A DNA stretch of 64,000 nt, taken from the NCBI GenBank assembly GCA_029194535.1, contig JARFXR010000001.1, positions 1,682,721-1,746,720 of the forward strand. The letters are read 5' to 3'. Positions within the stretch are counted from its first letter, which is position 1; each line of letters opens with the position of its first letter. The position numbers were made by a program, and so were the translations under genes. This document shows positions 1 through 64,000 of the stretch, piece after piece. The DNA comes from Nitrospira sp. Lineage in GTDB: Bacteria > Nitrospirota > Nitrospiria > Nitrospirales > Nitrospiraceae. The notes under the pieces were generated by a model, which searched no databases, was not told the DNA's origin, and worked only from the letters and a program-made list of their open reading frames with translations.

Positions 1-1
1 C

Positions 2-754
2 TGTACTCATATCGAAAGGCTGCGAAAAACACAGCGGTGGAAGTATGTCGAAGTGCGGACCAGCGGCGCCCTCATCGGTGTCGAGGGTGGCCTTAGGGAG
101 TGCAAGGTCTTTCGATGGCATCGGCTCGACCTTCGCTCCAGCCTCGATGCCCTGTATAAGGGATTCCACAAAAGCTGTATTAGGCGGAGAATTCGTCACG
201 CGGAACGCCAAGGACTGAGGTATGAGGATGGCAGGGACGAACGCCTAGTACGCTCATTTTATGATCTCATCGTACTGTCGAGGTCGCGTAAACATCTTCC
301 GCCGCAGCCGTTGGAGTGGTTTCAAAACCTTGCCTCCTGTATGGGAAAGAATGTCTGTATTCGGGTTGCGTTTAAGGGGGAACAGCCCATTGCAGGAATC
401 TTGACCATGAATCACGGGAAAAAGATGTATTACAAGTACGGCGGCTCCGATGCCCGGTTTAACCATCTGGGGGCGACCCCGATGCTTTTGTGGAAAGCCA
501 TCCAAGCAGCGAAAATGGCCGGGATAGAAGATCTGGACCTTGGTCGCTCGGAGCTCGACAATCCGGGGTTGATTAGGTTCAAGGAGCGCTGGGGTGCCCA
601 CGGCGTGCCTCTTAGCCAGCGGCGTGGTGCTGCCGATGTGGTGTCACCGGGTTTGGAACGTCTGAAACTGCGTCTGGCAACTGCCGTTTGTGCCCGCGTT
701 CCTCGCAAGATGCTGGTCTTGGTGGGTCGGCTCTTGTATCGACATGTCGGCTGA
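2..754 (+). CDS. FemAB/GNAT-like acyltransferase of a PEP-CTERM locus, 5' end cut by window edge
   Basis: The reading frame is open to the left edge (in frame from base 2), so the gene starts outside the window. A GTG at 53 is possible but lies inside the fold. The visible part is a GNAT/FemAB (Acetyltransf_6) domain with a conserved Gly/Ala-rich stretch (KYGGSDARFNHLGATPMLLW) and the family's DLGRS and RFKERWG motifs near the C-terminus. Family members transfer aminoacyl or acyl groups in cell-envelope or exopolysaccharide assembly. A FemAB-like protein next to PrsK/PrsR is typical of XrtA/exosortase loci, so a role in exopolysaccharide or PEP-CTERM surface maturation is inferred. The next gene starts 53 bases downstream on the same strand. 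Confidence 0.8.
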   Translation, partial: CTHIERLRKTQRWKYVEVRTSGALIGVEGGLRECKVFRWHRLDLRSSLDALYKGFHKSCIRRRIRHAERQGLRYEDGRDERLVRSFYDLIVLSRSRKHLPPQPLEWFQNLASCMGKNVCIRVAFKGEQPIAGILTMNHGKKMYYKYGGSDARFNHLGATPMLLWKAIQAAKMAGIEDLDLGRSELDNPGLIRFKERWGAHGVPLSQRRGAADVVSPGLERLKLRLATAVCARVPRKMLVLVGRLLYRHVG

Positions 755-807
755 GTGATATGGCCCGGCATAGAGATTATAGAGATTGAGGATGTGAGAG
801 GTGTAGC

Positions 808-2961
808 GTGGCTTCCCTGGTGTGGTTTGTCATAGCCCCGAGTCTTGCCGGAGTGACAGCAGCCGGGATGGCTACGGTCTTGTTTGTCCAGAGGCGAAGA
901 TGCGTCTTTAATCGGAGTCTTGCGGGTCTCCTGGCCCTCGCTGCAGTTGCAAACCTTGCTGATGGAATCGGATTAGTAGATGAGGCTCACGCACTGTTCT
1001 GGCGAGAAGTTGCCATGGCCGCCGGGCTTCTTCAGCCGGCTGCCGTTCTGTATGCCGGACTTACCTTCCTAACTCCGGTCGGATCAACTAAGGATCTCTC
1101 GCCGGTCTGGCGTGCCCGCATAGTCGGGATCGCGGGCGTGGTCATGGCGGTCGTCACCATCACCGGCTTCGTCTTTCAGTGGGAAGTCGCTGACGACGAA
1201 CCGGGCGCGATGTCTCTGACCTCATGGGGACGTGTCCCATACGTGTTCATCGTCGTTGGGATGGCGTTAGCGTTGGCCCAATTGGAACTGGTCCTGCGAG
1301 CCAGCCGTGAGCCGTTCCGCCACAAGCTGAAATTCATCGTGATCGGGATGGGCGGGCTGGCAGGGTATCAAATCTATCAGGCCGGCCAAGTGTTGCTGTT
1401 CCCGGTCTGGCAAGCGGAGCATGTGGTGGTGTCCAGTATCGTGACGTTCGTGGCGCTCTGCCTGATCGCTCATGGGCTCTGGCGAAGCCGGCTTGGAGAG
1501 GTGCTTGTTCATGCGTATGTGTCCCACCAAGCTCTGGTGGGGTCGGTGACCTTTATCATCATCGGGCTCTACCTCCTGACAATCGGCGCTGTGGGAACCT
1601 GGCTGCGGGAAGCGAATCAACCGCTGGGTGTCGGGCTCAGTGTGGTCGTGACATTCACGGCGATCGTCGGGTTGGTGGTTGCCGCGTTCTCCAAGACGGT
1701 GCGCGCTGAGATTCGACGGTTCATGACGAGAAATTTCCATCGATCGAAATACGATTACCGCATGCAGTGGCTTCAAACCACCGAGGCGTTTCAAGGGGCG
1801 GCCGACAAGAATTCCATCATGGACCGCTTGTTGGATGTGCTGATCACGACTTTCCCGGCCACCGATGTTTCCATCTGGTCGTTTCGCGAGGCTGATCAGC
1901 GATTTTGTCGGGTTCGCTCGATGACCGGCAAGATTGAACCGGAGCCGATCGAACTATCTCATCCAATCGTCACAGCACTCACATTGCGGGATAGCGCGGT
2001 CTGGGTGGAACCACAAGCGACTGGAACCCGAAACCACTCCCTTGTGCCTACGGATCCTCTCCGGACGTCGGGTGTGGCGCTCTGTTTCCCGATTCGCACG
2101 CAGGGGCAAGTCATCGCCTTTATCTCGTTGGGCCCGCAACTGCGCGGCGTGTTGTACGGCACGGACGATGAAGATTTGTTGCGTGGAATAGCTCATCACG
2201 TGGGTATGTTGCTCTCTCATGCGACCTTGACGGAGGACCGGCAGGCGTCCGCTGAATTGGAGGCCCTTCACCGGTTCGCCCTGTTCTGTGTGCACGACCT
2301 GAAAAATTTGGCAGCGAGGCTGTCGTTGGTCGCCCAGAATGCCGAACGCCATGGCCGGGATCCCGCGTTTCAAGAATCGGCGATGCGGACCGTCAAAGAT
2401 ACCACCTTCAAGATGGCGGCCCTGATGAGCAAACTGTCCCTCAGATCCGTGCAGTCGTCCCAGGCTGCAACGCCTGAACCGGTGGACCTGTCCGCTGTGC
2501 TCAATGACATCGTCGCTCCGATGAAACGGGACCCTACCGTGCGGCTGGCGGTCACCGGCGCACCGGTTCCCCCGATCATGGCGGTGCGAGATCAGATTCA
2601 CCAGCTCTTGCTCAACGTGGTGCTGAACGCGAAACAGGCTATCGGGGGAGATGGTCAGATCTCGGTCGCATTGGCACAGCAGAATGGTTCGGTCATCGTC
2701 ACGGTTGATGATACGGGAGGCGGGATTCCTCCTGTCATGCTCGAGTCGCTGTTCCGCCCGTCGCAATCCGTCCGCCCCGGTGGGCTTGGAATTGGACTGT
2801 ACCAATGCAAGCAAATCGTGCAAGCCCACCGGGGGACTATCCAGGTGCGCAGCGAAGCCGGGAAGGGGACCCATGTGCGAATCGAGCTTCCCGCCCATCA
2901 ATCGGCCGGCGATGGAGCGGAATCTGGCTTGCCTCATCCAGCCATGTCTCTGCCAGCGTGA
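808..2961 (+). CDS. prsK: PEP-CTERM system sensor histidine kinase PrsK
   Basis: This 717-residue inner-membrane kinase has about eight or more hydrophobic segments in the first 300 residues, a GAF-like domain (about 330-480), a phosphoacceptor H-box (HDLKNLAARL, near 495) and a HATPase domain with N-box (LNVVLNAKQA), G1 (DDTGGGIPP) and G2 (GGLGIGLYQ) motifs. This architecture and the adjacent PrsR are diagnostic of the XrtA/PEP-CTERM kinase PrsK. It starts with GTG after a purine-rich stretch (GAGAGGTG). prsR follows after 19 bases, so the two are co-transcribed. The signal it senses is unknown. It is expected to phosphorylate PrsR and so switch on PEP-CTERM protein genes. Confidence 0.93.
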   Translation: MASLVWFVIAPSLAGVTAAGMATVLFVQRRRCVFNRSLAGLLALAAVANLADGIGLVDEAHALFWREVAMAAGLLQPAAVLYAGLTFLTPVGSTKDLSPVWRARIVGIAGVVMAVVTITGFVFQWEVADDEPGAMSLTSWGRVPYVFIVVGMALALAQLELVLRASREPFRHKLKFIVIGMGGLAGYQIYQAGQVLLFPVWQAEHVVVSSIVTFVALCLIAHGLWRSRLGEVLVHAYVSHQALVGSVTFIIIGLYLLTIGAVGTWLREANQPLGVGLSVVVTFTAIVGLVVAAFSKTVRAEIRRFMTRNFHRSKYDYRMQWLQTTEAFQGAADKNSIMDRLLDVLITTFPATDVSIWSFREADQRFCRVRSMTGKIEPEPIELSHPIVTALTLRDSAVWVEPQATGTRNHSLVPTDPLRTSGVALCFPIRTQGQVIAFISLGPQLRGVLYGTDDEDLLRGIAHHVGMLLSHATLTEDRQASAELEALHRFALFCVHDLKNLAARLSLVAQNAERHGRDPAFQESAMRTVKDTTFKMAALMSKLSLRSVQSSQAATPEPVDLSAVLNDIVAPMKRDPTVRLAVTGAPVPPIMAVRDQIHQLLLNVVLNAKQAIGGDGQISVALAQQNGSVIVTVDDTGGGIPPVMLESLFRPSQSVRPGGLGIGLYQCKQIVQAHRGTIQVRSEAGKGTHVRIELPAHQSAGDGAESGLPHPAMSLPA

Positions 2962-2980
2962 GACAGGAGAATTCCAAACC

Positions 2981-4369
2981 ATGCCAACACGACCTGCGCT
3001 GCTTCTCGTCGACGACGATGCAGCAATTCACGACCAGATGAAATGGGCCCTCGCATCGGACTACGACCTGGTGACGGCATCGGATCGTGCGGCTGCCCTC
3101 GCGCAGATTCGCCAGGCCATGCCGCCGCTGGTGCTGCTGGATTTGGGATTGCCCCCCGACGTTGACGGGGCCTCCGAAGGGCTGGCGATTCTGCGTGAGA
3201 CGATGCGACTGAATCCGGCGGCTAAAGTGATCGTTGTCACAGGCAACAGTGATAGAGCGAAGGCCGTCGCCGCCATCGAAAGCGGTGCGTACGACTTTAT
3301 TGAAAAGCCGATGCAGCTCGATGTGTTGAAGGTGGTCCTGCAACGTGCGCTCTATCTCTTCAATCTTGAGTGTGAGAACCGTACTCTCAAAGGGCAGGCT
3401 GACGGGACTGAATTTGAAGGCCTCGTGGGGAATAGCAAGCCTCTGCGAGATGTACTTGGCATCATCCGCCGCGTTGGGCCGTCTGACGTCCCGGTTCTCA
3501 TCACCGGGGAGAGCGGGACGGGGAAAGAGCTGGTGGCTCGCGCGATTCACCGACTGAGCGGCCGCAAAGAGGCGCCCTTTGTCGCCATCAACTGCGGCGC
3601 AATTCCGGAGACACTGCTGGAGAGCGAACTGTTCGGCTATGAGAAAGGAGCGTTTACCGGAGCTGTCCAGCAACGAAAAGGCCGGATCGAATCTGCGCAG
3701 GGAGGCACGCTTTTTCTGGATGAAATCGGGGATATTCCGCTGAATCTGCAGGTCAAGTTGCTCCGGTTCTTGCAAGCGCATGAAATCCAGCGGCTGGGAG
3801 GGAAAGACGCAGTCTCGGTCGATGTCAGGGTTCTCGCTGCGACGAACGTTGATCTGCAAGCGGCGATCGACGGCGGTCGATTCAGGGAAGATCTGTATTA
3901 CAGGCTTTGTGTGGTGTCCATCTCGGTCCCTAGTCTGAAGGCGCGGGGTTCAGATATCACGCTCCTCGCACGAACGTTCTTGAAGAAGTTTGCAGAGGCA
4001 CAAAACAAAATACTGAAAGGGTTTACACCTGAAGCGATCGAAGCGATGCTTGCGCACAATTGGCCGGGAAATGTCCGAGAGCTGGAGAATAGGATTAGGC
4101 GCGCGGTTGTGATGGCGGAAGGGAAATACGTCAGCCCAGCGAATTTGGAATTGAAAGACCTCTCCTCCGTCGATAGGGATTCCACGAGACTCCGAGTGAC
4201 GCGCGACCTTCGCGAGAAGGAACTGGTGAGATTGTCGCTGGAAAAGGCCGAGGGCAACGTGTCGAAGGCGGCTGTGGAATTGGGGATTAGCCGACCCACA
4301 CTCTACCAGCTGCTTGCTCGGTATGGGTTAAGGTTACACAGATCTACCGATGGATTAGAAAAAAGATGA
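2981..4369 (+). CDS. prsR: PEP-CTERM-box sigma-54-dependent response regulator PrsR
   Basis: This is a 462-residue NtrC-type activator. The receiver domain has an acidic pocket (DDD, 11-13), phosphoacceptor Asp54 (VLLDLG) and a conserved Lys in DFIEKPM. The AAA+ domain (about 145-380) has Walker A GESGTGKE, the sigma-54 contact loop GAFTGA and Walker B GTLFLDEIGD. A Fis-type helix-turn-helix lies at the C-terminus (NVSKAAVELGISRPTLYQLL). The start is ATG 2981 with ACAGGAGA ten bases upstream; longer upstream starts would overlap prsK and add no domain. Together with PrsK it forms the PEP-CTERM two-component system and should act with RpoN. The gene just downstream encodes a PEP-CTERM protein, a likely target. 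Confidence 0.94.
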   Translation: MPTRPALLLVDDDAAIHDQMKWALASDYDLVTASDRAAALAQIRQAMPPLVLLDLGLPPDVDGASEGLAILRETMRLNPAAKVIVVTGNSDRAKAVAAIESGAYDFIEKPMQLDVLKVVLQRALYLFNLECENRTLKGQADGTEFEGLVGNSKPLRDVLGIIRRVGPSDVPVLITGESGTGKELVARAIHRLSGRKEAPFVAINCGAIPETLLESELFGYEKGAFTGAVQQRKGRIESAQGGTLFLDEIGDIPLNLQVKLLRFLQAHEIQRLGGKDAVSVDVRVLAATNVDLQAAIDGGRFREDLYYRLCVVSISVPSLKARGSDITLLARTFLKKFAEAQNKILKGFTPEAIEAMLAHNWPGNVRELENRIRRAVVMAEGKYVSPANLELKDLSSVDRDSTRLRVTRDLREKELVRLSLEKAEGNVSKAAVELGISRPTLYQLLARYGLRLHRSTDGLEKR

Positions 4370-4389
4370 GTGTCATGAAGCTCTCGATA

Positions 4390-4406
4390 TGTAAAAGTAT
4401 TTTACA
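4390..4406. promoter_or_regulatory. Perfect inverted repeat, candidate PrsR enhancer site
   Basis: TGTAAAA-GTA-TTTTACA is a perfect 7-bp inverted repeat. It lies about 280 bases upstream of the PEP-CTERM gene and about 175 bases upstream of a sigma-54-like element, the distance expected of an enhancer. Related half-sites (TGTAAAT near 4440, TTACAGTTTG near 4490) follow. Binding by PrsR is inference. Confidence 0.5.
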
Positions 4407-4565
4407 GTTTTAAAATTCTATAACCAATTGAAAGTACTGCTGTAAATTCTTGCTTCGCCATTCTCCAGTAGCTGAATGTAATGACTCCTTACAGTTTGCA
4501 ATTTACTCGACCGAAAAGCAGAGGAAAAGTCACAATAGTTTCGATGCTTATATAAATCATTTGGC

Positions 4566-4581
4566 TAGCACAAGCTATGCA
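4566..4581 (+). promoter_or_regulatory. Candidate sigma-54 (-24/-12) promoter
   Basis: TAGCAC-N5-ATGCA fits the RpoN consensus TGGCAC-N5-TTGCA, with the -24 GC and -12 GC dinucleotides correctly spaced; one of the two -24 guanines is A. It sits about 90 bases upstream of a PEP-CTERM gene and next to prsR, whose product is a sigma-54 activator. Confidence 0.45.
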
Positions 4582-4669
4582 TCGTCCAAGGTCAGAGGTC
4601 GTGGTATGACGACAGGAGTCAGCCTCAGAGCGTAGGAAGATACGAAGCAGATAGGAAAGGATCGCAAGG

Positions 4670-4954
4670 GTGAAGAAAACAAGTTGGTTTATCCATTCTG
4701 TGCTTTTCGGTGCCATCCTCATCGCTATGGGATTCTCAGAGAATCTTGCGATGGGTCAGGTGACAAGCAACACCAGCATTAGCATTACCACCGAGAGCAC
4801 TGAGCTTCTTCGTTTTAGACCTAGACCCAGACCCATACCCCCCAGACCTTGTGGCCGGAGATGCGCATCCGTACCTGAACCAGCATCCGTGATCTTGTTG
4901 GGTGCTGGATTAGCTGGGCTTGGAATCTGGAGGCGGATTTCACGGAAAGACTAG
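4670..4954 (+). CDS. Small PEP-CTERM sorting-signal protein
   Basis: This 94-residue exported protein has an N-terminal signal peptide (residues 1 to about 29), a short mature region rich in Ser/Thr and then Arg/Pro (RFRPRPRPIPPRPCGRRC), and a textbook PEP-CTERM tail: VPEPAS, a hydrophobic helix (VILLGAGLAGLGIW) and a basic end (RRISRKD). The exosortase is expected to cleave at PEP and leave a mature chain of only about 45 residues. The start is GTG with AGGAAAGG nine bases upstream. The gene follows prsR and is closed by a strong terminator, so it is its own transcription unit. The function of the mature peptide is unknown; the Cys pair in the basic stretch is unusual for so short a protein. 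Confidence 0.88.
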   Translation: MKKTSWFIHSVLFGAILIAMGFSENLAMGQVTSNTSISITTESTELLRFRPRPRPIPPRPCGRRCASVPEPASVILLGAGLAGLGIWRRISRKD

Positions 4955-4985
4955 CCAAACAGTCTGTATAGCAAATGGAATAGAA

Positions 4986-5025
4986 GGGCCAACCTTCGAT
5001 AAGGAGGTTGGCCCTTTGCTTTTTT
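4986..5025 (+). terminator. Rho-independent terminator
   Basis: A perfect GGGCCAACCT / AGGTTGGCCC stem with a 9-base loop is followed by a T-rich tract (TTTGCTTTTTT). It ends the PEP-CTERM protein transcript. Confidence 0.92.
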
Positions 5026-5335
5026 ACAAAGAATGCGCGTGGAACCGTCTGCGTCGAATGAATGGCGGAGAGAGGAGATTTGATGTCGTGCTCACCGGCC
5101 GTTCGCGCTCCTACAGAGGGGGCCACGTTCCGGCCGGCTCACCATCTCGCCGGCGTCCGCAGGCCTAACGCTCGTTATTCCTCGCGTCGCGGACCCCTCG
5201 TAGTCTCCCCACGCGGGGGAACTTTTCCCCCACGTCTCCCTCGGTTCAATTCCCTCCTTCACACTGAAGGTTCGTATCCGTCGCCATCAATCCGATAAGA
5301 CGATAAAGAGGCGACGGCTCAACCGAAGGTTGGTT
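5026..5335. other. Intergenic stretch without a recognisable gene
   Basis: I see no convincing gene or RNA here. It holds GC-rich partial palindromes (for example CCCACGCGGGGGAACTTTTC followed by CCCCCACG around 5207-5240) and a sequence resembling a tRNA T-arm (CGGTTCAATTCC) that does not fold into a full tRNA. Confidence 0.5.
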
Positions 5336-5429
5336 TGGCGGAGAGGGAGGGATTTGAACCCTCGGTAGAGGTTTTAGCCCCTACAGCGGTTTAGCAAACC
5401 GCCGCCTTCGGCCACTCGGCCACCTCTCC
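5336..5429 (-). tRNA. tRNA-Ser(GCU)
   Basis: The reverse strand folds as a class II tRNA. It has an acceptor stem GGAGAGG/CCTCTCC with discriminator G and an encoded CCA (5336-5338), an anticodon loop TTGCTAA with anticodon GCT, a long variable arm, and a T-arm with GGTTCAAATCC. The long variable arm and anticodon identify serine codons AGC/AGU. Confidence 0.96.
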
Positions 5430-5630
5430 TCCGAGACTGCCGATTGTACGCGGGTTCCCGGTCTGGTCGAGATCGACTCAATGACACGGATTGCCGGCGA
5501 GCGAGGCGTGATCATACCTCAGGCGAGTGGGAGGTACAAGCGTCTTGGCCGGTTCGCTGTTCCGGCTCGTCTGTTGCGAAGAATTCCGTCACTCGCCGGC
5601 CTGTATTTGCCTCAATCAGGCGGCCGAGCC

Positions 5631-5909
5631 TCAGTACGTCATGCGACCCAGCGAGGACGCGGGCCCGGCGGGCCGGGATCCTCCCGCCGGCGAGGCTTGT
5701 CGGGCCACAGGAATGGCGGAAGCTGAACGGGAATGGACGTCGGATCCGAGTCGTTTGCGGCTGAGGGGAACCGCGTATCGCAGTTCGCTGCCGCCCGGCC
5801 GGAGCACGCCGCTGACGGCCAGCATCTGAAGGGCGATCCGCATCTGGCGGCGGCGGGCCAATCGCTGCTTGATCGATCGAACCGGAGTGAGGAACAGGCT
5901 CACGGTCAT
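5631..5909 (-). CDS. Small hypothetical protein downstream of a zinc-ribbon gene
   Basis: This is a 92-residue basic protein beginning MTVSLFLTPVRSIKQRLARR, not recognised. It starts 22 bases after the stop of the zinc-ribbon gene on the same strand. AGGAGG abuts the ATG, which would give better spacing to an in-frame GTG two codons later (5903). The C-terminal half is rich in Ser, Arg, Pro and Gly and looks of low complexity, so the reading frame may be longer than the true gene or spurious. No domain, signal peptide or membrane segment is evident. Confidence 0.32.
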   Translation of the reverse strand: MTVSLFLTPVRSIKQRLARRRQMRIALQMLAVSGVLRPGGSELRYAVPLSRKRLGSDVHSRSASAIPVARQASPAGGSRPAGPASSLGRMTY

Positions 5910-5931
5910 TCCTCCTGGGTGCGGGTGAAAG

Positions 5932-6132
5932 TCACATCCACAAGATACGTCCAAGATCTTCGTCGATGCCTCTCGGGCGATGGCATTGCGTGCAGCGGGC
6001 GAACAACTTTCCCGGCTGCGCGGGGAGATCGCTCCGGAGCACGAGTTGATAGGTGCGGCTTCCGCAACATGGACAGGCCTTGCCTCGCAGTTCCCGTCGT
6101 ATCGCGCCGATCTTGCCCGGTTGTTTTTGCAT
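5932..6132 (-). CDS. Small zinc-ribbon protein (CxCC...CxxC)
   Basis: This 66-residue protein has a zinc-ribbon knuckle near residue 20 (CPCCGSRTYQL) and a second one near residue 48 (CTQC), which suggests a single structural zinc. ATG 6132 is chosen because AGGGAGG lies six bases upstream; the alternative ATG six bases earlier would abut the ribosome binding site. It lies in a gene-poor stretch and may be followed by another small gene. Such ribbons often mediate protein or nucleic-acid binding. No more specific function is supported. Confidence 0.65.
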   Translation of the reverse strand: MQKQPGKIGAIRRELRGKACPCCGSRTYQLVLRSDLPAQPGKLFARCTQCHRPRGIDEDLGRILWM

Positions 6133-6554
6133 GAGCATCCTCCCTGACATTGCCGATGGTGTCGTCACGGCGATGGAGAGATATTGCGGCAGCGCGGGAC
6201 CGTTGAACATACCTTGGAGGTAGGTGAAGCAGGACTAAAGAAGGGATCGGCGTCCGACGGCTTGATGCAGAAAGAGCAAGGGAGCCATACGGGGCGAAGG
6301 CAGGTCCTTCAGGAGGGAGCAAAGACCTCTTGCTGCTTCAGGGTGGGCATACCGAAGCAGGCACCTTCGCCCTCTCCATTTAAGCAACCTGGATTGAGCG
6401 GCGGCAAGATAGTAAAAAACCTAGGCAACCTAGCCTTTGGACCCTGGATTCTCTCCGGACTCTCCAGCTAGTCGATGAGGACGGTGAAAAGGAAAGATGT
6501 CGGATCATCAATGAGATAGAGGCGAAGCGTCTCCCCCCGATGTTGCTATTCTTC
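6133..6554. other. Intergenic stretch without a supported gene
   Basis: Reading frames here are short and lack ribosome binding sites. The stretch presumably carries promoters for the leftward zinc-ribbon gene and the rightward OmpA gene, but I could not pick a convincing -35/-10 pair. Confidence 0.5.
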
Positions 6555-6579
6555 TTGGGCCTCGCTATAAGAGGCCCAA
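6555..6579 (+). promoter_or_regulatory. Perfect hairpin in the 5' leader of the OmpA-family gene
   Basis: TTGGGCCTC-GCTATAA-GAGGCCCAA is a perfect 9-bp stem with a 7-base loop. It ends just before the GGGAGGAG ribosome binding site at about 6589, and the start codon is at 6601. There is no T-tract, so it is more likely an mRNA stabiliser, translation control element or protein-binding hairpin than a terminator. Confidence 0.5.
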
Positions 6580-6600
6580 CGTTCACCGGGAGGAGCGACT

Positions 6601-8121
6601 ATGAACGGAAACATCCTCATGCTGTGTTCCGTCGGATTGTTGGTATCGACCGGATGCGTCAGTTCGGGAACCCATGATCAGACACTGGCTGAGCTGGATC
6701 AAGCGCGCAAGGCTTCGGCAAAAACGACGGCCGACTTCGATGCTTTCAAGAAGGAATCCGACGCGAAGATCTCGGCGCTGGAGGCGGACAAGACGAAGCT
6801 ATCGGACGAACTGCTTCACTCGCAAAGCGCTGGTTCTCAGCTCAAGCGAGATCTCGATCAAACGAAGGGCAGCCTGGATTCGACCCTGGCCAGCCGGAGC
6901 GAGCTTGAAAACGATGTCAGGAAGATCCGCGCAGAAACGACGGGGATGGAGCGGTTGAACGGGGAGCTGCGGAGGGAACGGGATCTGCTGCAGGGCAAGC
7001 TCAACGATCTGCAGCATGACCATGACGCGACCAAGCAGGATCTGGAGAACAAGCTGAAGGCCGAGCAGGAGACCGTTGCGTCGCTGCAACGCGACAAAGA
7101 TATGCTGATCGCACGGGCCACGGGGGCCACCGATGAACTGGCCAAGGCCCAGAAACACATGGGAGAGTTGGAAGTGGACGCCGCGCGCGCCAAGGATCTG
7201 GACAAGCAGCTTGCCGATCTGCAGAAGCGCGCAGGCGATCTGGAAGGCCAGGCGAGCCGCGCCAAGGATCTGGATCAACAGCTTGCCGATCTGCAGAAGC
7301 GCGCAGGCGATCTGGAAGGCCAGGCGAGCCGTGTCAAGGATCTGGACAAGCAGCTCTCCGATCTGCAAAAGCACGCGGGCGATCTAGAAAGCCAGGCGAG
7401 CCGCGCGAAGGATCTGGATCAACAGCTTGCCGACCTGCAGAAGCGTGCAGGTGATTTGGAAGGTCAGGCCGGCCGAGCCAAGGATCTTGAACAACGGTTG
7501 TCCGAACGGGATATTGAGGTGGGGCGGCTGACGCAGGGCGGTGAAGCCTTGGCTGCGGAAAAGGATGCGCTGGCCGCGGAAAAGGCAAGACTCGAGAAGG
7601 AACGGGTCGCGAAGGAAGCAGAAATTCAGCGGCTGACGAAGACGCAGGAGGATTTGACCAAGTCCCTGCAGGCGCAAATCGACAGGGGCGACATCAAGAT
7701 CAAACAAGTCCGCGACCGGTTGACCATCAACATGGTCGAAAAAGTGCTGTTCAATTCTGGTCAGGCGCAGGTGAAGCCAGAGGGATTGAAGGTGTTGAAG
7801 CAGGTGGCGGACGTGTTGAAGGACGTCCACGATAAGGAGATCAGGATTGAAGGCCATACGGACAACGTCCGGATCGGCGGAAAGCTCAAGGAGAAGTTCC
7901 CGACCAATTGGGAGCTGTCCACGGCTCGGGCGACCAACGTCGTCCGCTATTTCATCGAGCAGGGTGGGGTCGGCGCGGAAAACTTCGAGGCCGTCGGTTT
8001 TGCGGATACCAGGCCGGTGGCGGACAATGCCGCTGAGGAAGGGCGCACGGAAAACCGTCGGATCGAGATCGTGCTCTTCCCGAAAAACCTGAGCGCGATC
8101 GCCGGCGATATCAAACCCTAG
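6601..8121 (+). CDS. OmpA-family lipoprotein with internal 24-residue coiled-coil repeats
   Basis: This is a 506-residue outer-membrane lipoprotein. It has a type II signal peptide with lipobox STGC (Cys19), a long alpha-helical coiled coil (about 25-365), and a C-terminal OmpA/MotB-like peptidoglycan-binding domain (about 375-495; motifs EGHTDNVRI, NWELSTARA and ENRRIEIVL). In the middle, a 24-residue unit (RAKDLDQQLADLQKRAGDLE plus GQAS) is repeated in tandem about four times and visible as 72-bp DNA repeats. It likely tethers the outer membrane to peptidoglycan, with the coiled coil spanning the periplasm. The start is ATG after GGGAGGAG. The TAG stop lies within the end of a dispersed repeat, so the native C-terminus may have been altered by insertion. 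Confidence 0.9.
   Translation: MNGNILMLCSVGLLVSTGCVSSGTHDQTLAELDQARKASAKTTADFDAFKKESDAKISALEADKTKLSDELLHSQSAGSQLKRDLDQTKGSLDSTLASRSELENDVRKIRAETTGMERLNGELRRERDLLQGKLNDLQHDHDATKQDLENKLKAEQETVASLQRDKDMLIARATGATDELAKAQKHMGELEVDAARAKDLDKQLADLQKRAGDLEGQASRAKDLDQQLADLQKRAGDLEGQASRVKDLDKQLSDLQKHAGDLESQASRAKDLDQQLADLQKRAGDLEGQAGRAKDLEQRLSERDIEVGRLTQGGEALAAEKDALAAEKARLEKERVAKEAEIQRLTKTQEDLTKSLQAQIDRGDIKIKQVRDRLTINMVEKVLFNSGQAQVKPEGLKVLKQVADVLKDVHDKEIRIEGHTDNVRIGGKLKEKFPTNWELSTARATNVVRYFIEQGGVGAENFEAVGFADTRPVADNAAEEGRTENRRIEIVLFPKNLSAIAGDIKP
7186..7490 (+). repeat. 72-bp in-frame tandem repeats
   Basis: About four near-identical 72-bp units encode the 24-residue coiled-coil period within the OmpA-family lipoprotein. 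Units differ by a few substitutions (Lys/Gln, Ala/Val, Arg/His), so they are recent but not perfect copies. They are a likely site of length variation by slippage or recombination. Confidence 0.85.
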
Positions 8122-8272
8122 TGTTGCGTCCCAGAAGTTCGCTCGTGGTGAGCCCTTCGACTGGCTCAGGACAGGCCTGTCGAACCATGACCCGAACTCC
8201 TTGAACGTGGGCGTCCTTCCACCGGCTCAGGGCGAACGGAGTATTAGCGGAACTTACGGGACACTTCACTGG
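8118..8272 (-). repeat. Dispersed ~155-bp MITE-like repeat A, copy 1
   Basis: The reverse complement matches copies at 36903-37054 and 47276-47430 over the whole length, including GTGTCCCGTAAG near one end, two internal CCTGAGCC(A/G)GTCGAAGG blocks, GTTCGACAGGCCTGTC, and CTGGGACGCAACACTAG at the other end. Its outer CTAG contains the stop codon of the OmpA gene. Confidence 0.88.
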
Positions 8273-8353
8273 CAGGCTGGTGAAAACATTTTGGGACACA
8301 CGAAACCCAGACTTGCACAGGATCGAGAATGGAATTGGAACAGCCCGCAAGAT

Positions 8354-8443
8354 GGAGGGGTGACGGAGCGGCCGAACGTGCCGGTCTTGAAAACCGGAGA
8401 CCTCGCAAGGGGTCCGCGAGTTCAAATCTCGCCCCCTCCGCCA
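8354..8443 (+). tRNA. tRNA-Ser(UGA)
   Basis: It has acceptor stem GGAGGGG/CCCCTCC, anticodon stem CCGGT/ACCGG with loop CTTGAAA (anticodon TGA, 8388-8390), a long variable arm, a GTTCAAATC T-loop and encoded CCA. It is a class II tRNA reading UCA-type serine codons. Confidence 0.96.
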
Positions 8444-8817
8444 AATATTCCAGCTACGTGGGAGTTCTGAGTCGGAGTTCTTGGTAGTGGCTCAGTTGGC
8501 CATCAGAACCACTGAGGTGTGTCATTCCCGCGGAAGCGGAAATCCAGTCAAGGCCGTCTCATCAGTATGAAGTCTTGATCGAGGAGTGGATGCCAGCTGG
8601 AGCCTGCCCTCGACACCGATCGAGGGCGGGCATGACGCAAGAGGAAACTGACCCACTACGCCGCTTCTTCCCTGTGGCTCTTCTAACTGAGCCAATTTCT
8701 TACGCCCTTCAGTGAAATCCGCTTCACCCACGACAGTGTATCGCCGATAGGCGAATTCTGCCTTCTGCTGTCCTTCCTAAATCCCTGGCGAATTGTCGAA
8801 GAGACCTGATGTGAGGA
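8444..8817. other. Intergenic stretch holding repeat B and a possible gene remnant
   Basis: Apart from repeat B (8519-8661) there is only a short leftward open stretch (about 8660-8790). It encodes a plausible-looking peptide (FAYRRYTVVGEADFTEGRKK and following residues) that begins after a stop codon and runs into the repeat. It could be the tail of a gene disrupted by the repeat. Confidence 0.35.
8519..8661 (+). repeat. Dispersed ~143-bp repeat B, copy 1
   Basis: It matches 37102-37244 in the opposite orientation. It begins with the palindrome-like GTCATTCCCGCGGAAGCGG and holds an inner inverted repeat CCCTCGAC-ACC-GATCGAGGG. It resembles the short palindromic intergenic repeats found in many proteobacterial and Nitrospira genomes. 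Confidence 0.85.
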
Positions 8818-9273
8818 TCAGCTGGGAAGACGAGGATCGAACCTAAACGGAACGGCACTGGTCCAGGTTATCTGGGAAAAGTTGGGGTGAGAAGGATTGA
8901 GGAGATAATTCCACTCGTGGTCTATCACGACTGATGGAACCTTTAACACGGGGGATTTACCGTTGTGAGCCCACGTCGTGCCGCACTCCTGTAAGGTCAC
9001 AGGGATCATTGTATCCTTCCAATTACCCGGCAAATCGGAAGGAAAGATCGTTTCTATCGCAAGGCCGTCTGGAATCGTTGCTTGCACGCTGATCAGCGAG
9101 TCAGGAAGCATGTCCGAGTCAACATGAACAAGGTATTCGAGGACCGCGAGCGAAAGTGTGCCGGAGGTATAGACGACTCGTGTTCCGGGTCTATTCCAAC
9201 GTCCTCCATACCGTCTCGCTCCCTCTCCGTCTGGGGCAACATGCTTCTTGAGCGTGAGGCGCCAGACGACCAC
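8818..9273 (-). CDS. RES-domain toxin
   Basis: This 151-residue RES family protein carries the hallmark GGRWN (23-27), VVYTSGTLSLAVLEYLVH with Tyr35 and Glu46, and the C-terminal WTSAVPFRFDPRL. RES toxins (MbcT, ParT and relatives) are NAD+-degrading or ADP-ribosyltransferase-fold enzymes held in check by an Xre/DUF2384 antitoxin. The GTG start immediately follows the antitoxin TAA, so translation is coupled. A full-length fold and conserved polar residues suggest it is active. Confidence 0.9.
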   Translation of the reverse strand: MVVWRLTLKKHVAPDGEGARRYGGRWNRPGTRVVYTSGTLSLAVLEYLVHVDSDMLPDSLISVQATIPDGLAIETIFPSDLPGNWKDTMIPVTLQECGTTWAHNGKSPVLKVPSVVIDHEWNYLLNPSHPNFSQITWTSAVPFRFDPRLPS

Positions 9274-9711
9274 TTAACCTATGACACCGTGGTCGATACG
9301 TCCCAACATCGATTCAACGACTTGGGTGCCTGTGTCGGTATCAAGCAGATCTATTGGAGCAGCGGTGCGTTGTAAAAGGTGATTGGGTCTCGTGAGCCAC
9401 GCTGAAGCCTTTTCGTCCGTGCCGAAAACCTGAGTGGCGTACGCCAGAATCCTGGCTACTCGTGACAAACGATCCGACTCTTGTGCGTTAAGGCGTTGCT
9501 CTTCCTTGCGCCGAGCCATCGTCCTAGCAGGGACGCTCAGGATCTTCATAATGACGTGTGTATCAAGATGATATTTTGCTTGAATCGCTTCGAGCGACTT
9601 ATAGGGGAGTCCTCTGTGAATAATCGCACGAACCTCTTCCATCGAATGGACTTGACGCTTGAAAATCGTGGTTCCACCTAATGTTCTAAATAGTTCTTCT
9701 GCCTGCGTCAT
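9274..9711 (-). CDS. Xre/MbcA/ParS-type antitoxin (DUF2384)
   Basis: This 145-residue antitoxin partners the RES toxin encoded directly downstream. The N-terminal half carries a small helix-turn-helix-like region (about 35-75). The C-terminal half is the DUF2384 toxin-binding domain: SRVARILAYATQVFG, ASAWLTRP, PIDLLDTDTGTQVVESMLGR. The start is ATG 9711 with GAGGGA upstream. The promoter ahead of it contains palindromes, consistent with negative autoregulation by the toxin-antitoxin complex. Confidence 0.9.
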   Translation of the reverse strand: MTQAEELFRTLGGTTIFKRQVHSMEEVRAIIHRGLPYKSLEAIQAKYHLDTHVIMKILSVPARTMARRKEEQRLNAQESDRLSRVARILAYATQVFGTDEKASAWLTRPNHLLQRTAAPIDLLDTDTGTQVVESMLGRIDHGVIG

Positions 9712-9729
9712 GACCCAATCCCTCTGTCA

Positions 9730-9770
9730 GCATATGGCGTGATTGTATTGCCATATGGCACTGCAGTCAA
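9730..9770 (-). promoter_or_regulatory. Promoter and operator of the RES-Xre module
   Basis: On the minus strand, TTGACT (9770-9765), a 17-base spacer and TACAAT (9747-9742) form a near-consensus sigma-70 promoter. The spacer contains the perfect 12-bp palindrome TGCCATATGGCA (9749-9760), and a second half-site CATATGGC lies at 9731-9738 in inverted orientation. A repressor bound here would block the -35/-10 region. Confidence 0.8.
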
Positions 9771-9802
9771 GGGCTCCTCATCTCTGACAACTTCGCTTTC
9801 AG

Positions 9803-9830
9803 TTGACAGATCCGGGACCTGCGCTACGCT
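9803..9830 (+). promoter_or_regulatory. Candidate promoter for a near-leaderless zinc-ribbon gene
   Basis: TTGACA (9803-9808), a 16-base spacer and TACGCT (9825-9830) read rightward, divergent from the toxin-antitoxin promoter. The -10 box ends eight bases before the ATG at 9839, which predicts a leaderless or nearly leaderless mRNA. Confidence 0.5.
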
Positions 9831-9838
9831 CTGTCAGT

Positions 9839-10072
9839 ATGTTCAGACTCGCGTCCAAAGGTACCGGGGTGAGGAATTGGCGACTATTGGGAAGCGGGGT
9901 GGTGTGCCCCCGTTGTGCGTCTCCTGCCTGCTATCGCTCCAGCCGTCAGCACTGGCGGGACTTCTTCCGCCGACTGTTCGGCCTGTTCCCGTGGCGCTGC
10001 AAGACCTGTAATCAGCGCTTTTATACCGACCACCGATCGCGAGAGGCCGACGAGGATCTGCCCGCTGCCTGA
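9839..10072 (+). CDS. Small zinc-ribbon protein (CxxC...CxxC)
   Basis: This 77-residue basic protein has two Cys pairs, CPRC (about 24-27) and CKTC (about 54-57), with further Cys and His residues between them, and a tail rich in acidic residues. ATG 9839 is chosen because a longer version starting at TTG 9803 would begin inside the predicted -35 box. It is divergent from the RES-Xre module but need not be part of it. Function unknown; zinc binding is inferred from the Cys pattern. Confidence 0.6.
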   Translation: MFRLASKGTGVRNWRLLGSGVVCPRCASPACYRSSRQHWRDFFRRLFGLFPWRCKTCNQRFYTDHRSREADEDLPAA

Positions 10073-10159
10073 GCTCCTGCCGGATCATTCTTCACCAAGC
10101 AGTTTTCTCATCCAGCGCCGCCATGGTTCACAAGGATGCGGTGATGGTGTGAGAAAAAG

Positions 10160-11500
<1,341 letters not shown>

Positions 11501-11611
11501 TCAACGCATCCCCAACGTACCCGTGCAACGCGTCTGTTTGGTCGGTGCGTGCCATGTCCGTCGTGGTCCGCTCAGGTTGACAGCACATGCCGCGGAAGGC
11601 GACGATAGCGC

Positions 11612-12625
11612 ATGCGCGCCATGTCCAATCCTCCCAATCCGTTCGAATCCCGGCATCGGGAATATCTCGAGCCCGCGCCTCCCAGCCGGCTTCAAATGTA
11701 CGACGATGCCACCAGAGAGATTCTCAGCCGAAACGACAGCCCGGACCTGTCGTTTCGGTGGAGCCTCAATCCGTATCGGGGTTGTTTCCATGCCTGCGCC
11801 TACTGCTATGCGCGGCCGACTCACGAGTATTGGGGCTTCGGCGCCGGGACCGATTTCGAATCCAAGATCGTCATCAAACGGGATGCGCCGCGTCTGCTTC
11901 GACGGACGTTCGACAAACGATCCTGGAGCGGGGAGGTGATCGTCTTTTCCGGGAACACCGACTGCTATCAGCCGGCGGAAGCGTCGTTCGAACTGACCCG
12001 GGCCTGTCTGGAGGTCTGCGCGGAATATCGGAATCCCGTCGGCATCATTACGAAAGGCATTCTGGTGCTCCGCGATCTGGACGTGCTCGAACGGCTGCGG
12101 CGTGACGCTTGGGTGCGGGTCTATTTCAGCATCCCGTTCGCGGACGATGCTGTAGCCCGCCAGATGGAGCCGCACGCGCCGTCCAGCCGCAAGCGATTCG
12201 AGGCCATGGCTGCGCTGAGGGACGCCGGCATCTCCACGGGTATCTCGGTGTCTCCGATTATTCCGGGCCTGAACGACCAAGACATTCCGGAGTTGCTCGC
12301 GCGGGCCGGAGCGGCTGGGGCTACGGAGGCGATGTTGACGCTGCTGCGTTTGTCGGGGCCGGTCGAGGAGGTGTTCCTCCAAAGAATCGGCGAGGCTTTT
12401 CCGGATCGCAGGGCGAAGATCGTGCGCCGTATTCAGGAGGTTCGTGCGGGGGCGATGACCGACGGCGCATATTTCAGCCGTCACCGCGGCACGGGGACCT
12501 ACTGGAGCATGGTGGAACAATTGTTCGCGGTGGCCAAGCGGAAGGCGGGATTCTCCTCGCTCGACCATGAGACCGTGCCGCAGACGTTTCGTCGCCCCGA
12601 GGGGGCGCAAGCTGTGTTATTTTAG
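11612..12625 (+). CDS. PA0069-family radical SAM protein
   Basis: This 337-residue protein has the radical SAM cluster motif CFHACAYC (CxxxCxxC) in the family signature NPYRGCFHACAYCYARPTHE, then a TIM-barrel-like core with GNTDCYQPAE and GISVSPIIPGLND. It belongs to the PA0069/Rv2578c family, which is related to spore photoproduct lyase-like enzymes; its substrate is not established. The start could be ATG 11612 or 11624. It is divergent from serS with about 170 bases between, and a rhodanese gene follows 29 bases downstream, probably in the same unit. Confidence 0.9.
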   Translation: MRAMSNPPNPFESRHREYLEPAPPSRLQMYDDATREILSRNDSPDLSFRWSLNPYRGCFHACAYCYARPTHEYWGFGAGTDFESKIVIKRDAPRLLRRTFDKRSWSGEVIVFSGNTDCYQPAEASFELTRACLEVCAEYRNPVGIITKGILVLRDLDVLERLRRDAWVRVYFSIPFADDAVARQMEPHAPSSRKRFEAMAALRDAGISTGISVSPIIPGLNDQDIPELLARAGAAGATEAMLTLLRLSGPVEEVFLQRIGEAFPDRRAKIVRRIQEVRAGAMTDGAYFSRHRGTGTYWSMVEQLFAVAKRKAGFSSLDHETVPQTFRRPEGAQAVLF

Positions 12626-12654
12626 TTCGTCGCGTTCATCAATAAGGAGCCGGT

Positions 12655-13023
12655 ATGAAGCACAACGAATCCTTTCTGCGATTGGTGGAGAGCGCGCGCC
12701 GCCGGGTGAAAGAATGCACGGTGGCCGAGGCCAAGGGACGGCTGGACCGTGGTGAGGTGGCGCACTTCATCGACGTGCGGGAAGACAACGAATTTCGGCA
12801 GACGCATGCGAAAGGGGCCCGCCATCTCGGCAAAGGCATCATCGAGCGCGACATCGAATCGGTTGTGCCGGACAAGGGCGCCTCGATCATTCTCTATTGC
12901 GGCGGAGGGTTCCGCTCGATACTGGCCGCGGACGCCCTTGCGCAGATGGGCTATTCGAACGTGATCTCGATGGACGGCGGGATCAAGGCTTGGAAGGAAG
13001 CGGGCTATCCGATGGCGCCGTAA
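12655..13023 (+). CDS. Rhodanese-like domain protein
   Basis: This 122-residue single-domain rhodanese has the active-site loop YCGGGFRS (Cys near residue 82) and the flanking motifs HFIDVREDNEF and MDGGIKAWKEAGYPM. Such proteins carry persulfide sulfur on the active-site Cys. AAGGAG lies eight bases before the ATG. Its position after a radical SAM gene suggests sulfur supply or simply co-transcription; this is inference. Confidence 0.92.
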   Translation: MKHNESFLRLVESARRRVKECTVAEAKGRLDRGEVAHFIDVREDNEFRQTHAKGARHLGKGIIERDIESVVPDKGASIILYCGGGFRSILAADALAQMGYSNVISMDGGIKAWKEAGYPMAP

Positions 13024-13024
13024 C

Positions 13025-13047
13025 GGGACCTCCGAACCGGCGGTCCC
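13025..13047. terminator. Weak hairpin between convergent genes
   Basis: GGGACC and GGTCCC can pair across an 11-base loop that itself contains CCG/CGG. It lies between convergent stop codons but lacks a T-tract, so a terminator role is only possible. Confidence 0.3.
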
Positions 13048-13065
13048 GCCACGCGCCGCCGAGAA

Positions 13066-13626
13066 TTACTTGGGGTTGACCCGGTCGAATTCCTTGATCA
13101 CCTGCTCGGTGATGTCGATCGTGTCCTTGTTGTAGATCACGATCTTGACGGTTTGCTCGCTGCCCTTATCGACGATCAGGGAGAAGCCGCCCTTCTCCGC
13201 GACCGTTTGGGTCGCGGCGGCGATCTTCTTCATGTATTCTTCAACGAGCTGCTTCTGCTTGCCCTGCAGTTCCTGATTAAATTCCTGCGCGCGCTTCTGG
13301 TAATCCTGAATCTTGCTTCGGAACTGCGCTTCTTTTTCCTTCTTTTCCGCCTCGCTGAGCTTCGAGGCCGATTCCTTCAGCGTCTTTTCCGTGTTCCGCA
13401 ATTCCTCTTCGTCGCGAGACAGCAATTTCTGGCGCGTCGACACGTATTCCTTGAGCCCATCCAGCGCGCGCCGGCCCGCCTTGGATTTCTCCAGCACGCT
13501 CTGGGGATCGATGACGCCCATCTTGAACGCTTCGGCCGCCTGCGCGGGTGGCGAGGCAAGACAGAGCAGAGCCGCGGCACAGAACGACAGCATCGACTGC
13601 CGCGCGAGAGTGGTCGGTCTATACAT
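13066..13626 (-). CDS. OmpH/Skp-family periplasmic chaperone
   Basis: This 186-residue exported protein has a signal peptide ending near AQA-AEAF. The OmpH fold follows: a beta segment MGVIDPQSVLEKSKAGRRAL, a long charged helical hairpin (about 60-150, the Skp tentacle) and a closing beta region (GGFSLIVDKG, VKIVIYN, DITEQVIKEFD). Skp proteins hold unfolded outer-membrane proteins in the periplasm. ATG 13626 is chosen for AAGGAG eight bases upstream; an upstream frame extension lacks a ribosome binding site. It is not next to bamA here, unlike the common arrangement. Confidence 0.88.
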   Translation of the reverse strand: MYRPTTLARQSMLSFCAAALLCLASPPAQAAEAFKMGVIDPQSVLEKSKAGRRALDGLKEYVSTRQKLLSRDEEELRNTEKTLKESASKLSEAEKKEKEAQFRSKIQDYQKRAQEFNQELQGKQKQLVEEYMKKIAAATQTVAEKGGFSLIVDKGSEQTVKIVIYNKDTIDITEQVIKEFDRVNPK

Positions 13627-13715
13627 AGGGAGAACTCCTTGATGGTGAGAAGTCGGTGACGAATTCAACTGGCGAGAATAGCGGGGCCGCCGGACGCTGT
13701 CAAGGGAGCGACGGG

Positions 13716-15278
13716 CTAGACGAAATAGCGGCTGGTGTCGAATTTGTACTCGGTATTGTCGACCAGTCGCAGGATGCGGTTCGGGTAGGCGCCGGTGTTG
13801 TCCTGAAGGTTCAAATCCAGGTCCGGACCGTCCTCTTTGAGGTTGCCCTGGGCATCGGCGATGACTTTAACGAGCGGCCGCTCGGCGTTGGCCTTGTCCG
13901 CGGGCGGTTTCATGACCACGGCCAACTCGTCGGACTCCAGCATCACCAGACTGCCGATCGGGATGATGCCCACGCAGTTGACGAACAGTTTCAGCAGGAC
14001 CGGATCGAACGATTGCCCGCTCTTGTTGAACATGAACTTCAAGACGTTCGCCGGCGACATCGGCTCTCGTCGATAAACCCGCGAGGACGTCATCGCGTCG
14101 TAACAGTCGGCGATCGTGACGATGCGGCTGGAGAGACTTTGCGTCCAGGGCACCGCCAGTTTCGGGTAACCGGAAAAATCGAAGTTCATGTGATGTTCGA
14201 ACGACGTCGAAGCCATGCGGGCCGGGACGTTGCCTAGGCCTCGCAGCTGAATGAGCGTCAGCACGCCCTCCGTGGGGTGCGTCCGCATGATGTCCCACTC
14301 TTCCTTGGTGAATTCACCGGGTTTGTTCAGCACGTCGAGCGAGATCGCGCATTTGCCGACGTCGTGAAAGAGGGCGGCCATGCCGAGATCGGCCAGTTCG
14401 GCTTTCGGATACCCCGCACGGTTGCCCAGGGCCATGGAGAGCAGGGCCACGTTGACGGAGTGGTTGTGGGTATATTGGTCGTGGCAGCGAAGATTGGTGA
14501 GGCCGAGCAGGGTCGATTCGTCGTGCATCATGAGGTCGACGATGTTCTGGATCGCCCGCTTGGCTTGCTTGAAGTTGAGCGTTCCCCCGTCGCGCGCAGA
14601 TTGCGACAGGTGTCCCAGCGCCCCCCCCGCTTTCCCGTATGCCGATTTGGCGTTGGCTTTGCGCTGCTCCTTCTGTTCAGCTTCCGAGGGGGCGGCCCCG
14701 GTCGTACCGGCATCTTCCTTGAGGACAAGCTCGCGAGGGTCCTCGATCTCGATGCTCGCGATGCCGAGCTGCTTGAGTTCCTGCCGAAAGTCCTCGACGG
14801 TCTTGGCCGCCGGATCGAGCGTGACGAACAAATGGGCGAATTCTCTGAGATCCTTGGAGGTGACCGAAGCGGTGAACGTAAATCCGCCGATCCTCCATTT
14901 GTTCATCGCGTCGATGACGCTGGCGACCACCGTCATCTGCTGGGCGTTGACTTTGAGGTGGCTGTCACCCAGAAACAAGAAGTCGTTTTGGAGCCGGAGC
15001 GTCACGGGTTGATCGTGCGTCAACGTGTGGACGATCGTCAGCATCGCCTCGACCGGCTTGTCCAGCGCCGAGTTCGTGCGGCCGTGAATGCGGGAGGTCT
15101 TGATCAACGTGTTCAGTTGGGTGATGAGCTGGAAGCCCAGCATCACCATCTGCTGGTCGAGGATGTCCCCGGCTTCCGATCCCTGCGCGATCTTGTGCGA
15201 GAGAGATTTCTCGTGGGTCAGGAACGGCTGCAGTTGATCGTTCGAGGCTTGCGCGTCGGCAGGTCTGGGATCGCTCAC
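13716..15278 (-). CDS. HD-GYP-type metal-dependent phosphohydrolase with atypical motif
   Basis: This 520-residue soluble protein has an N-terminal domain (about 45-180) that looks homologous to the N-terminus of the adjacent HEAT-repeat protein, a charged linker (200-235) and a C-terminal HD domain with HNHSVNV, HDVGK (305-309), RTHPTEG and SRIVTIADCYDAMTS. HD-GYP enzymes degrade cyclic di-GMP and bind metal through the HHE-x2-DG-x-GYP motif. Here that motif reads HHMNFDFSGYP (362-372), so the Glu is Met and the first Gly is Phe. Activity or specificity may therefore be changed. It starts with GTG with AGGAG nine bases upstream, 13 bases after the upstream gene's stop: an operon. Confidence 0.85.
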   Translation of the reverse strand: MSDPRPADAQASNDQLQPFLTHEKSLSHKIAQGSEAGDILDQQMVMLGFQLITQLNTLIKTSRIHGRTNSALDKPVEAMLTIVHTLTHDQPVTLRLQNDFLFLGDSHLKVNAQQMTVVASVIDAMNKWRIGGFTFTASVTSKDLREFAHLFVTLDPAAKTVEDFRQELKQLGIASIEIEDPRELVLKEDAGTTGAAPSEAEQKEQRKANAKSAYGKAGGALGHLSQSARDGGTLNFKQAKRAIQNIVDLMMHDESTLLGLTNLRCHDQYTHNHSVNVALLSMALGNRAGYPKAELADLGMAALFHDVGKCAISLDVLNKPGEFTKEEWDIMRTHPTEGVLTLIQLRGLGNVPARMASTSFEHHMNFDFSGYPKLAVPWTQSLSSRIVTIADCYDAMTSSRVYRREPMSPANVLKFMFNKSGQSFDPVLLKLFVNCVGIIPIGSLVMLESDELAVVMKPPADKANAERPLVKVIADAQGNLKEDGPDLDLNLQDNTGAYPNRILRLVDNTEYKFDTSRYFV

Positions 15279-15291
15279 GACGGAATGCTCC

Positions 15292-17088
15292 TCACGAGGC
15301 GGCCGCCATCGGCGGTTTGCCGCGGTGCTTGTTGATGTGGGCCAGCGCCATGGTGCAGGCCTGCCGCACGGTGGTGGCCCCCTTCTTCTGACCGAGTTCC
15401 AAGGCGGCGACGGCGGCCGGGGTGCCGAGTTTGCCCATGGCCTCCGCGGCCAAGAGCGCCAGTTCCTCCTTTTTCTTCCGATTCGCGAAATGCCATTCCG
15501 TGAAGAGCTGTGACCAATGAGGGATCGCTTCGTCGCCGCACGTGGCGCGGATCGCGTGGTAGATGAGCCGGCGTTCGCTCAACGCACGCTCCATGAACTC
15601 CTCGGAGGACACAATCGGAGACCAGAGCGAAAACGGAGCCGTGTATTGACCCGACATGAGGAGCTTGAAGGCGGTCACTCGGACGCTTTCATCGGCGTCC
15701 GTGGCAAAGGTCACCAGTTTTGCGCCGTTTCCGTTCGGACGGAATACGCTCATGGCTCTGATGACTTCCTTGCGTACCTGCGGGTCGGGGTATCGCACCA
15801 GCTTATCGATCGATTCGATGAAACGCGGATTGTTCAGCTTGATGAGGATCGTGATCAGGTTTCGCACGTAGCCGGGCCGGCGGTCTGAGAGGCCGCGCAG
15901 CAGCGGCTCAGGATGGTTCTTGGCGAGCGTCAGCAAGACTTCGGCGACGATGGCCTGGTGGGCCTGCGATTCCAGCGCCGCCATCAACCCGCAGATTCCC
16001 TGGACGGCATCCGGCTTCATCAGGAGCAGGATCGTCGACAAACCTTCAGTATCGGCTCCCGTCGTCCTGTTCAAATACGATTCGATCGCCTTCAGTCGTT
16101 CCGGCTGGCCCAGCCCGCTGAAGAGGGCCGCCAGCTGAGCCTTATGCTCCTCGCTGAGGTCCGGCCGGACCGCCCCGGTTTCGTGAAGCACGCCCAAGAC
16201 GTTCTCCAGGATGGTCCACCTTCCCTGCCCCAGCAGGGAGTCCACGACGTTGCCCCAGAGCCCGATGAGTTTTGTCAGCAATGCCGGGGATTTTTCCGAA
16301 GCCATGATGGCGGTGGCCATGTCCAGGACATAGAGCGTGGCGTCCCGCTTCGTTTCCGCGTCGATTTCCTTGGCCAACGCCGCGAGTTCCTCATCGGTGA
16401 CTTCGTAACCGATGAGGTTGGACTTGAAGAGCCTCCTGCCGGTTTCGGCGCCGGCCGTCGCGCCGCCGGTCGCCGGGCTCGACTCCCGCGACGTGGTGCG
16501 GGCTCGTTCCCGGTCCAGCAACTCCCGCAACGTGGACTCGGACGACATGCCCGTGTCGAGAACCAGAAAGCCTTCGTGGCCGCCGGACGCCTTGGCCACC
16601 TCTTCCGCCGTCACCAGCGTGACCGTGGAGAGATTCTGGGACCACAGGCGTGTGACGATGTCGTCGTCCTCTGCCCCCGGTTCGTCGCCTCCCCAGAGGG
16701 AATCGAGAAAGTAGCTGAGTTCCTCCTGGGTCAGGCCTTGCAAGAGCGCGACTTCACGAACGCCGTCCGCATACAGTTTGAAGGCCATGCTCTCGCCGCC
16801 GCTGTCGGATTCCGGCTGGTAGACGATCTGGTCCCGGCACAGCAACGCCGAGCGTTGGACGAGGAAGGTCAGCTTGGCGTAACTGGAGAGGTGCGCGGAA
16901 ATTTCTTCAAACAATTGTTGGGAAAATTTTTGGGCGACAGGATTGCTCGCCCCGTAGGTTCGGTTCGATTTGGCGGTCTTGTCCAGGAGTTTGAGAACGC
17001 GTTTGAGGGAGCCGATTTCGGGATCGTCCGAGGCCTTGGAGGCCATGGCCGCCGCCATCATTTCTTGCGCTCTTTGGAGATCGGACAT
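15292..17088 (-). CDS. HEAT-repeat protein, partner of HD-GYP gene
   Basis: This 598-residue soluble, mostly helical protein has an N-terminal domain (about 20-170; SNRTYGASNPVAQKF, VREVALLQGLTQEELSYFLD) resembling that of the downstream HD-GYP protein. Alpha-helical HEAT-like repeats run from about 270 to the C-terminus, clearest in YPDPQVRKEVIRAMSVF, DADESVRVTAFKLL and LGTPAAVAALELGQKKGATT. HEAT repeats form protein-binding solenoids. The tight operon with the HD-GYP gene suggests that the two bind or share a signal. ATG start. No signal peptide or membrane segment seen. Confidence 0.8.
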   Translation of the reverse strand: MSDLQRAQEMMAAAMASKASDDPEIGSLKRVLKLLDKTAKSNRTYGASNPVAQKFSQQLFEEISAHLSSYAKLTFLVQRSALLCRDQIVYQPESDSGGESMAFKLYADGVREVALLQGLTQEELSYFLDSLWGGDEPGAEDDDIVTRLWSQNLSTVTLVTAEEVAKASGGHEGFLVLDTGMSSESTLRELLDRERARTTSRESSPATGGATAGAETGRRLFKSNLIGYEVTDEELAALAKEIDAETKRDATLYVLDMATAIMASEKSPALLTKLIGLWGNVVDSLLGQGRWTILENVLGVLHETGAVRPDLSEEHKAQLAALFSGLGQPERLKAIESYLNRTTGADTEGLSTILLLMKPDAVQGICGLMAALESQAHQAIVAEVLLTLAKNHPEPLLRGLSDRRPGYVRNLITILIKLNNPRFIESIDKLVRYPDPQVRKEVIRAMSVFRPNGNGAKLVTFATDADESVRVTAFKLLMSGQYTAPFSLWSPIVSSEEFMERALSERRLIYHAIRATCGDEAIPHWSQLFTEWHFANRKKKEELALLAAEAMGKLGTPAAVAALELGQKKGATTVRQACTMALAHINKHRGKPPMAAAS

Positions 17089-17219
17089 ATTCAGTACACC
17101 TATCCGTCATCCAGGCATTCGTCAAGAAAATCACTGTTCTTTTCCCGAGATTGCGCCGTGATCCGTCCGAGGTTGCGGTCGGGTTTGAGGAGCGGTAGAC
17201 TCCGCCGGCGGAGGTCGGC

Positions 17220-17858
17220 ATGGTGCGGCACATCATCTGCTTCGGAGATAGTCTGACGGCCGGCTTTCAATCGCCGACTCCCTCCCATCCGACCGGACGA
17301 GACACGCCGTACGGAGATTTTCTCCAGGAATGGCTGGGCGCGTCGAGTCTGGTCCGCGTGAGCGGTCACTGCGGAGAACTGACCAGCGAAATGGCCATGC
17401 GGTTTCGGCAAGATGTCCTGTCGCACCGTCCGGACTATGTGGTGATCCTCGGCGGCACCAACGACCTCGGGTGGAACGCCCAGCCGTCGGACATCATGGA
17501 GAACCTGCTCAAGATGTACGAACTTTCGCGCGCCGAGCGGGTGATTCCGGTGCCGGTCACGGTGCCGTCGATTCGGATCGCGGACGAGGGAGGCGCGCCG
17601 GCCGCCGCCTGGATCGAAGACCATCTGCAGCGGCGCCGGCAGCTGAACGAGTTGATCCGCGCGTATGCCGAGTCCAAAAAGCTCGCCGCGGTCGATCTGT
17701 TCGCCGCCACCGCGGAGCCCGAAACGGGACGGCTCGCGGCTCCCTACTCGAACGACGGGCTCCATCTGACGACGGCGGGATATCGACGGTTCGCGGAACT
17801 GCTGTTCGATCAGATCTTCGAGCCGGTCTGTCCGGGCGCGCCGGGGCGCGGAGCATGA
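17220..17858 (+). CDS. SGNH/GDSL-family hydrolase
   Basis: This 212-residue hydrolase has block I FGDSLTAGF (Ser nucleophile near residue 10), a block II Gly, block III GGTNDLGW with Asn, and block V DGLHLTTAGY with catalytic Asp and His. Relatives are arylesterases, lysophospholipases and thioesterases (TesA-like). There is no signal peptide, so a cytoplasmic location is likely. The stop overlaps the start of the thioredoxin-like gene (ATGA), so the two are translationally coupled. The substrate is not determinable from sequence. Confidence 0.9.
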   Translation: MVRHIICFGDSLTAGFQSPTPSHPTGRDTPYGDFLQEWLGASSLVRVSGHCGELTSEMAMRFRQDVLSHRPDYVVILGGTNDLGWNAQPSDIMENLLKMYELSRAERVIPVPVTVPSIRIADEGGAPAAAWIEDHLQRRRQLNELIRAYAESKKLAAVDLFAATAEPETGRLAAPYSNDGLHLTTAGYRRFAELLFDQIFEPVCPGAPGRGA

Positions 17859-18175
17859 TCGACGAGGTCACGGATCGAACGTTCGATCACCTGGTAGAAG
17901 GCTCGCCGGTGCCCGTGCTGGTGGAGTTCTGGAAACCCGGCTGCGGAGGCTGTCGGGCCCTGCTGTGCCGGCTCGTCGAAGTCCAGGCTGAAACGGCGGG
18001 AAGGCTGCTCGTCGTCAAGATAAACGTGGAGGAGAACTACCAGATTCCGGCCGAGTTGGAGATCTCGTCGCTTCCGGCGCTGGCACTCTATCGCGGGGGT
18101 CGATTCGATCGATTTATCGGAGGGATCGGCACGAAGGAGGAAATTCTGAAGCAAGTGCTGAGTGCTGGGTACTGA
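17855..18175 (+). CDS. Thioredoxin-like protein with CGGC active site
   Basis: This 106-residue thioredoxin fold has VLVEFWKPGCGGCRAL, where the usual WCGPC is replaced by GCGGC, and the cis-Pro loop SSLPALALYRGG. The C-terminus (EEILKQVL) matches thioredoxins. The ATG overlaps the preceding TGA. A CGGC motif implies a redox potential unlike classical thioredoxin. Its partner substrate is unknown; coupling to an SGNH hydrolase is unusual. Confidence 0.85.
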   Translation: MIDEVTDRTFDHLVEGSPVPVLVEFWKPGCGGCRALLCRLVEVQAETAGRLLVVKINVEENYQIPAELEISSLPALALYRGGRFDRFIGGIGTKEEILKQVLSAGY

Positions 18176-18228
18176 GTGAAGCGTCTAGGCTGTCCGCCGG
18201 AACTCAGCACTCAGCACTGAGGACTCCG
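18157..18228. repeat. Inverted AGTGCTGAGTGCTG-type repeat between convergent genes
   Basis: AGTGCTGAGTGCTGGGTACTGAGT at the end of the thioredoxin gene pairs with AACTCAGCACTCAGCACTGAGGACT about 25 bases later, giving a long imperfect hairpin. The left arm includes the last codons of the thioredoxin gene. It may act as a bidirectional terminator; simple CAGCACT repeats like this recur in many genomes. Confidence 0.55.
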
Positions 18229-18230
18229 GC

Positions 18231-19787
18231 TCAAAGCGTGCGCCAGAGTCGTCCGTCTTCCTGGATCAGTCGGTCCGCTTCGACCGGTCCCCAGGTACCG
18301 GCCTGGTACTCCGGGAGCCAACGGGACCCTTGCTGTTGCCAACCCTCTAAGATGGTGGTGATCCAAGCCCAGGACGCTTCGACCGCATCGCGCCGCATGA
18401 ACCGCGAGGCATCCCCCGTCATGACGTCGAGCAGTAACCGTTCGTAGGCTTCCGGCGAGGCTTGCCCGAACACTTCGCCGTACCGAAAGTCCATTTCTAC
18501 GGGAAGGGTCTGCGCTCTTGTGCCCGGCACCCGTGAGACGATGCGGAGCGACAACCCTTCCTCCGGTTGAATCCGAAGCGCCAACACGTTCGGCGGCTGG
18601 GGGTGCCGCGCGTTGGCGTTGAACAGGATTTGAGGGATTTCCTTGAACTGGACCGCGACCTCGCTGGCCCGCAAGGGAAGCGCCTTGCCGGTCCGTAGAT
18701 AAAACGGCACGCCGGACCAGCGCCAATTCTCGACAAAGCACTTGATGGCGACATAGGTTTCCGTCGTGCTGTTCGGATCGACCCCGTTCTCGCGGCGATA
18801 GCCCGGCACCGGCCGGCTGTGAATCGTTCCAGGCGCATACTGCGCGCGGACCGTGCAGCGCTCAAGGTCCTTGCCGACGATCGGGCGCAGGCAGCGGAGC
18901 ACCTCCATCTTGGCGTTCCGGACCACGTCCGGATCGAGCGAGTACGGGGGTTCCATCGCGACCAAACAGAGCAGTTGCAGAATGTGGTTCTGCACCATGT
19001 CGCGCAAGGCTCCGGCTTCCTCATAGTAGGTGGCCCGAGAGCCGACTCCCTCCGTCTCACTGACCGTGATCTGCACATGGTCGATGTACTTGTGGTTCCA
19101 GATCGGCTCGAAAATGCTGTTGGCGAACCGCACGACCATGAGATTCTGCACGGTCTCCTTGCCGAGGTAGTGGTCGATCCGGAAGATCTGGGATTCGTCG
19201 AACACGCGGCCGGTCACGGCGTTGATCTCTTTGGCCGAGTTAAGGTCGCGACCCACCGGCTTCTCCACGATGATGCGGGAGTAGGGAGAGGACGGAGATG
19301 GAGGAGTGGCCAGCCCGGCTTGATCGAGCCCTTCGCAGACCGGCGTGAACGAACTGGGGGGGATGCTCAGGTAGAAGATGCGGTTTCCCGGCAGGCCGAA
19401 CGTCTTTTCAAGTTCCTCGGCGCGCCGCTTCAGCTCGGTGAAAGTGTTGGGCGCTTCGTTCTCTCCGGCCAGATAGAAAAGGTGTTCGGCGAATGCCGCC
19501 CACTTCGCTTCGTCCAGGGCCTGCCGCGAAAATTTCGCGACTCCCTCCCGCAGCGATGCTCGGTATTCCTCGTCCGACATGGTCCGGCGGCCGAGCCCCA
19601 ACACCGCAAACTTGGCCGGCAGCAGCCCGTCGAGGAGCAGATTGTACAAGGCCGGAATCAGCCGCCGCCGAGCCAGGTCTCCCGATCCGCCGAAGATGAT
19701 CAGCGTGCAGGGGTCGGCGGGCGGCAGACTTTCCGGGTCCGGCTTGACGTCGAGTTTCTTGGCGACGGGTGGCATGGCGGGAATCAC
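18231..19787 (-). CDS. zwf: Glucose-6-phosphate 1-dehydrogenase
   Basis: This is a full-length 518-residue enzyme, the first step of the oxidative pentose-phosphate pathway, making NADPH and 6-phosphogluconolactone. It has the Rossmann motif FGGSGDLARRRLIPALYNL, substrate/catalytic motif RIDHYLGKETVQNL, VEKPVGRDL, and a conserved C-terminal domain. The GTG start directly follows the gnd stop (TAA-GTG); an in-frame ATG four codons later is an alternative. It is the last gene of a leftward operon with gnd. Confidence 0.97.
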   Translation of the reverse strand: MIPAMPPVAKKLDVKPDPESLPPADPCTLIIFGGSGDLARRRLIPALYNLLLDGLLPAKFAVLGLGRRTMSDEEYRASLREGVAKFSRQALDEAKWAAFAEHLFYLAGENEAPNTFTELKRRAEELEKTFGLPGNRIFYLSIPPSSFTPVCEGLDQAGLATPPSPSSPYSRIIVEKPVGRDLNSAKEINAVTGRVFDESQIFRIDHYLGKETVQNLMVVRFANSIFEPIWNHKYIDHVQITVSETEGVGSRATYYEEAGALRDMVQNHILQLLCLVAMEPPYSLDPDVVRNAKMEVLRCLRPIVGKDLERCTVRAQYAPGTIHSRPVPGYRRENGVDPNSTTETYVAIKCFVENWRWSGVPFYLRTGKALPLRASEVAVQFKEIPQILFNANARHPQPPNVLALRIQPEEGLSLRIVSRVPGTRAQTLPVEMDFRYGEVFGQASPEAYERLLLDVMTGDASRFMRRDAVEASWAWITTILEGWQQQGSRWLPEYQAGTWGPVEADRLIQEDGRLWRTL

Positions 19788-20681
<894 letters not shown>

Positions 20682-20761
20682 GATCCTCTCCTTGTCGTGC
20701 CCGGGAGCGGTCGTCGAAGATCCGCTGCCCTGTCTGCCGCGCGGAGGTCCGCGTGGCTCGG

Positions 20762-21550
20762 TTAGTCGATTCTGGCGGGGTTCGGCACCTCCCGGAACAG
20801 CAGATCCGCCAAGTCGCGGCCGAAATTCAACCGCTCCGGAAGAGTGCTCGCGGTCAGAAATCGTCCGACCAACTCGCCCAAGGCTTGGTCGCGGGACGCG
20901 ATGAAGCGCACCAGGTCGGCGGGGGCGGTCAACCACAGGCCCTTCAGACGGAAAAAGGCGTTCGTGCAGTCGTCGAAGAACATCATCATGAGATAGTTGG
21001 CCGTCGTCGGCTTGTCCGCCAGATCCTGAGCCTTGCCCAGCCAGTGCAGGCATTGCGCTTTCAGGCGAATCTGCTCGTTGACGCTGGCGGGGGGCGGTCC
21101 CTGGCGGAATCGCTGGTTCGCCCGCTCGATCAACTTGGCGCCGATCGCGTCATGGTCGAACAAGATCCGCCCCTTGCGCAGCAGGGGCGGTAGACGGGGC
21201 GAATAGGACAGTTCGTCTTCCAGCTCGCGATGCCCGTGATACCGGATGTCCGCCAACCGAGCCGCAACCCGCACGATCTCGTGCGCGTCGGCCTGGCCCT
21301 TCACCAGCGCGATCAGGTCGATGTCGCTGTGCGCGGTGACGGAGCGCCGAGCGCCGGAGCCGACCAGGATGACGCTGACCAGATCGCCTCCTCGGCGTCC
21401 CTTTGCGTGACGCAGCGCCAGTTGCACGAGTTCTTCGAAGCCCGGCTCGTTGACCGCCTCCGGCTGCTCGGGCGGTTCCGGAACAGCCAGGAGTTCAGCT
21501 TGCAACTCTTCACGGCTCGGCAGCGCCTTGGTTTGGTCGATGTCCATCAC
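20762..21550 (-). CDS. Nucleotidyltransferase-domain protein
   Basis: This 262-residue protein has a pol-beta-type minimal nucleotidyltransferase signature, VGSGARRSVTAHSDIDLIAL, with the GS-x9-DxD metal site intact. A helical C-terminal domain (about 130-255) may be substrate-binding, as in aminoglycoside- or HEPN-type partners. It starts with GTG 21550 or ATG 21547 after GAGG. It sits between gnd and a small gene in the same leftward run, so it may be co-transcribed with pentose-phosphate genes. The substrate cannot be inferred. Confidence 0.75.
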   Translation of the reverse strand: MMDIDQTKALPSREELQAELLAVPEPPEQPEAVNEPGFEELVQLALRHAKGRRGGDLVSVILVGSGARRSVTAHSDIDLIALVKGQADAHEIVRVAARLADIRYHGHRELEDELSYSPRLPPLLRKGRILFDHDAIGAKLIERANQRFRQGPPPASVNEQIRLKAQCLHWLGKAQDLADKPTTANYLMMMFFDDCTNAFFRLKGLWLTAPADLVRFIASRDQALGELVGRFLTASTLPERLNFGRDLADLLFREVPNPARID

Positions 21551-21568
21551 GTACGGGCCTCGCTTACT

Positions 21569-21814
21569 TTATGATCGCTGGGCTTGGAGAATTCGCGCTT
21601 CGAGCGACGCAAGCCAAAGCTCAAACGGCTCGTCCGCGTCGACCACGATCTCCAGCTTTCCGTTCGCCAGGCGCCGTACGAGACCGGGCTGTTCAGGGGA
21701 GAGAGGAATTTCCACCCATTCGCGATTCAACCCGAGACGGTCGGTCAATTCGAGAATTCGGCTGATTTGGGCGAATGAAACGGCCTGCAACGGCGACATG
21801 CGTCCTTTCGTCAC
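21569..21814 (-). CDS. Small conserved-looking hypothetical protein
   Basis: This 81-residue soluble protein ends 18 bases upstream of the nucleotidyltransferase gene and lies 41 bases after the threonine aldolase gene, on the same strand. The start could be GTG 21814 or ATG 21799 (AAAGGA close upstream of the latter). The second half (LVRRLANGKLEIVVDADEPF) reads as a compact alpha/beta fold. It is not recognised; the position suggests a partner of the nucleotidyltransferase. Confidence 0.6.
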   Translation of the reverse strand: MTKGRMSPLQAVSFAQISRILELTDRLGLNREWVEIPLSPEQPGLVRRLANGKLEIVVDADEPFELWLASLEARILQAQRS

Positions 21815-21855
21815 GCATTCTAGTTTTGGATGGCGGCACTGTCAATGCGCGGCGG

Positions 21856-22902
21856 TCATCCGAGGACCCGAGCGAAGATGTCGGCCGCGTGGTCGATCGC
21901 CTCCGTCGGGACGTCGAGATGGGTGACGGCGCGGAAACTCGTTCCGCCGATTGCGTTGATCAACACGCCTTCCTGCTTGAGGGCTGCGACAAGCGCGGCG
22001 GGCTCGAGCCGGTGACCCGCGACCTCGAAGATGATGATATTCGTCTCGACGTGCTGCGGGCTGATCGCGACGGTGGGGATCTGCTGCAGCCGTCTGGCGA
22101 GACGTTTGGCGTTGTCGTGATCCGTCTTCAACCGCGCGACATGGTGCTCCAGCGCATAGAGTCCGGCCGCCGCGAGCACGCCCGCTTGACGCATGGCGCC
22201 TCCGTACATTCTCCTGAATCGGCGGGCTCGGTCCATGAGGGCGAGGTCGTTGCTTGCGAGCAACGAGCCGGCCGGCGCGCCCAACCCCTTCGATAGGCAG
22301 ACCGAGACGGTTTCGAAATGCTGGGCGTAGGATGCGGCCGGGAGCGTGGTCGCCGTCACCGCGTTGAACAACCGCGCTCCGTCCAGGTGCATCGGGATAC
22401 GGCGGTCGGCGGCGACGGCTCTGATTCGTTCGATCGTCGAGAGCGGATAGATCGTGCCGCCGCCGCTGTTGTGCGTGTTTTCGATGCAGATCAACGCGGT
22501 CCGCACGGTGTGGGGATCGGTCGGCCTGATCGCCGCTTCGACTTGTTCGGCGCCCATGAGGCCGCGTTCTCCGGGGATGCAGTGCAGCTGCACGCCCGAG
22601 AGCGCGGCGGCCGCGCCTTGTTCATACCGTACGATGTGCGCCTTGCTCTCCGCGATGACTTCCTGGCCCGGCTGCGTGTGCACGCGGATGGCCAACTGGT
22701 TGGCCATGGTGCCGGAGGGAACGAAGAGGGCCGCCTTTTTCCCGAGCAGGGCCGCGACGGTGTCCTGAAGTTTGTTGACGCTCGGGTCTTCCCCGTAGAC
22801 GTCGTCGCCGACGTCGGCCTGCGCCATAGCCTTTCGCATGGCTGGGGTCGGTTTCGTCACCGTGTCGCTGCGAAGGTCGATCACCGTCATCCCCGAGTGC
22901 AT
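21856..22902 (-). CDS. ltaE: Low-specificity L-threonine aldolase
   Basis: This 348-residue PLP enzyme (aspartate aminotransferase fold) cleaves L-threonine or allo-threonine to glycine and acetaldehyde. It has the N-terminal [52 protein letters not shown] and the PLP lysine loop [16 protein letters not shown]. The start is ATG 22902 or ATG 22890; neither has a strong ribosome binding site. It is first in the leftward run leading to zwf and divergent from the transporter gene. Confidence 0.93.
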
Positions 22903-22997
22903 ACCACAGCGGGAGGCGGGAGAAAAGTCCCGGGCCGGCGGGCTTCCGGGGATTTTCCGCTTGCACCCATCAAGCGTGCCCGTCAGGATGCCGCCCT

Positions 22998-24293
22998 GTG
23001 ACGCGCGTGCGCTCGACCATTCTAGCCGTGACCGGGGCGGAGCCCGACGAGGTCGTGCCGGTGGCCTGGTCGTTTCTCTATTTTTTCTGCCTGCTGTGCG
23101 GCTACTACATTCTCCGTCCGGTGCGGGACGAGATGGCCATCGAAGGCGGCGTGCAGCATCTTCCCTGGATGATGACCGCCACCTTTGTCGCCCTGCTGAC
23201 GGTGACGCCGCTGTTCGGTTATCTCTCGGCCCGCGTGCCGCGCCATCAGCTGCTCCTGAGCGTCTATACGTTTTTCGGCGCCAATCTCGTCGGATTTTTT
23301 CTGCTCATGGCGAGCCACACGGCGCCGGCCTGGGTGGCGCGCATGTTCTTCGTCTGGCTGTCCGTCTTCAACCTGTTCGTCGTGTCGGTATTTTGGAGCT
23401 TCATGGCCGATCTCTTCACGCCCGCCCAGGGGGCTCGGCTGTTCGCGGTGATCGCCGCCGGAGGAAGCACGGGCGCCATCTGCGGACCGATCCTGGCGGC
23501 GACCGTCACGTACGTGGCGCCCATTCCGTGGCTGATGCTGGTGTCGACGGGATTTCTCGCCGCCTGCGGGCTCTGTATCCACCGCCTGCACGAATGGGCT
23601 TTTGCTCGGCCGGAGGCCGAGGACGCGCGAGCCGGACATCCGCTTGGAGGCGGTATGTGGGAGGGAGTCCGGCTCGTCGTCTCGTCACGCTATTTGTTGG
23701 GGATCTGTCTTTATCTGTTTTGCCTCACGACGACGGCGACCTTCCTGTACCTGGAACAGGCGCGGTTGGTCAGCGAGCAGATCCCGTCGTCCGAGAGCCG
23801 GACCAGACTCTTTGCGACGATCGATCTCTCGGTCAACGCCATCACGTTCCTGACGCAACTCTTCATCACCGGCCAGCTGATCGGGCGATTGGGATTGGCC
23901 GCAGCGTTGGTCGCTCTGCCCCTGGCCAGCGCCGCGGGATTTGCGCTGATCGGGACGGCGCCGCTTCTGGTGCTCTATGCGCTCTTTACGGTCGTCCGCC
24001 GCGTGGGGGAATATGCCGTCTCGAAACCGGCCCGCGAGGTGCTCTTTACCGTCGTAACCCGAGAAGAAAAGTACAAAGCGAAGAACTTCATCGACACGGC
24101 GGTCTCCCGCGGCGGGGACGCCGTCACCGGATGGGTGGTGAACGGAGTGAAGGCGCTCGGGATCTCGGCCGCGCAGATCTCGTGGATGCTGGTTCCGATC
24201 GCCTGCTGCTGGGCCTGGTTGGGATGGTCGCTCGCGCGACAGGAAGAACGCAGACGGCAGGTCGGAATTGTCAAGGAAGGGACGATCGGGTGA
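22998..24293 (+). CDS. MFS / NTP-NDP exchange-type membrane transporter
   Basis: This 431-residue integral membrane protein has about twelve hydrophobic segments. The N-terminal signature ([20 protein letters not shown]) and [19 protein letters not shown] resemble bacterial proteins annotated as NTP/NDP exchange (TlcA-like) or MFS transporters. In free-living bacteria such proteins are often not nucleotide carriers, so the substrate is open. It starts with GTG. It is divergent from threonine aldolase; the next gene starts 75 bases downstream with its own strong ribosome binding site. Confidence 0.82.
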
Positions 24294-24368
24294 TGGTTTA
24301 CTGTCCGAAAAATCGCGTGCTATAGTTCGGCGGCGCGCGGTGAGATTTTAGGATACGAAGGAGGTCAA

Positions 24369-25733
24369 ATGCCTGAAGTTCCAGTTAAGATTTATGTCGA
24401 TAAGCTATTGAAAGAAATTAGAAAGCTTTCGTCTCCCGTGGCCTTACTGGCGGGGCCGATCAAAGATCGGGCTCTTCGAGCCATGGCCGAGCGAATCGAG
24501 GCGGATGCGGACGCGATCCTTGCCGCCAACGATCAGGACGTCGATGCGTTGGGGAAATCTTTTGAAGGCGAGTCGAACAAAGATCGCCTCAAGGCGGCGG
24601 TCGCACGGGTGCGTATCCAGGCCGACGACATCAAGGAGATGGTGGAGCGACTCCGGAGGATCGCGGATGGCCCCGATCCCGTCGGAGCGGTGACCGCTCG
24701 GTGGGAACAGCCGGACGGGCTCCAAGTATCCCGCGTACGCGTTCCCATCGGGGTGATCGGCGTGATTTCGGAACGGAAGCCGCTGGTGACCGTCGAATCC
24801 ATCGCGCTCTGTCTCAAGGCCGGCAACCCCTGCATTTTCCGCGGAGCGCCGGAGTGGGCCCTGACGCATCAGGTCATCGGTAAAGCGTTGCGGGAAGCGG
24901 CGGAGCAGCAAGGCGTGCCGGCCGGCGCGTGGGTGCTGGTCGAGCGCCAGGAGAAAGAGGTGGCGGTCGAACTGATCCGGGCGGGCAAGCATCTCGATGC
25001 GATCATTCCGCGAGGCGGCCCGGGCCTGCGCAAGGCGGTGCTCGAGGGAGCCAGAATGCCGATACTGTGTCACGACGGGGGCTTGAACCATCTGTACGTC
25101 GATGCCGACACCGACATTCCGATGGCGCAGAACATCGTCGTCAATTCCAAGGCGCAGCTGGCCGGCGCGCCGAATGCCCTCGATACATTGCTCGTGCAGC
25201 AGGTGGTGGGCCGGCAATTTTTAGCGGCGCTCATCAACCGGTTGCTTGATGAGTTCAAGATCGAAGTCCGGGGCTGCCCGAAGACGATCGCGCTGATGGG
25301 ACAGATGGCCATGAGCGGACACACGTCCATCAAGCCGGCCGCGGAGGAAGACTGGACGACGCAGTTCGAACGGCCTCTGCTGGCCGTGAAGATGGTGACC
25401 GGCTTGGATGAAGCTCTGCAGCACATCGCCCAGCACGGCCCGGTTCTGACCGCCGTCATCGCCACCACCAATTACGTGTCCGCAATGAGATTTACGCGGG
25501 AGGTCGACGCGGCCTCGGTGATGGTCAATGCCTCGTCGCGGCTGAACGCCGGCGACGGCTTCGGTCTTGGCGCGGACATCGGTCTCAGTGCATCGCGGCT
25601 CCATGCGAAGGGACCGATCGGACTTGATCAGTTGACCTGTGAAAAGTATGTGGCATTCGGCAGCGGTCAGTTGCGCCTGCCTCACCCGGTGCCTGAAACC
25701 TATTTTGACGCCATCATGCTCAAACGGCCTTAA
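24369..25733 (+). CDS. ProA-like aldehyde dehydrogenase lacking the catalytic cysteine
   Basis: The 454-residue protein is homologous along its length to gamma-glutamyl phosphate reductase (ProA): VRVPIGVIGVISERKPLVTV, IIPRGGPGLRK, FTREVDAASVMVNASSRL, DGFGLGADIGLSASRLHAKG. The segment that holds the nucleophilic Cys in ProA (E. coli KTQRPSTCNTVETLLV) reads KAQLAGAPNALDTLLV (261-276), with Pro268 (CCG, 25170-25172) at the Cys position and the preceding residues also changed. It is therefore unlikely to perform classical NADPH-dependent reduction through a thiohemiacetal. The frame is intact, codon use normal and the ribosome binding site (AAGGAGGT) perfect, so it looks maintained. It may be a repurposed paralogue. 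Confidence 0.85.
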   Translation: MPEVPVKIYVDKLLKEIRKLSSPVALLAGPIKDRALRAMAERIEADADAILAANDQDVDALGKSFEGESNKDRLKAAVARVRIQADDIKEMVERLRRIADGPDPVGAVTARWEQPDGLQVSRVRVPIGVIGVISERKPLVTVESIALCLKAGNPCIFRGAPEWALTHQVIGKALREAAEQQGVPAGAWVLVERQEKEVAVELIRAGKHLDAIIPRGGPGLRKAVLEGARMPILCHDGGLNHLYVDADTDIPMAQNIVVNSKAQLAGAPNALDTLLVQQVVGRQFLAALINRLLDEFKIEVRGCPKTIALMGQMAMSGHTSIKPAAEEDWTTQFERPLLAVKMVTGLDEALQHIAQHGPVLTAVIATTNYVSAMRFTREVDAASVMVNASSRLNAGDGFGLGADIGLSASRLHAKGPIGLDQLTCEKYVAFGSGQLRLPHPVPETYFDAIMLKRP

Positions 25734-25779
25734 GCCTCATGAAGCGTGGGACGTGAAGCGCAGCTCGTAAAGGTACATC

Positions 25780-26964
25780 GTGCCCAGTGCGTCGAAAGAC
25801 GAGATGCGAGTGATGCTTCACGAGCACTTAGCCTTCTGGGGACTCAAGCGATTCGACTCCGACGACGCCTATTTCGAGTGGCAGCGCCGATCCCTCTCGA
25901 TGCAGGAGCTGAGTCTCCTCCATCGCCACGTCGAGCAGAAGCGGCAGGGAACCTCCGCCGACGAAATCGCCTTTTACGACGCCACGGCCGATCCGCGCAT
26001 ACTCCCGGTGCTCTATAGCCAACGATACGAGTATTATCTGGCGGTCGGAGCGTTGACTGCGGAGCGCATCGGTCTGGCGACGTCGGTGCTCGACTTCGGT
26101 TGCGGGACCGGTGTGCTGACGACGTTTTATGCCAGACAATTTCCCCACGTGTCCTTTCTCGGGGTCGACCGGTCACCCGAGTCGCTGCGTCGGGCCGAAG
26201 AACAGGCGGTCGCGCTCGGCCTGCAGAATATTCGGTTTGAGTGTCTGGACATCGTGGATCGCCGCACGTCCATGACGGTCGATCTTGTCGTGGCGACCCA
26301 TGCCCTGTTGCAGGCGGAGCAGGACCCCGGCCTGCCGAGCCACGATTGGCGGACGTTTGAACGGGATCGAGACAGGGGCGGTCAGCGGGGGTTCGAGGAG
26401 CGTACCGGTGTAGGCCCTCGACTCGACGCGCTCTGCTCGGTCCTGACGGCGCAGGGCCGCATGGTGGTGTTTGAGAAGACACGTCAGTTGTCCCGTCGCG
26501 TGCCGTTTCAACGGGCCTTGGCGGCGCGAGGCTTGATCCAGATCGAGTCTCCCCGGCCCATCCGGTACAGCCTCGTGGAGGAGATTGCCCAGGACGGGCC
26601 GTTCTACACATTACAGAAGAACGGGGACGGGGCGGTCGAGTGGGACGAGGCGCCCGAGCCGGATGAAGGAGCGCCGTTCGACCCGGCCGTCGAACCGCCC
26701 GCGACCGGCGGTGAGGCGCCGCTATACGAAAACCACTATCCGTCGGCCCAATCGGCCTGGGAGGGGCTGAGTGGCCGCGTCGTCGTCAAGGAACGGACCC
26801 TGTCCGAACCCGACGGCCGGCAACTGCATGCGGAGTATGGACGGTGCGATGCGGGTCAGTATCTGTATTGCGCCAACACATTCGACCGGCGTCAGTTGGT
26901 GATCGTCGAACCGGCGCGCGGCGCAATGCTGGAGACGTACTATCAGGAGATCGTCGGCGGATGA
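25780..26964 (+). CDS. Class I SAM-dependent methyltransferase with extra C-terminal domain
   Basis: This 394-residue protein has an N-terminal helical region (1-95), a SAM-binding Rossmann fold with motif I VLDFGCGTGVLTTFY and acidic motif II FLGVDRSPES, and a C-terminal part (about 285-394) after an acidic Pro-rich linker. That C-terminal part ends in a compact beta-rich domain (RVVVKERTLSEPDGRQLHAE, ANTFDRRQLVIVEP). It starts with GTG 46 bases after the ProA homologue, probably the same transcript. The substrate is unknown. Confidence 0.8.
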   Translation: MPSASKDEMRVMLHEHLAFWGLKRFDSDDAYFEWQRRSLSMQELSLLHRHVEQKRQGTSADEIAFYDATADPRILPVLYSQRYEYYLAVGALTAERIGLATSVLDFGCGTGVLTTFYARQFPHVSFLGVDRSPESLRRAEEQAVALGLQNIRFECLDIVDRRTSMTVDLVVATHALLQAEQDPGLPSHDWRTFERDRDRGGQRGFEERTGVGPRLDALCSVLTAQGRMVVFEKTRQLSRRVPFQRALAARGLIQIESPRPIRYSLVEEIAQDGPFYTLQKNGDGAVEWDEAPEPDEGAPFDPAVEPPATGGEAPLYENHYPSAQSAWEGLSGRVVVKERTLSEPDGRQLHAEYGRCDAGQYLYCANTFDRRQLVIVEPARGAMLETYYQEIVGG

Positions 26965-27034
26965 TCGCGCGCGTCAAGACCCGGTTCATTCCTGGCGGCA
27001 CGCAGCGGGCTAGTCTCCGGTGCGGCGGCACGAG

Positions 27035-27808
27035 CTACGGCTCCGGCTGCTTGCCCGATGGTTTGAGGAATGGCGCGATGGTGTCGATCGGAATCGGAAA
27101 GATCGTCGTCGAGTTCTTTTCGGCCGCGATCTCGACGAGCGTCTGAAGGTACCGGAGCTGCAGCGCCGCGGGGTTTCTGCTGATCACGTCGGCGGCATCG
27201 GCCAGCCGCCGTGACGCTTCAAATTCCCCTTCGGCGTGGATGATTTTCGCGCGCCGTTCGCGCTCGGCCTCCGCTTGGCGGGCGATCGCCCGTTGCATTT
27301 CCTGCGGCAAGTCCACATTCTTGACCTCCACGGCCGTGACTTTCACGCCCCAGGGCTCGGTCTGTTGATCGATGATGCGCTGGAGATCGGCGTTGATCTG
27401 CTCGCGCTTCGCCAGCAGGTCGTCGAGTTGGCTCTGTCCCAGCACGCTTCGGAGCGTCGTCTGAGACATCATGGACGTGGCTTGGAGATAGTCTTCGACC
27501 TGGATGATGGCCCGCTCCTGATCCACCACCCGGAAGTAAATGACGGCATTGACCTTCACGGTCACGTTGTCGCGTGTGATCACGTCCTGGGGCGGGACGT
27601 CCATGGCTACGATTCGCAAGCTGACGCGGACCAGCTTGTCGATGAACGGGAGAATTATGATGACGCCGGGGCCGTTACCGCCGACCAGGCCCCGGGCGAG
27701 ACGCCCCCATCGGAAAATAACGGCCCGTTCGTATTCCCGCAGGACGTTGAATCCCATCAGGACGAGAACGGCGCCCAGGATCAGGATCGCAAATGGACTG
27801 AACGGCAT
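27035..27808 (-). CDS. Slipin / SPFH-domain membrane protein
   Basis: This 257-residue stomatin-like protein has one N-terminal membrane hairpin (about 4-24), an SPFH/band-7 domain with [53 protein letters not shown] and [17 protein letters not shown], and a coiled-coil tail. ATG 27808 has AGAGG eight bases upstream; a GTG two codons earlier overlaps the NfeD stop. Slipin-NfeD pairs organise membrane microdomains. The two genes here are adjacent and coupled. Confidence 0.93.
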
Positions 27809-27810
27809 GG

Positions 27811-29145
27811 TCACGCCTCTTTTCTCGTGGAGCAGGGTTTGACGCGAAGGCGCAGACCTTCAACGCCGGTGATTTCGGCTTCTTCGCCGGGTTGAAGCGG
27901 CTGCTCGCTGACCGCGTCCCAGAGTTCGCCCTGTACCGCCACATGTCCGTGCGGAGCCAGCGCCGTTCTGGCGGTAGCGACGAGGCCGATCATGCCTTCT
28001 GGGCCGGTGGCGTGAGGCCGGCGCATGGCCTGGACGCCCATACCGACGATCAGGAGCGAAAAGATGGCCACCAGCGTGACGACCGGAAGAATGACCGACC
28101 AGGAGATCTGTAGAAACTCCGCGTCGGTCTTGATCAGCATCACCGACCCCAGCAGGAGAGAGATGACGCCGCCGATGGCGAGCAAGCCGTAACTGGTGAC
28201 GGTGGCTTCCAGGATAAAGAAGACGATCCCCAGCAGGAACAGGAGAACACCGGCATAGTTTACCGGCAGCGACTGCAGGGCGTAAAACGCCATGACGAGA
28301 CTGATCGCGCCGACGATGCCGGGGAGAATCGCTCCAGGATTGTACAGTTCGGCCATGAGTCCGACCGTGCCGATGGTCATGAGCAGGTAGGCGATATTGG
28401 GATCGCTGAGGGCTTTCAGAAATTCGAGGCGCAGCCCCATCGGGAATTCGCGCATCTCGACTCCGGCAGTGCGCACCACGGTCCGTCCGGTCTGGAGCTG
28501 GATGGCGCGGCCATCGAGTTGCTTGAGCAGGGAGGGCAGGTCGTCGGCGATCAGGTCGATAACCTTCAGTTTCAAGGCCTCGCGCTCCGTGACGGACAGG
28601 CTCTTCCGGACGGCGTCTTCCGCCCAGACGACGTTGCGCTTGCGCTGTTCGGCGATCGATTTGATGTAGGCCACGGAGTCGTTCTCTATCTTGGCTTTCA
28701 TCGCGTCGCCCAGCTCGCCTCCTCCGACCGCCACGGGATGGGCCGCCCCGATGTTGGTGCCGGGAGCCATGGCCGCCACGTGCGCGGCCATCGCGATGAA
28801 GACTCCGGCCGAGGCGGCCCTAGCGCTGGACGGCGCGACATATACGACGACGGGGATCGCGGCCCCGGTAATGTCCTTGATGACGAGGCGCATCGACGTG
28901 TCGAGCCCACCCGGCGTGTTGAGACGAATGATCAGGGCCCGCGCTCCGGTCTCCAGGGCCGACGCGAGGGCATCGTGCACGAATTCGGCTGCGACCGGGT
29001 TGATGACGCCGTCGTAGGTTGCCACCAGCACGGAGGGCCCGGGCGGCGCGGCTGTCGCCACGCCGGACGGCACGGCGAGACAGACCGGCAGAGCGAGAAT
29101 CGGGAGAAGCGGCGGCAGCCTGGACCGATGACCCAACATCTTCAT
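27811..29145 (-). CDS. NfeD-family membrane-bound serine protease (long form)
   Basis: This 444-residue NfeD1b-type protein has a signal peptide (ending near ATA-APPG), a ClpP-like protease domain (about 40-225) with the Ser motif [16 protein letters not shown], then four or more membrane helices (about 245-365) and a C-terminal soluble OB-fold ([20 protein letters not shown]). Long NfeD proteins cleave slipin. ATG 29145 is preferred because GGAG lies eight bases upstream and the signal peptide follows; the longer frame adds unrelated residues. The stop touches the slipin start. Confidence 0.92.
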
Positions 29146-29369
29146 CGGGCATCTCCACCTTGACCGAAGAGGCGGCAGATAAGCGACGGACCCGGCACTC
29201 GCAGAATACGAGCCGCCTGAAACTCTGTCAAGAAAGGGACTGCGCCGTCTTGGCTTTACGCCGAGATCCGGCGATAATGCCGGATCGATGAGCGCAACGC
29301 CGCCATGATATCGGCACACCGGAGAATCTGGCGAAGCCCTTACGCGATGGGGGCAGGGTGTAGCCGCAA

Positions 29370-29963
29370 CTACTTCTGTTTCGGGGTCCATTCCCGAGCC
29401 AGCCGCTGTGCTTCGGCGATCTGGGCGGGCGTCATCTGCCTGGTGAGCGCGTCACGACGCTCGAGCGCCCGCTTCTCACCGTGCGCCGCCGACAGGTTGT
29501 ACCACATATGCGCCTGGATGAAGTCTTGGGGTACGCCGCGGCCTTGCTCGTACATCAGGCCGAGCTTGGCGAAGGCCAGCGCATCCCCCTGCGCCGCCGC
29601 CCGGCGGAACCAGGAGAGGGCCATCTGTTCGCTTTCAGGCGCCCCGTTGCCCTGGAAGTACAGAGTGCCGAGGTTGACCTGTGCGCCTGGATGACCTTGC
29701 TCCGCGGCCTTATCGAACCATTGCTTCGCCCGACTGTAGTCCTGAGGCACGCCGCGGCCTTCACTATACAGCGTCCCCAACCGATTCTGAGCCTCGGGGT
29801 TGCCCTGCTCCGCCGCCTTGCGTAGGTCGGAGATCGAGACCGCGGACTCTTCATAGGGGAGCACGGACTTGGGGCGATCGGTCGGTGAATCCTCGGTGAC
29901 GCAGGAGGTCAGCAGACAGCACAGCAGCCACAACAGGTACGGAGAATAGAATGATTTTGGCAT
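29370..29963 (-). CDS. Sel1-repeat lipoprotein
   Basis: This 197-residue protein has a type II signal peptide (lipobox LTSC, Cys near 21) followed by four Sel1-like repeats: LRKAAEQGNPEAQNRLGTLY, WFDKAAEQGHPGAQVNLGTL, WFRRAAAQGDALAFAKLGLM and MWYNLSAAHGEKRALERRD. Sel1 repeats are TPR-like protein-binding solenoids. It should be anchored in the envelope facing the periplasm. Its partner is unknown. It ends about 225 bases upstream of the NfeD start and is probably transcribed alone. Confidence 0.88.
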   Translation of the reverse strand: MPKSFYSPYLLWLLCCLLTSCVTEDSPTDRPKSVLPYEESAVSISDLRKAAEQGNPEAQNRLGTLYSEGRGVPQDYSRAKQWFDKAAEQGHPGAQVNLGTLYFQGNGAPESEQMALSWFRRAAAQGDALAFAKLGLMYEQGRGVPQDFIQAHMWYNLSAAHGEKRALERRDALTRQMTPAQIAEAQRLAREWTPKQK

Positions 29964-30192
29964 GGGACAATCTCACCAAATCCTTCACCGAGCACTCTCG
30001 CGAGTGATCCTGTTCAGGGTGAACGAGTCAAAACGGTAAAGCGTAATCCTACTCAGCTTGACGCGGGAAGTTCAAGCCGCGAGCTCGATGGACCGGTCTC
30101 TCCGATCCATGAAGCGTAGCAGCGAAGCGGCGCGGCCCTGCGCAGAGTGCGAATGGCCTTCCGGCAACCGGCGCATCGGGATGTTGCGGCGG

Positions 30193-31686
30193 TCATTCTG
30201 CCGACTGGTTGCGATCCTGACCATGCCCGACCCGAGCGAAGTCGATGAAGCCCCGCTCGACATCCGTGTGCAGCAGTTCCACGGCGAGCGTGTCTCCCAC
30301 ATCGAGCCCTCCGAGTCGCGACACCAATTTCCCTTCCACCGGCGGATCGAGGAGGCGCACCCACGTGCCCTTGCTCGAGGCGCCGGTCACGATGGCGTCG
30401 AAGCGCCGGCCGATCTGCGATTCGAGCAACAGCGCCGCGGCCGATTTTCGGAGCTGCCGCTCGACCTTTTCGGCGTCGTCTTCTTTCCTGGTGCAGTGAT
30501 CCGCCAGAAATTGAAGTTCGTCCGGACGATAGGGAAGGGACGCCTGCGCCAGGGCTGCTTTGATGAGCCGTTGGGTGATGAGGTCGGGAAAGCGGCGGTT
30601 GGGCGCGGTGGAGTGGGTATAGTCCTTCACCGCAAGACCGAAGTGTTCGGATGCTCCGTTCTGCTGGCGGTCGAGCACATATTCCCCGCGGCCGATGAGC
30701 TTGACGATCGCGAGAGAGAGATCGGGAAACCTCAGGGGATCGGCTTCCCGGCGCTTGACCAAGAAGCTCTCCAGCGCACGTGCATCCGGCTGGGCGGGCA
30801 GCGGCTCGTTCCAGCGGCCCGCGACCTCTACAATACGCTGCCAGCGTTCGGGCGACCGGAGCACACGCCGGAACGACGGCATGCCTTCGGCTTTCAGGAA
30901 GGTCACGGTCGCCTGGTTGGCCGCGATCATGAAATCTTCGATCAGGTCCCTGGCCCTATTCTTTCGCTCCACCAAGACGTTGGAGAGCCGCTCGCCATCG
31001 AAGACGGCCTTCGGCTCGAGCGTTTCAAGACTGAGCGCGCCTTCCTGATGACGTCTGGCCTTGAGCCGGCGCGCGACGCGGTCTTGCAGCCGCAACTGCG
31101 CCTCCAGGCCTTCGACCTCCTTGACGGCGCCGGGTACGGGTCCGTCGCCCTCCAGCCAGGCGCCGACGGCGCCGTAGGCCAGCTTCGCCTGGTTGCGCAC
31201 CATGCCGCGGTAGATCCGGGAGCCCAGCACCTCGCCGTCCTCCCCCACGCTCATCTCCACGATGATCGCCAGACGGTCCTGGTGCTCATTAAGTGAAGTG
31301 AGATCGGTCGAGAGCTTGTCGGGCAGCATGGGGAAGACACCCCCCGAGGTGTAGACCGAGGTCGTGTTGTGCAGGGCATGGGCGTCCAGGCTCGAATCCT
31401 TCGCGACCAGAGCGTCCACGTCCGCGATCGCCACACGGATCGCGATGACGCCGTCGGGTGCGGGCTCGGCTACCGTGAGTTGATCGAGATCCCGGGAGTC
31501 GTCGTTGTCGATCGAGGCCCATGGCCAGTGGGTCAGATCGCGTACCCCCGGATCTCCCTTGCGGTCCGCCGGGGCGGAGATTCGTGACAATTCCGCCAGG
31601 GCCGGGGAAGAGAAATCGGGGTAGAAATCCCGCTCGATCATGGCGCGCCTGGCGATGCCGCGAAGATCGGACCGGTGAGTGCCCAT
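30193..31686 (-). CDS. RNB-domain (RNase II/R-like) ribonuclease
   Basis: This 497-residue exoribonuclease has the RNB catalytic signature WASIDNDDSRDLDQLTVAEP with the metal-binding Asp cluster, followed by VYTSGGVFPMLP, DFMIAANQATVTFL, and HSTAPNRRFPDLITQRLIK, and a C-terminal S1-like segment (GRRFDAIVTGASSKGTWVRL). It lacks the N-terminal cold-shock domains of full RNase II/R. ATG 31686 has TGGAGG seven bases upstream. The adjacent divergent regulator starts 127 bases away. Confidence 0.92.
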   Translation of the reverse strand: MGTHRSDLRGIARRAMIERDFYPDFSSPALAELSRISAPADRKGDPGVRDLTHWPWASIDNDDSRDLDQLTVAEPAPDGVIAIRVAIADVDALVAKDSSLDAHALHNTTSVYTSGGVFPMLPDKLSTDLTSLNEHQDRLAIIVEMSVGEDGEVLGSRIYRGMVRNQAKLAYGAVGAWLEGDGPVPGAVKEVEGLEAQLRLQDRVARRLKARRHQEGALSLETLEPKAVFDGERLSNVLVERKNRARDLIEDFMIAANQATVTFLKAEGMPSFRRVLRSPERWQRIVEVAGRWNEPLPAQPDARALESFLVKRREADPLRFPDLSLAIVKLIGRGEYVLDRQQNGASEHFGLAVKDYTHSTAPNRRFPDLITQRLIKAALAQASLPYRPDELQFLADHCTRKEDDAEKVERQLRKSAAALLLESQIGRRFDAIVTGASSKGTWVRLLDPPVEGKLVSRLGGLDVGDTLAVELLHTDVERGFIDFARVGHGQDRNQSAE

Positions 31687-31813
31687 CAGTGTCCTCCAGA
31701 AGGTGTGGCATTCTATAACACGAATCGAGGAGGCGCCGCAGCCTCTGCGGTCCCTTGCGTTCGGCCTGGGGAAACTGATAGTACTATTCAAGTTTCCATA
31801 GTATCCGAGCCGC

Positions 31814-32440
31814 ATGCAGACCCGCAAACCGATCACGCATCTGCCGTCCGAGACCGACGCGACGCAGCGAGTCGTGGCGACCGCCCGCCGTCATTTTCTG
31901 AGCCAGGGGTTCCGCCGCGTCACGATGGATGAATTGGCGGATGAATTGGGGATGAGCAAGAAGACCCTCTACGGCCTGTTCCCCAGCAAGACAGCGCTCG
32001 TCGAGGCGGTGATTCTGGAGAAGTTTCGGTGTGTGGAAGCCGATCTGCGCCGAATTACGGCCGCCGGCCGGGGCGACGTGCTCGGCGCATTGCGCCGTCT
32101 GCTCGCCGCGGTGCAGACCCATACCCAGGAGATCCAGGCGCCCTTCGTGCGTGACATCCAACGCGACGCTCCCCATTTGTTCGAGGTGATCGAGCGGAAG
32201 CGCCGGGGGCTCATCCGGCGGTACTTCGGCAAACTGCTGAGCCGGGGGCGGAGAGCCCGAGTCATCCGGCGGGATATTCCGATACACCTGGCCATGGAAA
32301 TTCTGCTCGGGGCCGTTCGTGCCGTCATGAATCCACCCAAGCTGATCGAGCTGGGTCTGACGCCCGAACAGGGATACCGCGCGATCATGTCGGTGATCTT
32401 CGAGGGACTGATCGCCGGCACGGCACGGAGGACGTCATGA
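31814..32440 (+). CDS. TetR-family transcriptional regulator
   Basis: This 208-residue repressor has an N-terminal helix-turn-helix (HFLSQGFRRVTMDELADELG, MSKKTLYGLFPSKTALVEAV) and a ligand-binding C-terminal domain ending in AIMSVIFEGLIAG. It overlaps the HlyD gene by ATGA and leads a four-gene efflux operon, so it very likely represses that operon. Its ligand is unknown. Confidence 0.93.
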   Translation: MQTRKPITHLPSETDATQRVVATARRHFLSQGFRRVTMDELADELGMSKKTLYGLFPSKTALVEAVILEKFRCVEADLRRITAAGRGDVLGALRRLLAAVQTHTQEIQAPFVRDIQRDAPHLFEVIERKRRGLIRRYFGKLLSRGRRARVIRRDIPIHLAMEILLGAVRAVMNPPKLIELGLTPEQGYRAIMSVIFEGLIAGTARRTS

Positions 32441-33438
32441 AAGCCATACGGTCCGCCGCCGTGACCGGTGTTCGAGCCGCCGGCACGCTCGCCGCGCTGA
32501 TCGGGGTGTGGACGGGGCTGCCGGCCTGCACGCCGCCCGACCGGACGCTGGTGCAGGGGTATGTCGAGGGCGAATTCGTCTATGTGGCTTCGCCCTATGC
32601 GGGTGCGCTGGAATCGTTGATGGTGCAGCGCGGGCAGGAGGTCAAGGAGGGTGAGCCGCTTTTTCGTCTGAACGGGGAGCCGGAGCAGGCGGCGCGGGAA
32701 GAAGCGGAGCGGCGACTGTCGCAAGCCAGGGCGACCTTGGAGGATGTGAAGAAGGGGAAACGTCCCTCGGAAATCCAGGTCATCAAAGCCCAGCTCAAGC
32801 AGGCCCGCATCGCGGTCCGGTTGTCGGAGCGGGAATTCACCAGGCAGGCCGCCTTGAGTCGGGTGCCGGGCGCCACGTCGGAGATCGAACTCGATCGGAC
32901 TCGGGCGACGAGGGATCAGGACCGCCATCGCGTGTCCGAACTCGAAGCGGAGCTGGACACCGCGCAGGCCGGCTCCCGAACCGACCAGATCGCGGCGGCG
33001 GAAGCGGAAGTGCGCGCGCGCGAAGCGGCCCTGACAAAGGCCGCCTGGGAATTGTCGCAGAAGCAGCAGCAGGCTCCCAAGGCGGGCCTGGTCTTCGAGA
33101 TACTGTATCGAGAAGGAGAATGGGTCGCGGCGGGACGTCCCGTCGTCGCGCTCCTGCCGCCGCAAAACGTCAAGGTGCGGGCCTTCGTGTCGCAGGATCT
33201 GGCCGGCACGGTGCAACCGGGACAGTCCGTGCGCGTATCCGTCGACGGGATCGCAGAGTCGTTTGTCGGCACGGTGAACTATATCTCACCGAAGGCGGAA
33301 TTTACTCCCCCGGTGATCTACAGCCGGGAAAGCCGCTCCAAGCTCGTCTTCATGGTCGAAGCGCGGTTCGATCCGTCGGTTGCGGCAAAGCTGCATCCGG
33401 GACAGCCGGTGGACGTCCGGATCGGAGGCGATCGATGA
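32437..33438 (+). CDS. HlyD-family membrane fusion protein, likely lipid-anchored
   Basis: This 333-residue periplasmic adaptor has an N-terminal hydrophobic segment ending in a lipobox-like LPAC (Cys31), a biotinyl-lipoyl-like motif (GEFVYVASPYAGALESLMVQ), a long coiled-coil hairpin (about 85-190) and a beta-barrel region (VRAFVSQDLAGTVQPGQSVR). It links an ABC inner-membrane pump to the exterior. It is coupled by ATGA overlaps to the genes on both sides. YbhG is the closest familiar type. Confidence 0.9.
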   Translation: MKAIRSAAVTGVRAAGTLAALIGVWTGLPACTPPDRTLVQGYVEGEFVYVASPYAGALESLMVQRGQEVKEGEPLFRLNGEPEQAAREEAERRLSQARATLEDVKKGKRPSEIQVIKAQLKQARIAVRLSEREFTRQAALSRVPGATSEIELDRTRATRDQDRHRVSELEAELDTAQAGSRTDQIAAAEAEVRAREAALTKAAWELSQKQQQAPKAGLVFEILYREGEWVAAGRPVVALLPPQNVKVRAFVSQDLAGTVQPGQSVRVSVDGIAESFVGTVNYISPKAEFTPPVIYSRESRSKLVFMVEARFDPSVAAKLHPGQPVDVRIGGDR

Positions 33439-34364
33439 CGCAGGACGCGCCGGCCATCGACGTGCAGAACATGACCAAGCGTTTCGGCGACCGGACCGTG
33501 GTCGATCGGATCGGGTTGCAGGTCCGCAAGGGCGAGATCTGCGGCTTCCTCGGTCCCAACGGCAGCGGCAAAACCACGTTTATCCGCATGCTGTGCGGGC
33601 TCTTGCGCGCCGACGACGGCCGCGGCACCTGTTTGGGGTACGACGTCATTCGGGAGAGCCGGGCCATCAAGCGGCATGTCGGCTACATGACCCAACGGTT
33701 CAGTTTCTACGAAGATCTGAGCATCGCGGAGAACCTGGATTTCGTGGCGCGCATGTTCGCCGTGCCGGATCGGCGGAGCGCCGTCCGCCTCAGTCTCGAG
33801 CGGCTGGGCTTGCTCGAGCGCCGGCGGCAGCTGGCCGGGGAGCTGTCGGGAGGGTGGAAGCAGCGGCTCGCGCTGGCCGCCTGTTTGATCCACCGACCGA
33901 AGCTCCTCCTCCTAGACGAACCGACAGCCGGAGTGGACCCCAAGGCGCGGCGCGAGTTCTGGGAGCAGGTCCACGATCTGGCGGCCGACGGCCTGACCTG
34001 CCTGATTACGACCCACTATATGGACGAGGCGGAACGGTGCCACCGGTTGGCCTACATCGCCTACGGCAAGCTGCTGACCCATGGAACCGTGCAGGAGGTG
34101 ATCGACCATGCCGGCCTCACGACCTGGCTCGTGGCGGGCCCCGACCTGCACCGGCTAGCCGCCACGCTCCGCACGCGGCCCGGTGTCACACAGGCGGTCG
34201 CGTTCGGCAACCGCCTGCATGTGAGCGGCGACGATGACGCGGCGCTTTCCGAGGCCATCGCGCCGTTCAAGACGACGGACTACGATTGGCGTCGGATCGG
34301 GCCCGGGCTCGAAGACGTCTTCATCCACCTGATGGGCGGGTCCCAGGACAATTTTTCATCATGA
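33435..34364 (+). CDS. ABC transporter ATP-binding protein
   Basis: This 309-residue ATPase has Walker A GPNGSGKT, the signature LSGGWKQRLALAACL (LSGGW in place of LSGGQ), Walker B LLLLDEPTAGVDP and a switch His (TTHYMDEAE). It carries a single nucleotide-binding domain plus a CcmA/YbhF-type C-terminal tail. ATG 33435 overlaps the HlyD stop. It pairs with the ABC-2 permease encoded next. The substrate is probably a drug or lipid; not determinable. Confidence 0.95.
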   Translation: MTQDAPAIDVQNMTKRFGDRTVVDRIGLQVRKGEICGFLGPNGSGKTTFIRMLCGLLRADDGRGTCLGYDVIRESRAIKRHVGYMTQRFSFYEDLSIAENLDFVARMFAVPDRRSAVRLSLERLGLLERRRQLAGELSGGWKQRLALAACLIHRPKLLLLDEPTAGVDPKARREFWEQVHDLAADGLTCLITTHYMDEAERCHRLAYIAYGKLLTHGTVQEVIDHAGLTTWLVAGPDLHRLAATLRTRPGVTQAVAFGNRLHVSGDDDAALSEAIAPFKTTDYDWRRIGPGLEDVFIHLMGGSQDNFSS

Positions 34365-35503
34365 CAACACGGAACGTGTTTTCACCCGCACGATTTTGGG
34401 CCATGGTGGTGAAAGAGTTCGTCCAGATGCGTCGGGACCGGCTGACGTTCGGCATGATGATCGGAATCCCGCTGATCCAGCTGATCCTCTTTGGGCTGGC
34501 GATCAACGCCGATCCCAAGCACCTCCCGACGGCGGTACTGTTGGCCGATCGGGGGCCGCAGGGTCGCAGCCTGCTTGAAGCGATTCGCCACAGCAACTAT
34601 TTCGAATTTGTCCGAGAGCTGCGGACTGAAACCGAGGCTCGCGCGGCGATCGCGCGCGGGGAGGTCCAGTTCGTGGTCTCGATTCCGGAAAACTTTACCC
34701 GCGATCTATGGCGCGGCGACCGGCCGGCCATCCTGGTCGAAGCCGACGCGACGGATCCCGCCGCCACCGGCAACGCGATCGGTTCGTTGCGGATGCTCGT
34801 GAATTCGGCCTTCCAGCACGATTTCAAGGGGCCGCTCGGATTTCTGGCGCGGCAGGAGGATCCGGTGGAGCTGCGCGTGCATGCCCAGTACAATCCCGAG
34901 GCCGTCACGCACTACAACATCGTGCCGGGCCTCATGGGTGTGGTGCTGACCATGACGATGGTCGTCATCACGGGGCTGGCCATCACGCGGGAACGCGAGC
35001 GCGGCACGATGGAGAACCTCCTCTCCATGCCCACGCGGCCGTTCGAGGTCATGATCGGAAAGCTCATTCCCTACATTCTCGTCGGCTACGTTCAGCTGGG
35101 GCTGATTCTGCTGGCCGCTCGCTTTCTGTTCGGGGTGCCGATGGAAGGCAATCTCGTGCTGCTGCTCGCCGCGGCGCTGGTCTTCATCGCCGCCAATCTG
35201 GCGGTCGGTATTACCTTTTCTACGATCGCGCAGAATCAGCTTCAGGCGATGCAGATGTCGTTCTTTTTCTTTCTGCCGTCCCTGCTGTTGTCGGGATTCA
35301 TGTTCCCCTTCCGCGGCATGCCTGCCTGGGCGCAGGCCATCGGCGAAGTCTTCCCGCTGACACATTTTCTGCGGATCGTCCGGGGCATCCTGCTCAAAGG
35401 CAACGGGGTCGAGGAGGTCTTGTTACAGCTCTGGCAAGTCGCCCTGTTCGCCGCGGTGGCACTGACCATCGGGGTCACGCGCTTCAAGCAAACTCTCGAC
35501 TGA
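34361..35503 (+). CDS. ABC-2-type transporter permease
   Basis: This 380-residue permease of the YbhS/YbhR type has one N-terminal membrane helix (FGMMIGIPLIQLILFGLAI), a large extracytoplasmic domain (about 50-175) and five C-terminal helices with the ABC-2 motif (LPSLLLSGFMFPFRGMPAWA, GEVFPLTHFLRIVRGILLKG). The ATG overlaps the ATPase stop. Only one permease gene is present, whereas the E. coli ybhFSR cluster has two, so it probably acts as a homodimer. Confidence 0.94.
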   Translation: MTTRNVFSPARFWAMVVKEFVQMRRDRLTFGMMIGIPLIQLILFGLAINADPKHLPTAVLLADRGPQGRSLLEAIRHSNYFEFVRELRTETEARAAIARGEVQFVVSIPENFTRDLWRGDRPAILVEADATDPAATGNAIGSLRMLVNSAFQHDFKGPLGFLARQEDPVELRVHAQYNPEAVTHYNIVPGLMGVVLTMTMVVITGLAITRERERGTMENLLSMPTRPFEVMIGKLIPYILVGYVQLGLILLAARFLFGVPMEGNLVLLLAAALVFIAANLAVGITFSTIAQNQLQAMQMSFFFFLPSLLLSGFMFPFRGMPAWAQAIGEVFPLTHFLRIVRGILLKGNGVEEVLLQLWQVALFAAVALTIGVTRFKQTLD

Positions 35504-35517
35504 GCGGGTGGGTTCCG

Positions 35518-35703
35518 TCAGCCCAAGGCCGCCCAGATCTTTTGGGCGTTCTCGCCGGTGAAGGTCATGTCGTCCTGCGCACTGGAGCTGCGCTCGAAAT
35601 AGAGATGCAGCAAGCCGCCGCCGTAATGGGCTTCGCGCACGAGATCCAGATTGATCGCCACCTCTCCGGCCCGTTCCTCATCCTTCACCTTGACGAATCG
35701 CAT
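35518..35703 (-). CDS. Small conserved-looking hypothetical protein
   Basis: This 61-residue protein has a beta-strand-rich pattern (MRFVKVKDEE, GEVAINLDLVREAHYGGG, LLHLYFER) and a C-terminal helix. AAGGAG lies six bases before the ATG, a good ribosome binding site. It reads toward the permease gene with a 14-base gap. It is not recognised by function; length and pattern resemble small KTSC- or DUF-type single-domain proteins. Confidence 0.72.
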   Translation of the reverse strand: MRFVKVKDEERAGEVAINLDLVREAHYGGGLLHLYFERSSSAQDDMTFTGENAQKIWAALG

Positions 35704-35832
35704 GCAGGTCTCCTTTTTTTGGCGATGAGTCGGCCCGGTGCGACGGCAGGCTCGGTCAAGTGAGCCGTTGATCCGGGCACCGTACGGTAGGCGGAGAAGA
35801 GACGTGAGTCAAGCCGGAGAAGCCGACTGCCA

Positions 35833-36567
35833 TCACATACGGCCGGCTTTCATGTTGGCGGGCACGGCAATGTCAATCTTCGCCGGCAGCGGCACCCGGC
35901 GTTTGCTCATCATGTCGACGAAGGTGTCCAAGTCGATGGCTAAATTGAGCCGCAGATTGAACCGCTTTTCTTCTCCGATGGTCGACGCCACGCGGCCGGT
36001 ATAGTCGTGCCCCGGATACAGCACCGTCTCGTCCGGCAGAGTGAACAGCTTGGTATGGACAGATTCGAAGAGTCTCTTTGACGAGCCGCCCTGGAGATCC
36101 GTCCGGCCGTTTCCCCGAATGAACACCGTATCCCCGGTGAACACCGCGCCTGGCAGGAGATAGCTGGTGCAGCTGTCGGTGTGTCCGGGGGTCGCCAGGG
36201 CTCTGATCGAGGTGGCTCCGAACGTGAGATCCTTCCCGTCGTAGAGAAAGCGGTCCGCTCCCGTGACCACGCCTTCGGCGGCCCCTCCGTAGACGATCGG
36301 CGCGCCGGTTCGATCCTTGATGGCCGAGGCTCCGGTGATATGGTCGGCGTGGATGTGGGTTTCCACCGCGTAAGCCAGGGTCAGGTCCAACTCCTTCAGC
36401 AGCAACAGATCCCGGTCGACGTTTTCCAGCACCGAATCGATGATGACCGCCAGCCGCGACGCCCCGTCGGCCACGATGTACGTGCGGCTCTCCGCCCGGT
36501 CGTCGACGTTCTGGACGTCGTTCACGTCCAGCAACGTCGTGACGGTATAGGTGGCTCGCTCGGTCAC
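35833..36567 (-). CDS. ETHE1-like MBL-fold hydrolase (persulfide dioxygenase-like)
   Basis: This 244-residue metallo-beta-lactamase fold has the metal motif THIHADHITGA, GHTDSCTSYLL, FTGDTVFIRGNGRTDLQGGS and LYPGHDYTG. The IRGxGRTDxQGGS run is characteristic of ETHE1-type persulfide dioxygenases, which oxidise glutathione persulfide with a mononuclear iron; the usual Cys in that run is Asn here. A GTG start with GGAGG upstream. A rhodanese occurs elsewhere in the window but not in this unit. Confidence 0.88.
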   Translation of the reverse strand: MTERATYTVTTLLDVNDVQNVDDRAESRTYIVADGASRLAVIIDSVLENVDRDLLLLKELDLTLAYAVETHIHADHITGASAIKDRTGAPIVYGGAAEGVVTGADRFLYDGKDLTFGATSIRALATPGHTDSCTSYLLPGAVFTGDTVFIRGNGRTDLQGGSSKRLFESVHTKLFTLPDETVLYPGHDYTGRVASTIGEEKRFNLRLNLAIDLDTFVDMMSKRRVPLPAKIDIAVPANMKAGRM

Positions 36568-36902
36568 GGTGTGAGTCCTCCGGGTAGGCGGTGTGCGGCG
36601 GTTCGCCCTCGCTCGGCAAAAACGCGGCTATTCTACTGGCTCGCGCTGGACGAGTCCATGGTCTCGTCGCGAAGGCCTAGCCAGCATTATTCACGACGAC
36701 TTCTACTGCAACCGCCGATACGCCGCTGCGACAAGCTGACATGCGGTTGTGCGGCATGCCAGCGGGCGGGCTCGCCCCTCGCGGCCTCGACATACTGTTT
36801 CAAGTATGCCTCTTCAAGTATGCCTCGACCTCTCGGCGCTCCGCGCGCCCGTCTCGCATGGCGTCTTGGCGGTTTCGTCACGAACTCTCGTGAATAATGC
36901 GG

Positions 36903-37054
36903 GCTAGTGTGGTGTCCCGTAAGGTCCGAAAATATCCGTTCGCCCTGAGCCGGTCGAAGGGCGCCCACGTTCAATGAGTTTCGTTCATGGTTCGACAGGC
37001 CTGTCCTGAGCCAGTCGAAGGGCTCACCACGAACGACCTTCTGGGGCGCAACAC
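36903..37054 (+). repeat. Dispersed ~155-bp MITE-like repeat A, copy 2
   Basis: GCTAGTGTGGTGTCCCGTAA begins the copy and GGGGCGCAACAC ends it. It aligns over the whole length with copies 1 and 3. The right terminus has lost the CTAG (CACGAG instead), and no gene abuts it. Confidence 0.9.
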
Positions 37055-37101
37055 GAGGCGCAAGCGGTCGAACCGGGCGACGTTCAGATCGTCGCATCGA
37101 A

Positions 37102-37244
37102 GCGTAATTGGTCAGTATCCGCTCGCGTCATGCTCGCCCTCGATCGGTGTCGAGGGCAGGCTCCAGCGGGCATCCACTGCTCGATCATGACTCACTGCTG
37201 AGGAGCAGGTCTTGACGGGATTCCCGCTTCCGCGGGAATGACAC
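37102..37244 (-). repeat. Dispersed ~143-bp repeat B, copy 2
   Basis: The reverse complement matches 8519-8661 closely, including GTGTCATTCCCGCGGAAGCG, GGAGCCTGCCCTCGACACCG and the inner palindrome. Again it lies beside a copy of repeat A. Confidence 0.88.
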
Positions 37245-37372
37245 GCTTCAGGTATGAAGAATCCAGGATTCCGCAGCTGGATTTGGCCTGTGGTGTTGGA
37301 AGGGCGATGCGTGCTCCAGTCTGGATATCAGACGATCAGCCCCTGATCGCGTGGTCATGTCGATGATCACGT

Positions 37373-37452
37373 TGTCATTTCGAACGGAGTGAGAAATCCT
37401 TGATTTGCTCGCAAGTTCCCTCGAAAGACTCGTGACAAGGGTCGAAATGACA
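37373..37452. repeat. 80-bp element with perfect 11-bp terminal inverted repeats
   Basis: TGTCATTTCGA at 37373-37383 is the exact reverse complement of TCGAAATGACA at 37442-37452. The interior (GGAGTGAGAAATCCTTGATT) fits the widespread GTCATTTCGA...GTCGAAATGAC class of short intergenic palindromic elements. It cannot encode a transposase. Confidence 0.75.
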
Positions 37453-37641
37453 TTCGAGATGAATCTTTGTTTTGCTACTGCGGAATCCGGGTTTATGTGC
37501 GTGAGCAGGCTGCTGTCAAGAGAATCAGACTCCCGGATAAGACGCCGGCGCGTTTTGCCCGTACAGTGTGCTCTAGCATTGAAGCGGCGAAGCACGTGAC
37601 GCGTCGCTGCATGAATCACTCTCATATCAAAGGAGGGCATC

Positions 37642-38463
37642 ATGTCTACCGGCATCATGGTTTCTGAAACGGATCGTCTCAAGGCTCGACTCAAAACGAT
37701 GTGGATGGCCGGAGATTACGACCGGTTCTCACGCTACATGGAGAGCGGCGCCCGGGAGTTTTACGAGAGGCTCGGTTTGGCGCCCGGATGCCGGGTGCTC
37801 GACGTGGGATGCGGATCCGGCCAGGTGGCCCTGATTGCCGCAAAGGACGGGCTGGGGGTCACCGGAGTCGATATCGCGAGCAACCTGATCGCGCGGGCGC
37901 GCGCACGAGCACAGGCGGAAGGACTTGAGGTGCGCTTCGAGCAAGGCGACGCCGAGTCGCTGTCGTTCGAAGACGGAAGCTTTGACGCGGTGGTGAGTCT
38001 GATCGGCGCGATGTTCGCGCCGCGTCCCGAGGTGGTTGCGGGGGAGCTGCTGCGGGTCTGTGTACCGGGGGGCACCATCGCGATGGGCAATTGGACGCCG
38101 CAAGGGTTCGTCGGGCAGATGTTCAAGACGATTTCGAAGTTCATTGCACCATCCGGAATGCCCTCACCGTTGCTGTGGGGCGAAGAAGCCGTGGTCCAGG
38201 AGCGGCTCGGCCCTGGACTCTCCGACCTGTCCCTCACGCGGCGCCTGTATCCCTTCAGCTATCCGTTTTCTCCGGCGGAGGTGGTGGAAATCTTTCGTCG
38301 CTACTATGGCCCGGCCAACCAGGCGTTCGCCTCTCTGGATGCGGAAGGTCGAGAGCGCCTGCGCGAAGAACTCGAAGCGCTGTGGACGTTGCATAACCGG
38401 GCCGACAGCGAATGCACTACGGTGTTTGCCGAATATCTGGAGGTGGTCGGCATTCGAGTTTGA
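37642..38463 (+). CDS. Class I SAM-dependent methyltransferase
   Basis: This 273-residue enzyme has SAM motif I VLDVGCGSGQVALIA, motif II VTGVDIASNLI, and FEQGDAESLSFEDGSFDAVV, a pattern of the UbiE/Methyltransf_11 group. AAAGGAGGGCATC precedes the ATG. It is flanked by repeats upstream and a gene-poor stretch downstream, so it stands alone. The substrate is unknown; small-molecule methylation is most likely. Confidence 0.92.
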   Translation: MSTGIMVSETDRLKARLKTMWMAGDYDRFSRYMESGAREFYERLGLAPGCRVLDVGCGSGQVALIAAKDGLGVTGVDIASNLIARARARAQAEGLEVRFEQGDAESLSFEDGSFDAVVSLIGAMFAPRPEVVAGELLRVCVPGGTIAMGNWTPQGFVGQMFKTISKFIAPSGMPSPLLWGEEAVVQERLGPGLSDLSLTRRLYPFSYPFSPAEVVEIFRRYYGPANQAFASLDAEGRERLREELEALWTLHNRADSECTTVFAEYLEVVGIRV

Positions 38464-38902
38464 GGTCTCAGGAGAGAGCGGGGCGATGGAGCCCGAAGTC
38501 GTCGAGTCGGTCCTTGCCGCTGAAGCGTTGCCTGACGGCCGGGGCATTATCCATGGCACGCATGCCGCCACAGGCTTCTGAATTCGGCGGGTGCGATCGA
38601 GCGGCCTGTACGGAAGCGCACAGGCCGCCACTGTGTCGAATAGGGGAAACCTGTAGGGTTTTGACTGCGAAACTGCAGGCGGCCACCACTAGGGAAATAA
38701 CTAGAGGCTGGACCAGGAAAGCGGTCTCGTCGTCAAATCTCCTCGCAAACCGCCGAGATGGCGCGTATCGCGCCGGCTCATAGAAAGCCGAATGACCTGC
38801 CCATGACGTGGTACTTTCCTTGCGATTCCCCTCTTCGAGTGTGACGGCCCGGACGGCGTGGTGAACGGAAATGAACACCCGGGCAGAGAAAGGGAGGCGA
38901 CC
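38464..38902. other. Intergenic stretch, no firm gene
   Basis: A 31-codon frame at 38486-38581 (MEPEVVESVLAAEALPDGRG and following) has AGGAGAG eight bases upstream but no recognisable fold. The rest shows an imperfect inverted pair (CGGCCTGTACGGAAGCGCACAGGCCG) near 38601-38626. Nothing else is supported. Confidence 0.4.
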
Positions 38903-39166
38903 ATGGCATTGGCGATTGAATCCGTCGAGGTACGTATTGAGTGGTGTCGGCAGCAAAGGGCAAAGGCCGCCCAGCCCCTTGAGCGGGAAGGATGGCATGC
39001 GGAGGCGGACGGCCTCCGCGATGCGCTCCTCAGCCAGGATCACTCGAACCTCTATCGTGATTGCGGGGCGGCGGTGTTCGAGCGATATGCGCTGGGGCTG
39101 CAAGACGGGCGGGCCTTAATGCTCGTGGCGGTGGCGGAGCAACAGCACGCCATGTCCTATCGCTAG
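38903..39166 (+). CDS. Small hypothetical protein
   Basis: This 87-residue, mostly helical, soluble protein begins MALAIESVEVRIEWCRQQRA. ATG 38903 has AGGGAGG five bases upstream, which decides the start over longer in-frame options. No signal peptide or membrane helix. It is not recognised; no neighbour suggests a function. Confidence 0.6.
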   Translation: MALAIESVEVRIEWCRQQRAKAAQPLEREGWHAEADGLRDALLSQDHSNLYRDCGAAVFERYALGLQDGRALMLVAVAEQQHAMSYR

Positions 39167-39357
39167 TCGATTTGTCGAGGGCGTCGTGCACAGAGTACAT
39201 GGCCGGTCAGTGGAGTAGGCCATGATCCGAGGATCTCTAGCGTCTGTGTGACCACTCTCGCCTCCTGGGGAACTCTGCCATTCGATAGTTCAGGATCGTT
39301 GCAACCTCTCGATCAGGTAATCAGAGGAACGTCCCCAATCGATAAGGTCGGGCGAAC

Positions 39358-39837
39358 TCACGGCCTGCCGGCCGGGTCCTGCTGCATGAGCCGGCACCGA
39401 GGCAACTCTTCAAGCGCCCGCCGTTCTTCGACCGGAATCAGGTCCGACTGCCCTTCCGCTTTCACACGGTCCCATTTGAGAAAAACGGCCCGGCCTCCGG
39501 CCAACTCGTACCAGTCGGCCTTGGGATCGGTTTGCGATCGCAGTGCGATCAGGTACCGGCCGGGCGGAACGGTGTGAAAACTGTAACCGCCGTCATCCAG
39601 TCGAATGATCCGGTCGAAGGCGTAGACCCAGTCCGGGGCTTGATCCCTGTCCGGTCTTGGAGGCCGGTAGAAGTAAACAAGCGCGGTTTCCGGACTCGGA
39701 TGGATGAGATCTTCGAACGCGGGACCGGTCGCCCGATTGCCGTCGCAGCCGGCCGCAAAGGCGAGCCACAGGGCCAAGGTCGCCGACAGGCTTGCAGCTC
39801 GTGTCGTCCAGGCCCGTTGCGGGAGTCCCGGTTCCAT
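39358..39837 (-). CDS. DUF2846-like lipoprotein
   Basis: This 159-residue lipoprotein has a signal peptide with lipobox AAGC (Cys near 31). The domain reads ETALVYFYRPPRPD, IRLDDGGYSFHTVPPGRYLI and ADWYELAGGRAVFLKWDRV, a beta-sandwich typical of the DUF2846 family. ATG 39837 lies one base after the lspA stop, so it is translated as part of an lspA operon, and LspA is the peptidase that would mature it. Confidence 0.82.
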   Translation of the reverse strand: MEPGLPQRAWTTRAASLSATLALWLAFAAGCDGNRATGPAFEDLIHPSPETALVYFYRPPRPDRDQAPDWVYAFDRIIRLDDGGYSFHTVPPGRYLIALRSQTDPKADWYELAGGRAVFLKWDRVKAEGQSDLIPVEERRALEELPRCRLMQQDPAGRP

Positions 39838-39838
39838 C

Positions 39839-40360
39839 CTACGTCGCCGCCTCACGCGATGGATCCTTTTGCCGGAGGGCGAGCAGCAACCACAGGACAC
39901 CGACCGTAATGAAGACGTCCGCGACGTTGAAGATGCCGGTGCGCAGAGGGCCGACGCCGAGGTTCATGAAATCAATCACCCGGCCGTGATGCAGCAGGCG
40001 ATCGATCACATTGCCGATGCCTCCGCTCAAGATCAGGGTCCAAGCGATCAGGAAGCCATAGGGCTGATTCTGCGACCGTAGCAGGACGACGAACAACGTG
40101 AGAAGGCCGATGCCTGCCGCGATTTGGAAGACCAGGATGCGCATCTCCTCGGGCAGATTCCAACCTAGGCCGAGAAACGCGCCGGCGTTCTCCACATAGT
40201 GAAGTCGGACGACGTCGCGGCAACAGGACAGGGGAGGTTGAAACGCCAGATACGTGCGGGCCCACTCCTTGGTCACCTGATCGCACCCCACACAGGAAAA
40301 TAGGATGAGCAGCATCAGTAGTGTTCGCGCCGTGTTGTTTCGTACCAACAGGATGGTCAT
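39839..40360 (-). CDS. lspA: Lipoprotein signal peptidase (signal peptidase II)
   Basis: This 173-residue inner-membrane aspartic protease cleaves prolipoproteins after lipid attachment. It has four membrane helices and motifs DQVTKEWA, ENAGAFLG, GGIGNVIDRL (catalytic Asp) and RTGIFNVADVFI (second catalytic Asp). The start is ATG 40360 or GTG 40363. Many lipoproteins in the window would be its substrates. Confidence 0.95.
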   Translation of the reverse strand: MTILLVRNNTARTLLMLLILFSCVGCDQVTKEWARTYLAFQPPLSCCRDVVRLHYVENAGAFLGLGWNLPEEMRILVFQIAAGIGLLTLFVVLLRSQNQPYGFLIAWTLILSGGIGNVIDRLLHHGRVIDFMNLGVGPLRTGIFNVADVFITVGVLWLLLALRQKDPSREAAT

Positions 40361-40592
40361 CACCTGAGTGTGAACGCCGCCGGCCCGGAGGTCCCTTCGG
40401 TGGGCGGTGAGAGGAGGCCGCCACGTGCAGACAGTACTACATCAGGGTCGCGTTCGCCAGCATGCCTACGCCGGAAACGACGAACCCGCGGCCGTTTGCA
40501 AGCCGGTTCTCCCTCGCTCTACTATAGTCGGAGCGTCCGATCTTTGAGGCGTCCGCTCATCGGGTATGGGCCGGACAGCCTCAGCCGGCTTG

Positions 40593-41861
40593 ATGAAAGA
40601 CCACATTTCACAATGGTTGAATCGGGTACATGCCTGGATCGCTCTGCTCTCCGTCTGGATTCTCTTTGCCGTGTTCGTGACCGGCACCCTGACGGTCTTC
40701 GACGAGGAGATCACCTACTGGATGCAGCAGCCGCAGATCCACGAGATCACGACTGCCTCGGAGCCGGGCCTATCCCGACGAGCTTGGCTCCGGACGGCCG
40801 CATTTCGCCATGCGTCCGCACCGGACAGGTCAGCTGGTGATCCGTCGGCGCGGCCGGCCAAATGGCAGGACAAGCGGACGTTCTCGGGCCAGTCGATCGA
40901 TCCGGCAACGGGACATCTCATGGTGTTTAGGGAGACGAGAGGGGGAGACCTCTTCTATCACTTTCACTATGGATTGCTCGCCGGCCTCGCCGGCGTATGG
41001 ACGGTGGGGACGTCGGCCATGGCCATGCTGGCGGCAACGCTCACCGGGGTGCTGATCAGGCGTCGGCGGCTTCTCGCGGATCTGTTGCTGGCCGGTTTTC
41101 GAACGGTCTCGTTGCGCGCCTGGTCGGACCTTCACAATGCGGTCGGCCTGTTGATGCTGCCGTTCCTTCTGACCATCACCTTCACCGGGTTGGTCGTTCT
41201 ATGGTCCATCTACCTGGCTGGAGGAACGTCGGCGTCGGGAGAGGCTGGGGTCTCGCTGCCCGGCCTGTTGCACTTCGGGAGATTCGGCGGGGTTGCGAGC
41301 CGCTGGGCCTATTTCATTATGGGGTTGGCCTCCAGCCTGGTGATTGCAACGGGCTTGGCGACCCGGATCGTCAAACGCCGGAGGGGTCGAGTCGATCGAT
41401 CAGAGTCGATCGTCTCTCGCGTGACGGATGGGCTCGCCGTCGGGGCGGTGGCCGGGTTGCTGGTCGCCGTCGCCGCATTTCTCTGGACCAATCGCCTCCT
41501 GCCCGCCGTCGTGCCTCACCGAGCGGATTGGGAAGTGCGTGTCTTCTTCAGCGCGTGGGCGATCTGTGTCGCCTTTGGTGCGCTGCGACGCGACATCGCT
41601 CTGGCCTGGCGCGACCAATTGGCGGCGGCCGCCATCCTGTTGGCGCTGCTACCGGGACTCAATCTGCTGACCACCAGGAGCCATCTGCTGACGACGGTAC
41701 CAGACGGCCGATGGGGGCTGGCGGCGATCGACATCACCGCATTCGTCGTGGGCGCGCTGTTGACTTGGCTTGCTGTCCGAGTGAGGAACGGTTTGATCGA
41801 GGAGCCCGGCGGGCGATTCTCCATCCTGTCCGCATCCGATGCCGGGTCGCGATCGTCGTGA
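40593..41861 (+). CDS. PepSY-associated transmembrane protein
   Basis: This 422-residue membrane protein has the PepSY_TM pattern: an N-terminal helix (VHAWIALLSVWILFAVFVTG) followed by TLTVFDEEITYWM, a periplasmic PepSY region (about 50-115), GDLFYHFHYGL and further helices (LHNAVGLLMLPFLLTITFTG and three to four at the C-terminus). Relatives are linked to iron-siderophore uptake or reduction. ATG 40593 fits the family; ATG 40566 is an alternative, and neither has a clear ribosome binding site. No TonB-dependent receptor is adjacent. Confidence 0.85.
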   Translation: MKDHISQWLNRVHAWIALLSVWILFAVFVTGTLTVFDEEITYWMQQPQIHEITTASEPGLSRRAWLRTAAFRHASAPDRSAGDPSARPAKWQDKRTFSGQSIDPATGHLMVFRETRGGDLFYHFHYGLLAGLAGVWTVGTSAMAMLAATLTGVLIRRRRLLADLLLAGFRTVSLRAWSDLHNAVGLLMLPFLLTITFTGLVVLWSIYLAGGTSASGEAGVSLPGLLHFGRFGGVASRWAYFIMGLASSLVIATGLATRIVKRRRGRVDRSESIVSRVTDGLAVGAVAGLLVAVAAFLWTNRLLPAVVPHRADWEVRVFFSAWAICVAFGALRRDIALAWRDQLAAAAILLALLPGLNLLTTRSHLLTTVPDGRWGLAAIDITAFVVGALLTWLAVRVRNGLIEEPGGRFSILSASDAGSRSS

Positions 41862-41975
41862 AGCCAGGCCGCCGTCGTTGAACGCGGCTCCCGGCGGCGC
41901 AAACGGCGTCCTCGGCGTACAATAGACCGGAAGGCCGCGACTCCAATCTGCGGTAGACGGGAAAGGAAGAGGATC

Positions 41976-42056
41976 ATGCGCGCACAGGGATTCGGATTCG
42001 GACTCGTCCTCGGTCTGCTCGCCGCCGGGGTGTCGCGCCACAATAGTTCGGTCTGA
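41976..42056 (+). CDS. 26-codon orphan signal-peptide-like ORF
   Basis: The ATG is preceded by GGAAAGGAAGAGGATC, a good ribosome binding site. The product (MRAQGFGFGLVLGLLAAGVS, then RHNSSV) looks like a signal sequence with nothing behind it. It may be the truncated start of a lost exported protein, a regulatory leader for the gene 58 bases downstream, or chance. Confidence 0.3.
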   Translation: MRAQGFGFGLVLGLLAAGVSRHNSSV

Positions 42057-42114
42057 GGAAGAGGATGTTCGACGCGCGTTCAATAGTCCTTCTTTCTAGC
42101 GAAGGAGCGCACCG

Positions 42115-43341
42115 ATGAAGCGATGGATGCTGGCAGTGCTGGTGTTCGGGTTGACCTGTCAGGAGGGCCGGGCTCAGATGCCCCAGGCGGAGATGGAGTT
42201 CACGCCCGGCCCACGGATGATCCGGATGATCGAGCGGATCGCCGGATCCTACGCGCATCTGGGGCACAGCCTCGGATTGTCGGGGCAGCAGAAACAGGGC
42301 ATGGCGGATCTGGTTCAACGTATGAAGACGGAGATGTGGTTGAAGGAAGCGGTGTTGGTCGGCATGTTCCAGGAATTGGAAGAAAAGCGCCGGCGCGGAC
42401 TGCTCCAGGACCATGAATACCGGACGGCCAACGCCCTCACCGGCGGCATCGAAACCGACGAGTTGAACTTGTTTATCGAAACCTTGACCGCGCTTCACGC
42501 CGTGCTGACGCCGGAGCAGGCGGCCAAGGTCCGGGAACTCGCGCATCCGACGATGGCATTTCGGGTGTCGCAGGGGTTCAATACGAAGATCGGCCTGATG
42601 TCATTGGACGGCATCGGCCAGGTCTACAACGGGTTCCGTCGTGAGCTGGGCCTGACCGATCCCCAGGCCCGGGACATCCGCTCGCTTCTGGAAGAAGCCA
42701 GGCGGGAGGTGCTGCGGGTCGGGACTGAGATCGATCTCAGTCGCGTGGAGGCCGATGAGCTTGTCATGCGGCCCGATGTCGATCCGGAAGCGATCCGCGC
42801 GAAGATGCAGAAGACCGGCGAGACAGAAGGGGTGCTGTTCAACCAACTCTTCGAGGTGACCGACAAGATTCAGGCGCATCTCACAGAAGAGCAGCGAACC
42901 AAGCTGTCGGAGCTCAAGCGTCACTCTACGCGGACGTCGTCCGACAAGCAGCGGGCCGGCCACCCCGGTAGTCCTCACGGAACTCCCATCCATCAGGCCG
43001 GCTTCGACTATTTTCTGGATCAAGGAAGCAGGATGGGGATCAACGAGGAGCAGACCGCGGCGCTGGTTCAGGTCAAGAACGAGACGAGAAAGACGCTGCT
43101 CATCGAGCAGGCCAAGTTCAAGGCGAGCGAGCTGAAACTGCTGAACCTGCTTCGCGGCGGCGGCGATACGACCCAGCCTTCCGAGGAGAAGCTGACGGCA
43201 GCCGTGCAGGGGATGGAGCAGAATCGCAGCAGGATGACCAGGGTCAAAGTGCAGGGCTATCTCGATGCCAGACGGGTGCTCACCGACGAGCAGCGAGCAC
43301 GCGTGCATCCGCCGGACACGTTCGAGGATGGCCGTCCGTGA
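42115..43341 (+). CDS. Periplasmic protein with three Spy/CpxP-like modules
   Basis: This 408-residue exported protein has a signal peptide ending near GRA-QMPQ. Three stretches end in an LTxEQ-like motif typical of Spy/CpxP/zinc-resistance proteins: VLTPEQAAKVREL (near 130), HLTEEQRTKLSEL (near 260) and VLTDEQRARV (near 390). Each is preceded by long charged helices, so the protein looks like a triplicated Spy-like chaperone. AAGGAG lies seven bases before the ATG. Spy proteins guard periplasmic proteins under envelope stress; the function here is inference. Confidence 0.7.
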   Translation: MKRWMLAVLVFGLTCQEGRAQMPQAEMEFTPGPRMIRMIERIAGSYAHLGHSLGLSGQQKQGMADLVQRMKTEMWLKEAVLVGMFQELEEKRRRGLLQDHEYRTANALTGGIETDELNLFIETLTALHAVLTPEQAAKVRELAHPTMAFRVSQGFNTKIGLMSLDGIGQVYNGFRRELGLTDPQARDIRSLLEEARREVLRVGTEIDLSRVEADELVMRPDVDPEAIRAKMQKTGETEGVLFNQLFEVTDKIQAHLTEEQRTKLSELKRHSTRTSSDKQRAGHPGSPHGTPIHQAGFDYFLDQGSRMGINEEQTAALVQVKNETRKTLLIEQAKFKASELKLLNLLRGGGDTTQPSEEKLTAAVQGMEQNRSRMTRVKVQGYLDARRVLTDEQRARVHPPDTFEDGRP

Positions 43342-43423
43342 TGCTGATCTATGCGGCGTCCTGTCAGCGACAGAGATCCTGTGACGTACCAGTGTCGCCT
43401 GTGGCGCAAGATACAAGACCGTA

Positions 43424-43465
43424 CGCGGCTGCCTGCCGAAGCCACGGGGCGGGCAGGCAGCCGCG
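43424..43465. repeat. 14-bp perfect stem hairpin between convergent genes
   Basis: CGCGGCTGCCTGCC at 43424-43437 pairs with GGCAGGCAGCCGCG at 43452-43465 across a 14-base loop. It lacks a T-tract. It could be a REP-like palindrome, a transcript-end stabiliser or a termination aid for either flanking gene. Confidence 0.6.
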
Positions 43466-43573
43466 AGGGAAGGGTGTCGGTCTCCAGGCTCCCCTTGTCA
43501 CGACAGGATCAGCACAGTGCCCGTTGCTTCGACCAAAGAGACCGGCCGCTCCGTGGAGCAGCCAGGGGCGCTG

Positions 43574-44605
43574 TCAGGCCGGCACAGCGTCCACGACACT
43601 CACGGCTGAATCGGTGGGCACGATTCGGGTCAGGCGAAAGCCGGCTTTGGCGAGGAGGCTGTGATATTCCGGTTCCGTTCGTTCTTGGCCGCCGGGGCCG
43701 ACGAGCATCATCATGTCGAGCATCTTTCCGGGATGGGGCCCATTGCCGGCCGGCAACACCATCTCGATGATGAGCAATCGGTTGCCCGGTTTCATCGCGC
43801 TCCGGCAGCGGTCCAGGATCGTGAAGCACTGCTCTTCGGTCCAATCATGAATGATGTGGGAGAGAAGGTAGGCGTCTCCTCCCTCCGGTACACGCTCGAA
43901 GAAGCTGCCGGAGAGGATCGTCACGCGATCCGAGAGGCCTCGAGCCCGGAGCAATCCCGGGGCATCGCGCACGACATGCGGCAGATCGTAGAGAATGCCC
44001 CGCGATGTCGGATACCTGCTCAGAACCGCCGCCAGCAGATTGCCCGTCGCGCCTCCGACATCGACGATCGTCTGCATGCCGGAGAAGTCGTAGGCGGAAG
44101 CCACGGCGGCCGGCTCGGCGCCATGAAAACCGACCATCGTCTCGCTGAACAGAGAGGCGTCCTCCGGATGTGTCGCGAGCCAGTCGAACAGCGGCATGCC
44201 GAGCGCCTGCTCCAAGCCCGGCTTTCCGGTCTGAACCGATTCGAGCAGCCGGCCCCATCCCTGCGTCATCATGGGACCGGCCAGGGTCAAGGTCGCCGCC
44301 CTTGCCGAACCCGGCGCTCCGGTCTTCATCGCCTCGCCGAGGTTCGTCAAAGCGAACCGGCCGGTTCCCTCCTCGGTGACGAGGCCGAGATGCCCGAGGG
44401 TCCGGAGCAGGCGACCGAGGGAAGGGGCATGGGTCTTCGTGGCGGCAGCCAGCTCTTCCGCGCGCGCCGGCCCGGCCGCCAGATGGTCTGCCAGGCCCAG
44501 CTTTGCGGCAGCATAGAGAATGTGGGACACCCAGTGCGCCGTCGCCATGTGAACCAATTGAACGTGAGCCGGTTGCTTCAGATGGTCGGACGACTCTGTG
44601 AACAT
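43574..44605 (-). CDS. O-methyltransferase of the hydroxyneurosporene/acetylserotonin type
   Basis: This 343-residue enzyme has an N-terminal winged-helix dimerisation domain (about 1-100; AKLGLADHLAAGP, LGRLLRTLGHLGLVTEEG) and a SAM domain with VDVGGATGNLLAAVL, GILYDLPHVV, LSHIIHDWTEEQC (catalytic His) and LLIIEMVLP. ATG 44605 has GGAGG seven bases upstream. It is a typical small-molecule O-methyltransferase family 2 member; the substrate is unknown, and no secondary-metabolite genes lie nearby. Confidence 0.9.
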   Translation of the reverse strand: MFTESSDHLKQPAHVQLVHMATAHWVSHILYAAAKLGLADHLAAGPARAEELAAATKTHAPSLGRLLRTLGHLGLVTEEGTGRFALTNLGEAMKTGAPGSARAATLTLAGPMMTQGWGRLLESVQTGKPGLEQALGMPLFDWLATHPEDASLFSETMVGFHGAEPAAVASAYDFSGMQTIVDVGGATGNLLAAVLSRYPTSRGILYDLPHVVRDAPGLLRARGLSDRVTILSGSFFERVPEGGDAYLLSHIIHDWTEEQCFTILDRCRSAMKPGNRLLIIEMVLPAGNGPHPGKMLDMMMLVGPGGQERTEPEYHSLLAKAGFRLTRIVPTDSAVSVVDAVPA

Positions 44606-44814
44606 GGGATGGCCTCCATACAAGTGAACGTCAAATCCGCGGCTTTGGGATCGCCAGTCTAGCGCAACGGGTCGTCCGACTGCATGGATTTCTGCGGATC
44701 GGAAGAGTGCAGGAACCTACCGGAGGTACTCTGGTCGGCCCTAGAGACATCCCTAGTAGTCGAGCGGTTGTCATGCCGCATAATGACCGGTTAAGAAGTG
44801 AGAGGGAGAGGATG

Positions 44815-46065
44815 ATGATAAGAAGACGGCCAGGCATGCCGCTCGAGGATCAGCCGTCCCAGCTTGACGAGGCGGAGGAGCCTGGACATCCCGATGCTCA
44901 TCCGACGCTGCAGGGCAATCGAAAGCTCGCCGTCGCCTGGGTCTGCGCGACACTCGTGGGGGCTACCGCCCTCTGGTACTCGGCTGCGGCGCAGTATTCC
45001 CCAACCGTCACGCTCTTCGTGCTGACCGGGCTCCTCGTCGGCTACGCAGGCTATGGGTATTCCGTTGCAAAGAAGAATGCGACTCAGTTCGCGGATTCCC
45101 TCTATTACATGGGCTTTCTGTGGGCGCTGTTTGCCCTCATCGGGGCCTTCATACTGTGGCCGGCTCCCAAGTTGACTACGGAAGCCGTCCTTGCCGCGTT
45201 CGGCTACGCGCTGGTCACGACCTGTTGCGGCATGCTGCTTCGCCTTGCGACTCTCTATTTTCAGGACACGCCCTCCGACCGGCTTCTCGACGTTCAGGAT
45301 ACCATCGATCAACGCGTGTCGAAGCTGTTGCACGAGATCACGGAAGCGAAGATGGAAATCTCGTCGTTCAGAGCTCTCGCCGCCAATGATCTGCGCGGCG
45401 CACTGCACGATCTGGTACGGTCGTTATCGGAAGCGCGCGAAAAGCTTGCCGAACAGCAGCACACGATGAGCAAGACGATGATAGCGGGACTGGAATCTTC
45501 CGTGAAGGATATTCTGAGCCGGCTTTCGACCATGCAGATGCCGCAGGAAATTCTCACGGCGGAGGTGAGTAAACTCGTCGCCGCGCTGGGGAAGCGGGGA
45601 GAAAGTTTCGAGGCGGCGGCGCAGAAGCTGGAGGAAGGCTTGGCTCGAACCGCCGAGACGGTGACGTCGTTCGGGGAATCCTTGTACGGAGCGGAAGGCG
45701 TCGGACAGGTCGAAGCGGCGGTGCAGGAATTATCCGGAACGCTCAAAGAGCGAACGGAGCAATTTCTCGCGATGACGACCGCCTTCGAGCGGAGTCGTGC
45801 TGAATTGGACGGTCAACTCGACGGGCTACAGTCGTTGCGCTCGTCGTTCAGCTCAGTCTCCGCGAGACTGTCCGCGTTCGAAACGGAGTTGAAGGACATC
45901 TCGGCCATCTCGATGTCGGCCGACGTCAAAAACGGCCTGCTCAACGTCCAGAAGGCCATTCAGTCGAGTCTCGAGGCCAGCAGAACGATCGAGGCCACCA
46001 TGCGCGACGTCATGTCGTTTCTGAGGGTGCGTGTGACCGAGGAACATTCCGGTGATAAGAACTGA
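44815..46065 (+). CDS. Four-TM membrane protein with long coiled-coil tail
   Basis: This 416-residue protein has a short Pro/acidic N-terminus, four membrane helices (about 35-150; KLAVAWVCATLVGATALWYS, VTLFVLTGLLVGYAGYGYSV, SLYYMGFLWALFALIGAFIL, AAFGYALVTTCCGMLLRLAT) and a coiled-coil tail of about 260 residues. The tail carries repeated helix patterns (LEEGLARTAETVTSFGESL, LSARLSAFETELKD) resembling chemoreceptor or MotA-tail bundles. ATG 44815 has GAGGGAGAGG upstream. It overlaps the next gene by 14 bases. No known family is claimed; the architecture recalls ZorA/MotA-like complexes without their sequence motifs. Confidence 0.75.
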   Translation: MIRRRPGMPLEDQPSQLDEAEEPGHPDAHPTLQGNRKLAVAWVCATLVGATALWYSAAAQYSPTVTLFVLTGLLVGYAGYGYSVAKKNATQFADSLYYMGFLWALFALIGAFILWPAPKLTTEAVLAAFGYALVTTCCGMLLRLATLYFQDTPSDRLLDVQDTIDQRVSKLLHEITEAKMEISSFRALAANDLRGALHDLVRSLSEAREKLAEQQHTMSKTMIAGLESSVKDILSRLSTMQMPQEILTAEVSKLVAALGKRGESFEAAAQKLEEGLARTAETVTSFGESLYGAEGVGQVEAAVQELSGTLKERTEQFLAMTTAFERSRAELDGQLDGLQSLRSSFSSVSARLSAFETELKDISAISMSADVKNGLLNVQKAIQSSLEASRTIEATMRDVMSFLRVRVTEEHSGDKN

Positions 46066-46717
46066 GTCCCGCACGGATCCGGTCCTTGGGCTGTCGCTGG
46101 TGCAGGTGGTTCTCCTGCTTGTCTTTGCGGTTCTGTTGATCCACGTCACGGACAAGGGCGCAAGCGGGCAACAGGAGGCGCGTCAATCTGAGCCTGCGCA
46201 GCTTGAGGCTTCCCAGGCCGCCGCTCAGCCGGCGACGGCGCCCATGCGCGACGACTCGGGCCTTCAGGCGAAGCTTGACGAGGCCGCGGAGCACAACCGG
46301 CAGTTGGAGAAGCGCCTCACCGAGATGACCGGGCTGGTCGATGACGTGAAAGGCATGGTCGGCGCGAAGGCCGCGTCACGAGACGGATTTCACGAGGCGG
46401 TGGAGACCTTGAAGCGCGGGTATGTGCTGTGCCAGAAGGACAATGTCTTGATCGAGGCCAGCATTCAACACGGAGAGGAATCCATCCGCGTGATCGGAGA
46501 GGTGCCGTCCGACCTGGACACCAACCTGGCGAAGGGGGAGTTCACCTCGGATCTCGATCAGATCGTCCCCTTCGTGCAGGACGTCTATCAATATGAAAAG
46601 GACCGCAAGTGCCGATTCAATTACCGGCTGCAGTACGCGACGGACAACGACTACAGAAAAGCGCGGGAACGGTTCGAGAAGTATTTCTTTCCGGAAAAGA
46701 TGACGAAAATCCAATGA
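46052..46717 (+). CDS. Single-TM protein, coupled partner of the coiled-coil membrane protein
   Basis: This 221-residue protein has one N-terminal membrane helix (VQVVLLLVFAVLLIHV), a helical region rich in Ala/Gln (about 40-120) and a C-terminal soluble domain with well-spaced aromatic and acidic residues (LKRGYVLCQKDNVLIEASIQ, SDLDQIVPFVQDVYQYEKD, RFNYRLQYATDNDYRKARER). The single helix plus soluble domain is like MotB/ZorB/ExbD partners, but the C-terminus is not an OmpA domain. It starts with GTG inside the preceding gene (14-base overlap), so the pair is made together. Confidence 0.72.
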   Translation: MIRTESRTDPVLGLSLVQVVLLLVFAVLLIHVTDKGASGQQEARQSEPAQLEASQAAAQPATAPMRDDSGLQAKLDEAAEHNRQLEKRLTEMTGLVDDVKGMVGAKAASRDGFHEAVETLKRGYVLCQKDNVLIEASIQHGEESIRVIGEVPSDLDTNLAKGEFTSDLDQIVPFVQDVYQYEKDRKCRFNYRLQYATDNDYRKARERFEKYFFPEKMTKIQ

Positions 46718-46780
46718 CCGGCGAGGCCGGATGGCTGGTTCCTCCTCGTACCTCATCTCGAGTGTCTGCCGGAGAATGCG

Positions 46781-47155
46781 TCACGGCGGAAGTCCTTCTG
46801 GAGGATCGGCGAAGCGGGGCACTTGCGTCGATTTGGACCAGTCCGATACCACACCGCTTTCGAAAAACACGCGAAGCTCGGCGGTGAGACAGGGGTCGCG
46901 ACCGCCGGGAGGATACAACCACACTTCGATCGATCTTCCCTTGTGCTCGATGGTCTTTTTGCACATCGGCTCTCCGAACGCCAGATAGATCTGGTCGTGA
47001 TCCATTCCGCGCACGGCATAGCCGCGGTCGATAGCCCGTTTGATGTGATCGGGGTAGGTCGGGTACTTCTCCGTCATCAACCGGCCTCGCTCCGATTCGC
47101 AGCCGGCAAGAGAAAGGCTGAGCCCCAACCACAGGCAGAGCCAGAACCGAATCAT
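46781..47155 (-). CDS. BamE/SmpA-like lipoprotein
   Basis: This 124-residue lipoprotein has a signal peptide with lipobox LAGC (Cys near 19). The mature part has the BamE-like pattern GMDHDQIYLAFGEPMCKKTI followed by EVWLYPPGG and LRVFFESGVVSDW. BamE-type domains help outer-membrane assembly, but this domain is used widely; the precise role is open. It is convergent with the coiled-coil pair, 63 bases away. Confidence 0.8.
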   Translation of the reverse strand: MIRFWLCLWLGLSLSLAGCESERGRLMTEKYPTYPDHIKRAIDRGYAVRGMDHDQIYLAFGEPMCKKTIEHKGRSIEVWLYPPGGRDPCLTAELRVFFESGVVSDWSKSTQVPRFADPPEGLPP

Positions 47156-47275
47156 CGTGATCGTGACTCCTTTGTTCCCCCGCAGATTCGCATCGACAAA
47201 GCCGCGTGCACAGCAGTGCGGCTCGATCAGCGCCCCTTCCTTGCTGGTTTCCCGCTCCTACGACCCTCTTCGCCG

Positions 47276-47430
47276 CTAGTGTGGTGTCCTTTAAGTTCCT
47301 GTAATCATCCGTTCACCCTGAGCCGGTCGAAGGGCGCACACGTTCAAAGAGTTTTGTTCATGGTTCGACAGGCCTGTCCTGAGCCAGTCGAAGGGCCCAC
47401 CACGAACGAACCTCTGGGACGCAACACTAG
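47276..47430 (+). repeat. Dispersed ~155-bp MITE-like repeat A, copy 3
   Basis: This copy has complete ends: CTAGTGT at 47276-47282 and its reverse complement ACACTAG at 47424-47430. The interior matches copies 1 and 2. The CTA at 47427-47429 is the TAG stop of the adjoining alcohol dehydrogenase gene. Confidence 0.9.
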
Positions 47431-48482
47431 GCGTTCAGAGACGCCATATCGATCGAGAAGCGATACTTCACGTCGGACTTGAGCAGTCTGTCGTACGCTT
47501 CGTTCACCCGCTGGATGGGGATGACTTCCACGTCGGCGGTAATGTGGTGGGCGGCGCAAAAATCGAGCATCTCTTGCGTTTCCGAAACGCCGCCGATGGG
47601 AGAACCGGAGAGGCTGCGGCGTCCGAATATGACGCTGAAAGCGACAACGGCAAGGGGTTTCTCCGGCGCGCCGACCAGGGTGATGGTGCCGTCGCGTCGG
47701 AGCAGCTCGATGTACGCGTTGATGTCATGGTCGGCGGGCAGGGTGTCGAGGATGAAGTCGAAGCTGCCGATCTGCTTTTTCATTTCGTCGGCGTTGCGGG
47801 AGATGACGACCTCGCGGGCGCCGAGACGGAGCGCATCGTCCTTCTTGTTGGGCGACGTGGTGAAGACCACCACATGGGCTCCGAACGCGTGAGCGAACTT
47901 CACGGCCATATGACCCAACCCTCCGAGCCCGACCACCCCGATCTTCTTGCCCTTGGTCACGCCCCAATGGCGCATCGGCGAGTACGTGGTGATACCGGCG
48001 CAGAGGAGCGGCGCGGTTTCGGCGAGATCGAGGTTGGGCGGGACGCGCAGGACAAATCGTTGGTCGACGACCATGCTCTCAGAGTAGCCGCCATAGGTGA
48101 CGCCGCCGAGGTGCTTGTCCGTCGAATTGTAGGTCAGAGTCATATTCGCACAGAATTGCTCAAGACCGGCTCGGCACTCCTGGCAGGTCTTGTCGGAATC
48201 GACCATGCAGCCGACGGCGGCCAGATCGCCGGGCTTGAATGTCGTGACGGCAGAACCGACTCTTGTGACACGGCCGACGATCTCATGGCCTGGGACGCAA
48301 GGGTAAACGGTCGGCGCCGCGCGTTTCCACTCGTTGCGGACCTGGTGGAGATCCGAGTGGCAGATCCCGCAGTAGAGGATGTCGATCTGGACGTCCTGTT
48401 CATCGGGATCGCGCCGCAAGATTGTGGTGGCGGCCAAGGAGGATGCCGCGCCGGCCGCTCCGTATGCCTTCGCGTGATACAT
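47427..48482 (-). CDS. Zinc-dependent NAD(P) alcohol dehydrogenase (YahK/CAD-like)
   Basis: This 351-residue medium-chain dehydrogenase has catalytic zinc ligands CGICHSD and GHE, a structural zinc cluster (CMVDSDKTCQECRAGLEQFC), the CAGITTYSPMRHW motif and a Rossmann GLGGLGHMAVKFA. The set matches YahK/cinnamyl-type aldehyde reductases. ATG 48482 fits the family N-terminus. The TAG stop is part of the terminal repeat of element A copy 3, so the last residues may have been set by the insertion. Confidence 0.94.
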   Translation of the reverse strand: MYHAKAYGAAGAASSLAATTILRRDPDEQDVQIDILYCGICHSDLHQVRNEWKRAAPTVYPCVPGHEIVGRVTRVGSAVTTFKPGDLAAVGCMVDSDKTCQECRAGLEQFCANMTLTYNSTDKHLGGVTYGGYSESMVVDQRFVLRVPPNLDLAETAPLLCAGITTYSPMRHWGVTKGKKIGVVGLGGLGHMAVKFAHAFGAHVVVFTTSPNKKDDALRLGAREVVISRNADEMKKQIGSFDFILDTLPADHDINAYIELLRRDGTITLVGAPEKPLAVVAFSVIFGRRSLSGSPIGGVSETQEMLDFCAAHHITADVEVIPIQRVNEAYDRLLKSDVKYRFSIDMASLNA

Positions 48483-48787
48483 ACCGTGCCAGTATGCTCT
48501 TGCGGCAGTTCGAGAGGCAAGATCATCTCGAGCCAACCGGATCCTTCATATGGACTGCGTCATGCACGCTGTGCGTCACCCACGTCTCGGATGATAAGCG
48601 ACGGCCGCGATTACGCAGAATGGAGACGACCGGCGTTTGTAAAGAAGGGTACGAGGGTAGCAAAGGACCGGCTGCGTAAGCTTAAATAATCCGGCCGACG
48701 CACAGGTCCGAATCCGGCGAGTAGGCGAACGGCCGTCGGCCTATAGTCATGTGCGATGGAGGCCGACGGATGTGTGAGACGTGAGAC
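48483..48787. other. Intergenic stretch between divergent genes
   Basis: The 305 bases should hold divergent promoters for alcohol dehydrogenase and the Ada-AlkA gene. I see no clear sigma-70 pair or operator; a TATAGT is present near 48742. No gene is supported. Confidence 0.45.
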
Positions 48788-50251
48788 ATGAGTGGCCACG
48801 ATCCCTTCTACCAGGCCGTACTGGCGAGAGATCACCGATTCGACGGAAGGTTTTTCGTCGCAGTGAAGACGACGGGCATCTATTGTCGGCCGATCTGTCC
48901 GGCCCGTCCCAAGCGGGAGAACGTCGAGTTCTTCAAGACGGCTCACGCGGCGGAACGAGCCGGCTATCGACCATGCCTGCGGTGCCGTCCAGAGTCGGCG
49001 CCGGGATCTCCTGCGTGGAACGGCAAACAGACCACCATCGAGCGGGCGCTCAAACTCATCGCTCAAGGCGCGCTTGAAGAGCAAACCGAAGAGGTGTTCG
49101 CCGATCGGCTGGGAGTGACGGCGCGGCATTTGAGACGGCTGTTTGAGAAGGAACTCGGGCAAACTCCCAAGCAGCTTCACGACGGCACCAGACTCGACTT
49201 CGCTCGGAAGTTGATTGTGGAAACGTCGCTTCCATTCACGGAGATCGCCTTCTCCGCGGGTTTTCGCTCGCTGCGCCGATTCAACGATGTCGTCAAGAAA
49301 CGGTTCCATCGGCCGCCTTCCGCGCTTCGATCCTCGTGCAAGGCTGTGCGGGCGACGCCCCAGCTCCGGCTGACTCTTCCCTACCGACCTCCGCTGGATT
49401 GGCAGGCTCTGCTCAATTACTATCGGAACCATCGAGTCTCCGGTGTTGAAACCATCGAGGGAGAAGGGTATGCGCGTGTGTTCAGGCTGGACGACCAGGA
49501 AACAGTCGGCTTCTTTCGAGCGAGACCGAGCGGCGAGGAGCCTGAATTGATCCTTGAGGTCTCTCTGTCGGATACGCGACCCCTGTTGAGGGTTGTGCAG
49601 CGCATCCGGCACATGTTCGACTTGGATGCCGATCCGACCGTGATCGCGAAGGTGTTTGAGCAGTCGAGCGTCTTCGCGGCGCTTCCGCGCAAGTATCCGG
49701 GAACCAGGCTGGCTCGGGGGTTTGATCCATTTGAAACCGCGATCGCGACGATCCTCGGTCAGGTGATCTCCGTCGCCCATGCTTCGCGGCTCATGAGTCG
49801 ACTCGCGGCGCACTATGGCGAAGAGATCCGTCATCCCGTTTCCGGAGAGCAAGTTCGGGTATTTCCCAGGCCGGGCATTCTCGCAGAGTCTGATCTGCGC
49901 AGCCTGGCCATCACGGACCAAAAGCGTTCGACGATTCGCGAATTCTCGGCGCGGGTCGCCGAAGGAACCATCCGGCTCGAACCGGCGCAGGATCCGGAGG
50001 AATTCAAACGCACCGTTCGGACCGTGAAGGGCATCGGGGCATGGAGCGCCGAATATATGGCGCTCAGAGCCCTCGGCGACACGGACGCCTTTCCGGCGAC
50101 GGATCTGATCATACGTCGATTCTTGAAGGTCAATCCGCAATTCGACTCGGGTGCCGTCAGGCCCTGGCGCAGCTACGCGGCGGTCGGTCTCTGGAACGAA
50201 CAGGCTCGGGCGCCCGTCAAAGAAAGGAAGAAAGGACATGCTGCGGTATAA
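48788..50251 (+). CDS. Ada N-terminal/AraC/AlkA fusion: alkylation sensor and 3-methyladenine glycosylase
   Basis: This 487-residue protein has three parts. The Ada zinc domain (about 10-85) carries the methyl-acceptor and zinc Cys residues in GIYCRPICPAR and RPCLRCRP. An AraC-type helix-turn-helix follows (about 85-185; ARHLRRLFEKELGQTP, FTEIAFSAGFRSLRRFNDVV). An AlkA-like N-terminal and HhH-GPD glycosylase domain completes it (about 190-480; FDPFETAIATILGQVISV, VKGIGAWSAEYMALRALGD and catalytic Asp in FPATDLIIRR). It senses methyl phosphotriesters and excises alkylated bases. It lacks the methyltransferase half of E. coli Ada; that activity is encoded by the overlapping next gene. Confidence 0.94.
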   Translation: MSGHDPFYQAVLARDHRFDGRFFVAVKTTGIYCRPICPARPKRENVEFFKTAHAAERAGYRPCLRCRPESAPGSPAWNGKQTTIERALKLIAQGALEEQTEEVFADRLGVTARHLRRLFEKELGQTPKQLHDGTRLDFARKLIVETSLPFTEIAFSAGFRSLRRFNDVVKKRFHRPPSALRSSCKAVRATPQLRLTLPYRPPLDWQALLNYYRNHRVSGVETIEGEGYARVFRLDDQETVGFFRARPSGEEPELILEVSLSDTRPLLRVVQRIRHMFDLDADPTVIAKVFEQSSVFAALPRKYPGTRLARGFDPFETAIATILGQVISVAHASRLMSRLAAHYGEEIRHPVSGEQVRVFPRPGILAESDLRSLAITDQKRSTIREFSARVAEGTIRLEPAQDPEEFKRTVRTVKGIGAWSAEYMALRALGDTDAFPATDLIIRRFLKVNPQFDSGAVRPWRSYAAVGLWNEQARAPVKERKKGHAAV

Positions 50252-50741
50252 GCACGTGGAGACTGCGGTGGGTCGGCTCAGGCTGGTGGCGGATGAGTCG
50301 AGTCTGCTCGCGGTGCTGTGGCCGAGCGATCGGGCGACCAGAGTCAGACTCGAGGCTCTGTGCGAAGACGCGCAGCATACTGTGTTCGCCGAGGTCGAAC
50401 GCCAATTGGCTGAGTACTTCGAGGGTAAGCGGACGACGTTTGACCTGCCGATTCGCATGCACGGCACAGAGTTTCAGAAGCGAGTATGGCAAGAGCTGCT
50501 CCGGATCCCCTACGGTCAGACTCGGAGCTATGGTGAGCTGGCACGCGCGATCGGAAAGAGATCCGCGTCGCGGGCGGTCGGTCTGGCCAACAGCAGGAAT
50601 CCCTTGTCCATCATCGTGCCCTGCCATCGCGTGATCGGCGCGACGGGAAAACTGACGGGCTTCGCGGGAGGAATCGAGACCAAAGCGAGGCTGCTCAAAC
50701 TCGAAGGAGCTTGTACGAGCGCGGCGGATAGAACGGGATAG
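50238..50741 (+). CDS. ogt: Methylated-DNA-protein-cysteine methyltransferase
   Basis: This 167-residue O6-alkylguanine-DNA alkyltransferase has FQKRVWQELLRIPYGQTRSY, SRAVGLANSRNPLSIIVPCH with acceptor Cys in PCHRVIG, and LTGFAGGIETKARLL. It repairs O6-methylguanine by transferring the methyl group to its own Cys. ATG 50238 has AAAGGA close upstream and overlaps the Ada-AlkA gene by 14 bases, so the two are coupled. Confidence 0.96.
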   Translation: MLRYKHVETAVGRLRLVADESSLLAVLWPSDRATRVRLEALCEDAQHTVFAEVERQLAEYFEGKRTTFDLPIRMHGTEFQKRVWQELLRIPYGQTRSYGELARAIGKRSASRAVGLANSRNPLSIIVPCHRVIGATGKLTGFAGGIETKARLLKLEGACTSAADRTG

Positions 50742-50803
50742 GCCGCTTGTTGATAACGCCTCAACGCGCGAGGCTGCGAAAAAGACCAGCCTGTCCCTTT
50801 TCC

Positions 50804-51244
50804 TTACGACTTTTGCTTTTCGAGTCCTACCAATTTTTGGTCGGCACCATACGTGAGATGATAGACGACGAGCCTATCCTTCATGGCGATTTCAGCCGGA
50901 GTAAATATGAGCTCGGTGAGACCGACTGTGAAGATGTCGCCTCCCAAGTAAAATAGCCCCGTCAAGAATCGCGTCGAGCCCCGATGTGCATCGGGATCTA
51001 GAACATACCGATCATCATAGCCACCATTGTCGAGTGTGGTGAAGTTGTCGGGTTGTCCGAGTTCGGCAATTACGGCCGATCGCGGAACGCCGAGTTGCAT
51101 GACGTTCACATCACCCCTATAACTCGATCTATTGGCCACCATGAGAACCGAACAGCCTGAGGATAAGAGGCTGACCGCCAAGAGCAAGAGTATTATGATG
51201 GAAACGGCATGGGGACTCTTCATGCTGGGCATTTGAGTTCTCAT
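50804..51244 (-). CDS. Hypothetical lipoprotein
   Basis: This 146-residue protein has a type II signal peptide (SIIILLLLAVSLLSSGC; Cys near 31). The mature part has MQLGVPRSAVIAELGQPDNF, similar to BamE-like folds, then a Gly-rich hydrophobic stretch (LTGLFYLGGDIFTVGLTELI) found in envelope lipoproteins. ATG 51244 has AGGAGGTG upstream, which decides the start. It is probably in the outer membrane; function unknown. Confidence 0.75.
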   Translation of the reverse strand: MRTQMPSMKSPHAVSIIILLLLAVSLLSSGCSVLMVANRSSYRGDVNVMQLGVPRSAVIAELGQPDNFTTLDNGGYDDRYVLDPDAHRGSTRFLTGLFYLGGDIFTVGLTELIFTPAEIAMKDRLVVYHLTYGADQKLVGLEKQKS

Positions 51245-51568
51245 ACCCACCTCCTGCGAGTCGCTCATACAAGACTCGCCGTTACGGCTGCTTGACTGAC
51301 CCACCCTGTGCCATGCGCAGAGACGCTTTACTGATCGATCTATTTGCTATGAGTGCAAATCAGGTGCCTGATGCGCCAGGTTGTGATTTGATGATTAACT
51401 TCTGATTTTAGGAGGGGCAATTCGCACGATTAGGCTGATCGCCGTCCGCCTTTCCGACGGCAGTACGAAGCGGAAGAGATCCAATCTGAGTCGGAACAGA
51501 TTCAAATGAAGAGCTTGAAATGGTGGACTAAGATGATGGAATTGTTTCTGTCACACCGGTTCGCTCCT
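51245..51568. other. Intergenic stretch without a gene
   Basis: The sequence is AT-richer than its neighbours (around 51340-51420). No RNA, repeat or reading frame with a ribosome binding site is supported; it probably holds the promoter of the leftward lipoprotein gene. Confidence 0.5.
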
Positions 51569-51937
51569 TCAATCCGCTCCGAACGGATGATCGACCGCAA
51601 GCAGCCATTCACCGTTGGGTTGTTGACGAAGAACTTCCACGCTCCGGCCTGTCATTTCGATTGGCTTTCCGTCAGGCCCGGTCCCGGTCAGCTTCCACTG
51701 GCCTCGCGTCAACACCACACCGGAACCCTGGACTGTGAAGATGCTCTTCACCTCCATCGTCCCTTTTAGCGCCAGAAATTGAAGCAGGGTTTGGCGGATA
51801 GCTTCTCGCCCTTGCACGACCTGACCCGGCTGTGGAACGAGGGTGGCCTCCGGTTCGTACAGCGCCATGACTGCCTCGACGTTCCCGGAGTTGAACGCAG
51901 CGGCGAATCGGGAATGGAATTCTTCAGATCGGCTCAT
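51569..51937 (-). CDS. SnoaL/NTF2-like (DUF4440-type) protein
   Basis: This 122-residue single-domain cone-shaped fold has FAAAFNSGNVEAVMALYEPE, TLVPQPGQVVQGREAIRQTL and GQWKLTGTGPDGKPIEMTGR, matching YybH/SgcJ-type NTF2-like proteins. ATG 51937 has AGAGAGGAG upstream, preferred over an earlier start. There is no signal peptide. Such folds bind small molecules; its ligand is unknown. Confidence 0.88.
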   Translation of the reverse strand: MSRSEEFHSRFAAAFNSGNVEAVMALYEPEATLVPQPGQVVQGREAIRQTLLQFLALKGTMEVKSIFTVQGSGVVLTRGQWKLTGTGPDGKPIEMTGRSVEVLRQQPNGEWLLAVDHPFGAD

Positions 51938-52160
51938 GTACAGCTCCTCTCTGATGGTAAGAGTGTCGAGCAAGGTTAAGTGGATCGGATACTATCCTAA
52001 CAGGCCGGCGAAAACCATTTCGCGGTGTCCCCGTTGCTGGGAACTGGGGCAGGCAGCGGCTGCGCCGGAGCCAGCCCCCGCGGCTTGAAGCTTCACCAGG
52101 ACTTGCGTCAGAATGGAACCTCGATAGTGTTTTCTTGCGCGAAGCTTGCCGAGGCCGGCT

Positions 52161-52892
52161 ATGCTGCGATGCCCGCGACTCCGGAGCATGATCGCAACAG
52201 GATTTCTTGTCGTATCGGTAGGTGTCGGCATGGCTTCCGCATCCTCGACCGCCGCAACGGAGCAAGATCCGGCCACTTCTCAGGGACGTGCCGTTCACGT
52301 TGCCGACGAAACGCCGCCCTCCATGAACCAACCCCCGGTTGCCGACGGGGTCGTGGATCGCTATCTGCTGCACCCTCGCGGGGTCGTGAACGGACTGCTG
52401 CTGCGTGACGGATCGCAAGTACATGTCACCTACCGCGCTGCTGATGGGCTCATACAAAGTATTCAACCGGGCGATCATGTACGTGTGCACGGGAGGCGCA
52501 GCGCGGACTCGCCACTCGTGACCCCCGACGTCATCGTGAATGTGACGGACGGCAAGTCGTTCACCATTCCCGACCGGCTTGATCTTCCCATTCCTCCTCC
52601 GGAGGTGCGCCCGGGGGCCAATGAGATGAAAGCCGCCGGCACCATTCAAGTCCTGCTCTATGATTACATCAAGGGCGTCGTCAACGGCATGGTCTTGTCC
52701 GACGAGACACAGATCCGTTTGCCGCCCGATGTCGGAGCGCAATTGTCCGCATCGTTGCAACGGAACATGGAAGTGGTCGTCGAAGGCTACGGCACGATCA
52801 CCAGCTATGGGCGCGCGTTGGAGGCCATCGCCATCGGCCGGAAAGGCCACCCCCTGACGCCGCTCGATGCTTCAACCAAGCAGCTCCGCTGA
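52161..52892 (+). CDS. Exported protein with two internal repeats
   Basis: This 243-residue protein has a signal peptide (basic MLRCPRLRS then a hydrophobic run). Two similar beta-rich units follow: GVVNGLLLRDGSQVHVTY (near residue 75) and KGVVNGMVLSDETQIRLPPD (near 175), each followed by a GDHVRVHGR- or EVVVEGYG-type strand pair, suggesting duplicated OB-like folds. Starts at ATG 52161 or 52188 are possible; 52161 gives a proper basic n-region. Not recognised; periplasmic. Confidence 0.7.
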   Translation: MLRCPRLRSMIATGFLVVSVGVGMASASSTAATEQDPATSQGRAVHVADETPPSMNQPPVADGVVDRYLLHPRGVVNGLLLRDGSQVHVTYRAADGLIQSIQPGDHVRVHGRRSADSPLVTPDVIVNVTDGKSFTIPDRLDLPIPPPEVRPGANEMKAAGTIQVLLYDYIKGVVNGMVLSDETQIRLPPDVGAQLSASLQRNMEVVVEGYGTITSYGRALEAIAIGRKGHPLTPLDASTKQLR

Positions 52893-52900
52893 GGTGAGCG

Positions 52901-53950
52901 CTACGACCGAGGGTTCGCTGATGCGGGGCCGACGGGGAGGGTACGAGGCGGCTTCCCTTGAGTGCGGAACCGTGCGGGCGGGAGACCGAACTCTCGTTTG
53001 AATGCTCTGTTGAACGAGGGTTCGGATTCGTACCCGACCTCGCCTGCCACTTCGGCTACGCTCTTGGATGTCGACGCCAACAGTTGTGCGGCGAGTTGCA
53101 GTCTCCAGCGCGTGAGATAGCCGATGGGTGTTTCCGAGAGATAATGCTTGAATCGTTCGGCGAGCACGGAACGGGACACACCAGCTTCATTTGCGAGCGT
53201 GGCAATGGTCCACGGGTGAGCCGGCTCTCGATGAAGGAGCGCCAGCGCTTTTCCGACCTGCGGATCGCGCACACCGGCGAGCCAGCCTGTTTGGGCTTTG
53301 GGCAGCCGCGCGATGTACCGTCGAAGCGTTTCGACGAACAAGGCCTCGGACAATTTGGCGACGACGGCTGCGCCGCCCGGGCCGGATGCCCCGGCCTGAT
53401 CGACCGAATAGCGCAGCGTATCTTCCAGCCATTGCCCCGATGCATGGTCGCGGATGTTGACTTTCACGATCGAGGGAAGGCCGCTCAGGAATAGTTGACT
53501 CAGTTGCGGGTCGCAAGTCATGTACCCACAGATCAGCTTCGTCAGTTCTCCTCCTCCCCCGGCCCGAGAGAGGGTGAGTCCTTCGGATAGGACTCGAAGC
53601 AGTTGTGCCGAACTATCCGTGGGTGTGACCGGAGGGCCGTTCCCCATGAGGTGCGCATCGCCATGCGGGAACATCACGATGTCCCCGGCTGCAACGGACA
53701 GCCGGCTGCCGTCTTGCTCGACGCGAGCATAGGCGCGTCCTTCGGTGACGAGATGAAAGATGATCGTGTGTTTGGTAGGGACGGAGAGATACGAAGCCAT
53801 GGTGCCGGAATCGGGCTCTCGGGCGCACCAGGGGGCTGAAAACTCTCCGTTGTAAAAGACGGCGCCGTCGAGCTTGACGGCTTTCAGCACTTCAGACAGG
53901 ACATCCATACATACTGGCTCCACTTGGGAAGGATCGAAACCGGCCGACAT
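52901..53950 (-). CDS. AraC-family transcriptional regulator (cupin N-terminal domain)
   Basis: This 349-residue regulator has an N-terminal cupin domain (about 20-150; GTMASYLSVPTKHTIIFHLV, AAGDIVMFPHGDAHLMGNG) and a C-terminal double helix-turn-helix (IATLANEAGVSRSVLAERFK, SVAEVAGEVGYESEPSFNRA). It is of the AraC_6 cupin type. ATG 53950 is chosen as the family start. It is convergent with the preceding gene; the target is not evident from neighbours. Confidence 0.92.
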   Translation of the reverse strand: MSAGFDPSQVEPVCMDVLSEVLKAVKLDGAVFYNGEFSAPWCAREPDSGTMASYLSVPTKHTIIFHLVTEGRAYARVEQDGSRLSVAAGDIVMFPHGDAHLMGNGPPVTPTDSSAQLLRVLSEGLTLSRAGGGGELTKLICGYMTCDPQLSQLFLSGLPSIVKVNIRDHASGQWLEDTLRYSVDQAGASGPGGAAVVAKLSEALFVETLRRYIARLPKAQTGWLAGVRDPQVGKALALLHREPAHPWTIATLANEAGVSRSVLAERFKHYLSETPIGYLTRWRLQLAAQLLASTSKSVAEVAGEVGYESEPSFNRAFKREFGLPPARFRTQGKPPRTLPVGPASANPRS

Positions 53951-54138
53951 GGACCTGACGCGCCGATGGGCGACGCGAAGCTTACCATGCTGCCGCAAGG
54001 AGAACCAGACGCTCGGTGACGGACGAGGGAAGGAGACATGGGTCTGTCCTCGTTCACTGTTGCCGGGTGACTGAAACACCGTCTATCATTCATTGATCCG
54101 CCGGGGATGGCTTCGGACGGCAAGATTGGAGGTGCAGC

Positions 54139-54474
54139 ATGAAGCTCGGTGCGCTCGTTCTGATGTTTGCGATAGTCCTATTGCCCGCGTTGAGTGACGC
54201 ACGCTGCCGGACCGTGGGCGAGAGTGTCAGTTTGGGCAGCGAATACGGTACGTTTCCGCTCTATCCGGCGGAAGCCGTGGTCGAAGCCGGTGCGAAGCGG
54301 GAGAACGCCGCGTTGCAATGGGTCGGCTATGGGATCGGGCTGCCTCTGTTCGTCGTGGCGCTTCCGTTCGGGATGCTGGGGGCCGGGGTGGGGGCCGCCC
54401 TGCATCCTTGGACGAAGTGCACGGAGATGGAAGGACGGCTGCCCATGACGGAAGGTCAGACTCTGACGTGGTGA
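54139..54474 (+). CDS. Small exported membrane-associated protein
   Basis: This 111-residue protein has a signal peptide (to about DARC), a soluble stretch (SLGSEYGTFPLYPAEAVVEA) and a hydrophobic helix near residues 65-88 (GLPLFVVALPFGMLGAGVGA). GGAGGTGCAGC precedes the ATG. Not recognised. It may be an envelope protein anchored by the C-terminal helix. Confidence 0.65.
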   Translation: MKLGALVLMFAIVLLPALSDARCRTVGESVSLGSEYGTFPLYPAEAVVEAGAKRENAALQWVGYGIGLPLFVVALPFGMLGAGVGAALHPWTKCTEMEGRLPMTEGQTLTW

Positions 54475-54689
54475 TCGAGCACAAGGGCTATTGGGAGTGA
54501 CTCGAGGATCATGTCCCGAGAATCGTGCGTGCTACCCGTCACGTCGGGAACGGATGCGCGTCGAGCAACCGGTGTTGGAAATCCTGTCAGAGAGCCGATG
54601 AAAGCGAGAAAAGTCTTCGACTTTGTTCGACGACCGCTGGTGATCATCGGTCACGCGGCTGGGATGTGACGAGTCGCAACAATAGTCAG

Positions 54690-57437
54690 CTATGCTGTTG
54701 CTTGCCGGTGCTCGGGTTTCACTCGAATCCGTGCATCCGCGATTCGGCAGCCTTGCCCAGGCGGCAAGGCGAAGATCGGATTCAGGTCGAGATCGCTGAT
54801 CTCCGGAACCTCTTCGACCAACCGTGAGACACGCAGCAAGACCTCCTCGATGGCTTGCAGATCGGCTGCCGAATGACTCCGATAGCCGGTGAGCAGCCGA
54901 TAGCCTTTGATGCCGCGTACCATCTCGGCGGCGTCGCGATCGGTCAGGGGGGTGATGCGGAATCGGACGTCTCCGAGAATTTCGACGTGAATGCCGCCGA
55001 GACCGAAGGCGACCAAGGGCCCGAACAGCGGATCGTCCACTACGCCGACCATCACTTCCACACCGCCGACTATCATGGGTTGCACCAAGGCTCCCTCCAT
55101 CGCGTCCGACCGACCCGATTGAGCGGCGCGCGCGCTGATCTCGTCAAAGGCAGCGCGGACCGCCCCTGCGTCGAAAAGGTTCAGCTTGACGCCTCCGATC
55201 TCCGTCTTGTGCACGATGTGACGCGAGGAGAGTTTGACGGCGACCGGATAGCCGACTTGTTCCGCCAGCACCACCGCCTCGTCGGCCGTACGGGCGATCC
55301 CGCCCGGCTGGACGGGAAGTTTCATGGCGGCCAGCACGTTTCTGGTCTCTTCCGTCGTCAGCCAGCCGGTTCCGCGTTTCGCCAATGCGTCGGCACAGAT
55401 ATGCCGCGCGGTTGACAGATCGAGGTCGTCGAAATCCGGAACCATACCGTCCGGCCGTTGCCGCCACTCCGCATATGCGGCAGCCTTACCGAGGACGCGC
55501 GCGGGGCTTTCCGGCAAGGCGTAGGCCGGAATCGTTTCCGTAGATGCGGAAAAGGCGCGGTCGGAATCTCCATCCGCCATCCATCCGATGAGCACGGGTT
55601 TTGTCGTGCCGGTCCTGCGTGCGTTCGCGATTCCAGTTTGGATGCCCTGAGCGATTCCAGCCGTATCGGCTACGGTCACCGAGACATAGAGGACGATCAG
55701 GGCGTCGATCTCGTCGGCAGACAGTACCGCGTCGATCGCCTCGGCATACTGGGCCGGTGTGGCCGAGGCGATGAGATCGACCGGATTGTTGAGGGCGGCG
55801 GCCTCCGGGAGAAACGCCGCAAGTCGCCTCTTGGTACGGTCGGACAACTCCGGAACGGCCAATCCGCCCGCCTCACAGGCATCGGTGCAGAGGACGGCCG
55901 GTCCCCCCGCGTTCGTGATGATGCCGACCCGCGGTCCAGCCGGCAGCGGTTGCGCGACCAGACCGCCGGCCAGCATCAACATTTCGTCGAGCGTCTCGGC
56001 GCGTATCACCCCGGCCTGATGAAACAAGGCGTCGACGGCGGTATCGCTGGCGGCAAGCGAGGCGGTATGGGACAAGGCCGCGCGCCGGCCTGACTGTGTC
56101 CGGCCGGCCTTCACGGCCACAATCGGTTTGCGGCGGCCGACACGCCGCGCGATGCGCGCGAAGCGTCGGGGGTTGCCGAAGGATTCCATGTAGAGGAGGA
56201 TCACGTCGGTGGCTTGGTCCTCCTCCCAATATTGCAGGAGATCGTTGGTGGAGACATCGGCTTTGTTCCCTATGCTGACGAAAGCAGAAAGCCCGACATG
56301 AAACCGCCGCGCCCCGGCCAGGGTGGCGATACCGATGGCTCCGCTTTGCGACGACAAGGCCACGCGGCCCGGAGGGGGGAACAGCGACGTGAACGTGGCA
56401 TTCAGCCGGATGGTCGGGTCCGTATTCAATAGGCCGAAGCAGTTGGGGCCGATCATGCGCATGCCGTGCCGGCGGACCTTCTCCACCAGTTTGGCCTCGA
56501 GCGCCGCGCCCTGCGCTCCGATCTCCGCAAATCCGGCCGTGATGACGACCAGCGCACGGACGCCGCTGGCCGCGCAATCTTCGACGACGGACAAGACGCT
56601 GTCTCGCGGCACGATCACGACGGCCAAATCGATCGGGTCGGCGACGGCACGAACGGATGGAAAGACTGGAATTCCCGCGATCTCGATTGCACTCGGATTC
56701 ACCGGGTAGACGGCACCGCGAAACTGATTGGTGACCAGCGCGTCAAGCAGCCGGAACCCGATGCTCTGCGGATCTCGCGACGCGCCGATGACGGCCACCG
56801 ATCGTGGATGGAAAAACGGCCTGAGCGACGCGGCGGCGGCGAGACGCTCCCGTAGCTCAGCCCGGGATACGGTCTTCTCCGTCGGAATCAGCGACAACTC
56901 GACCTCCATGTCGCCGCGCTCGTAGGTTTCCCGGCTCGTCAATCCCGATTCCCGGAACACCTCCCGCATGGCCAGATTGTCCGTATGGGTGACCGCCCAG
57001 ATGCGGACGAATCCCTGCCGAATGGCCAGCAAGGCGAGCCGTTCGAGAAGCAAGGTTCCCAGGCCTTTGCCGTGAAATTCGTCAAGCACGGCCATCGCCA
57101 CTTCCGCGGTGCGCTCGTCCTTCGCCCAGTATGAGCCGGCGGCAATGATGCGCAGCGCGCCTTCCCAGTGACGCACGACGATCAGCGTGAGCTGCGAACG
57201 GGGAGTGGAGGAGTCGCACAACGCCGCAATGAGATCTGGCTGTGGAATTCCCTCCGAGAAGAACCTGTGCCGTCTCGACTCCGGCGACAAGCGTTCGATG
57301 AACTGTCTCATCGAGACGGCATCCGACGGATCGGAAAGGCGGGTCGCCGCAGCCGTTCCATCGCGCAGGATCAGCGAGCCGGATTCCGTGCGATCGGTCA
57401 TCAACGGGGGGATATAGCGGGGACGGACGGGTCTCAT
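54690..57437 (-). CDS. GNAT acetyltransferase fused to ADP-forming acyl-CoA synthetase
   Basis: This 915-residue protein has an N-terminal GNAT domain (about 15-190; VAMAVLDEFHGKGLGTLLLE), a CoA-binding domain (205-330; SVAVIGASRDPQSIGFRL), a succinyl-CoA-synthetase-like domain (335-640; ALSSQSGAIGIATLAGARRF and phosphohistidine candidate SHTASLAASDTAVDALFHQA) and a C-terminal ATP-grasp (about 690-905; VGYPVAVKLSSRHIVHKTEI). It combines acetate-CoA ligase (ADP-forming) parts with an acetyltransferase, like the Pat/Pka lysine acetyltransferases, but E. coli Pka has GNAT at the C-terminus. Such enzymes acetylate proteins. It is a single gene. Confidence 0.9.
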   Translation of the reverse strand: MRPVRPRYIPPLMTDRTESGSLILRDGTAAATRLSDPSDAVSMRQFIERLSPESRRHRFFSEGIPQPDLIAALCDSSTPRSQLTLIVVRHWEGALRIIAAGSYWAKDERTAEVAMAVLDEFHGKGLGTLLLERLALLAIRQGFVRIWAVTHTDNLAMREVFRESGLTSRETYERGDMEVELSLIPTEKTVSRAELRERLAAAASLRPFFHPRSVAVIGASRDPQSIGFRLLDALVTNQFRGAVYPVNPSAIEIAGIPVFPSVRAVADPIDLAVVIVPRDSVLSVVEDCAASGVRALVVITAGFAEIGAQGAALEAKLVEKVRRHGMRMIGPNCFGLLNTDPTIRLNATFTSLFPPPGRVALSSQSGAIGIATLAGARRFHVGLSAFVSIGNKADVSTNDLLQYWEEDQATDVILLYMESFGNPRRFARIARRVGRRKPIVAVKAGRTQSGRRAALSHTASLAASDTAVDALFHQAGVIRAETLDEMLMLAGGLVAQPLPAGPRVGIITNAGGPAVLCTDACEAGGLAVPELSDRTKRRLAAFLPEAAALNNPVDLIASATPAQYAEAIDAVLSADEIDALIVLYVSVTVADTAGIAQGIQTGIANARRTGTTKPVLIGWMADGDSDRAFSASTETIPAYALPESPARVLGKAAAYAEWRQRPDGMVPDFDDLDLSTARHICADALAKRGTGWLTTEETRNVLAAMKLPVQPGGIARTADEAVVLAEQVGYPVAVKLSSRHIVHKTEIGGVKLNLFDAGAVRAAFDEISARAAQSGRSDAMEGALVQPMIVGGVEVMVGVVDDPLFGPLVAFGLGGIHVEILGDVRFRITPLTDRDAAEMVRGIKGYRLLTGYRSHSAADLQAIEEVLLRVSRLVEEVPEISDLDLNPIFALPPGQGCRIADARIRVKPEHRQATA

Positions 57438-57637
57438 GTCGATTATTTTTACGGCGCCGTTGATCCGGTTTCAACCGCTAATACACGGCCCTTGGGATCG
57501 GTCGATATGCTCCTCATTCCCGGCGCCTCGCTGCACTTCTGAGAAGAGAAGAAAGATAGGCAGCTTCGACCCCCTCAACTATACTTTGATGCGATGGAAG
57601 CTGATGGATCGTAGTCTCCTCTGAGGTTGGAACCGAC

Positions 57638-59014
57638 GTGAAACTCCATGAGTGCCGTTCCATTGGAGCGCAGGCAGAGCCGATTGTGCCGGCTCGGGCC
57701 GCGATGTCTGCTCGAACCGGCGAGGCGCAATGGCTGCTGACGCGTGACTTCAGTTTGGTGTGGTGGAGCCAAATCATCGCCCAGGTCGGCGACGGTGTGA
57801 CCAAACTCGCTCTGCTGTGGTTTGTCTACTCGGTCACCGGCTCGCCGATGAAGACCACGGTCATCGGTCTGCTGCAGACGCTGCCGCCGGTCTTGCTGGG
57901 TCCGTTGTTCGGCGTCTGTGTGGACCGCCTGTCGAAGAAATGGATCATGATCGGCAGCGATGTCGCGAGGGCGCTGTTGATCGGCGTCGTTCCCTGCATG
58001 GTCTCCGTTGAGTCGTTCACCGTCGAGCGGCTTTACGCGCTGGTCCTTCTGCACGCGATCGCCTCAGCCGCCTTTGGGCCGGCGATGACGAGCGCTGTGC
58101 CGTTTCTCGTGGGGCGGAGTCAACTCACCGCCGCCAACGCGATGTTGCAGACGACCACCAGCCTGGGGGTCATTCTTGGGCCGGCGTTGAGCGGCATCGG
58201 CATCGCGTCTATCGGATCGCAAGAGGTGTTGTGCATCAACGCGATTACGTATCTAGGGTCCGCTGCCTGTCTCCTGCCGATTCACATGTCGGCCGAGGCA
58301 CGTGTCCAGCACAGTCGAGGAGCAGCTTCGTCCCTGGTTCGCGATCTCGTGGAGGGCCTCCGGTTCTCGTTGGTGACGCAGCGCCGGATTCTTGTGCTGA
58401 TCCTGGCCGCCTCCCTGTACACATTCGGAACCGCAGCGTTTTCTACATTGCTGCCGGTTTTTGCACGCAACTTGCTCGATCTTGGACCGGCGGAGGTCGG
58501 CTACCTGTGGTCGTCCTTCGGAGCCGGGTTGCTGGCAGTATCCGTCGGCCTCGTGAAGGTGACGGACTGGGAGCTGCGCAAGCGGTTCCTCATGATTTCC
58601 GCCTCGAGCGCGCTGAGCGGGGTGGCGATGTGGGGGTTGGTAATGGCGGACGAGTTCCGGACCGCTGCGGTGTGCATGGTGCTGATTGGTGCCGGCGTGG
58701 GCACGTTGACCCCGATTGCTTGGGGAGTGTTGCAGGAAATTGCTCCAGGGCACATGGTGGGACGGGTCTTGGCGATTTACACGACTGCCGCGATGACGAT
58801 GGCCATTGGCGGCATGACGGTCTTCGGCCTGATTACGCAGCGCTTCGGCGAGGTGGCCGGCGTGATCGGGATCGGCTTCGTCATGTTGGCCACCGCTGTC
58901 CTGGCCACCGCCCTTTCACGGTTCATCCACGTGCGGGCGGCGGTGCGAGACCGCTGGGCGACGACGACTGAAACCAAGGAACTCTGTCGCCGTGTCAGCG
59001 ATCGAGCGGCCTGA
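57638..59014 (+). CDS. MFS transporter (DHA3/enterobactin-exporter-like)
   Basis: This 458-residue membrane protein has twelve predicted helices and the MFS_3 pattern FSLVWWSQIIAQVGDGVTKL, LGPLFGVCVDRLSKKW and NAMLQTTTSLGVILGPALSG. It resembles DHA3 efflux proteins. It starts with GTG; an in-frame ATG at 57704 (codon 23) is a plausible alternative because the first residues are not membrane-like. The substrate is unknown; it is likely a drug or siderophore exporter. Confidence 0.9.
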   Translation: MKLHECRSIGAQAEPIVPARAAMSARTGEAQWLLTRDFSLVWWSQIIAQVGDGVTKLALLWFVYSVTGSPMKTTVIGLLQTLPPVLLGPLFGVCVDRLSKKWIMIGSDVARALLIGVVPCMVSVESFTVERLYALVLLHAIASAAFGPAMTSAVPFLVGRSQLTAANAMLQTTTSLGVILGPALSGIGIASIGSQEVLCINAITYLGSAACLLPIHMSAEARVQHSRGAASSLVRDLVEGLRFSLVTQRRILVLILAASLYTFGTAAFSTLLPVFARNLLDLGPAEVGYLWSSFGAGLLAVSVGLVKVTDWELRKRFLMISASSALSGVAMWGLVMADEFRTAAVCMVLIGAGVGTLTPIAWGVLQEIAPGHMVGRVLAIYTTAAMTMAIGGMTVFGLITQRFGEVAGVIGIGFVMLATAVLATALSRFIHVRAAVRDRWATTTETKELCRRVSDRAA

Positions 59015-59120
59015 CGCCGATCATTGGGATGTTCAACTCGAAGCCGGCCAGGTCGCGCCTATACGCCCCGTTCGGAAAGGATGTAAAACGCTTGGAGTCA
59101 GAACGTACTGTAGAAGGGGC

Positions 59121-59555
59121 TCAGGCATGCCATTCGGCTAATTCGACCGTAATATCCTCGGGACCGGAAAGAAACACCAGCTTCCGGGCATGAAAGTCCA
59201 TGACCTCGTTCCGCAGCGTCACACCCTGACCGACCAACCGCCGTACCTCCCCATCCAAATCCGTCACAGCGAAACAGAGGTGATTGAAGCCGGGCTTTGC
59301 CAGGTTCGCGACATCCGCGTCGGGCAGGTGATCTGGGCGGATATATCGCAGTAGCTGAATTTCAAACCGAGGCGTCTGGTTCGACACCAGCGTGACGTGC
59401 TCCGCTTCGATCCCCGGCACACCCATGTAGCGGGCAAACTGATCACCGGCAATGACGACGGATTTGTCCTCGACAAATCCCAGCAGGCCGAAAAAGGCTT
59501 TGGCCTTGGCGACGTCCCGGACTACCACGGTCACATGGTCAATGTGCAGAATCAT
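59121..59555 (-). CDS. VOC-family (glyoxalase-like) protein
   Basis: This 144-residue two-module VOC fold has HIDHVTVVVRDVAKAKAFFG, a metal His near the start, FNHLCFAVTDLDGEVRRL, and EDITVELAEW with the C-terminal Glu. It resembles glyoxalase/dioxygenase proteins whose substrate cannot be read from sequence. A 16-bp tandem duplication spans the start codon region (59540-59572). Confidence 0.88.
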   Translation of the reverse strand: MILHIDHVTVVVRDVAKAKAFFGLLGFVEDKSVVIAGDQFARYMGVPGIEAEHVTLVSNQTPRFEIQLLRYIRPDHLPDADVANLAKPGFNHLCFAVTDLDGEVRRLVGQGVTLRNEVMDFHARKLVFLSGPEDITVELAEWHA

Positions 59556-59833
59556 GAATGTGCAGCATCATGAATGACCGGGTTGGGCGTACATGAGAAC
59601 GTCAAGACGCCCGTAGGCTACTGCCCAGAGTTTGAATGTGTCAACACGAAGGCATAGCCCAACAGAGTCACATGGTTGGACGGATCGCCACCATCTCTGT
59701 GAATTAATGCTGGGCCGAGCCGGGAGGCCCTTGACAATGGAGCCGGCAACCTTAAGAATCTCACGCCGGCACGCAGTCATGCGTACCGTGCCGATCGGCA
59801 GACTTCAGTCGTCAGGGGTCAGGAGCGTTGATC
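59556..59833. other. Intergenic stretch between divergent genes
   Basis: Aside from the 16-bp duplication at its left edge, I see no gene, RNA or clear promoter. It should drive the VOC gene leftward and the TPMT gene rightward. Confidence 0.45.
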
Positions 59834-60475
59834 ATGGACCCAAGCTTTTGGCATCAGCGGTGGGAGAAGAATGAAATTGCTTTCCATGAAAGCAAGGTCA
59901 ACCCACTGCTGGTGAGGCATTTCAACGAGCTGTCTTTGGGCAAGGGCAGGCGTGTCTTCGTACCCTTGTGCGGGAAAAGTCTCGATATTGCTTGGCTTCT
60001 CTCCAAGGATTATCAAGTGGTTGGAGCTGAGTTGAGTCGCCTCGCCATCGAGCAACTCTTCATGGAACTTGCCGCGCAACCGGAAATATCCACGATCGGC
60101 GAGGTCGAGCGGTGGAGCGCAAAGCACCTCGACATTTTCGTCGGCGATATTTTTGCCTTATCGAGAGCGGTGCTGGGATCGGCCGATGCCGTCTACGACA
60201 GGGCGGCATTAGTGGCTCTCCCCGAAGCCATGCGAAATCGATATGCAACGCACCTCATGGAGATGACCGGTAAGGCTCCGCAGTTGCTGATCTGTTATTC
60301 CTACGACCAACGTCTGATGGAAGGGCCTCCTTTTTCAGTGAGTGATGAGGAAGTGGAAAGGCATTACGCAAGTCACTATGATGTCAGGCTGCTTGCCGGC
60401 ACCGACGTATCGGGCGGCTTGAAGGGGAAATGTCCCGCTAAAGAGAACGTGTGGCTGCTGAAACAACCTACTTGA
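59834..60475 (+). CDS. tpm: Thiopurine S-methyltransferase-family protein
   Basis: This 213-residue TPMT has the family N-terminus MDPSFWHQRWEKNEIAFHES, SAM motif VFVPLCGKSLDIAWLLSKDY, VVGAELSRLAIEQLF and the DAVYDRAALVALPEAMRNRY region. Bacterial TPMT methylates tellurite, selenite or thiols. ATG 59834 has AGGAG eight bases upstream; a TTG six bases earlier is not favoured. Confidence 0.94.
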   Translation: MDPSFWHQRWEKNEIAFHESKVNPLLVRHFNELSLGKGRRVFVPLCGKSLDIAWLLSKDYQVVGAELSRLAIEQLFMELAAQPEISTIGEVERWSAKHLDIFVGDIFALSRAVLGSADAVYDRAALVALPEAMRNRYATHLMEMTGKAPQLLICYSYDQRLMEGPPFSVSDEEVERHYASHYDVRLLAGTDVSGGLKGKCPAKENVWLLKQPT

Positions 60476-60991
60476 TCCTCCGGAGCCTAGCCCTTCTCCG
60501 CCATCCCTGCTGGTTCTCACCGCTTTCGAAGTGCTCTTTCCTGGGTTAGCTCCGCCCTGTCTCTCAGGTACGCGTACTTCAGAGGGAAACGGCGTACCTC
60601 TCGCCGGAACCAAGAGACCTCATAAAGCGAGATGCGGCAGAAAACTCCGATCCTCGTTGTCGATAGAGGAGCTGATCGCCTGGCTCATTGGGAGATGTGT
60701 CATGCGGCCATCTCTCTCTGATCTGAAGTCTATTCTAGCGATCCATGCCGAGCGCGGCTGCCGGTCTTGCTGTGCAAGCACCTGATCGAGACGCGTTGGA
60801 CGCTTGCCTGCCGTGCATCGCGTTAATGATCTCAAGATCTTCAAGACATCGCGACGTCAGGTCTTGCCAGCCCCCCCTCCGAGGGGAGGATCCGTGCGAT
60901 CTAGGTATATCGAAGGGAAGTCTCGCAGGGTAACCTACGGCGACGATCCATTGCGGTTGATCAAGCGGCACTTTGTAAGAGAGGTTTTGTT
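60476..60991. other. Gene-poor stretch
   Basis: I find only short shadow frames without ribosome binding sites and no repeat that recurs in this window. No gene is supported in this 516-base stretch. Confidence 0.5.
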
Positions 60992-61213
60992 ATGGATACG
61001 CCGGTTGTTGTCGACAGTGTCCGATCCTTGATGGAGGTGATTCGCTCGCTTGTGAAGATGGTGTGGCAAGATATGCGGGTGGAACAGACCAGCAAGGTCA
61101 TCGTGGTCAACGAGTCGAGCCACGTCGTCGCAGAGGACAGGTCAACCCAGACAATCGCGAGCAACAGGTCAAGCCAGGCGAATCCCTACAAGTACCATCC
61201 GGCGGAATGGTAA
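60992..61213 (+). CDS. Small hypothetical protein
   Basis: This 73-residue protein begins MDTPVVVDSVRSLMEVIRSL. GAGAGG lies seven bases before the ATG. The first half is amphipathic helix (VRSLMEVIRSLVKMVWQDMR), the second a Ser/Thr/Asn-rich tail. No homology recognised. The ribosome binding site and helical periodicity argue for a real gene. Confidence 0.5.
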   Translation: MDTPVVVDSVRSLMEVIRSLVKMVWQDMRVEQTSKVIVVNESSHVVAEDRSTQTIASNRSSQANPYKYHPAEW

Positions 61214-61235
61214 CTTCACGCGATCGTTCGTCACG

Positions 61236-61457
61236 TCATCGGAGTGCGGGAGCCTGAACCAGGTCGGTCCCTCCAAAAGTGACAAAAAAGAACAGCGTAT
61301 GTTGATTGTAATAGGCAGATCCGTCTTGCCAGCGGCTGGTGACGTGCCCCGTGTGTACGAACGTCGTAGATTTGTAGGCCATACCTAACAGAGACGATTT
61401 GTCGTTGAAAATTCCAGGCAGCAGGAGAAACCGGGTGTTTCCCTGGTCGGCCGGCAC
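61236..61457 (-). CDS. Possible small hypothetical protein
   Basis: A 73-codon leftward frame starting at GTG 61457 reads as a plausible beta-rich protein (FLLLPGIFNDKSSLLGMAYK, YNQHTLFFFVTFGGTDLVQA) and lies 21 bases after the DUF6566 stop on the same strand. There is no good ribosome binding site, and the sequence looks like a C-terminal part. It may be a remnant or a real downstream gene. Confidence 0.35.
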   Translation of the reverse strand: MPADQGNTRFLLLPGIFNDKSSLLGMAYKSTTFVHTGHVTSRWQDGSAYYNQHTLFFFVTFGGTDLVQAPALR

Positions 61458-61478
61458 GCAAGAACCTGGACCCTCGCG

Positions 61479-61703
61479 CTAGTCTCTCGATAACCCCGGA
61501 ATCTTCCCGTCCACGATCAATTCACCAAGAGCGAGGCCCTGGCGATCAGCCTCTTCCTGGGTCTGATAGACCTCATTGGGCGAAAAGGAACGGGTCGAAT
61601 TGGCGTCATGCGGCTCCCACGAGATGTAGATGCGCGCCCTCCACGTGTCCGTCGCAGAATGTTGGGACGGGCACGATTCGATGCGGTACCCCTTATATTC
61701 CAT
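61479..61703 (-). CDS. DUF6566/CV_2116-like small protein
   Basis: This 74-residue protein begins MEYKGYRIESCPSQHS and has RARIYISWEPHDANSTRSF and EADRQGLALGELIVDGKIPG, the pattern of small CV_2116/DUF6566-type proteins seen in many soil and water bacteria. ATG 61703 has GGAGG eight bases upstream, which decides the start over the much longer open frame. Function unknown. Confidence 0.8.
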   Translation of the reverse strand: MEYKGYRIESCPSQHSATDTWRARIYISWEPHDANSTRSFSPNEVYQTQEEADRQGLALGELIVDGKIPGLSRD

Positions 61704-61845
61704 GCAGCTGTCCTCCACGGGATTCCCGTATCTCCTACCCTTAGAAATGCCAATATGGGGCCGGGAACCACTAGTAAATACCCCAGATCCTACTGCTGCA
61801 TTCAGCTGATACTCTTCCTGGGCCGAAACATGCCAAGGAGAGTAC

Positions 61846-62535
61846 ATGCCCGCGACCAATCGTCCGTTCTTGTTCATGGAATGTAGCGAGTTGCGAGAAA
61901 TTCTCGGCGAAGCGGCGGAGGACGAAAGAAGACTGGTGGAGTTGCTCGAGTCTGTGCCCTTGGATTCGATCTACTTTCATACGCATAGCTATTTTCTTCG
62001 GCATAGTCATGTTGAGCGCGTATATCCCAACGATTTTGCTCAATGGGTCGCGATGGAGGTGCGGGATCTCGAGTTAGGGGAACGCCTGGCGGTAATGGAT
62101 CCATTCGAATTCAGAGAGCTTGAAGCATTTCGCGGGGAACTCATTTCGATTATCGACGATCATCTGTCCAAGATGCCGATCGTGCCGCGAGTCATCTTCG
62201 GCCAGCCGTTCCATTTCAATAGGTCTCGGATCCTGCAAGTACCCACCGGCATGGAGGTTCGGACGCTGCAGGAGTTTCGGAGCGCGTTGAGTGAGGTCGA
62301 AGTGAGTGCAATCTATTTCCACGTCTTCGAAGCGCGCCATCATCTCAAGCAGGAAGAAAGCGATTTCGCAGCATGGATTGAGCAGAGTCTCGGCATGCCG
62401 GAACTCGCGCAGCAGCTGCAGGCCATCAATCCATATCTCGGGAGCCTTGAACGGGTGCGGTCCGCGCTGCTGACGGTGTGCGACGACTTTCTGAAACGCC
62501 GCGGCATTCGCGAGGAAGGAGGGACGCCGTATTGA
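61846..62535 (+). CDS. DUF5752-family protein
   Basis: This 229-residue soluble protein has two similar halves, each with an IYFHxH-type motif: [20 protein letters not shown] (near residue 42) and [20 protein letters not shown] (near 155). The pattern [10 protein letters not shown] / [11 protein letters not shown] repeats, so the protein is an internal duplication. AAGGAG precedes the ATG. It overlaps the start of the trehalose synthase gene by one base (TGATG). DUF5752 genes are often adjacent to GH13 or glycosyltransferase genes; the role is unknown. Confidence 0.86.
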
Positions 62536-64000
62536 TGACAAACCCACTGTGGTTCAAGGAGGCGGTGTTTTACGAGCTTCCCGTCAAAGCCTTTTGCGAT
62601 GGAAATGATGACGGCATCGGAGATTTTCGAGGTCTGATCGACAAGCTGGATTACCTCGAATGGCTGGGAATCGACTGTCTCTGGCTGCTTCCGTTCTTTC
62701 CGTCTCCCTTGCGCGATGACGGCTACGATGTCGCGGATTATCAGCGCATATCGTCCAACTACGGCTCGATGGAAGAGTTTCGCCGGTTTATGGACGAGTC
62801 GCATCGCCGCGGGATGCGCGTAATTTCCGATCTTGTCCTCAATCACACCTCCGACCAACATCCGTGGTTCCAGGATGCGAGAAGCTCACCGCATGCATCG
62901 AAGCGCGAGTACTATGTCTGGAGTCAGAGCGACAAGCGATACGACAAGGCCCGAGTCATCTTTATTGACACAGAAAAGTCGAATTGGACCTGGGATCCGA
63001 CCGCAAACGCCTATTACTGGCATCGGTTTTTCAGTCATCAGCCTGATCTCAACTATGACAATCCAGATCTGCAGAAGGCCATGCTGGACATCATGTCCTT
63101 CTGGCTGGAACAAGGACTTGATGGATTTCGCTGCGATGCGGTGCCGTATCTGTTTGAGCGAGAGGGCACCATTTGCGAGAACCTTCCTGAGACTCATGCC
63201 TATTTGAAGGAAGTACGAAAGCGGATCGACGAACGCTATCAAGGGCGTATCCTGCTGGCAGAAGCCAACCAATGGCCCGCCGACGTACGGCCCTACTTTG
63301 GCGAGGGAGATGAGTGCCACATGGCCTTTCATTTTCCACTCATGCCGAGGCTGTTCATGGGACTCCGTAGCGAGGATTGGCATCCCATCGTGGACATGTT
63401 CACGCACACGCCTCCAATCCCGGACAGCTGCCAATGGTGCCTCTTTCTCCGAAACCATGACGAATTGACCTTGGAAATGTGTGCCGGGGAAGAGCGTGAT
63501 TATATGTACTACGCCTATGCGCGAGATCCTCAGATGCGGCGCAATATCGGCATCGCTCGCCGACTGGCTCCTTTGTTGGATAACGATCGCCGAAAGATCG
63601 AGCTGCTCAACAGTCTTGTGTTCACCCTTCCAGGCAGTCCGATTATCTATTACGGCGATGAAATCGGCATGGGCGACAACGTCCATCTCGGGGATCGTAA
63701 CGGTGTTCGGACGCCGATGCAGTGGACGGCAGACCGGAACGGGGGATTTTCCAAAGCCGATCCGACGAAACTCTACCTGCCGGCCATCACCGATTCGGTG
63801 TACGGGTTTCAAGCCATCAACGTGGATTCTCAGCGGCAGTCGCCGCATTCACTGTTGCATTGGATGAAACGCATGATTGCAGGACGAAAAAGGCACCTTG
63901 CGTTCGGGCATGGCACCATCGTCTTCCTTCGTCCTCAAACAGACAAAGTCCTCGCGTATCTGCGTGAGTATCGCGGGGAAACCCTCCTGTTGGTACACAA
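62535..64000 (+). CDS. treS: Maltose alpha-D-glucosyltransferase (trehalose synthase), 3' end outside window
   Basis: The frame runs open to the right edge for about 488 codons. It is a GH13_16 enzyme that interconverts maltose and trehalose: [52 protein letters not shown], nucleophile Asp in [13 protein letters not shown], acid/base Glu in LLAEANQWP, and transition-state Asp in LFLRNHDEL. The ATG overlaps the DUF5752 stop. Trehalose is a stress and osmolyte sugar; TreS also feeds the maltose-1-phosphate glycogen route (GlgE). Other genes of that route are not visible in the window. Confidence 0.96.

Follow-up and report, generated by a model that had tools for sequence, protein, structure and literature searches.

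Stop codons at the ends of short IS630-type elements in a Nitrospira genome are accounted for by insertion at CTAG

The window analysed here, a stretch of 64,000 nucleotides from a Nitrospira sp. contig, contains a short repeat which in two places ends within the TAG stop codon of a neighbouring gene. This raises the question whether such an element supplies the stops of the genes beside it, is directed to them, or meets them by way of its target site. The features concerned are the following.

6601..8121, plus strand: gene of an OmpA-domain protein (506 aa ORF; PF00691)
8118..8272, minus strand: MITE copy 1, 155 bp, inverted relative to copies 2 and 3
8118..8121, no strand: CTAG target/terminal site of copy 1, containing the OmpA stop TAG at 8119-8121
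36904..37057, plus strand: MITE copy 2, 154 bp, intergenic, with divergent flanking genes
47276..47430, plus strand: MITE copy 3, 155 bp, the right end of which holds the ADH stop TAG
47427..47430, no strand: CTAG target/terminal site of copy 3, containing the ADH stop TAG at 47429-47427 (minus strand)
47427..48536, minus strand: gene of a zinc-type alcohol/aldehyde dehydrogenase (ADH; PF08240, PF00107)

The three copies, 154-155 bp long, were 87-93% identical and had the ends CTAGTGTnGnGTCC in common. The similarity was far above chance, the repeat giving 29 matches in its own genome, down to an E value of 3e-76. Sequence and genome matches thus bore out the earlier note on this DNA in describing three copies of about 155 bp with common ends; its coordinates were right for copies 1 and 3, while copy 2, which it had placed at 36903-37054, was off by 1-3 bases. 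Copy 3 has CTAG on both sides. Copy 1 has CTAG on the left and a mutated site, CTGG, on the right; its right-type end points toward the OmpA gene and includes the OmpA stop. In copy 2 the left CTAG is kept and the right one is mutated to CGAG, and this copy has no contact with any stop. The best NCBIfam match of the ADH was the aldehyde reductase Ahr model, with a score under the cut-off of that model. The OmpA gene carries at 7150-7509 a 72-bp in-frame tandem repeat, which gives a 24-aa coiled-coil-like unit (AKDLDQQLADLQKRAGDLEGQ).

In the whole genome (3.98 Mb, 5 contigs) approx. 22 recognisable copies were found, with a consensus of 132 bp. The repeat is multicopy, 132-155 bp long and devoid of a transposase gene; in several genome copies 23 bp are inserted into the core, and truncation or another repeat has disrupted a few. 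It was absent from the six congeneric species searched, and the family and the order gave scattered weaker matches only. Of 395 genomes of the phylum, 13 matched an 18-base end pattern exactly, the own genome being the richest. A literature search with the sequence of the repeat returned nothing useful. Two further repeats were observed in the neighbourhood of the copies. One, of about 150 bp and unrelated to the MITE, is present in the window at 8512-8661 and 37102-37251 (86% alike, inverted; BLAST gave 52 matches within the own genome) and lies less than 250 bp from MITE copy 1, behind a tRNA-Ser, and 44 bp from copy 2. The other, a short one (AACCAACCGTCTCCTTCGAGAGCCTCAGGACGAACGGTTGGTTT), is nested in or adjoins several MITE copies of the own genome (L015, L009, L025).

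The repeat has imperfect terminal inverted repeats, CTAGTGTgGtGTCCCgtAAGTTC and CTAGTGTtGcGTCCCagAAGTTC. The end pattern TAGTGTnGnGTCCCnnAAGTTC was found in at least 120 stretches, from Acidobacteria, Chloroflexi, Proteobacteria, Nitrospira, Gemmatimonadota and others, and for most of those among the matches listed an inverted partner end lies 60-380 bp away, the DNA between being non-coding. In two elements, L158 (1156 bp) and L201 (1151 bp), the same ends surround ORFs of 363 aa which are full-length IS630 transposases (NF033545, E about 1e-78; DDE_3). The window's own family has such members as well: in G007 an intact element of 1162 bp has the same ends and an IS630 transposase (L207), and in G023 the transposase gene of a 1162-bp element with these ends is split (L209). 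Both elements have the left/right asymmetry of the MITE ends, with GTGTCC on one side and TGCGTCC on the other. A search of the own genome gave no IS630 or DDE_3 match. Since its ends are common to MITEs and to elements of 1.15-1.16 kb with IS630 transposases, the repeat can be identified by sequence as a non-autonomous IS630-type MITE (Tc1/mariner superfamily) whose partner IS is now missing from the genome; the earlier label of a MITE-like element was right. It would have been mobilised in trans by an IS630 since lost from the genome. Equal flanks were seen in the element pairs L161/L274, L131/L286 and L150/L284, which include elements of the window-family members G312 and G286.

The insertion sites were mostly CTAG, as the earlier note had proposed: among the matches listed, CTAG stands outside both ends in 45 paired elements. 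This agrees with the target preference known for IS630 itself, the TA of CTAG (Tenzen and Ohtsubo 1991, as cited in PMC2170065). A TA duplication and a 4-bp duplication look identical at CTAG sites, and the informative elements number four, those with a non-C (A, G or T) first end and a clean CTAG partner; all 4 keep the terminal G. The terminal G would hence be part of the element, which favours a 2-bp TA duplication over a 4-bp one. In the mechanism we propose, the IS630 transposase would paste the MITE in trans into the TA of a CTAG, and the TA would be duplicated. With G as the outermost base, C-TA-G would become C-TA-[G...C]-TA-G, one CTAG before the insertion giving two after it. An in-frame TAG would remain TAG, a TAA would turn into TAG and the protein would be unaffected; since CTAG is rebuilt on both sides, insertion into a stop should be silent for the protein. 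The coincidence of element ends and stops would then be the product of target preference and the survival of harmless insertions.

Six of the 22 copies in the own genome touch a stop, those of the genes of ADH, OmpA, a 472-aa membrane protein, a ThDP enzyme, a 468-aa protein and a GlcG-like protein (the ThDP enzyme and the GlcG-like protein were assigned by eye). Empty sites, i.e. genes without the element, were available in the sister genomes G001-G006 for ADH, OmpA, the membrane protein (L006), the ThDP enzyme and the GlcG-like protein; a search of the genus gave no orthologue of the 468-aa protein (L025). In G001, the closest sister and free of the element, the ADH gene ends with ...ACC TAG and that of the ThDP enzyme with ...CCC TAG, both at the unchanged codon position, and the membrane protein has TAG at the same codon. 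The OmpA stop of G001 is also at the same codon and is TGA, not TAG. The GlcG-like gene with the MITE has TAA as its present stop, and its G003 orthologue has TAG at the same place. Among more distant sisters, the stops of OmpA in G003 and of the two ADH relatives next closest after G001 were shifted by at most one codon. In the membrane-protein gene, the own flanks joined across the element could be aligned with G001 and G002, with a gap of at most one base at the site.

In the element-free orthologues the stop sits at the corresponding codon or at most one codon away; the stops thus predate the insertion, and the element does not supply them. The earlier note had claimed that it does, and had named stops already present at empty sites as the finding that would count against this; in G001 the ADH and ThDP enzyme genes already end in CTAG, and the claim is given up. 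Its suggestion that insertion trims gene ends harmlessly holds as to harmlessness, while trimming is not the rule, the orthologue stops lying within one codon; loss of a longer C-terminus on insertion was not seen in the own-genome cases with orthologues. One gene of a different kind was noted, that of a MeaB-like GTPase (assigned by eye; L019 1553-2387), the last codons of which come from an old degraded MITE copy. Its orthologues have other, variable tails, and here a copy does alter the end of a protein. It was also observed that the right-type, TTGCGTCC-like end is turned toward the gene in 5 of the 6 stop-coincident copies of the own genome, a small sample.

CTAG is rare, and in bacteria it often holds the TAG stop of a gene. 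For the background, 464 kb sampled from the own genome, the window included, were run through a simple dicodon gene finder; 116 of 283 CTAG were gene-interior, 46 at stops and 121 intergenic. Approx. 28% of the CTAG outside coding interiors are therefore at a stop, as against 27% of the copies (6/22), and in the own genome no excess of stops was found (odds ratio 0.96, Fisher p 1.0, with TIR-like sites removed). The preference for CTAG alone explains the coincidence in the own genome.

Across phyla the stops (called stops) were touched by 33 of the 77 elements with both ends found among the matches listed, as compared with 55 of 233 CTAG of the background set, which leaves out coding interiors; these figures are limited by the quality of the gene finder, by low counts and by relatedness among the genomes. 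The Mantel-Haenszel odds ratio over GC bins was 2.55 (p 0.0015), obtained with a search pattern that admitted only ends with the TAG intact, and purifying selection would keep such a TAG at stops; it was 1.94 (p 0.02) when CTAG-dense loci were dropped, the background ranging over 24-28%. Tandem regions alone (p 0.13) and convergent regions alone (p 0.07) did not reach significance. In divergent (promoter) regions the elements were rarer than the background sites, 7/63 versus 44/190. Counts per end (39/146 versus 64/264, no excess) were set aside in favour of counts per element, because the two ends share one target and the end is the wrong unit. With an end pattern free of TAG, applied to the phylum so as to escape this selection bias, about 8 of 13 usable elements were at stops; these are few, and their genomes partly overlap the TAG-pattern set. 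Thus the proposal that the element targets stop codons fails in the own genome (6/22 versus 28% expected), while a mild cross-phylum excess remains.

This excess may be explained by selection against promoter insertions. More broadly, insertion or survival could be biased to gene 3' ends, with insertions directly behind a stop being neutral and those into promoters or between coupled genes being lost. Such a bias would be an addition to the preferred explanation, and we give it somewhat less than an even chance: the cross-phylum odds ratio, which persists without the CTAG-dense loci, and the scarcity of elements in divergent regions speak for it, while the own genome shows none of it, neither tandem nor convergent regions carry it by themselves, and the pattern required an intact TAG. 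It is improbable that the transposases of this IS630 group go further and favour gene-end CTAG beyond abundance and selection, as a built-in safe-site targeting at TAG stops across phyla. A transposase that recognises a stop-codon or gene-end context, e.g. via termination or transcript ends, is very unlikely, since the majority of the elements lie between genes and away from stops and the own-genome excess is lacking; the mild cross-phylum excess is all that points toward it.

Alternatively, the element could make new stops by entering a Tyr codon (TAT or TAC) near the end of a gene, its terminal G giving TAG and the protein being trimmed. The opposite flank implies a former TAC or TAT in at most 3 of the 33 stop-coincident elements (L088, L136 and perhaps L138), all of them in other genomes, but a pre-existing TAG or TAA in 30 of the 33, and in the own-genome cases with orthologues the stop position is unchanged, or at most one codon off in distant sisters. 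We regard the making of new stops as highly improbable. The repeat might also be a structural RNA or terminator element which is retained by virtue of a role at the 3' ends of genes. A long hairpin is predicted for its transcript (z -5.4 on one strand and -3.5 on the other), but a hairpin is expected from inverted ends, no Rfam match was obtained (the window gave two tRNAs only), the copies occur in both orientations and at varied distances from genes, and the six congeners are without it; such a role can hardly be credited. The account preferred here, an IS630-type MITE the CTAG preference of which, together with the survival of harmless insertions, leads to the coincidence of ends and stops, is given a probability of about 0.92.

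The IS630 family, including IS630 of Shigella sonnei and ISY100, shares with the MITE the TA duplication and the preference for TA in CTAG; the window elements differ in being 132-155 bp long and without a transposase, and IS630 is missing from the own genome. RUP of Streptococcus pneumoniae, a 107-bp derivative of IS630-Spn1, is likewise described as short and non-coding, with IS630-type ends at TA (PMC2229807, the part consulted). This likeness is one of description, and RUP shares the genome with its IS630, unlike the window MITE; a link between CTAG and stops, as seen here, is not reported for RUP in that part of the source. As for the BOX repeats of S. pneumoniae, the stop codon of the preceding gene is encoded by the repeat in 36 cases, truncation being without strong evidence there (PMC3049150). 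BOX differs from the window MITE in its boxA-B-C structure and in its proposed mobiliser, ISSpn2. MITEPsy1 of Pseudomonas syringae, of about 100 bp, inserts at CTAG or YTAA, the former as in the window MITE (PMC3189936), but is IS5-related, makes a 4-bp duplication and has other ends. The coincidence with stops is an ordinary effect of the known target preference of IS630, and BOX provides a published precedent.

An element specific for CTAG which has G as its first base rebuilds the stop into which it inserts, and transposons of this kind only seem to end genes. In annotation such element ends should not be taken as gene truncations. Silent landing sites make up about a quarter of the CTAG outside coding interiors, and the pattern TAGTGTnGnGTCCCnnAAGTTC is a marker of a very widespread IS630/MITE group.

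Follow-up and report, generated by a model that had tools for sequence, protein, structure and literature searches.

The two overlapping genes at positions 44812 to 46717 of the window, the 64,000-nucleotide stretch of Nitrospira sp. DNA analysed here, encode a four-TM protein with a long helical tail (A) and a single-TM partner (B) that belong to a hitherto unnamed family, which also includes a four-gene ZorB-like cassette. The reading that we favour, held with a little less than even confidence, is that the pair is a stator-like complex cut loose from this cassette, probably uncoupled from ion flow and kept as a passive transducer or scaffold. Pairs found on their own, outside a cassette, are referred to here as solo pairs. 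The features of the window pair are as follows.

44812..46065, plus strand: gene A, four-TM protein with a long helical tail, 417 aa; open frame with an ATG start and a stop ending at 46065, seven homologues, dN/dS 0.11–0.27
44926..44982, plus strand: A TM1, residues 39–57; hydropathy scan
45013..45069, plus strand: A TM2, residues 68–86; hydropathy scan
45100..45156, plus strand: A TM3, residues 97–115, with the best-conserved block D-S-x-Y-Y-M-G-F-L-W-A; hydropathy scan and alignments
45124..45126, plus strand: A Ala105 in TM3; Ala in all seven solo pairs, Thr in the gene 3 protein of all 13 cassettes
45184..45240, plus strand: A TM4, residues 125–143, F-G-Y-A-L-V-x-T-x-x-G-M-x-x-R; hydropathy scan and alignments
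45220..45222, plus strand: A Thr137 in TM4; kept in all 18 solo and cassette proteins that were aligned
45268..46047, plus strand: A helical tail, residues 153–412, about 260 residues, presumably cytoplasmic; model and helical periodicity
46052..46717, plus strand: gene B, single-TM partner with a C-terminal domain (probably periplasmic), 221 aa; open frame with a GTG start, seven homologues, dN/dS 0.06–0.21
46085..46141, plus strand: B single TM helix, residues 12–30, GLSLVQVVLLLVF; hydropathy scan, model helix 16–37
46103..46105, plus strand: B Gln18 (CAG); acidic in all 13 cassettes (12 Glu, one Asp), in solo pairs Gln in five of seven and Glu in two of seven
46256..46369, plus strand: B helical linker, residues 69–106; model
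46421..46687, plus strand: B C-terminal b-b-a-b-a domain, residues 124–212, with conserved CRF..Y....YF.P; model pLDDT about 75–85, alignment, profile versus shuffles

A first-pass annotation had described overlapping genes for a four-TM protein with a helical tail of about 260 residues and a one-TM partner with a C-terminal domain, and this layout is borne out by the reading frames, the hydropathy scans, the structure models and seven homologous pairs. It had opened gene A at an adjacent ATG (44815); the gene itself is real, and its start is placed here at 44812. From the positive-inside charge pattern, both ends of A would lie in the cytoplasm and the C-terminus of B in the periplasm.

That the pair is real, and not a product of chance, is confirmed by the seven homologous pairs, which always overlap and have low dN/dS values. 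A TM profile found the solo pair in seven of 175 genomes of the family, representing three of 22 genera (G000, which is the window's genome, G001, G004, G005, G006, G392 and G421), and Nitrospira moscoviensis (NZ_CP011801), to which G421 is assigned by position, is among the named relatives. Across the seven pairs, identity to the window proteins is 52–84 % for A and 55–80 % for B, and the two reading frames overlap in every one, by 14 nt in the window, L002, L007 and L008 and by 11 nt in L005, L006 and L009. Ten comparisons gave dN/dS values of 0.06–0.27, with synonymous sites near saturation in some, and both A and B are under purifying selection. The flanking genes mostly differ between solo loci, a chromosomal neighbourhood being common to the window and its close relative G001, and, because neighbours are mostly not shared, the pair itself is the unit.

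Nine window neighbours scanned with Pfam gave an O-methyltransferase, an alcohol dehydrogenase, Ada/AlkA, PepSY, LTXXQ, a weak DUF2846 and three genes without a match. A defence-island context, raised in the first-pass annotation, does not hold for the pair: no defence gene or Zorya partner is found among these nine ordinary neighbours, flanks differ between most solo loci, and mobile or defence-like surroundings occur at some cassette loci only. Two small lipoprotein-like genes without a Pfam match lie near the pair (46781–47155 and 50804–51304). At L011, a homologue of the 50804–51304 gene adjoins the pair (8623–9027) and is followed by a homologue of window 52146–52892. The window also carries overlapping Ada/AlkA-type and (by eye) Ogt-type alkylation-repair genes at 48788–50741.

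Searches of Pfam, NCBIfam, PHROGs and PADLOC placed neither A nor B in a family, A giving generic coil matches only and B nothing meaningful. Matches to SMC, HmpF, tape measure, LmuB, JetC and ZorA-tail models were rejected as family assignments, their coverage being limited to the tail of A. At E values up to 1, PF01618 (the MotA/TolQ/ExbB proton channel family) did not match A and PF02472 (ExbD/TolR) did not match B; within the same genome and at the same limit, each profile found two other loci, which correspond to two ordinary ExbB/ExbD-type pairs. With the same limit, Pfam did not report OmpA for B, and MotB_plug is absent from G000. These searches agree with the first-pass annotation that neither the MotA motif nor an OmpA domain is present in the window pair. 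Zorya profiles gave one ZorA match for A, in tail residues 165–395 (E 0.0021), and none for B, and when TM regions alone were run against PADLOC one of 18 members matched PDLC00637 (ZorA2), with a best E of 0.024, and the window member gave no match.

Direct homology to TolQ, TolR, MotA or MotB, sought with hhalign against alignments built from related genomes, was not significant. Solo A or cassette gene 3 reached probabilities under 3 against MotA/TolQ, full-length B gave a probability of 3.4 against MotB (score 23.5 versus 13–14 for reversed profiles), and the N-terminal 45 residues of B gave 19.8 (score 23.7 versus 11–12 reversed). Weak matches to the B profile in the phylum were rejected, L019 and L020 being true MotB genes beside MotA and L016, L017 and L018 being unrelated by eye. 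Among the weak matches to the A TM profile (L084–L090 and L092), the one inspected, L084, has no such pair at the locus. Viral contigs held no relatives of B, phage records no relatives of cassette gene 1, and plasmids no relatives of window B (one chance match, E 3) or of gene 4 at L093, and no convincing match came from searching PDB sequences with the profiles of A and B. No description of the cassette or the pair turned up in a limited set of open papers. With no known family assigned by profile and the two genes co-conserved in seven genomes, the original description of an uncharacterised coupled pair stands.

AlphaFold modelled A poorly (mean pLDDT 48.5), as an all-helical protein with a long helical tail; its model of B is partly confident, with a helix at residues 69–106 and the b-b-a-b-a domain at about 124–212 at pLDDT about 75–85. 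The tail of A, previously called a coiled coil, is amphipathic at the helical period of 3.6 (as strong in one of 2000 shuffles, and in none of 200 for 42-residue windows), and no amphipathicity signal was found in it at the canonical heptad period of 3.5 (1228 of 2000 shuffles as strong). Supercoiling of the tail as a coiled coil is rated only as likely because the signal is seen at 3.6 and is absent at 3.5. The top VIA row for the B domain was the periplasmic domain of TolR (2jwk; Z 5.1, 3.1 Å, 70 of 74 residues), with ribosomal, CoaX and actin-like chains below it at Z 3–4.3. Rows for the A model, over residues 63–152, included PomA (8zyv, Z 7.4) and TolQ (9ddn, Z 6.9) among many helical matches. 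These rows agree with a stator plan, at Z values of 5–7 that lie in the range the tool itself terms common and, for A, on a poor model, and the lists leave room for families that do not appear in them. Foldseek with B gave no match at E ≤0.001.

Relatives of a different kind emerged when the A TM-domain profile was run against 395 Nitrospirota genomes, which yielded two remote relatives, in G001 (E 5.8e-7) and G207 (E 2.7e-5). The first of these genomes holds both a solo pair and a cassette; the second belongs to a different family within the phylum. Each of the two loci has four genes in the same orientation, with the A-like gene third and a B-like gene after it. Gene 1 of G001 matches 24 plasmid records at 25–31 % identity (Rhizobium 12, Paracoccus 6, Sinorhizobium 3, Microvirga 2, Tistrella 1), and gene 3 of R. 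johnstonii also matches 24 plasmid records, with identical genus counts. R. johnstonii gene 4 matches 20 plasmid records (14 Rhizobium, 3 Sinorhizobium, 2 Microvirga and 1 Tistrella), two of the Rhizobium records over the C-terminal part only, and no Paracoccus record. The 13 cassettes considered here comprise 11 of the 24 plasmid records and the two Nitrospirota loci; 11 of the 13 were aligned, and the unannotated L103 and L106 were checked for key residues only.

Profile comparisons show A and B to be homologous, at the level of sequence, to cassette genes 3 and 4. The TM region of solo A aligned with gene 3 at an hhalign probability of 98.9 and a score of 104 (reversed profiles about 16), and the N-terminus of solo B with gene 4 at a probability of 91 and a score of 36 (reversed 19–25), the match to plasmid-only gene 4 being weaker (score 34 versus reversed 26–27). 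Y78, D95, Y98, Y99, G101, F102, L109, F130, G131, T137 and R144 are invariant in a 14-sequence alignment of gene 3 and A proteins. The B-domain profile beats 300 of 300 shuffles on the C-terminus of each of the two Nitrospirota gene 4 proteins, with margins of only 2–3 bits, and did not report R. johnstonii gene 4 at all. By eye, the OmpA domain is absent from the two Nitrospirota proteins. Genes 1 and 2 were undetected at solo loci, and gene 1 is absent from G000; a weak match to gene 1 occurs in G073.

In the plasmid gene 4 proteins, Pfam placed an OmpA domain above the cut-off in L097, just below it in L105 and further below in L101, and detected none in L096. As a family, plasmid gene 4 gave an hhalign value of 97.6 against MotB, and Paracoccus gene 4 matches PADLOC ZorB2 at E 5.4e-25, its match to NF041787 lying far below the cut-off for that model. 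ZorA models match gene 3 mainly via the tail. The likeness to MotA/MotB, ExbB/ExbD or ZorA/ZorB that the first-pass annotation saw in the pair is upheld as to plan: cassette genes 3 and 4 have the same pairing and the OmpA domain of plasmid gene 4 has ZorB as its best match. Homology to MotA/TolQ was not found by sequence.

Cassette genes 1 and 2 gave no PADLOC or NCBIfam match, and no Pfam match above cut-off, in the members tested, and no PADLOC model matched genes 1 and 2 of L097, L105, L091 and L083 (gene 1 partial). Gene 1 (e.g. L097:8923–10371) encodes a protein of about 480 aa with membrane and helical parts, without a profile match and with 27 invariant columns over 11 sequences. Gene 2 (e.g. 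L097:10349–11173) encodes a one-TM protein without a family match, with invariant cysteines C55 and C118 (L097 numbering) and conserved LLDxTD and SDMxEHT motifs; a by-eye reading of it as vWA-like was dropped after hhalign against eight vWA segments gave a probability of 0.17.

A thermonuclease gene lies near the cassette in eight of the 13 loci and near none of the solo loci examined. At the second locus of G001 (L093:2658–17688), an AAA ATPase with DUF3696 and a thermonuclease lie on one side of the cassette and terminase-like and serine-recombinase genes on the other, the last three by frame reading, in a mobile island. Immediately upstream of the S. fredii cassette, and on the other strand, lie a CHAT-domain gene and a hypothetical gene (L104:6682–8687). 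With its ZorB-like partner and a nuclease gene often nearby, the unnamed four-gene cassette makes a concrete candidate for a defence system that the PADLOC copy searched does not contain; a defence role is plausible for the cassette and unproven for the solo pair.

The residues that distinguish solo pairs from cassettes lie in the TM helices. The TM3 motif is YYxGF[LI]xT in gene 3 of all 13 cassettes and YYMGFLWA in all seven solo A proteins, and the Thr of TM4 is kept in all 20 (13 cassettes and seven solo pairs). On the helix of gene 4, the residue that follows GL[ST]xx is an acid in every cassette (12 Glu and one Asp); the same axle position in solo B is Glu (GAA) in two of seven and Gln in the other five, including the window, with codons (CAG or CAA) that are a single base away from Glu. 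Where the first-pass annotation would look for a conserved Asp in the single helix, the cassettes have Glu or Asp, but the window and the other Gln-bearing solo pairs do not. The tree mixes Gln and Glu lineages, with moderate supports and at least two changes by our reading, and this mixture and the Glu kept in two of seven pairs suggest that the site may still be functionally important.

According to PMC6677748, PomA T158A (TM3), PomA T186A (TM4) and PomB D24N each abolish ion transport; PMC11890865 describes ZorB D24 as crucial for Zorya defence; and in PMC9389320 the protonated state is reported to be mimicked by MotB D22N. By analogy, A105 and Thr137 of A and Gln18 of B may be equivalent to PomA T158, PomA T186 and PomB D24, an equivalence resting on topology, on spacing and on the ungapped match of SLVQVVLLL to PLVDVVLVL of TolR. 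The register of the axle site is ambiguous, Q18 falling on the TolR Asp when ungapped and the Asp falling at L16 in the MotB register. If the sites do correspond, the solo pairs carry the counterpart of T158A and, in most lineages, a neutral axle.

In the reading that we favour, A would form an outer ring in the inner membrane with its helical tail extending into the cytoplasm, and B would form the inner axle with its small domain in the periplasm. The pair would be a solo derivative of the four-gene Zorya-resembling cassette, with an ancestor that was probably ion-driven and carried an acid on the axle helix and Thr on two ring helices. On this view genes 1 and 2 would have been lost, all solo pairs would have exchanged the TM3 Thr for Ala and most of them the axle acid for Gln, and the pair that resulted has probably lost its coupling to ion flow. 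A change at the periplasmic domain of B could then alter the packing of A and B and move the cytoplasmic tail. The ring and axle roles, the direction of the residue changes, the loss of coupling and the transducer function are all putative. Against this reading stand the lack of significant MotA/TolQ profile similarity in gene 3 and solo A, the failure of PF01618 and PF02472 to find the pair, the common Z values and poor A model behind the structural rows, the Glu kept in two solo pairs, the ambiguous axle register, the weaker match to plasmid-only gene 4 and the retention of Thr137.

The retained Thr bears on another explanation, which we consider unlikely, that A/B is still an ion-driven stator in which Gln or Glu is tolerated on the axle and protons pass via water and either Thr137 or, at the entrance of TM3, Asp95, by analogy with GldLM, where the essential acid is on the ring protein. 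Neither Thr137 nor D95 varies among the solo pairs and aligned cassettes, position 18 of B is only ever Gln or Glu in solo pairs and never hydrophobic, and E49 of the ring protein GldL is essential in GldLM (PMC8986121). However, there is no charged residue mid-helix in the TM segments of A, five of the seven pairs are without a TM carboxylate on B, and PomA T158A, the likely counterpart of A105, kills transport according to PMC6677748.

It is rather improbable that the pair is no mechanical stator at all but a plain coiled-coil scaffold anchored in the membrane and accompanied by an accessory single-pass protein; the likeness to the cassette would then come from a membrane scaffold common to both, and plasmid gene 4 would have gained its OmpA domain by a later fusion. 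Such a scaffold would fit the lack of profile similarity to MotA, TolQ or ExbB, the generic coil matches of the A tail (SMC, HmpF, tape measure) and the poor model of A, whereas the pair order, overlap and TM motifs kept from plasmid cassettes to solo pairs, the MotB/ZorB-type partner in plasmids, and substitutions that sit at the sites expected from stators all argue against it. A remnant or minimal anti-phage element, with the pair a solo Zorya-like membrane sensor acting with partners encoded elsewhere, is very improbable, for although its cassette relatives lie on plasmids and, in G001, beside AAA ATPase, nuclease, terminase-like and serine-recombinase genes, and plasmid gene 4 resembles ZorB, there are no defence genes beside the solo pair, which is under purifying selection in a chromosomal neighbourhood common with G001, and ZorAB alone is reported in PMC8565338 to be insufficient for defence.

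To return to a stator-like complex detached from its cassette, a bolder form of this reading, which we regard as doubtful, would make the solo pairs a natural family of ion-uncoupled 5:2 stators that have lost the ring Thr and the axle acid and now serve as a non-motor envelope-to-cytoplasm signal rod, and would make their parent a new four-gene system, ion-driven and resembling Zorya, that plasmids of alphaproteobacteria (nodule bacteria among them) carry, often with a thermonuclease gene as neighbour. By definition a stator counts as a motor, and mutants that have lost the ion site are dead. If the bolder form is true, a conserved family that naturally carries the equivalents of two dead-mutant changes would allow the structural role of the 5:2 assembly to be told apart from its role as a motor, and cassette versus solo pair offers a ready comparison for reversion tests.

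Among the systems to which the window pair can be compared, the cassette of alphaproteobacterial plasmids and two Nitrospirota loci is the one with a gene 3 homologous to A in the TM domain and a gene 4 that has the TM signature, gene order and overlap in common with B, the C-terminus of Nitrospirota gene 4 also resembling that of B. The window pair differs from it in being without genes 1 and 2 and without an OmpA domain, and in having Ala for the TM3 Thr and Gln for the axle acid. Zorya ZorA/ZorB is alike in the long helical tail on the ring protein and the single-TM partner, and the OmpA domains of plasmid gene 4 match ZorB profiles, but none of ZorC to ZorG is present, the similarity of A and gene 3 to ZorA is confined to the tail or very weak, and B has no OmpA domain.

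TolQ/TolR and ExbB/ExbD have the same likely topology, the TolR periplasmic domain is the best structural row for the B domain and the TM signatures SLVQVVLLL and PLVDVVLVL align ungapped; however, profile similarity is not significant, A has one extra TM, a short TM2–TM3 loop and a long tail, and B has Gln at the Asp position. MotA/MotB and PomA/PomB resemble the pair in their four TM helices, the putative A5B2 plan and a Thr in TM4, and differ in that A has neither a MotA_ExbB match nor a large cytoplasmic domain between TM2 and TM3 and B has neither an OmpA domain nor the axle Asp. GldL/GldM, set beside the pair here by published description, is unlike it in that A has no acid inside its TM helices, and alike as a 5:2 motor reported (PMC8986121, PMC9389320) to bear its essential acid on the ring protein and to have little in common with MotAB in sequence.
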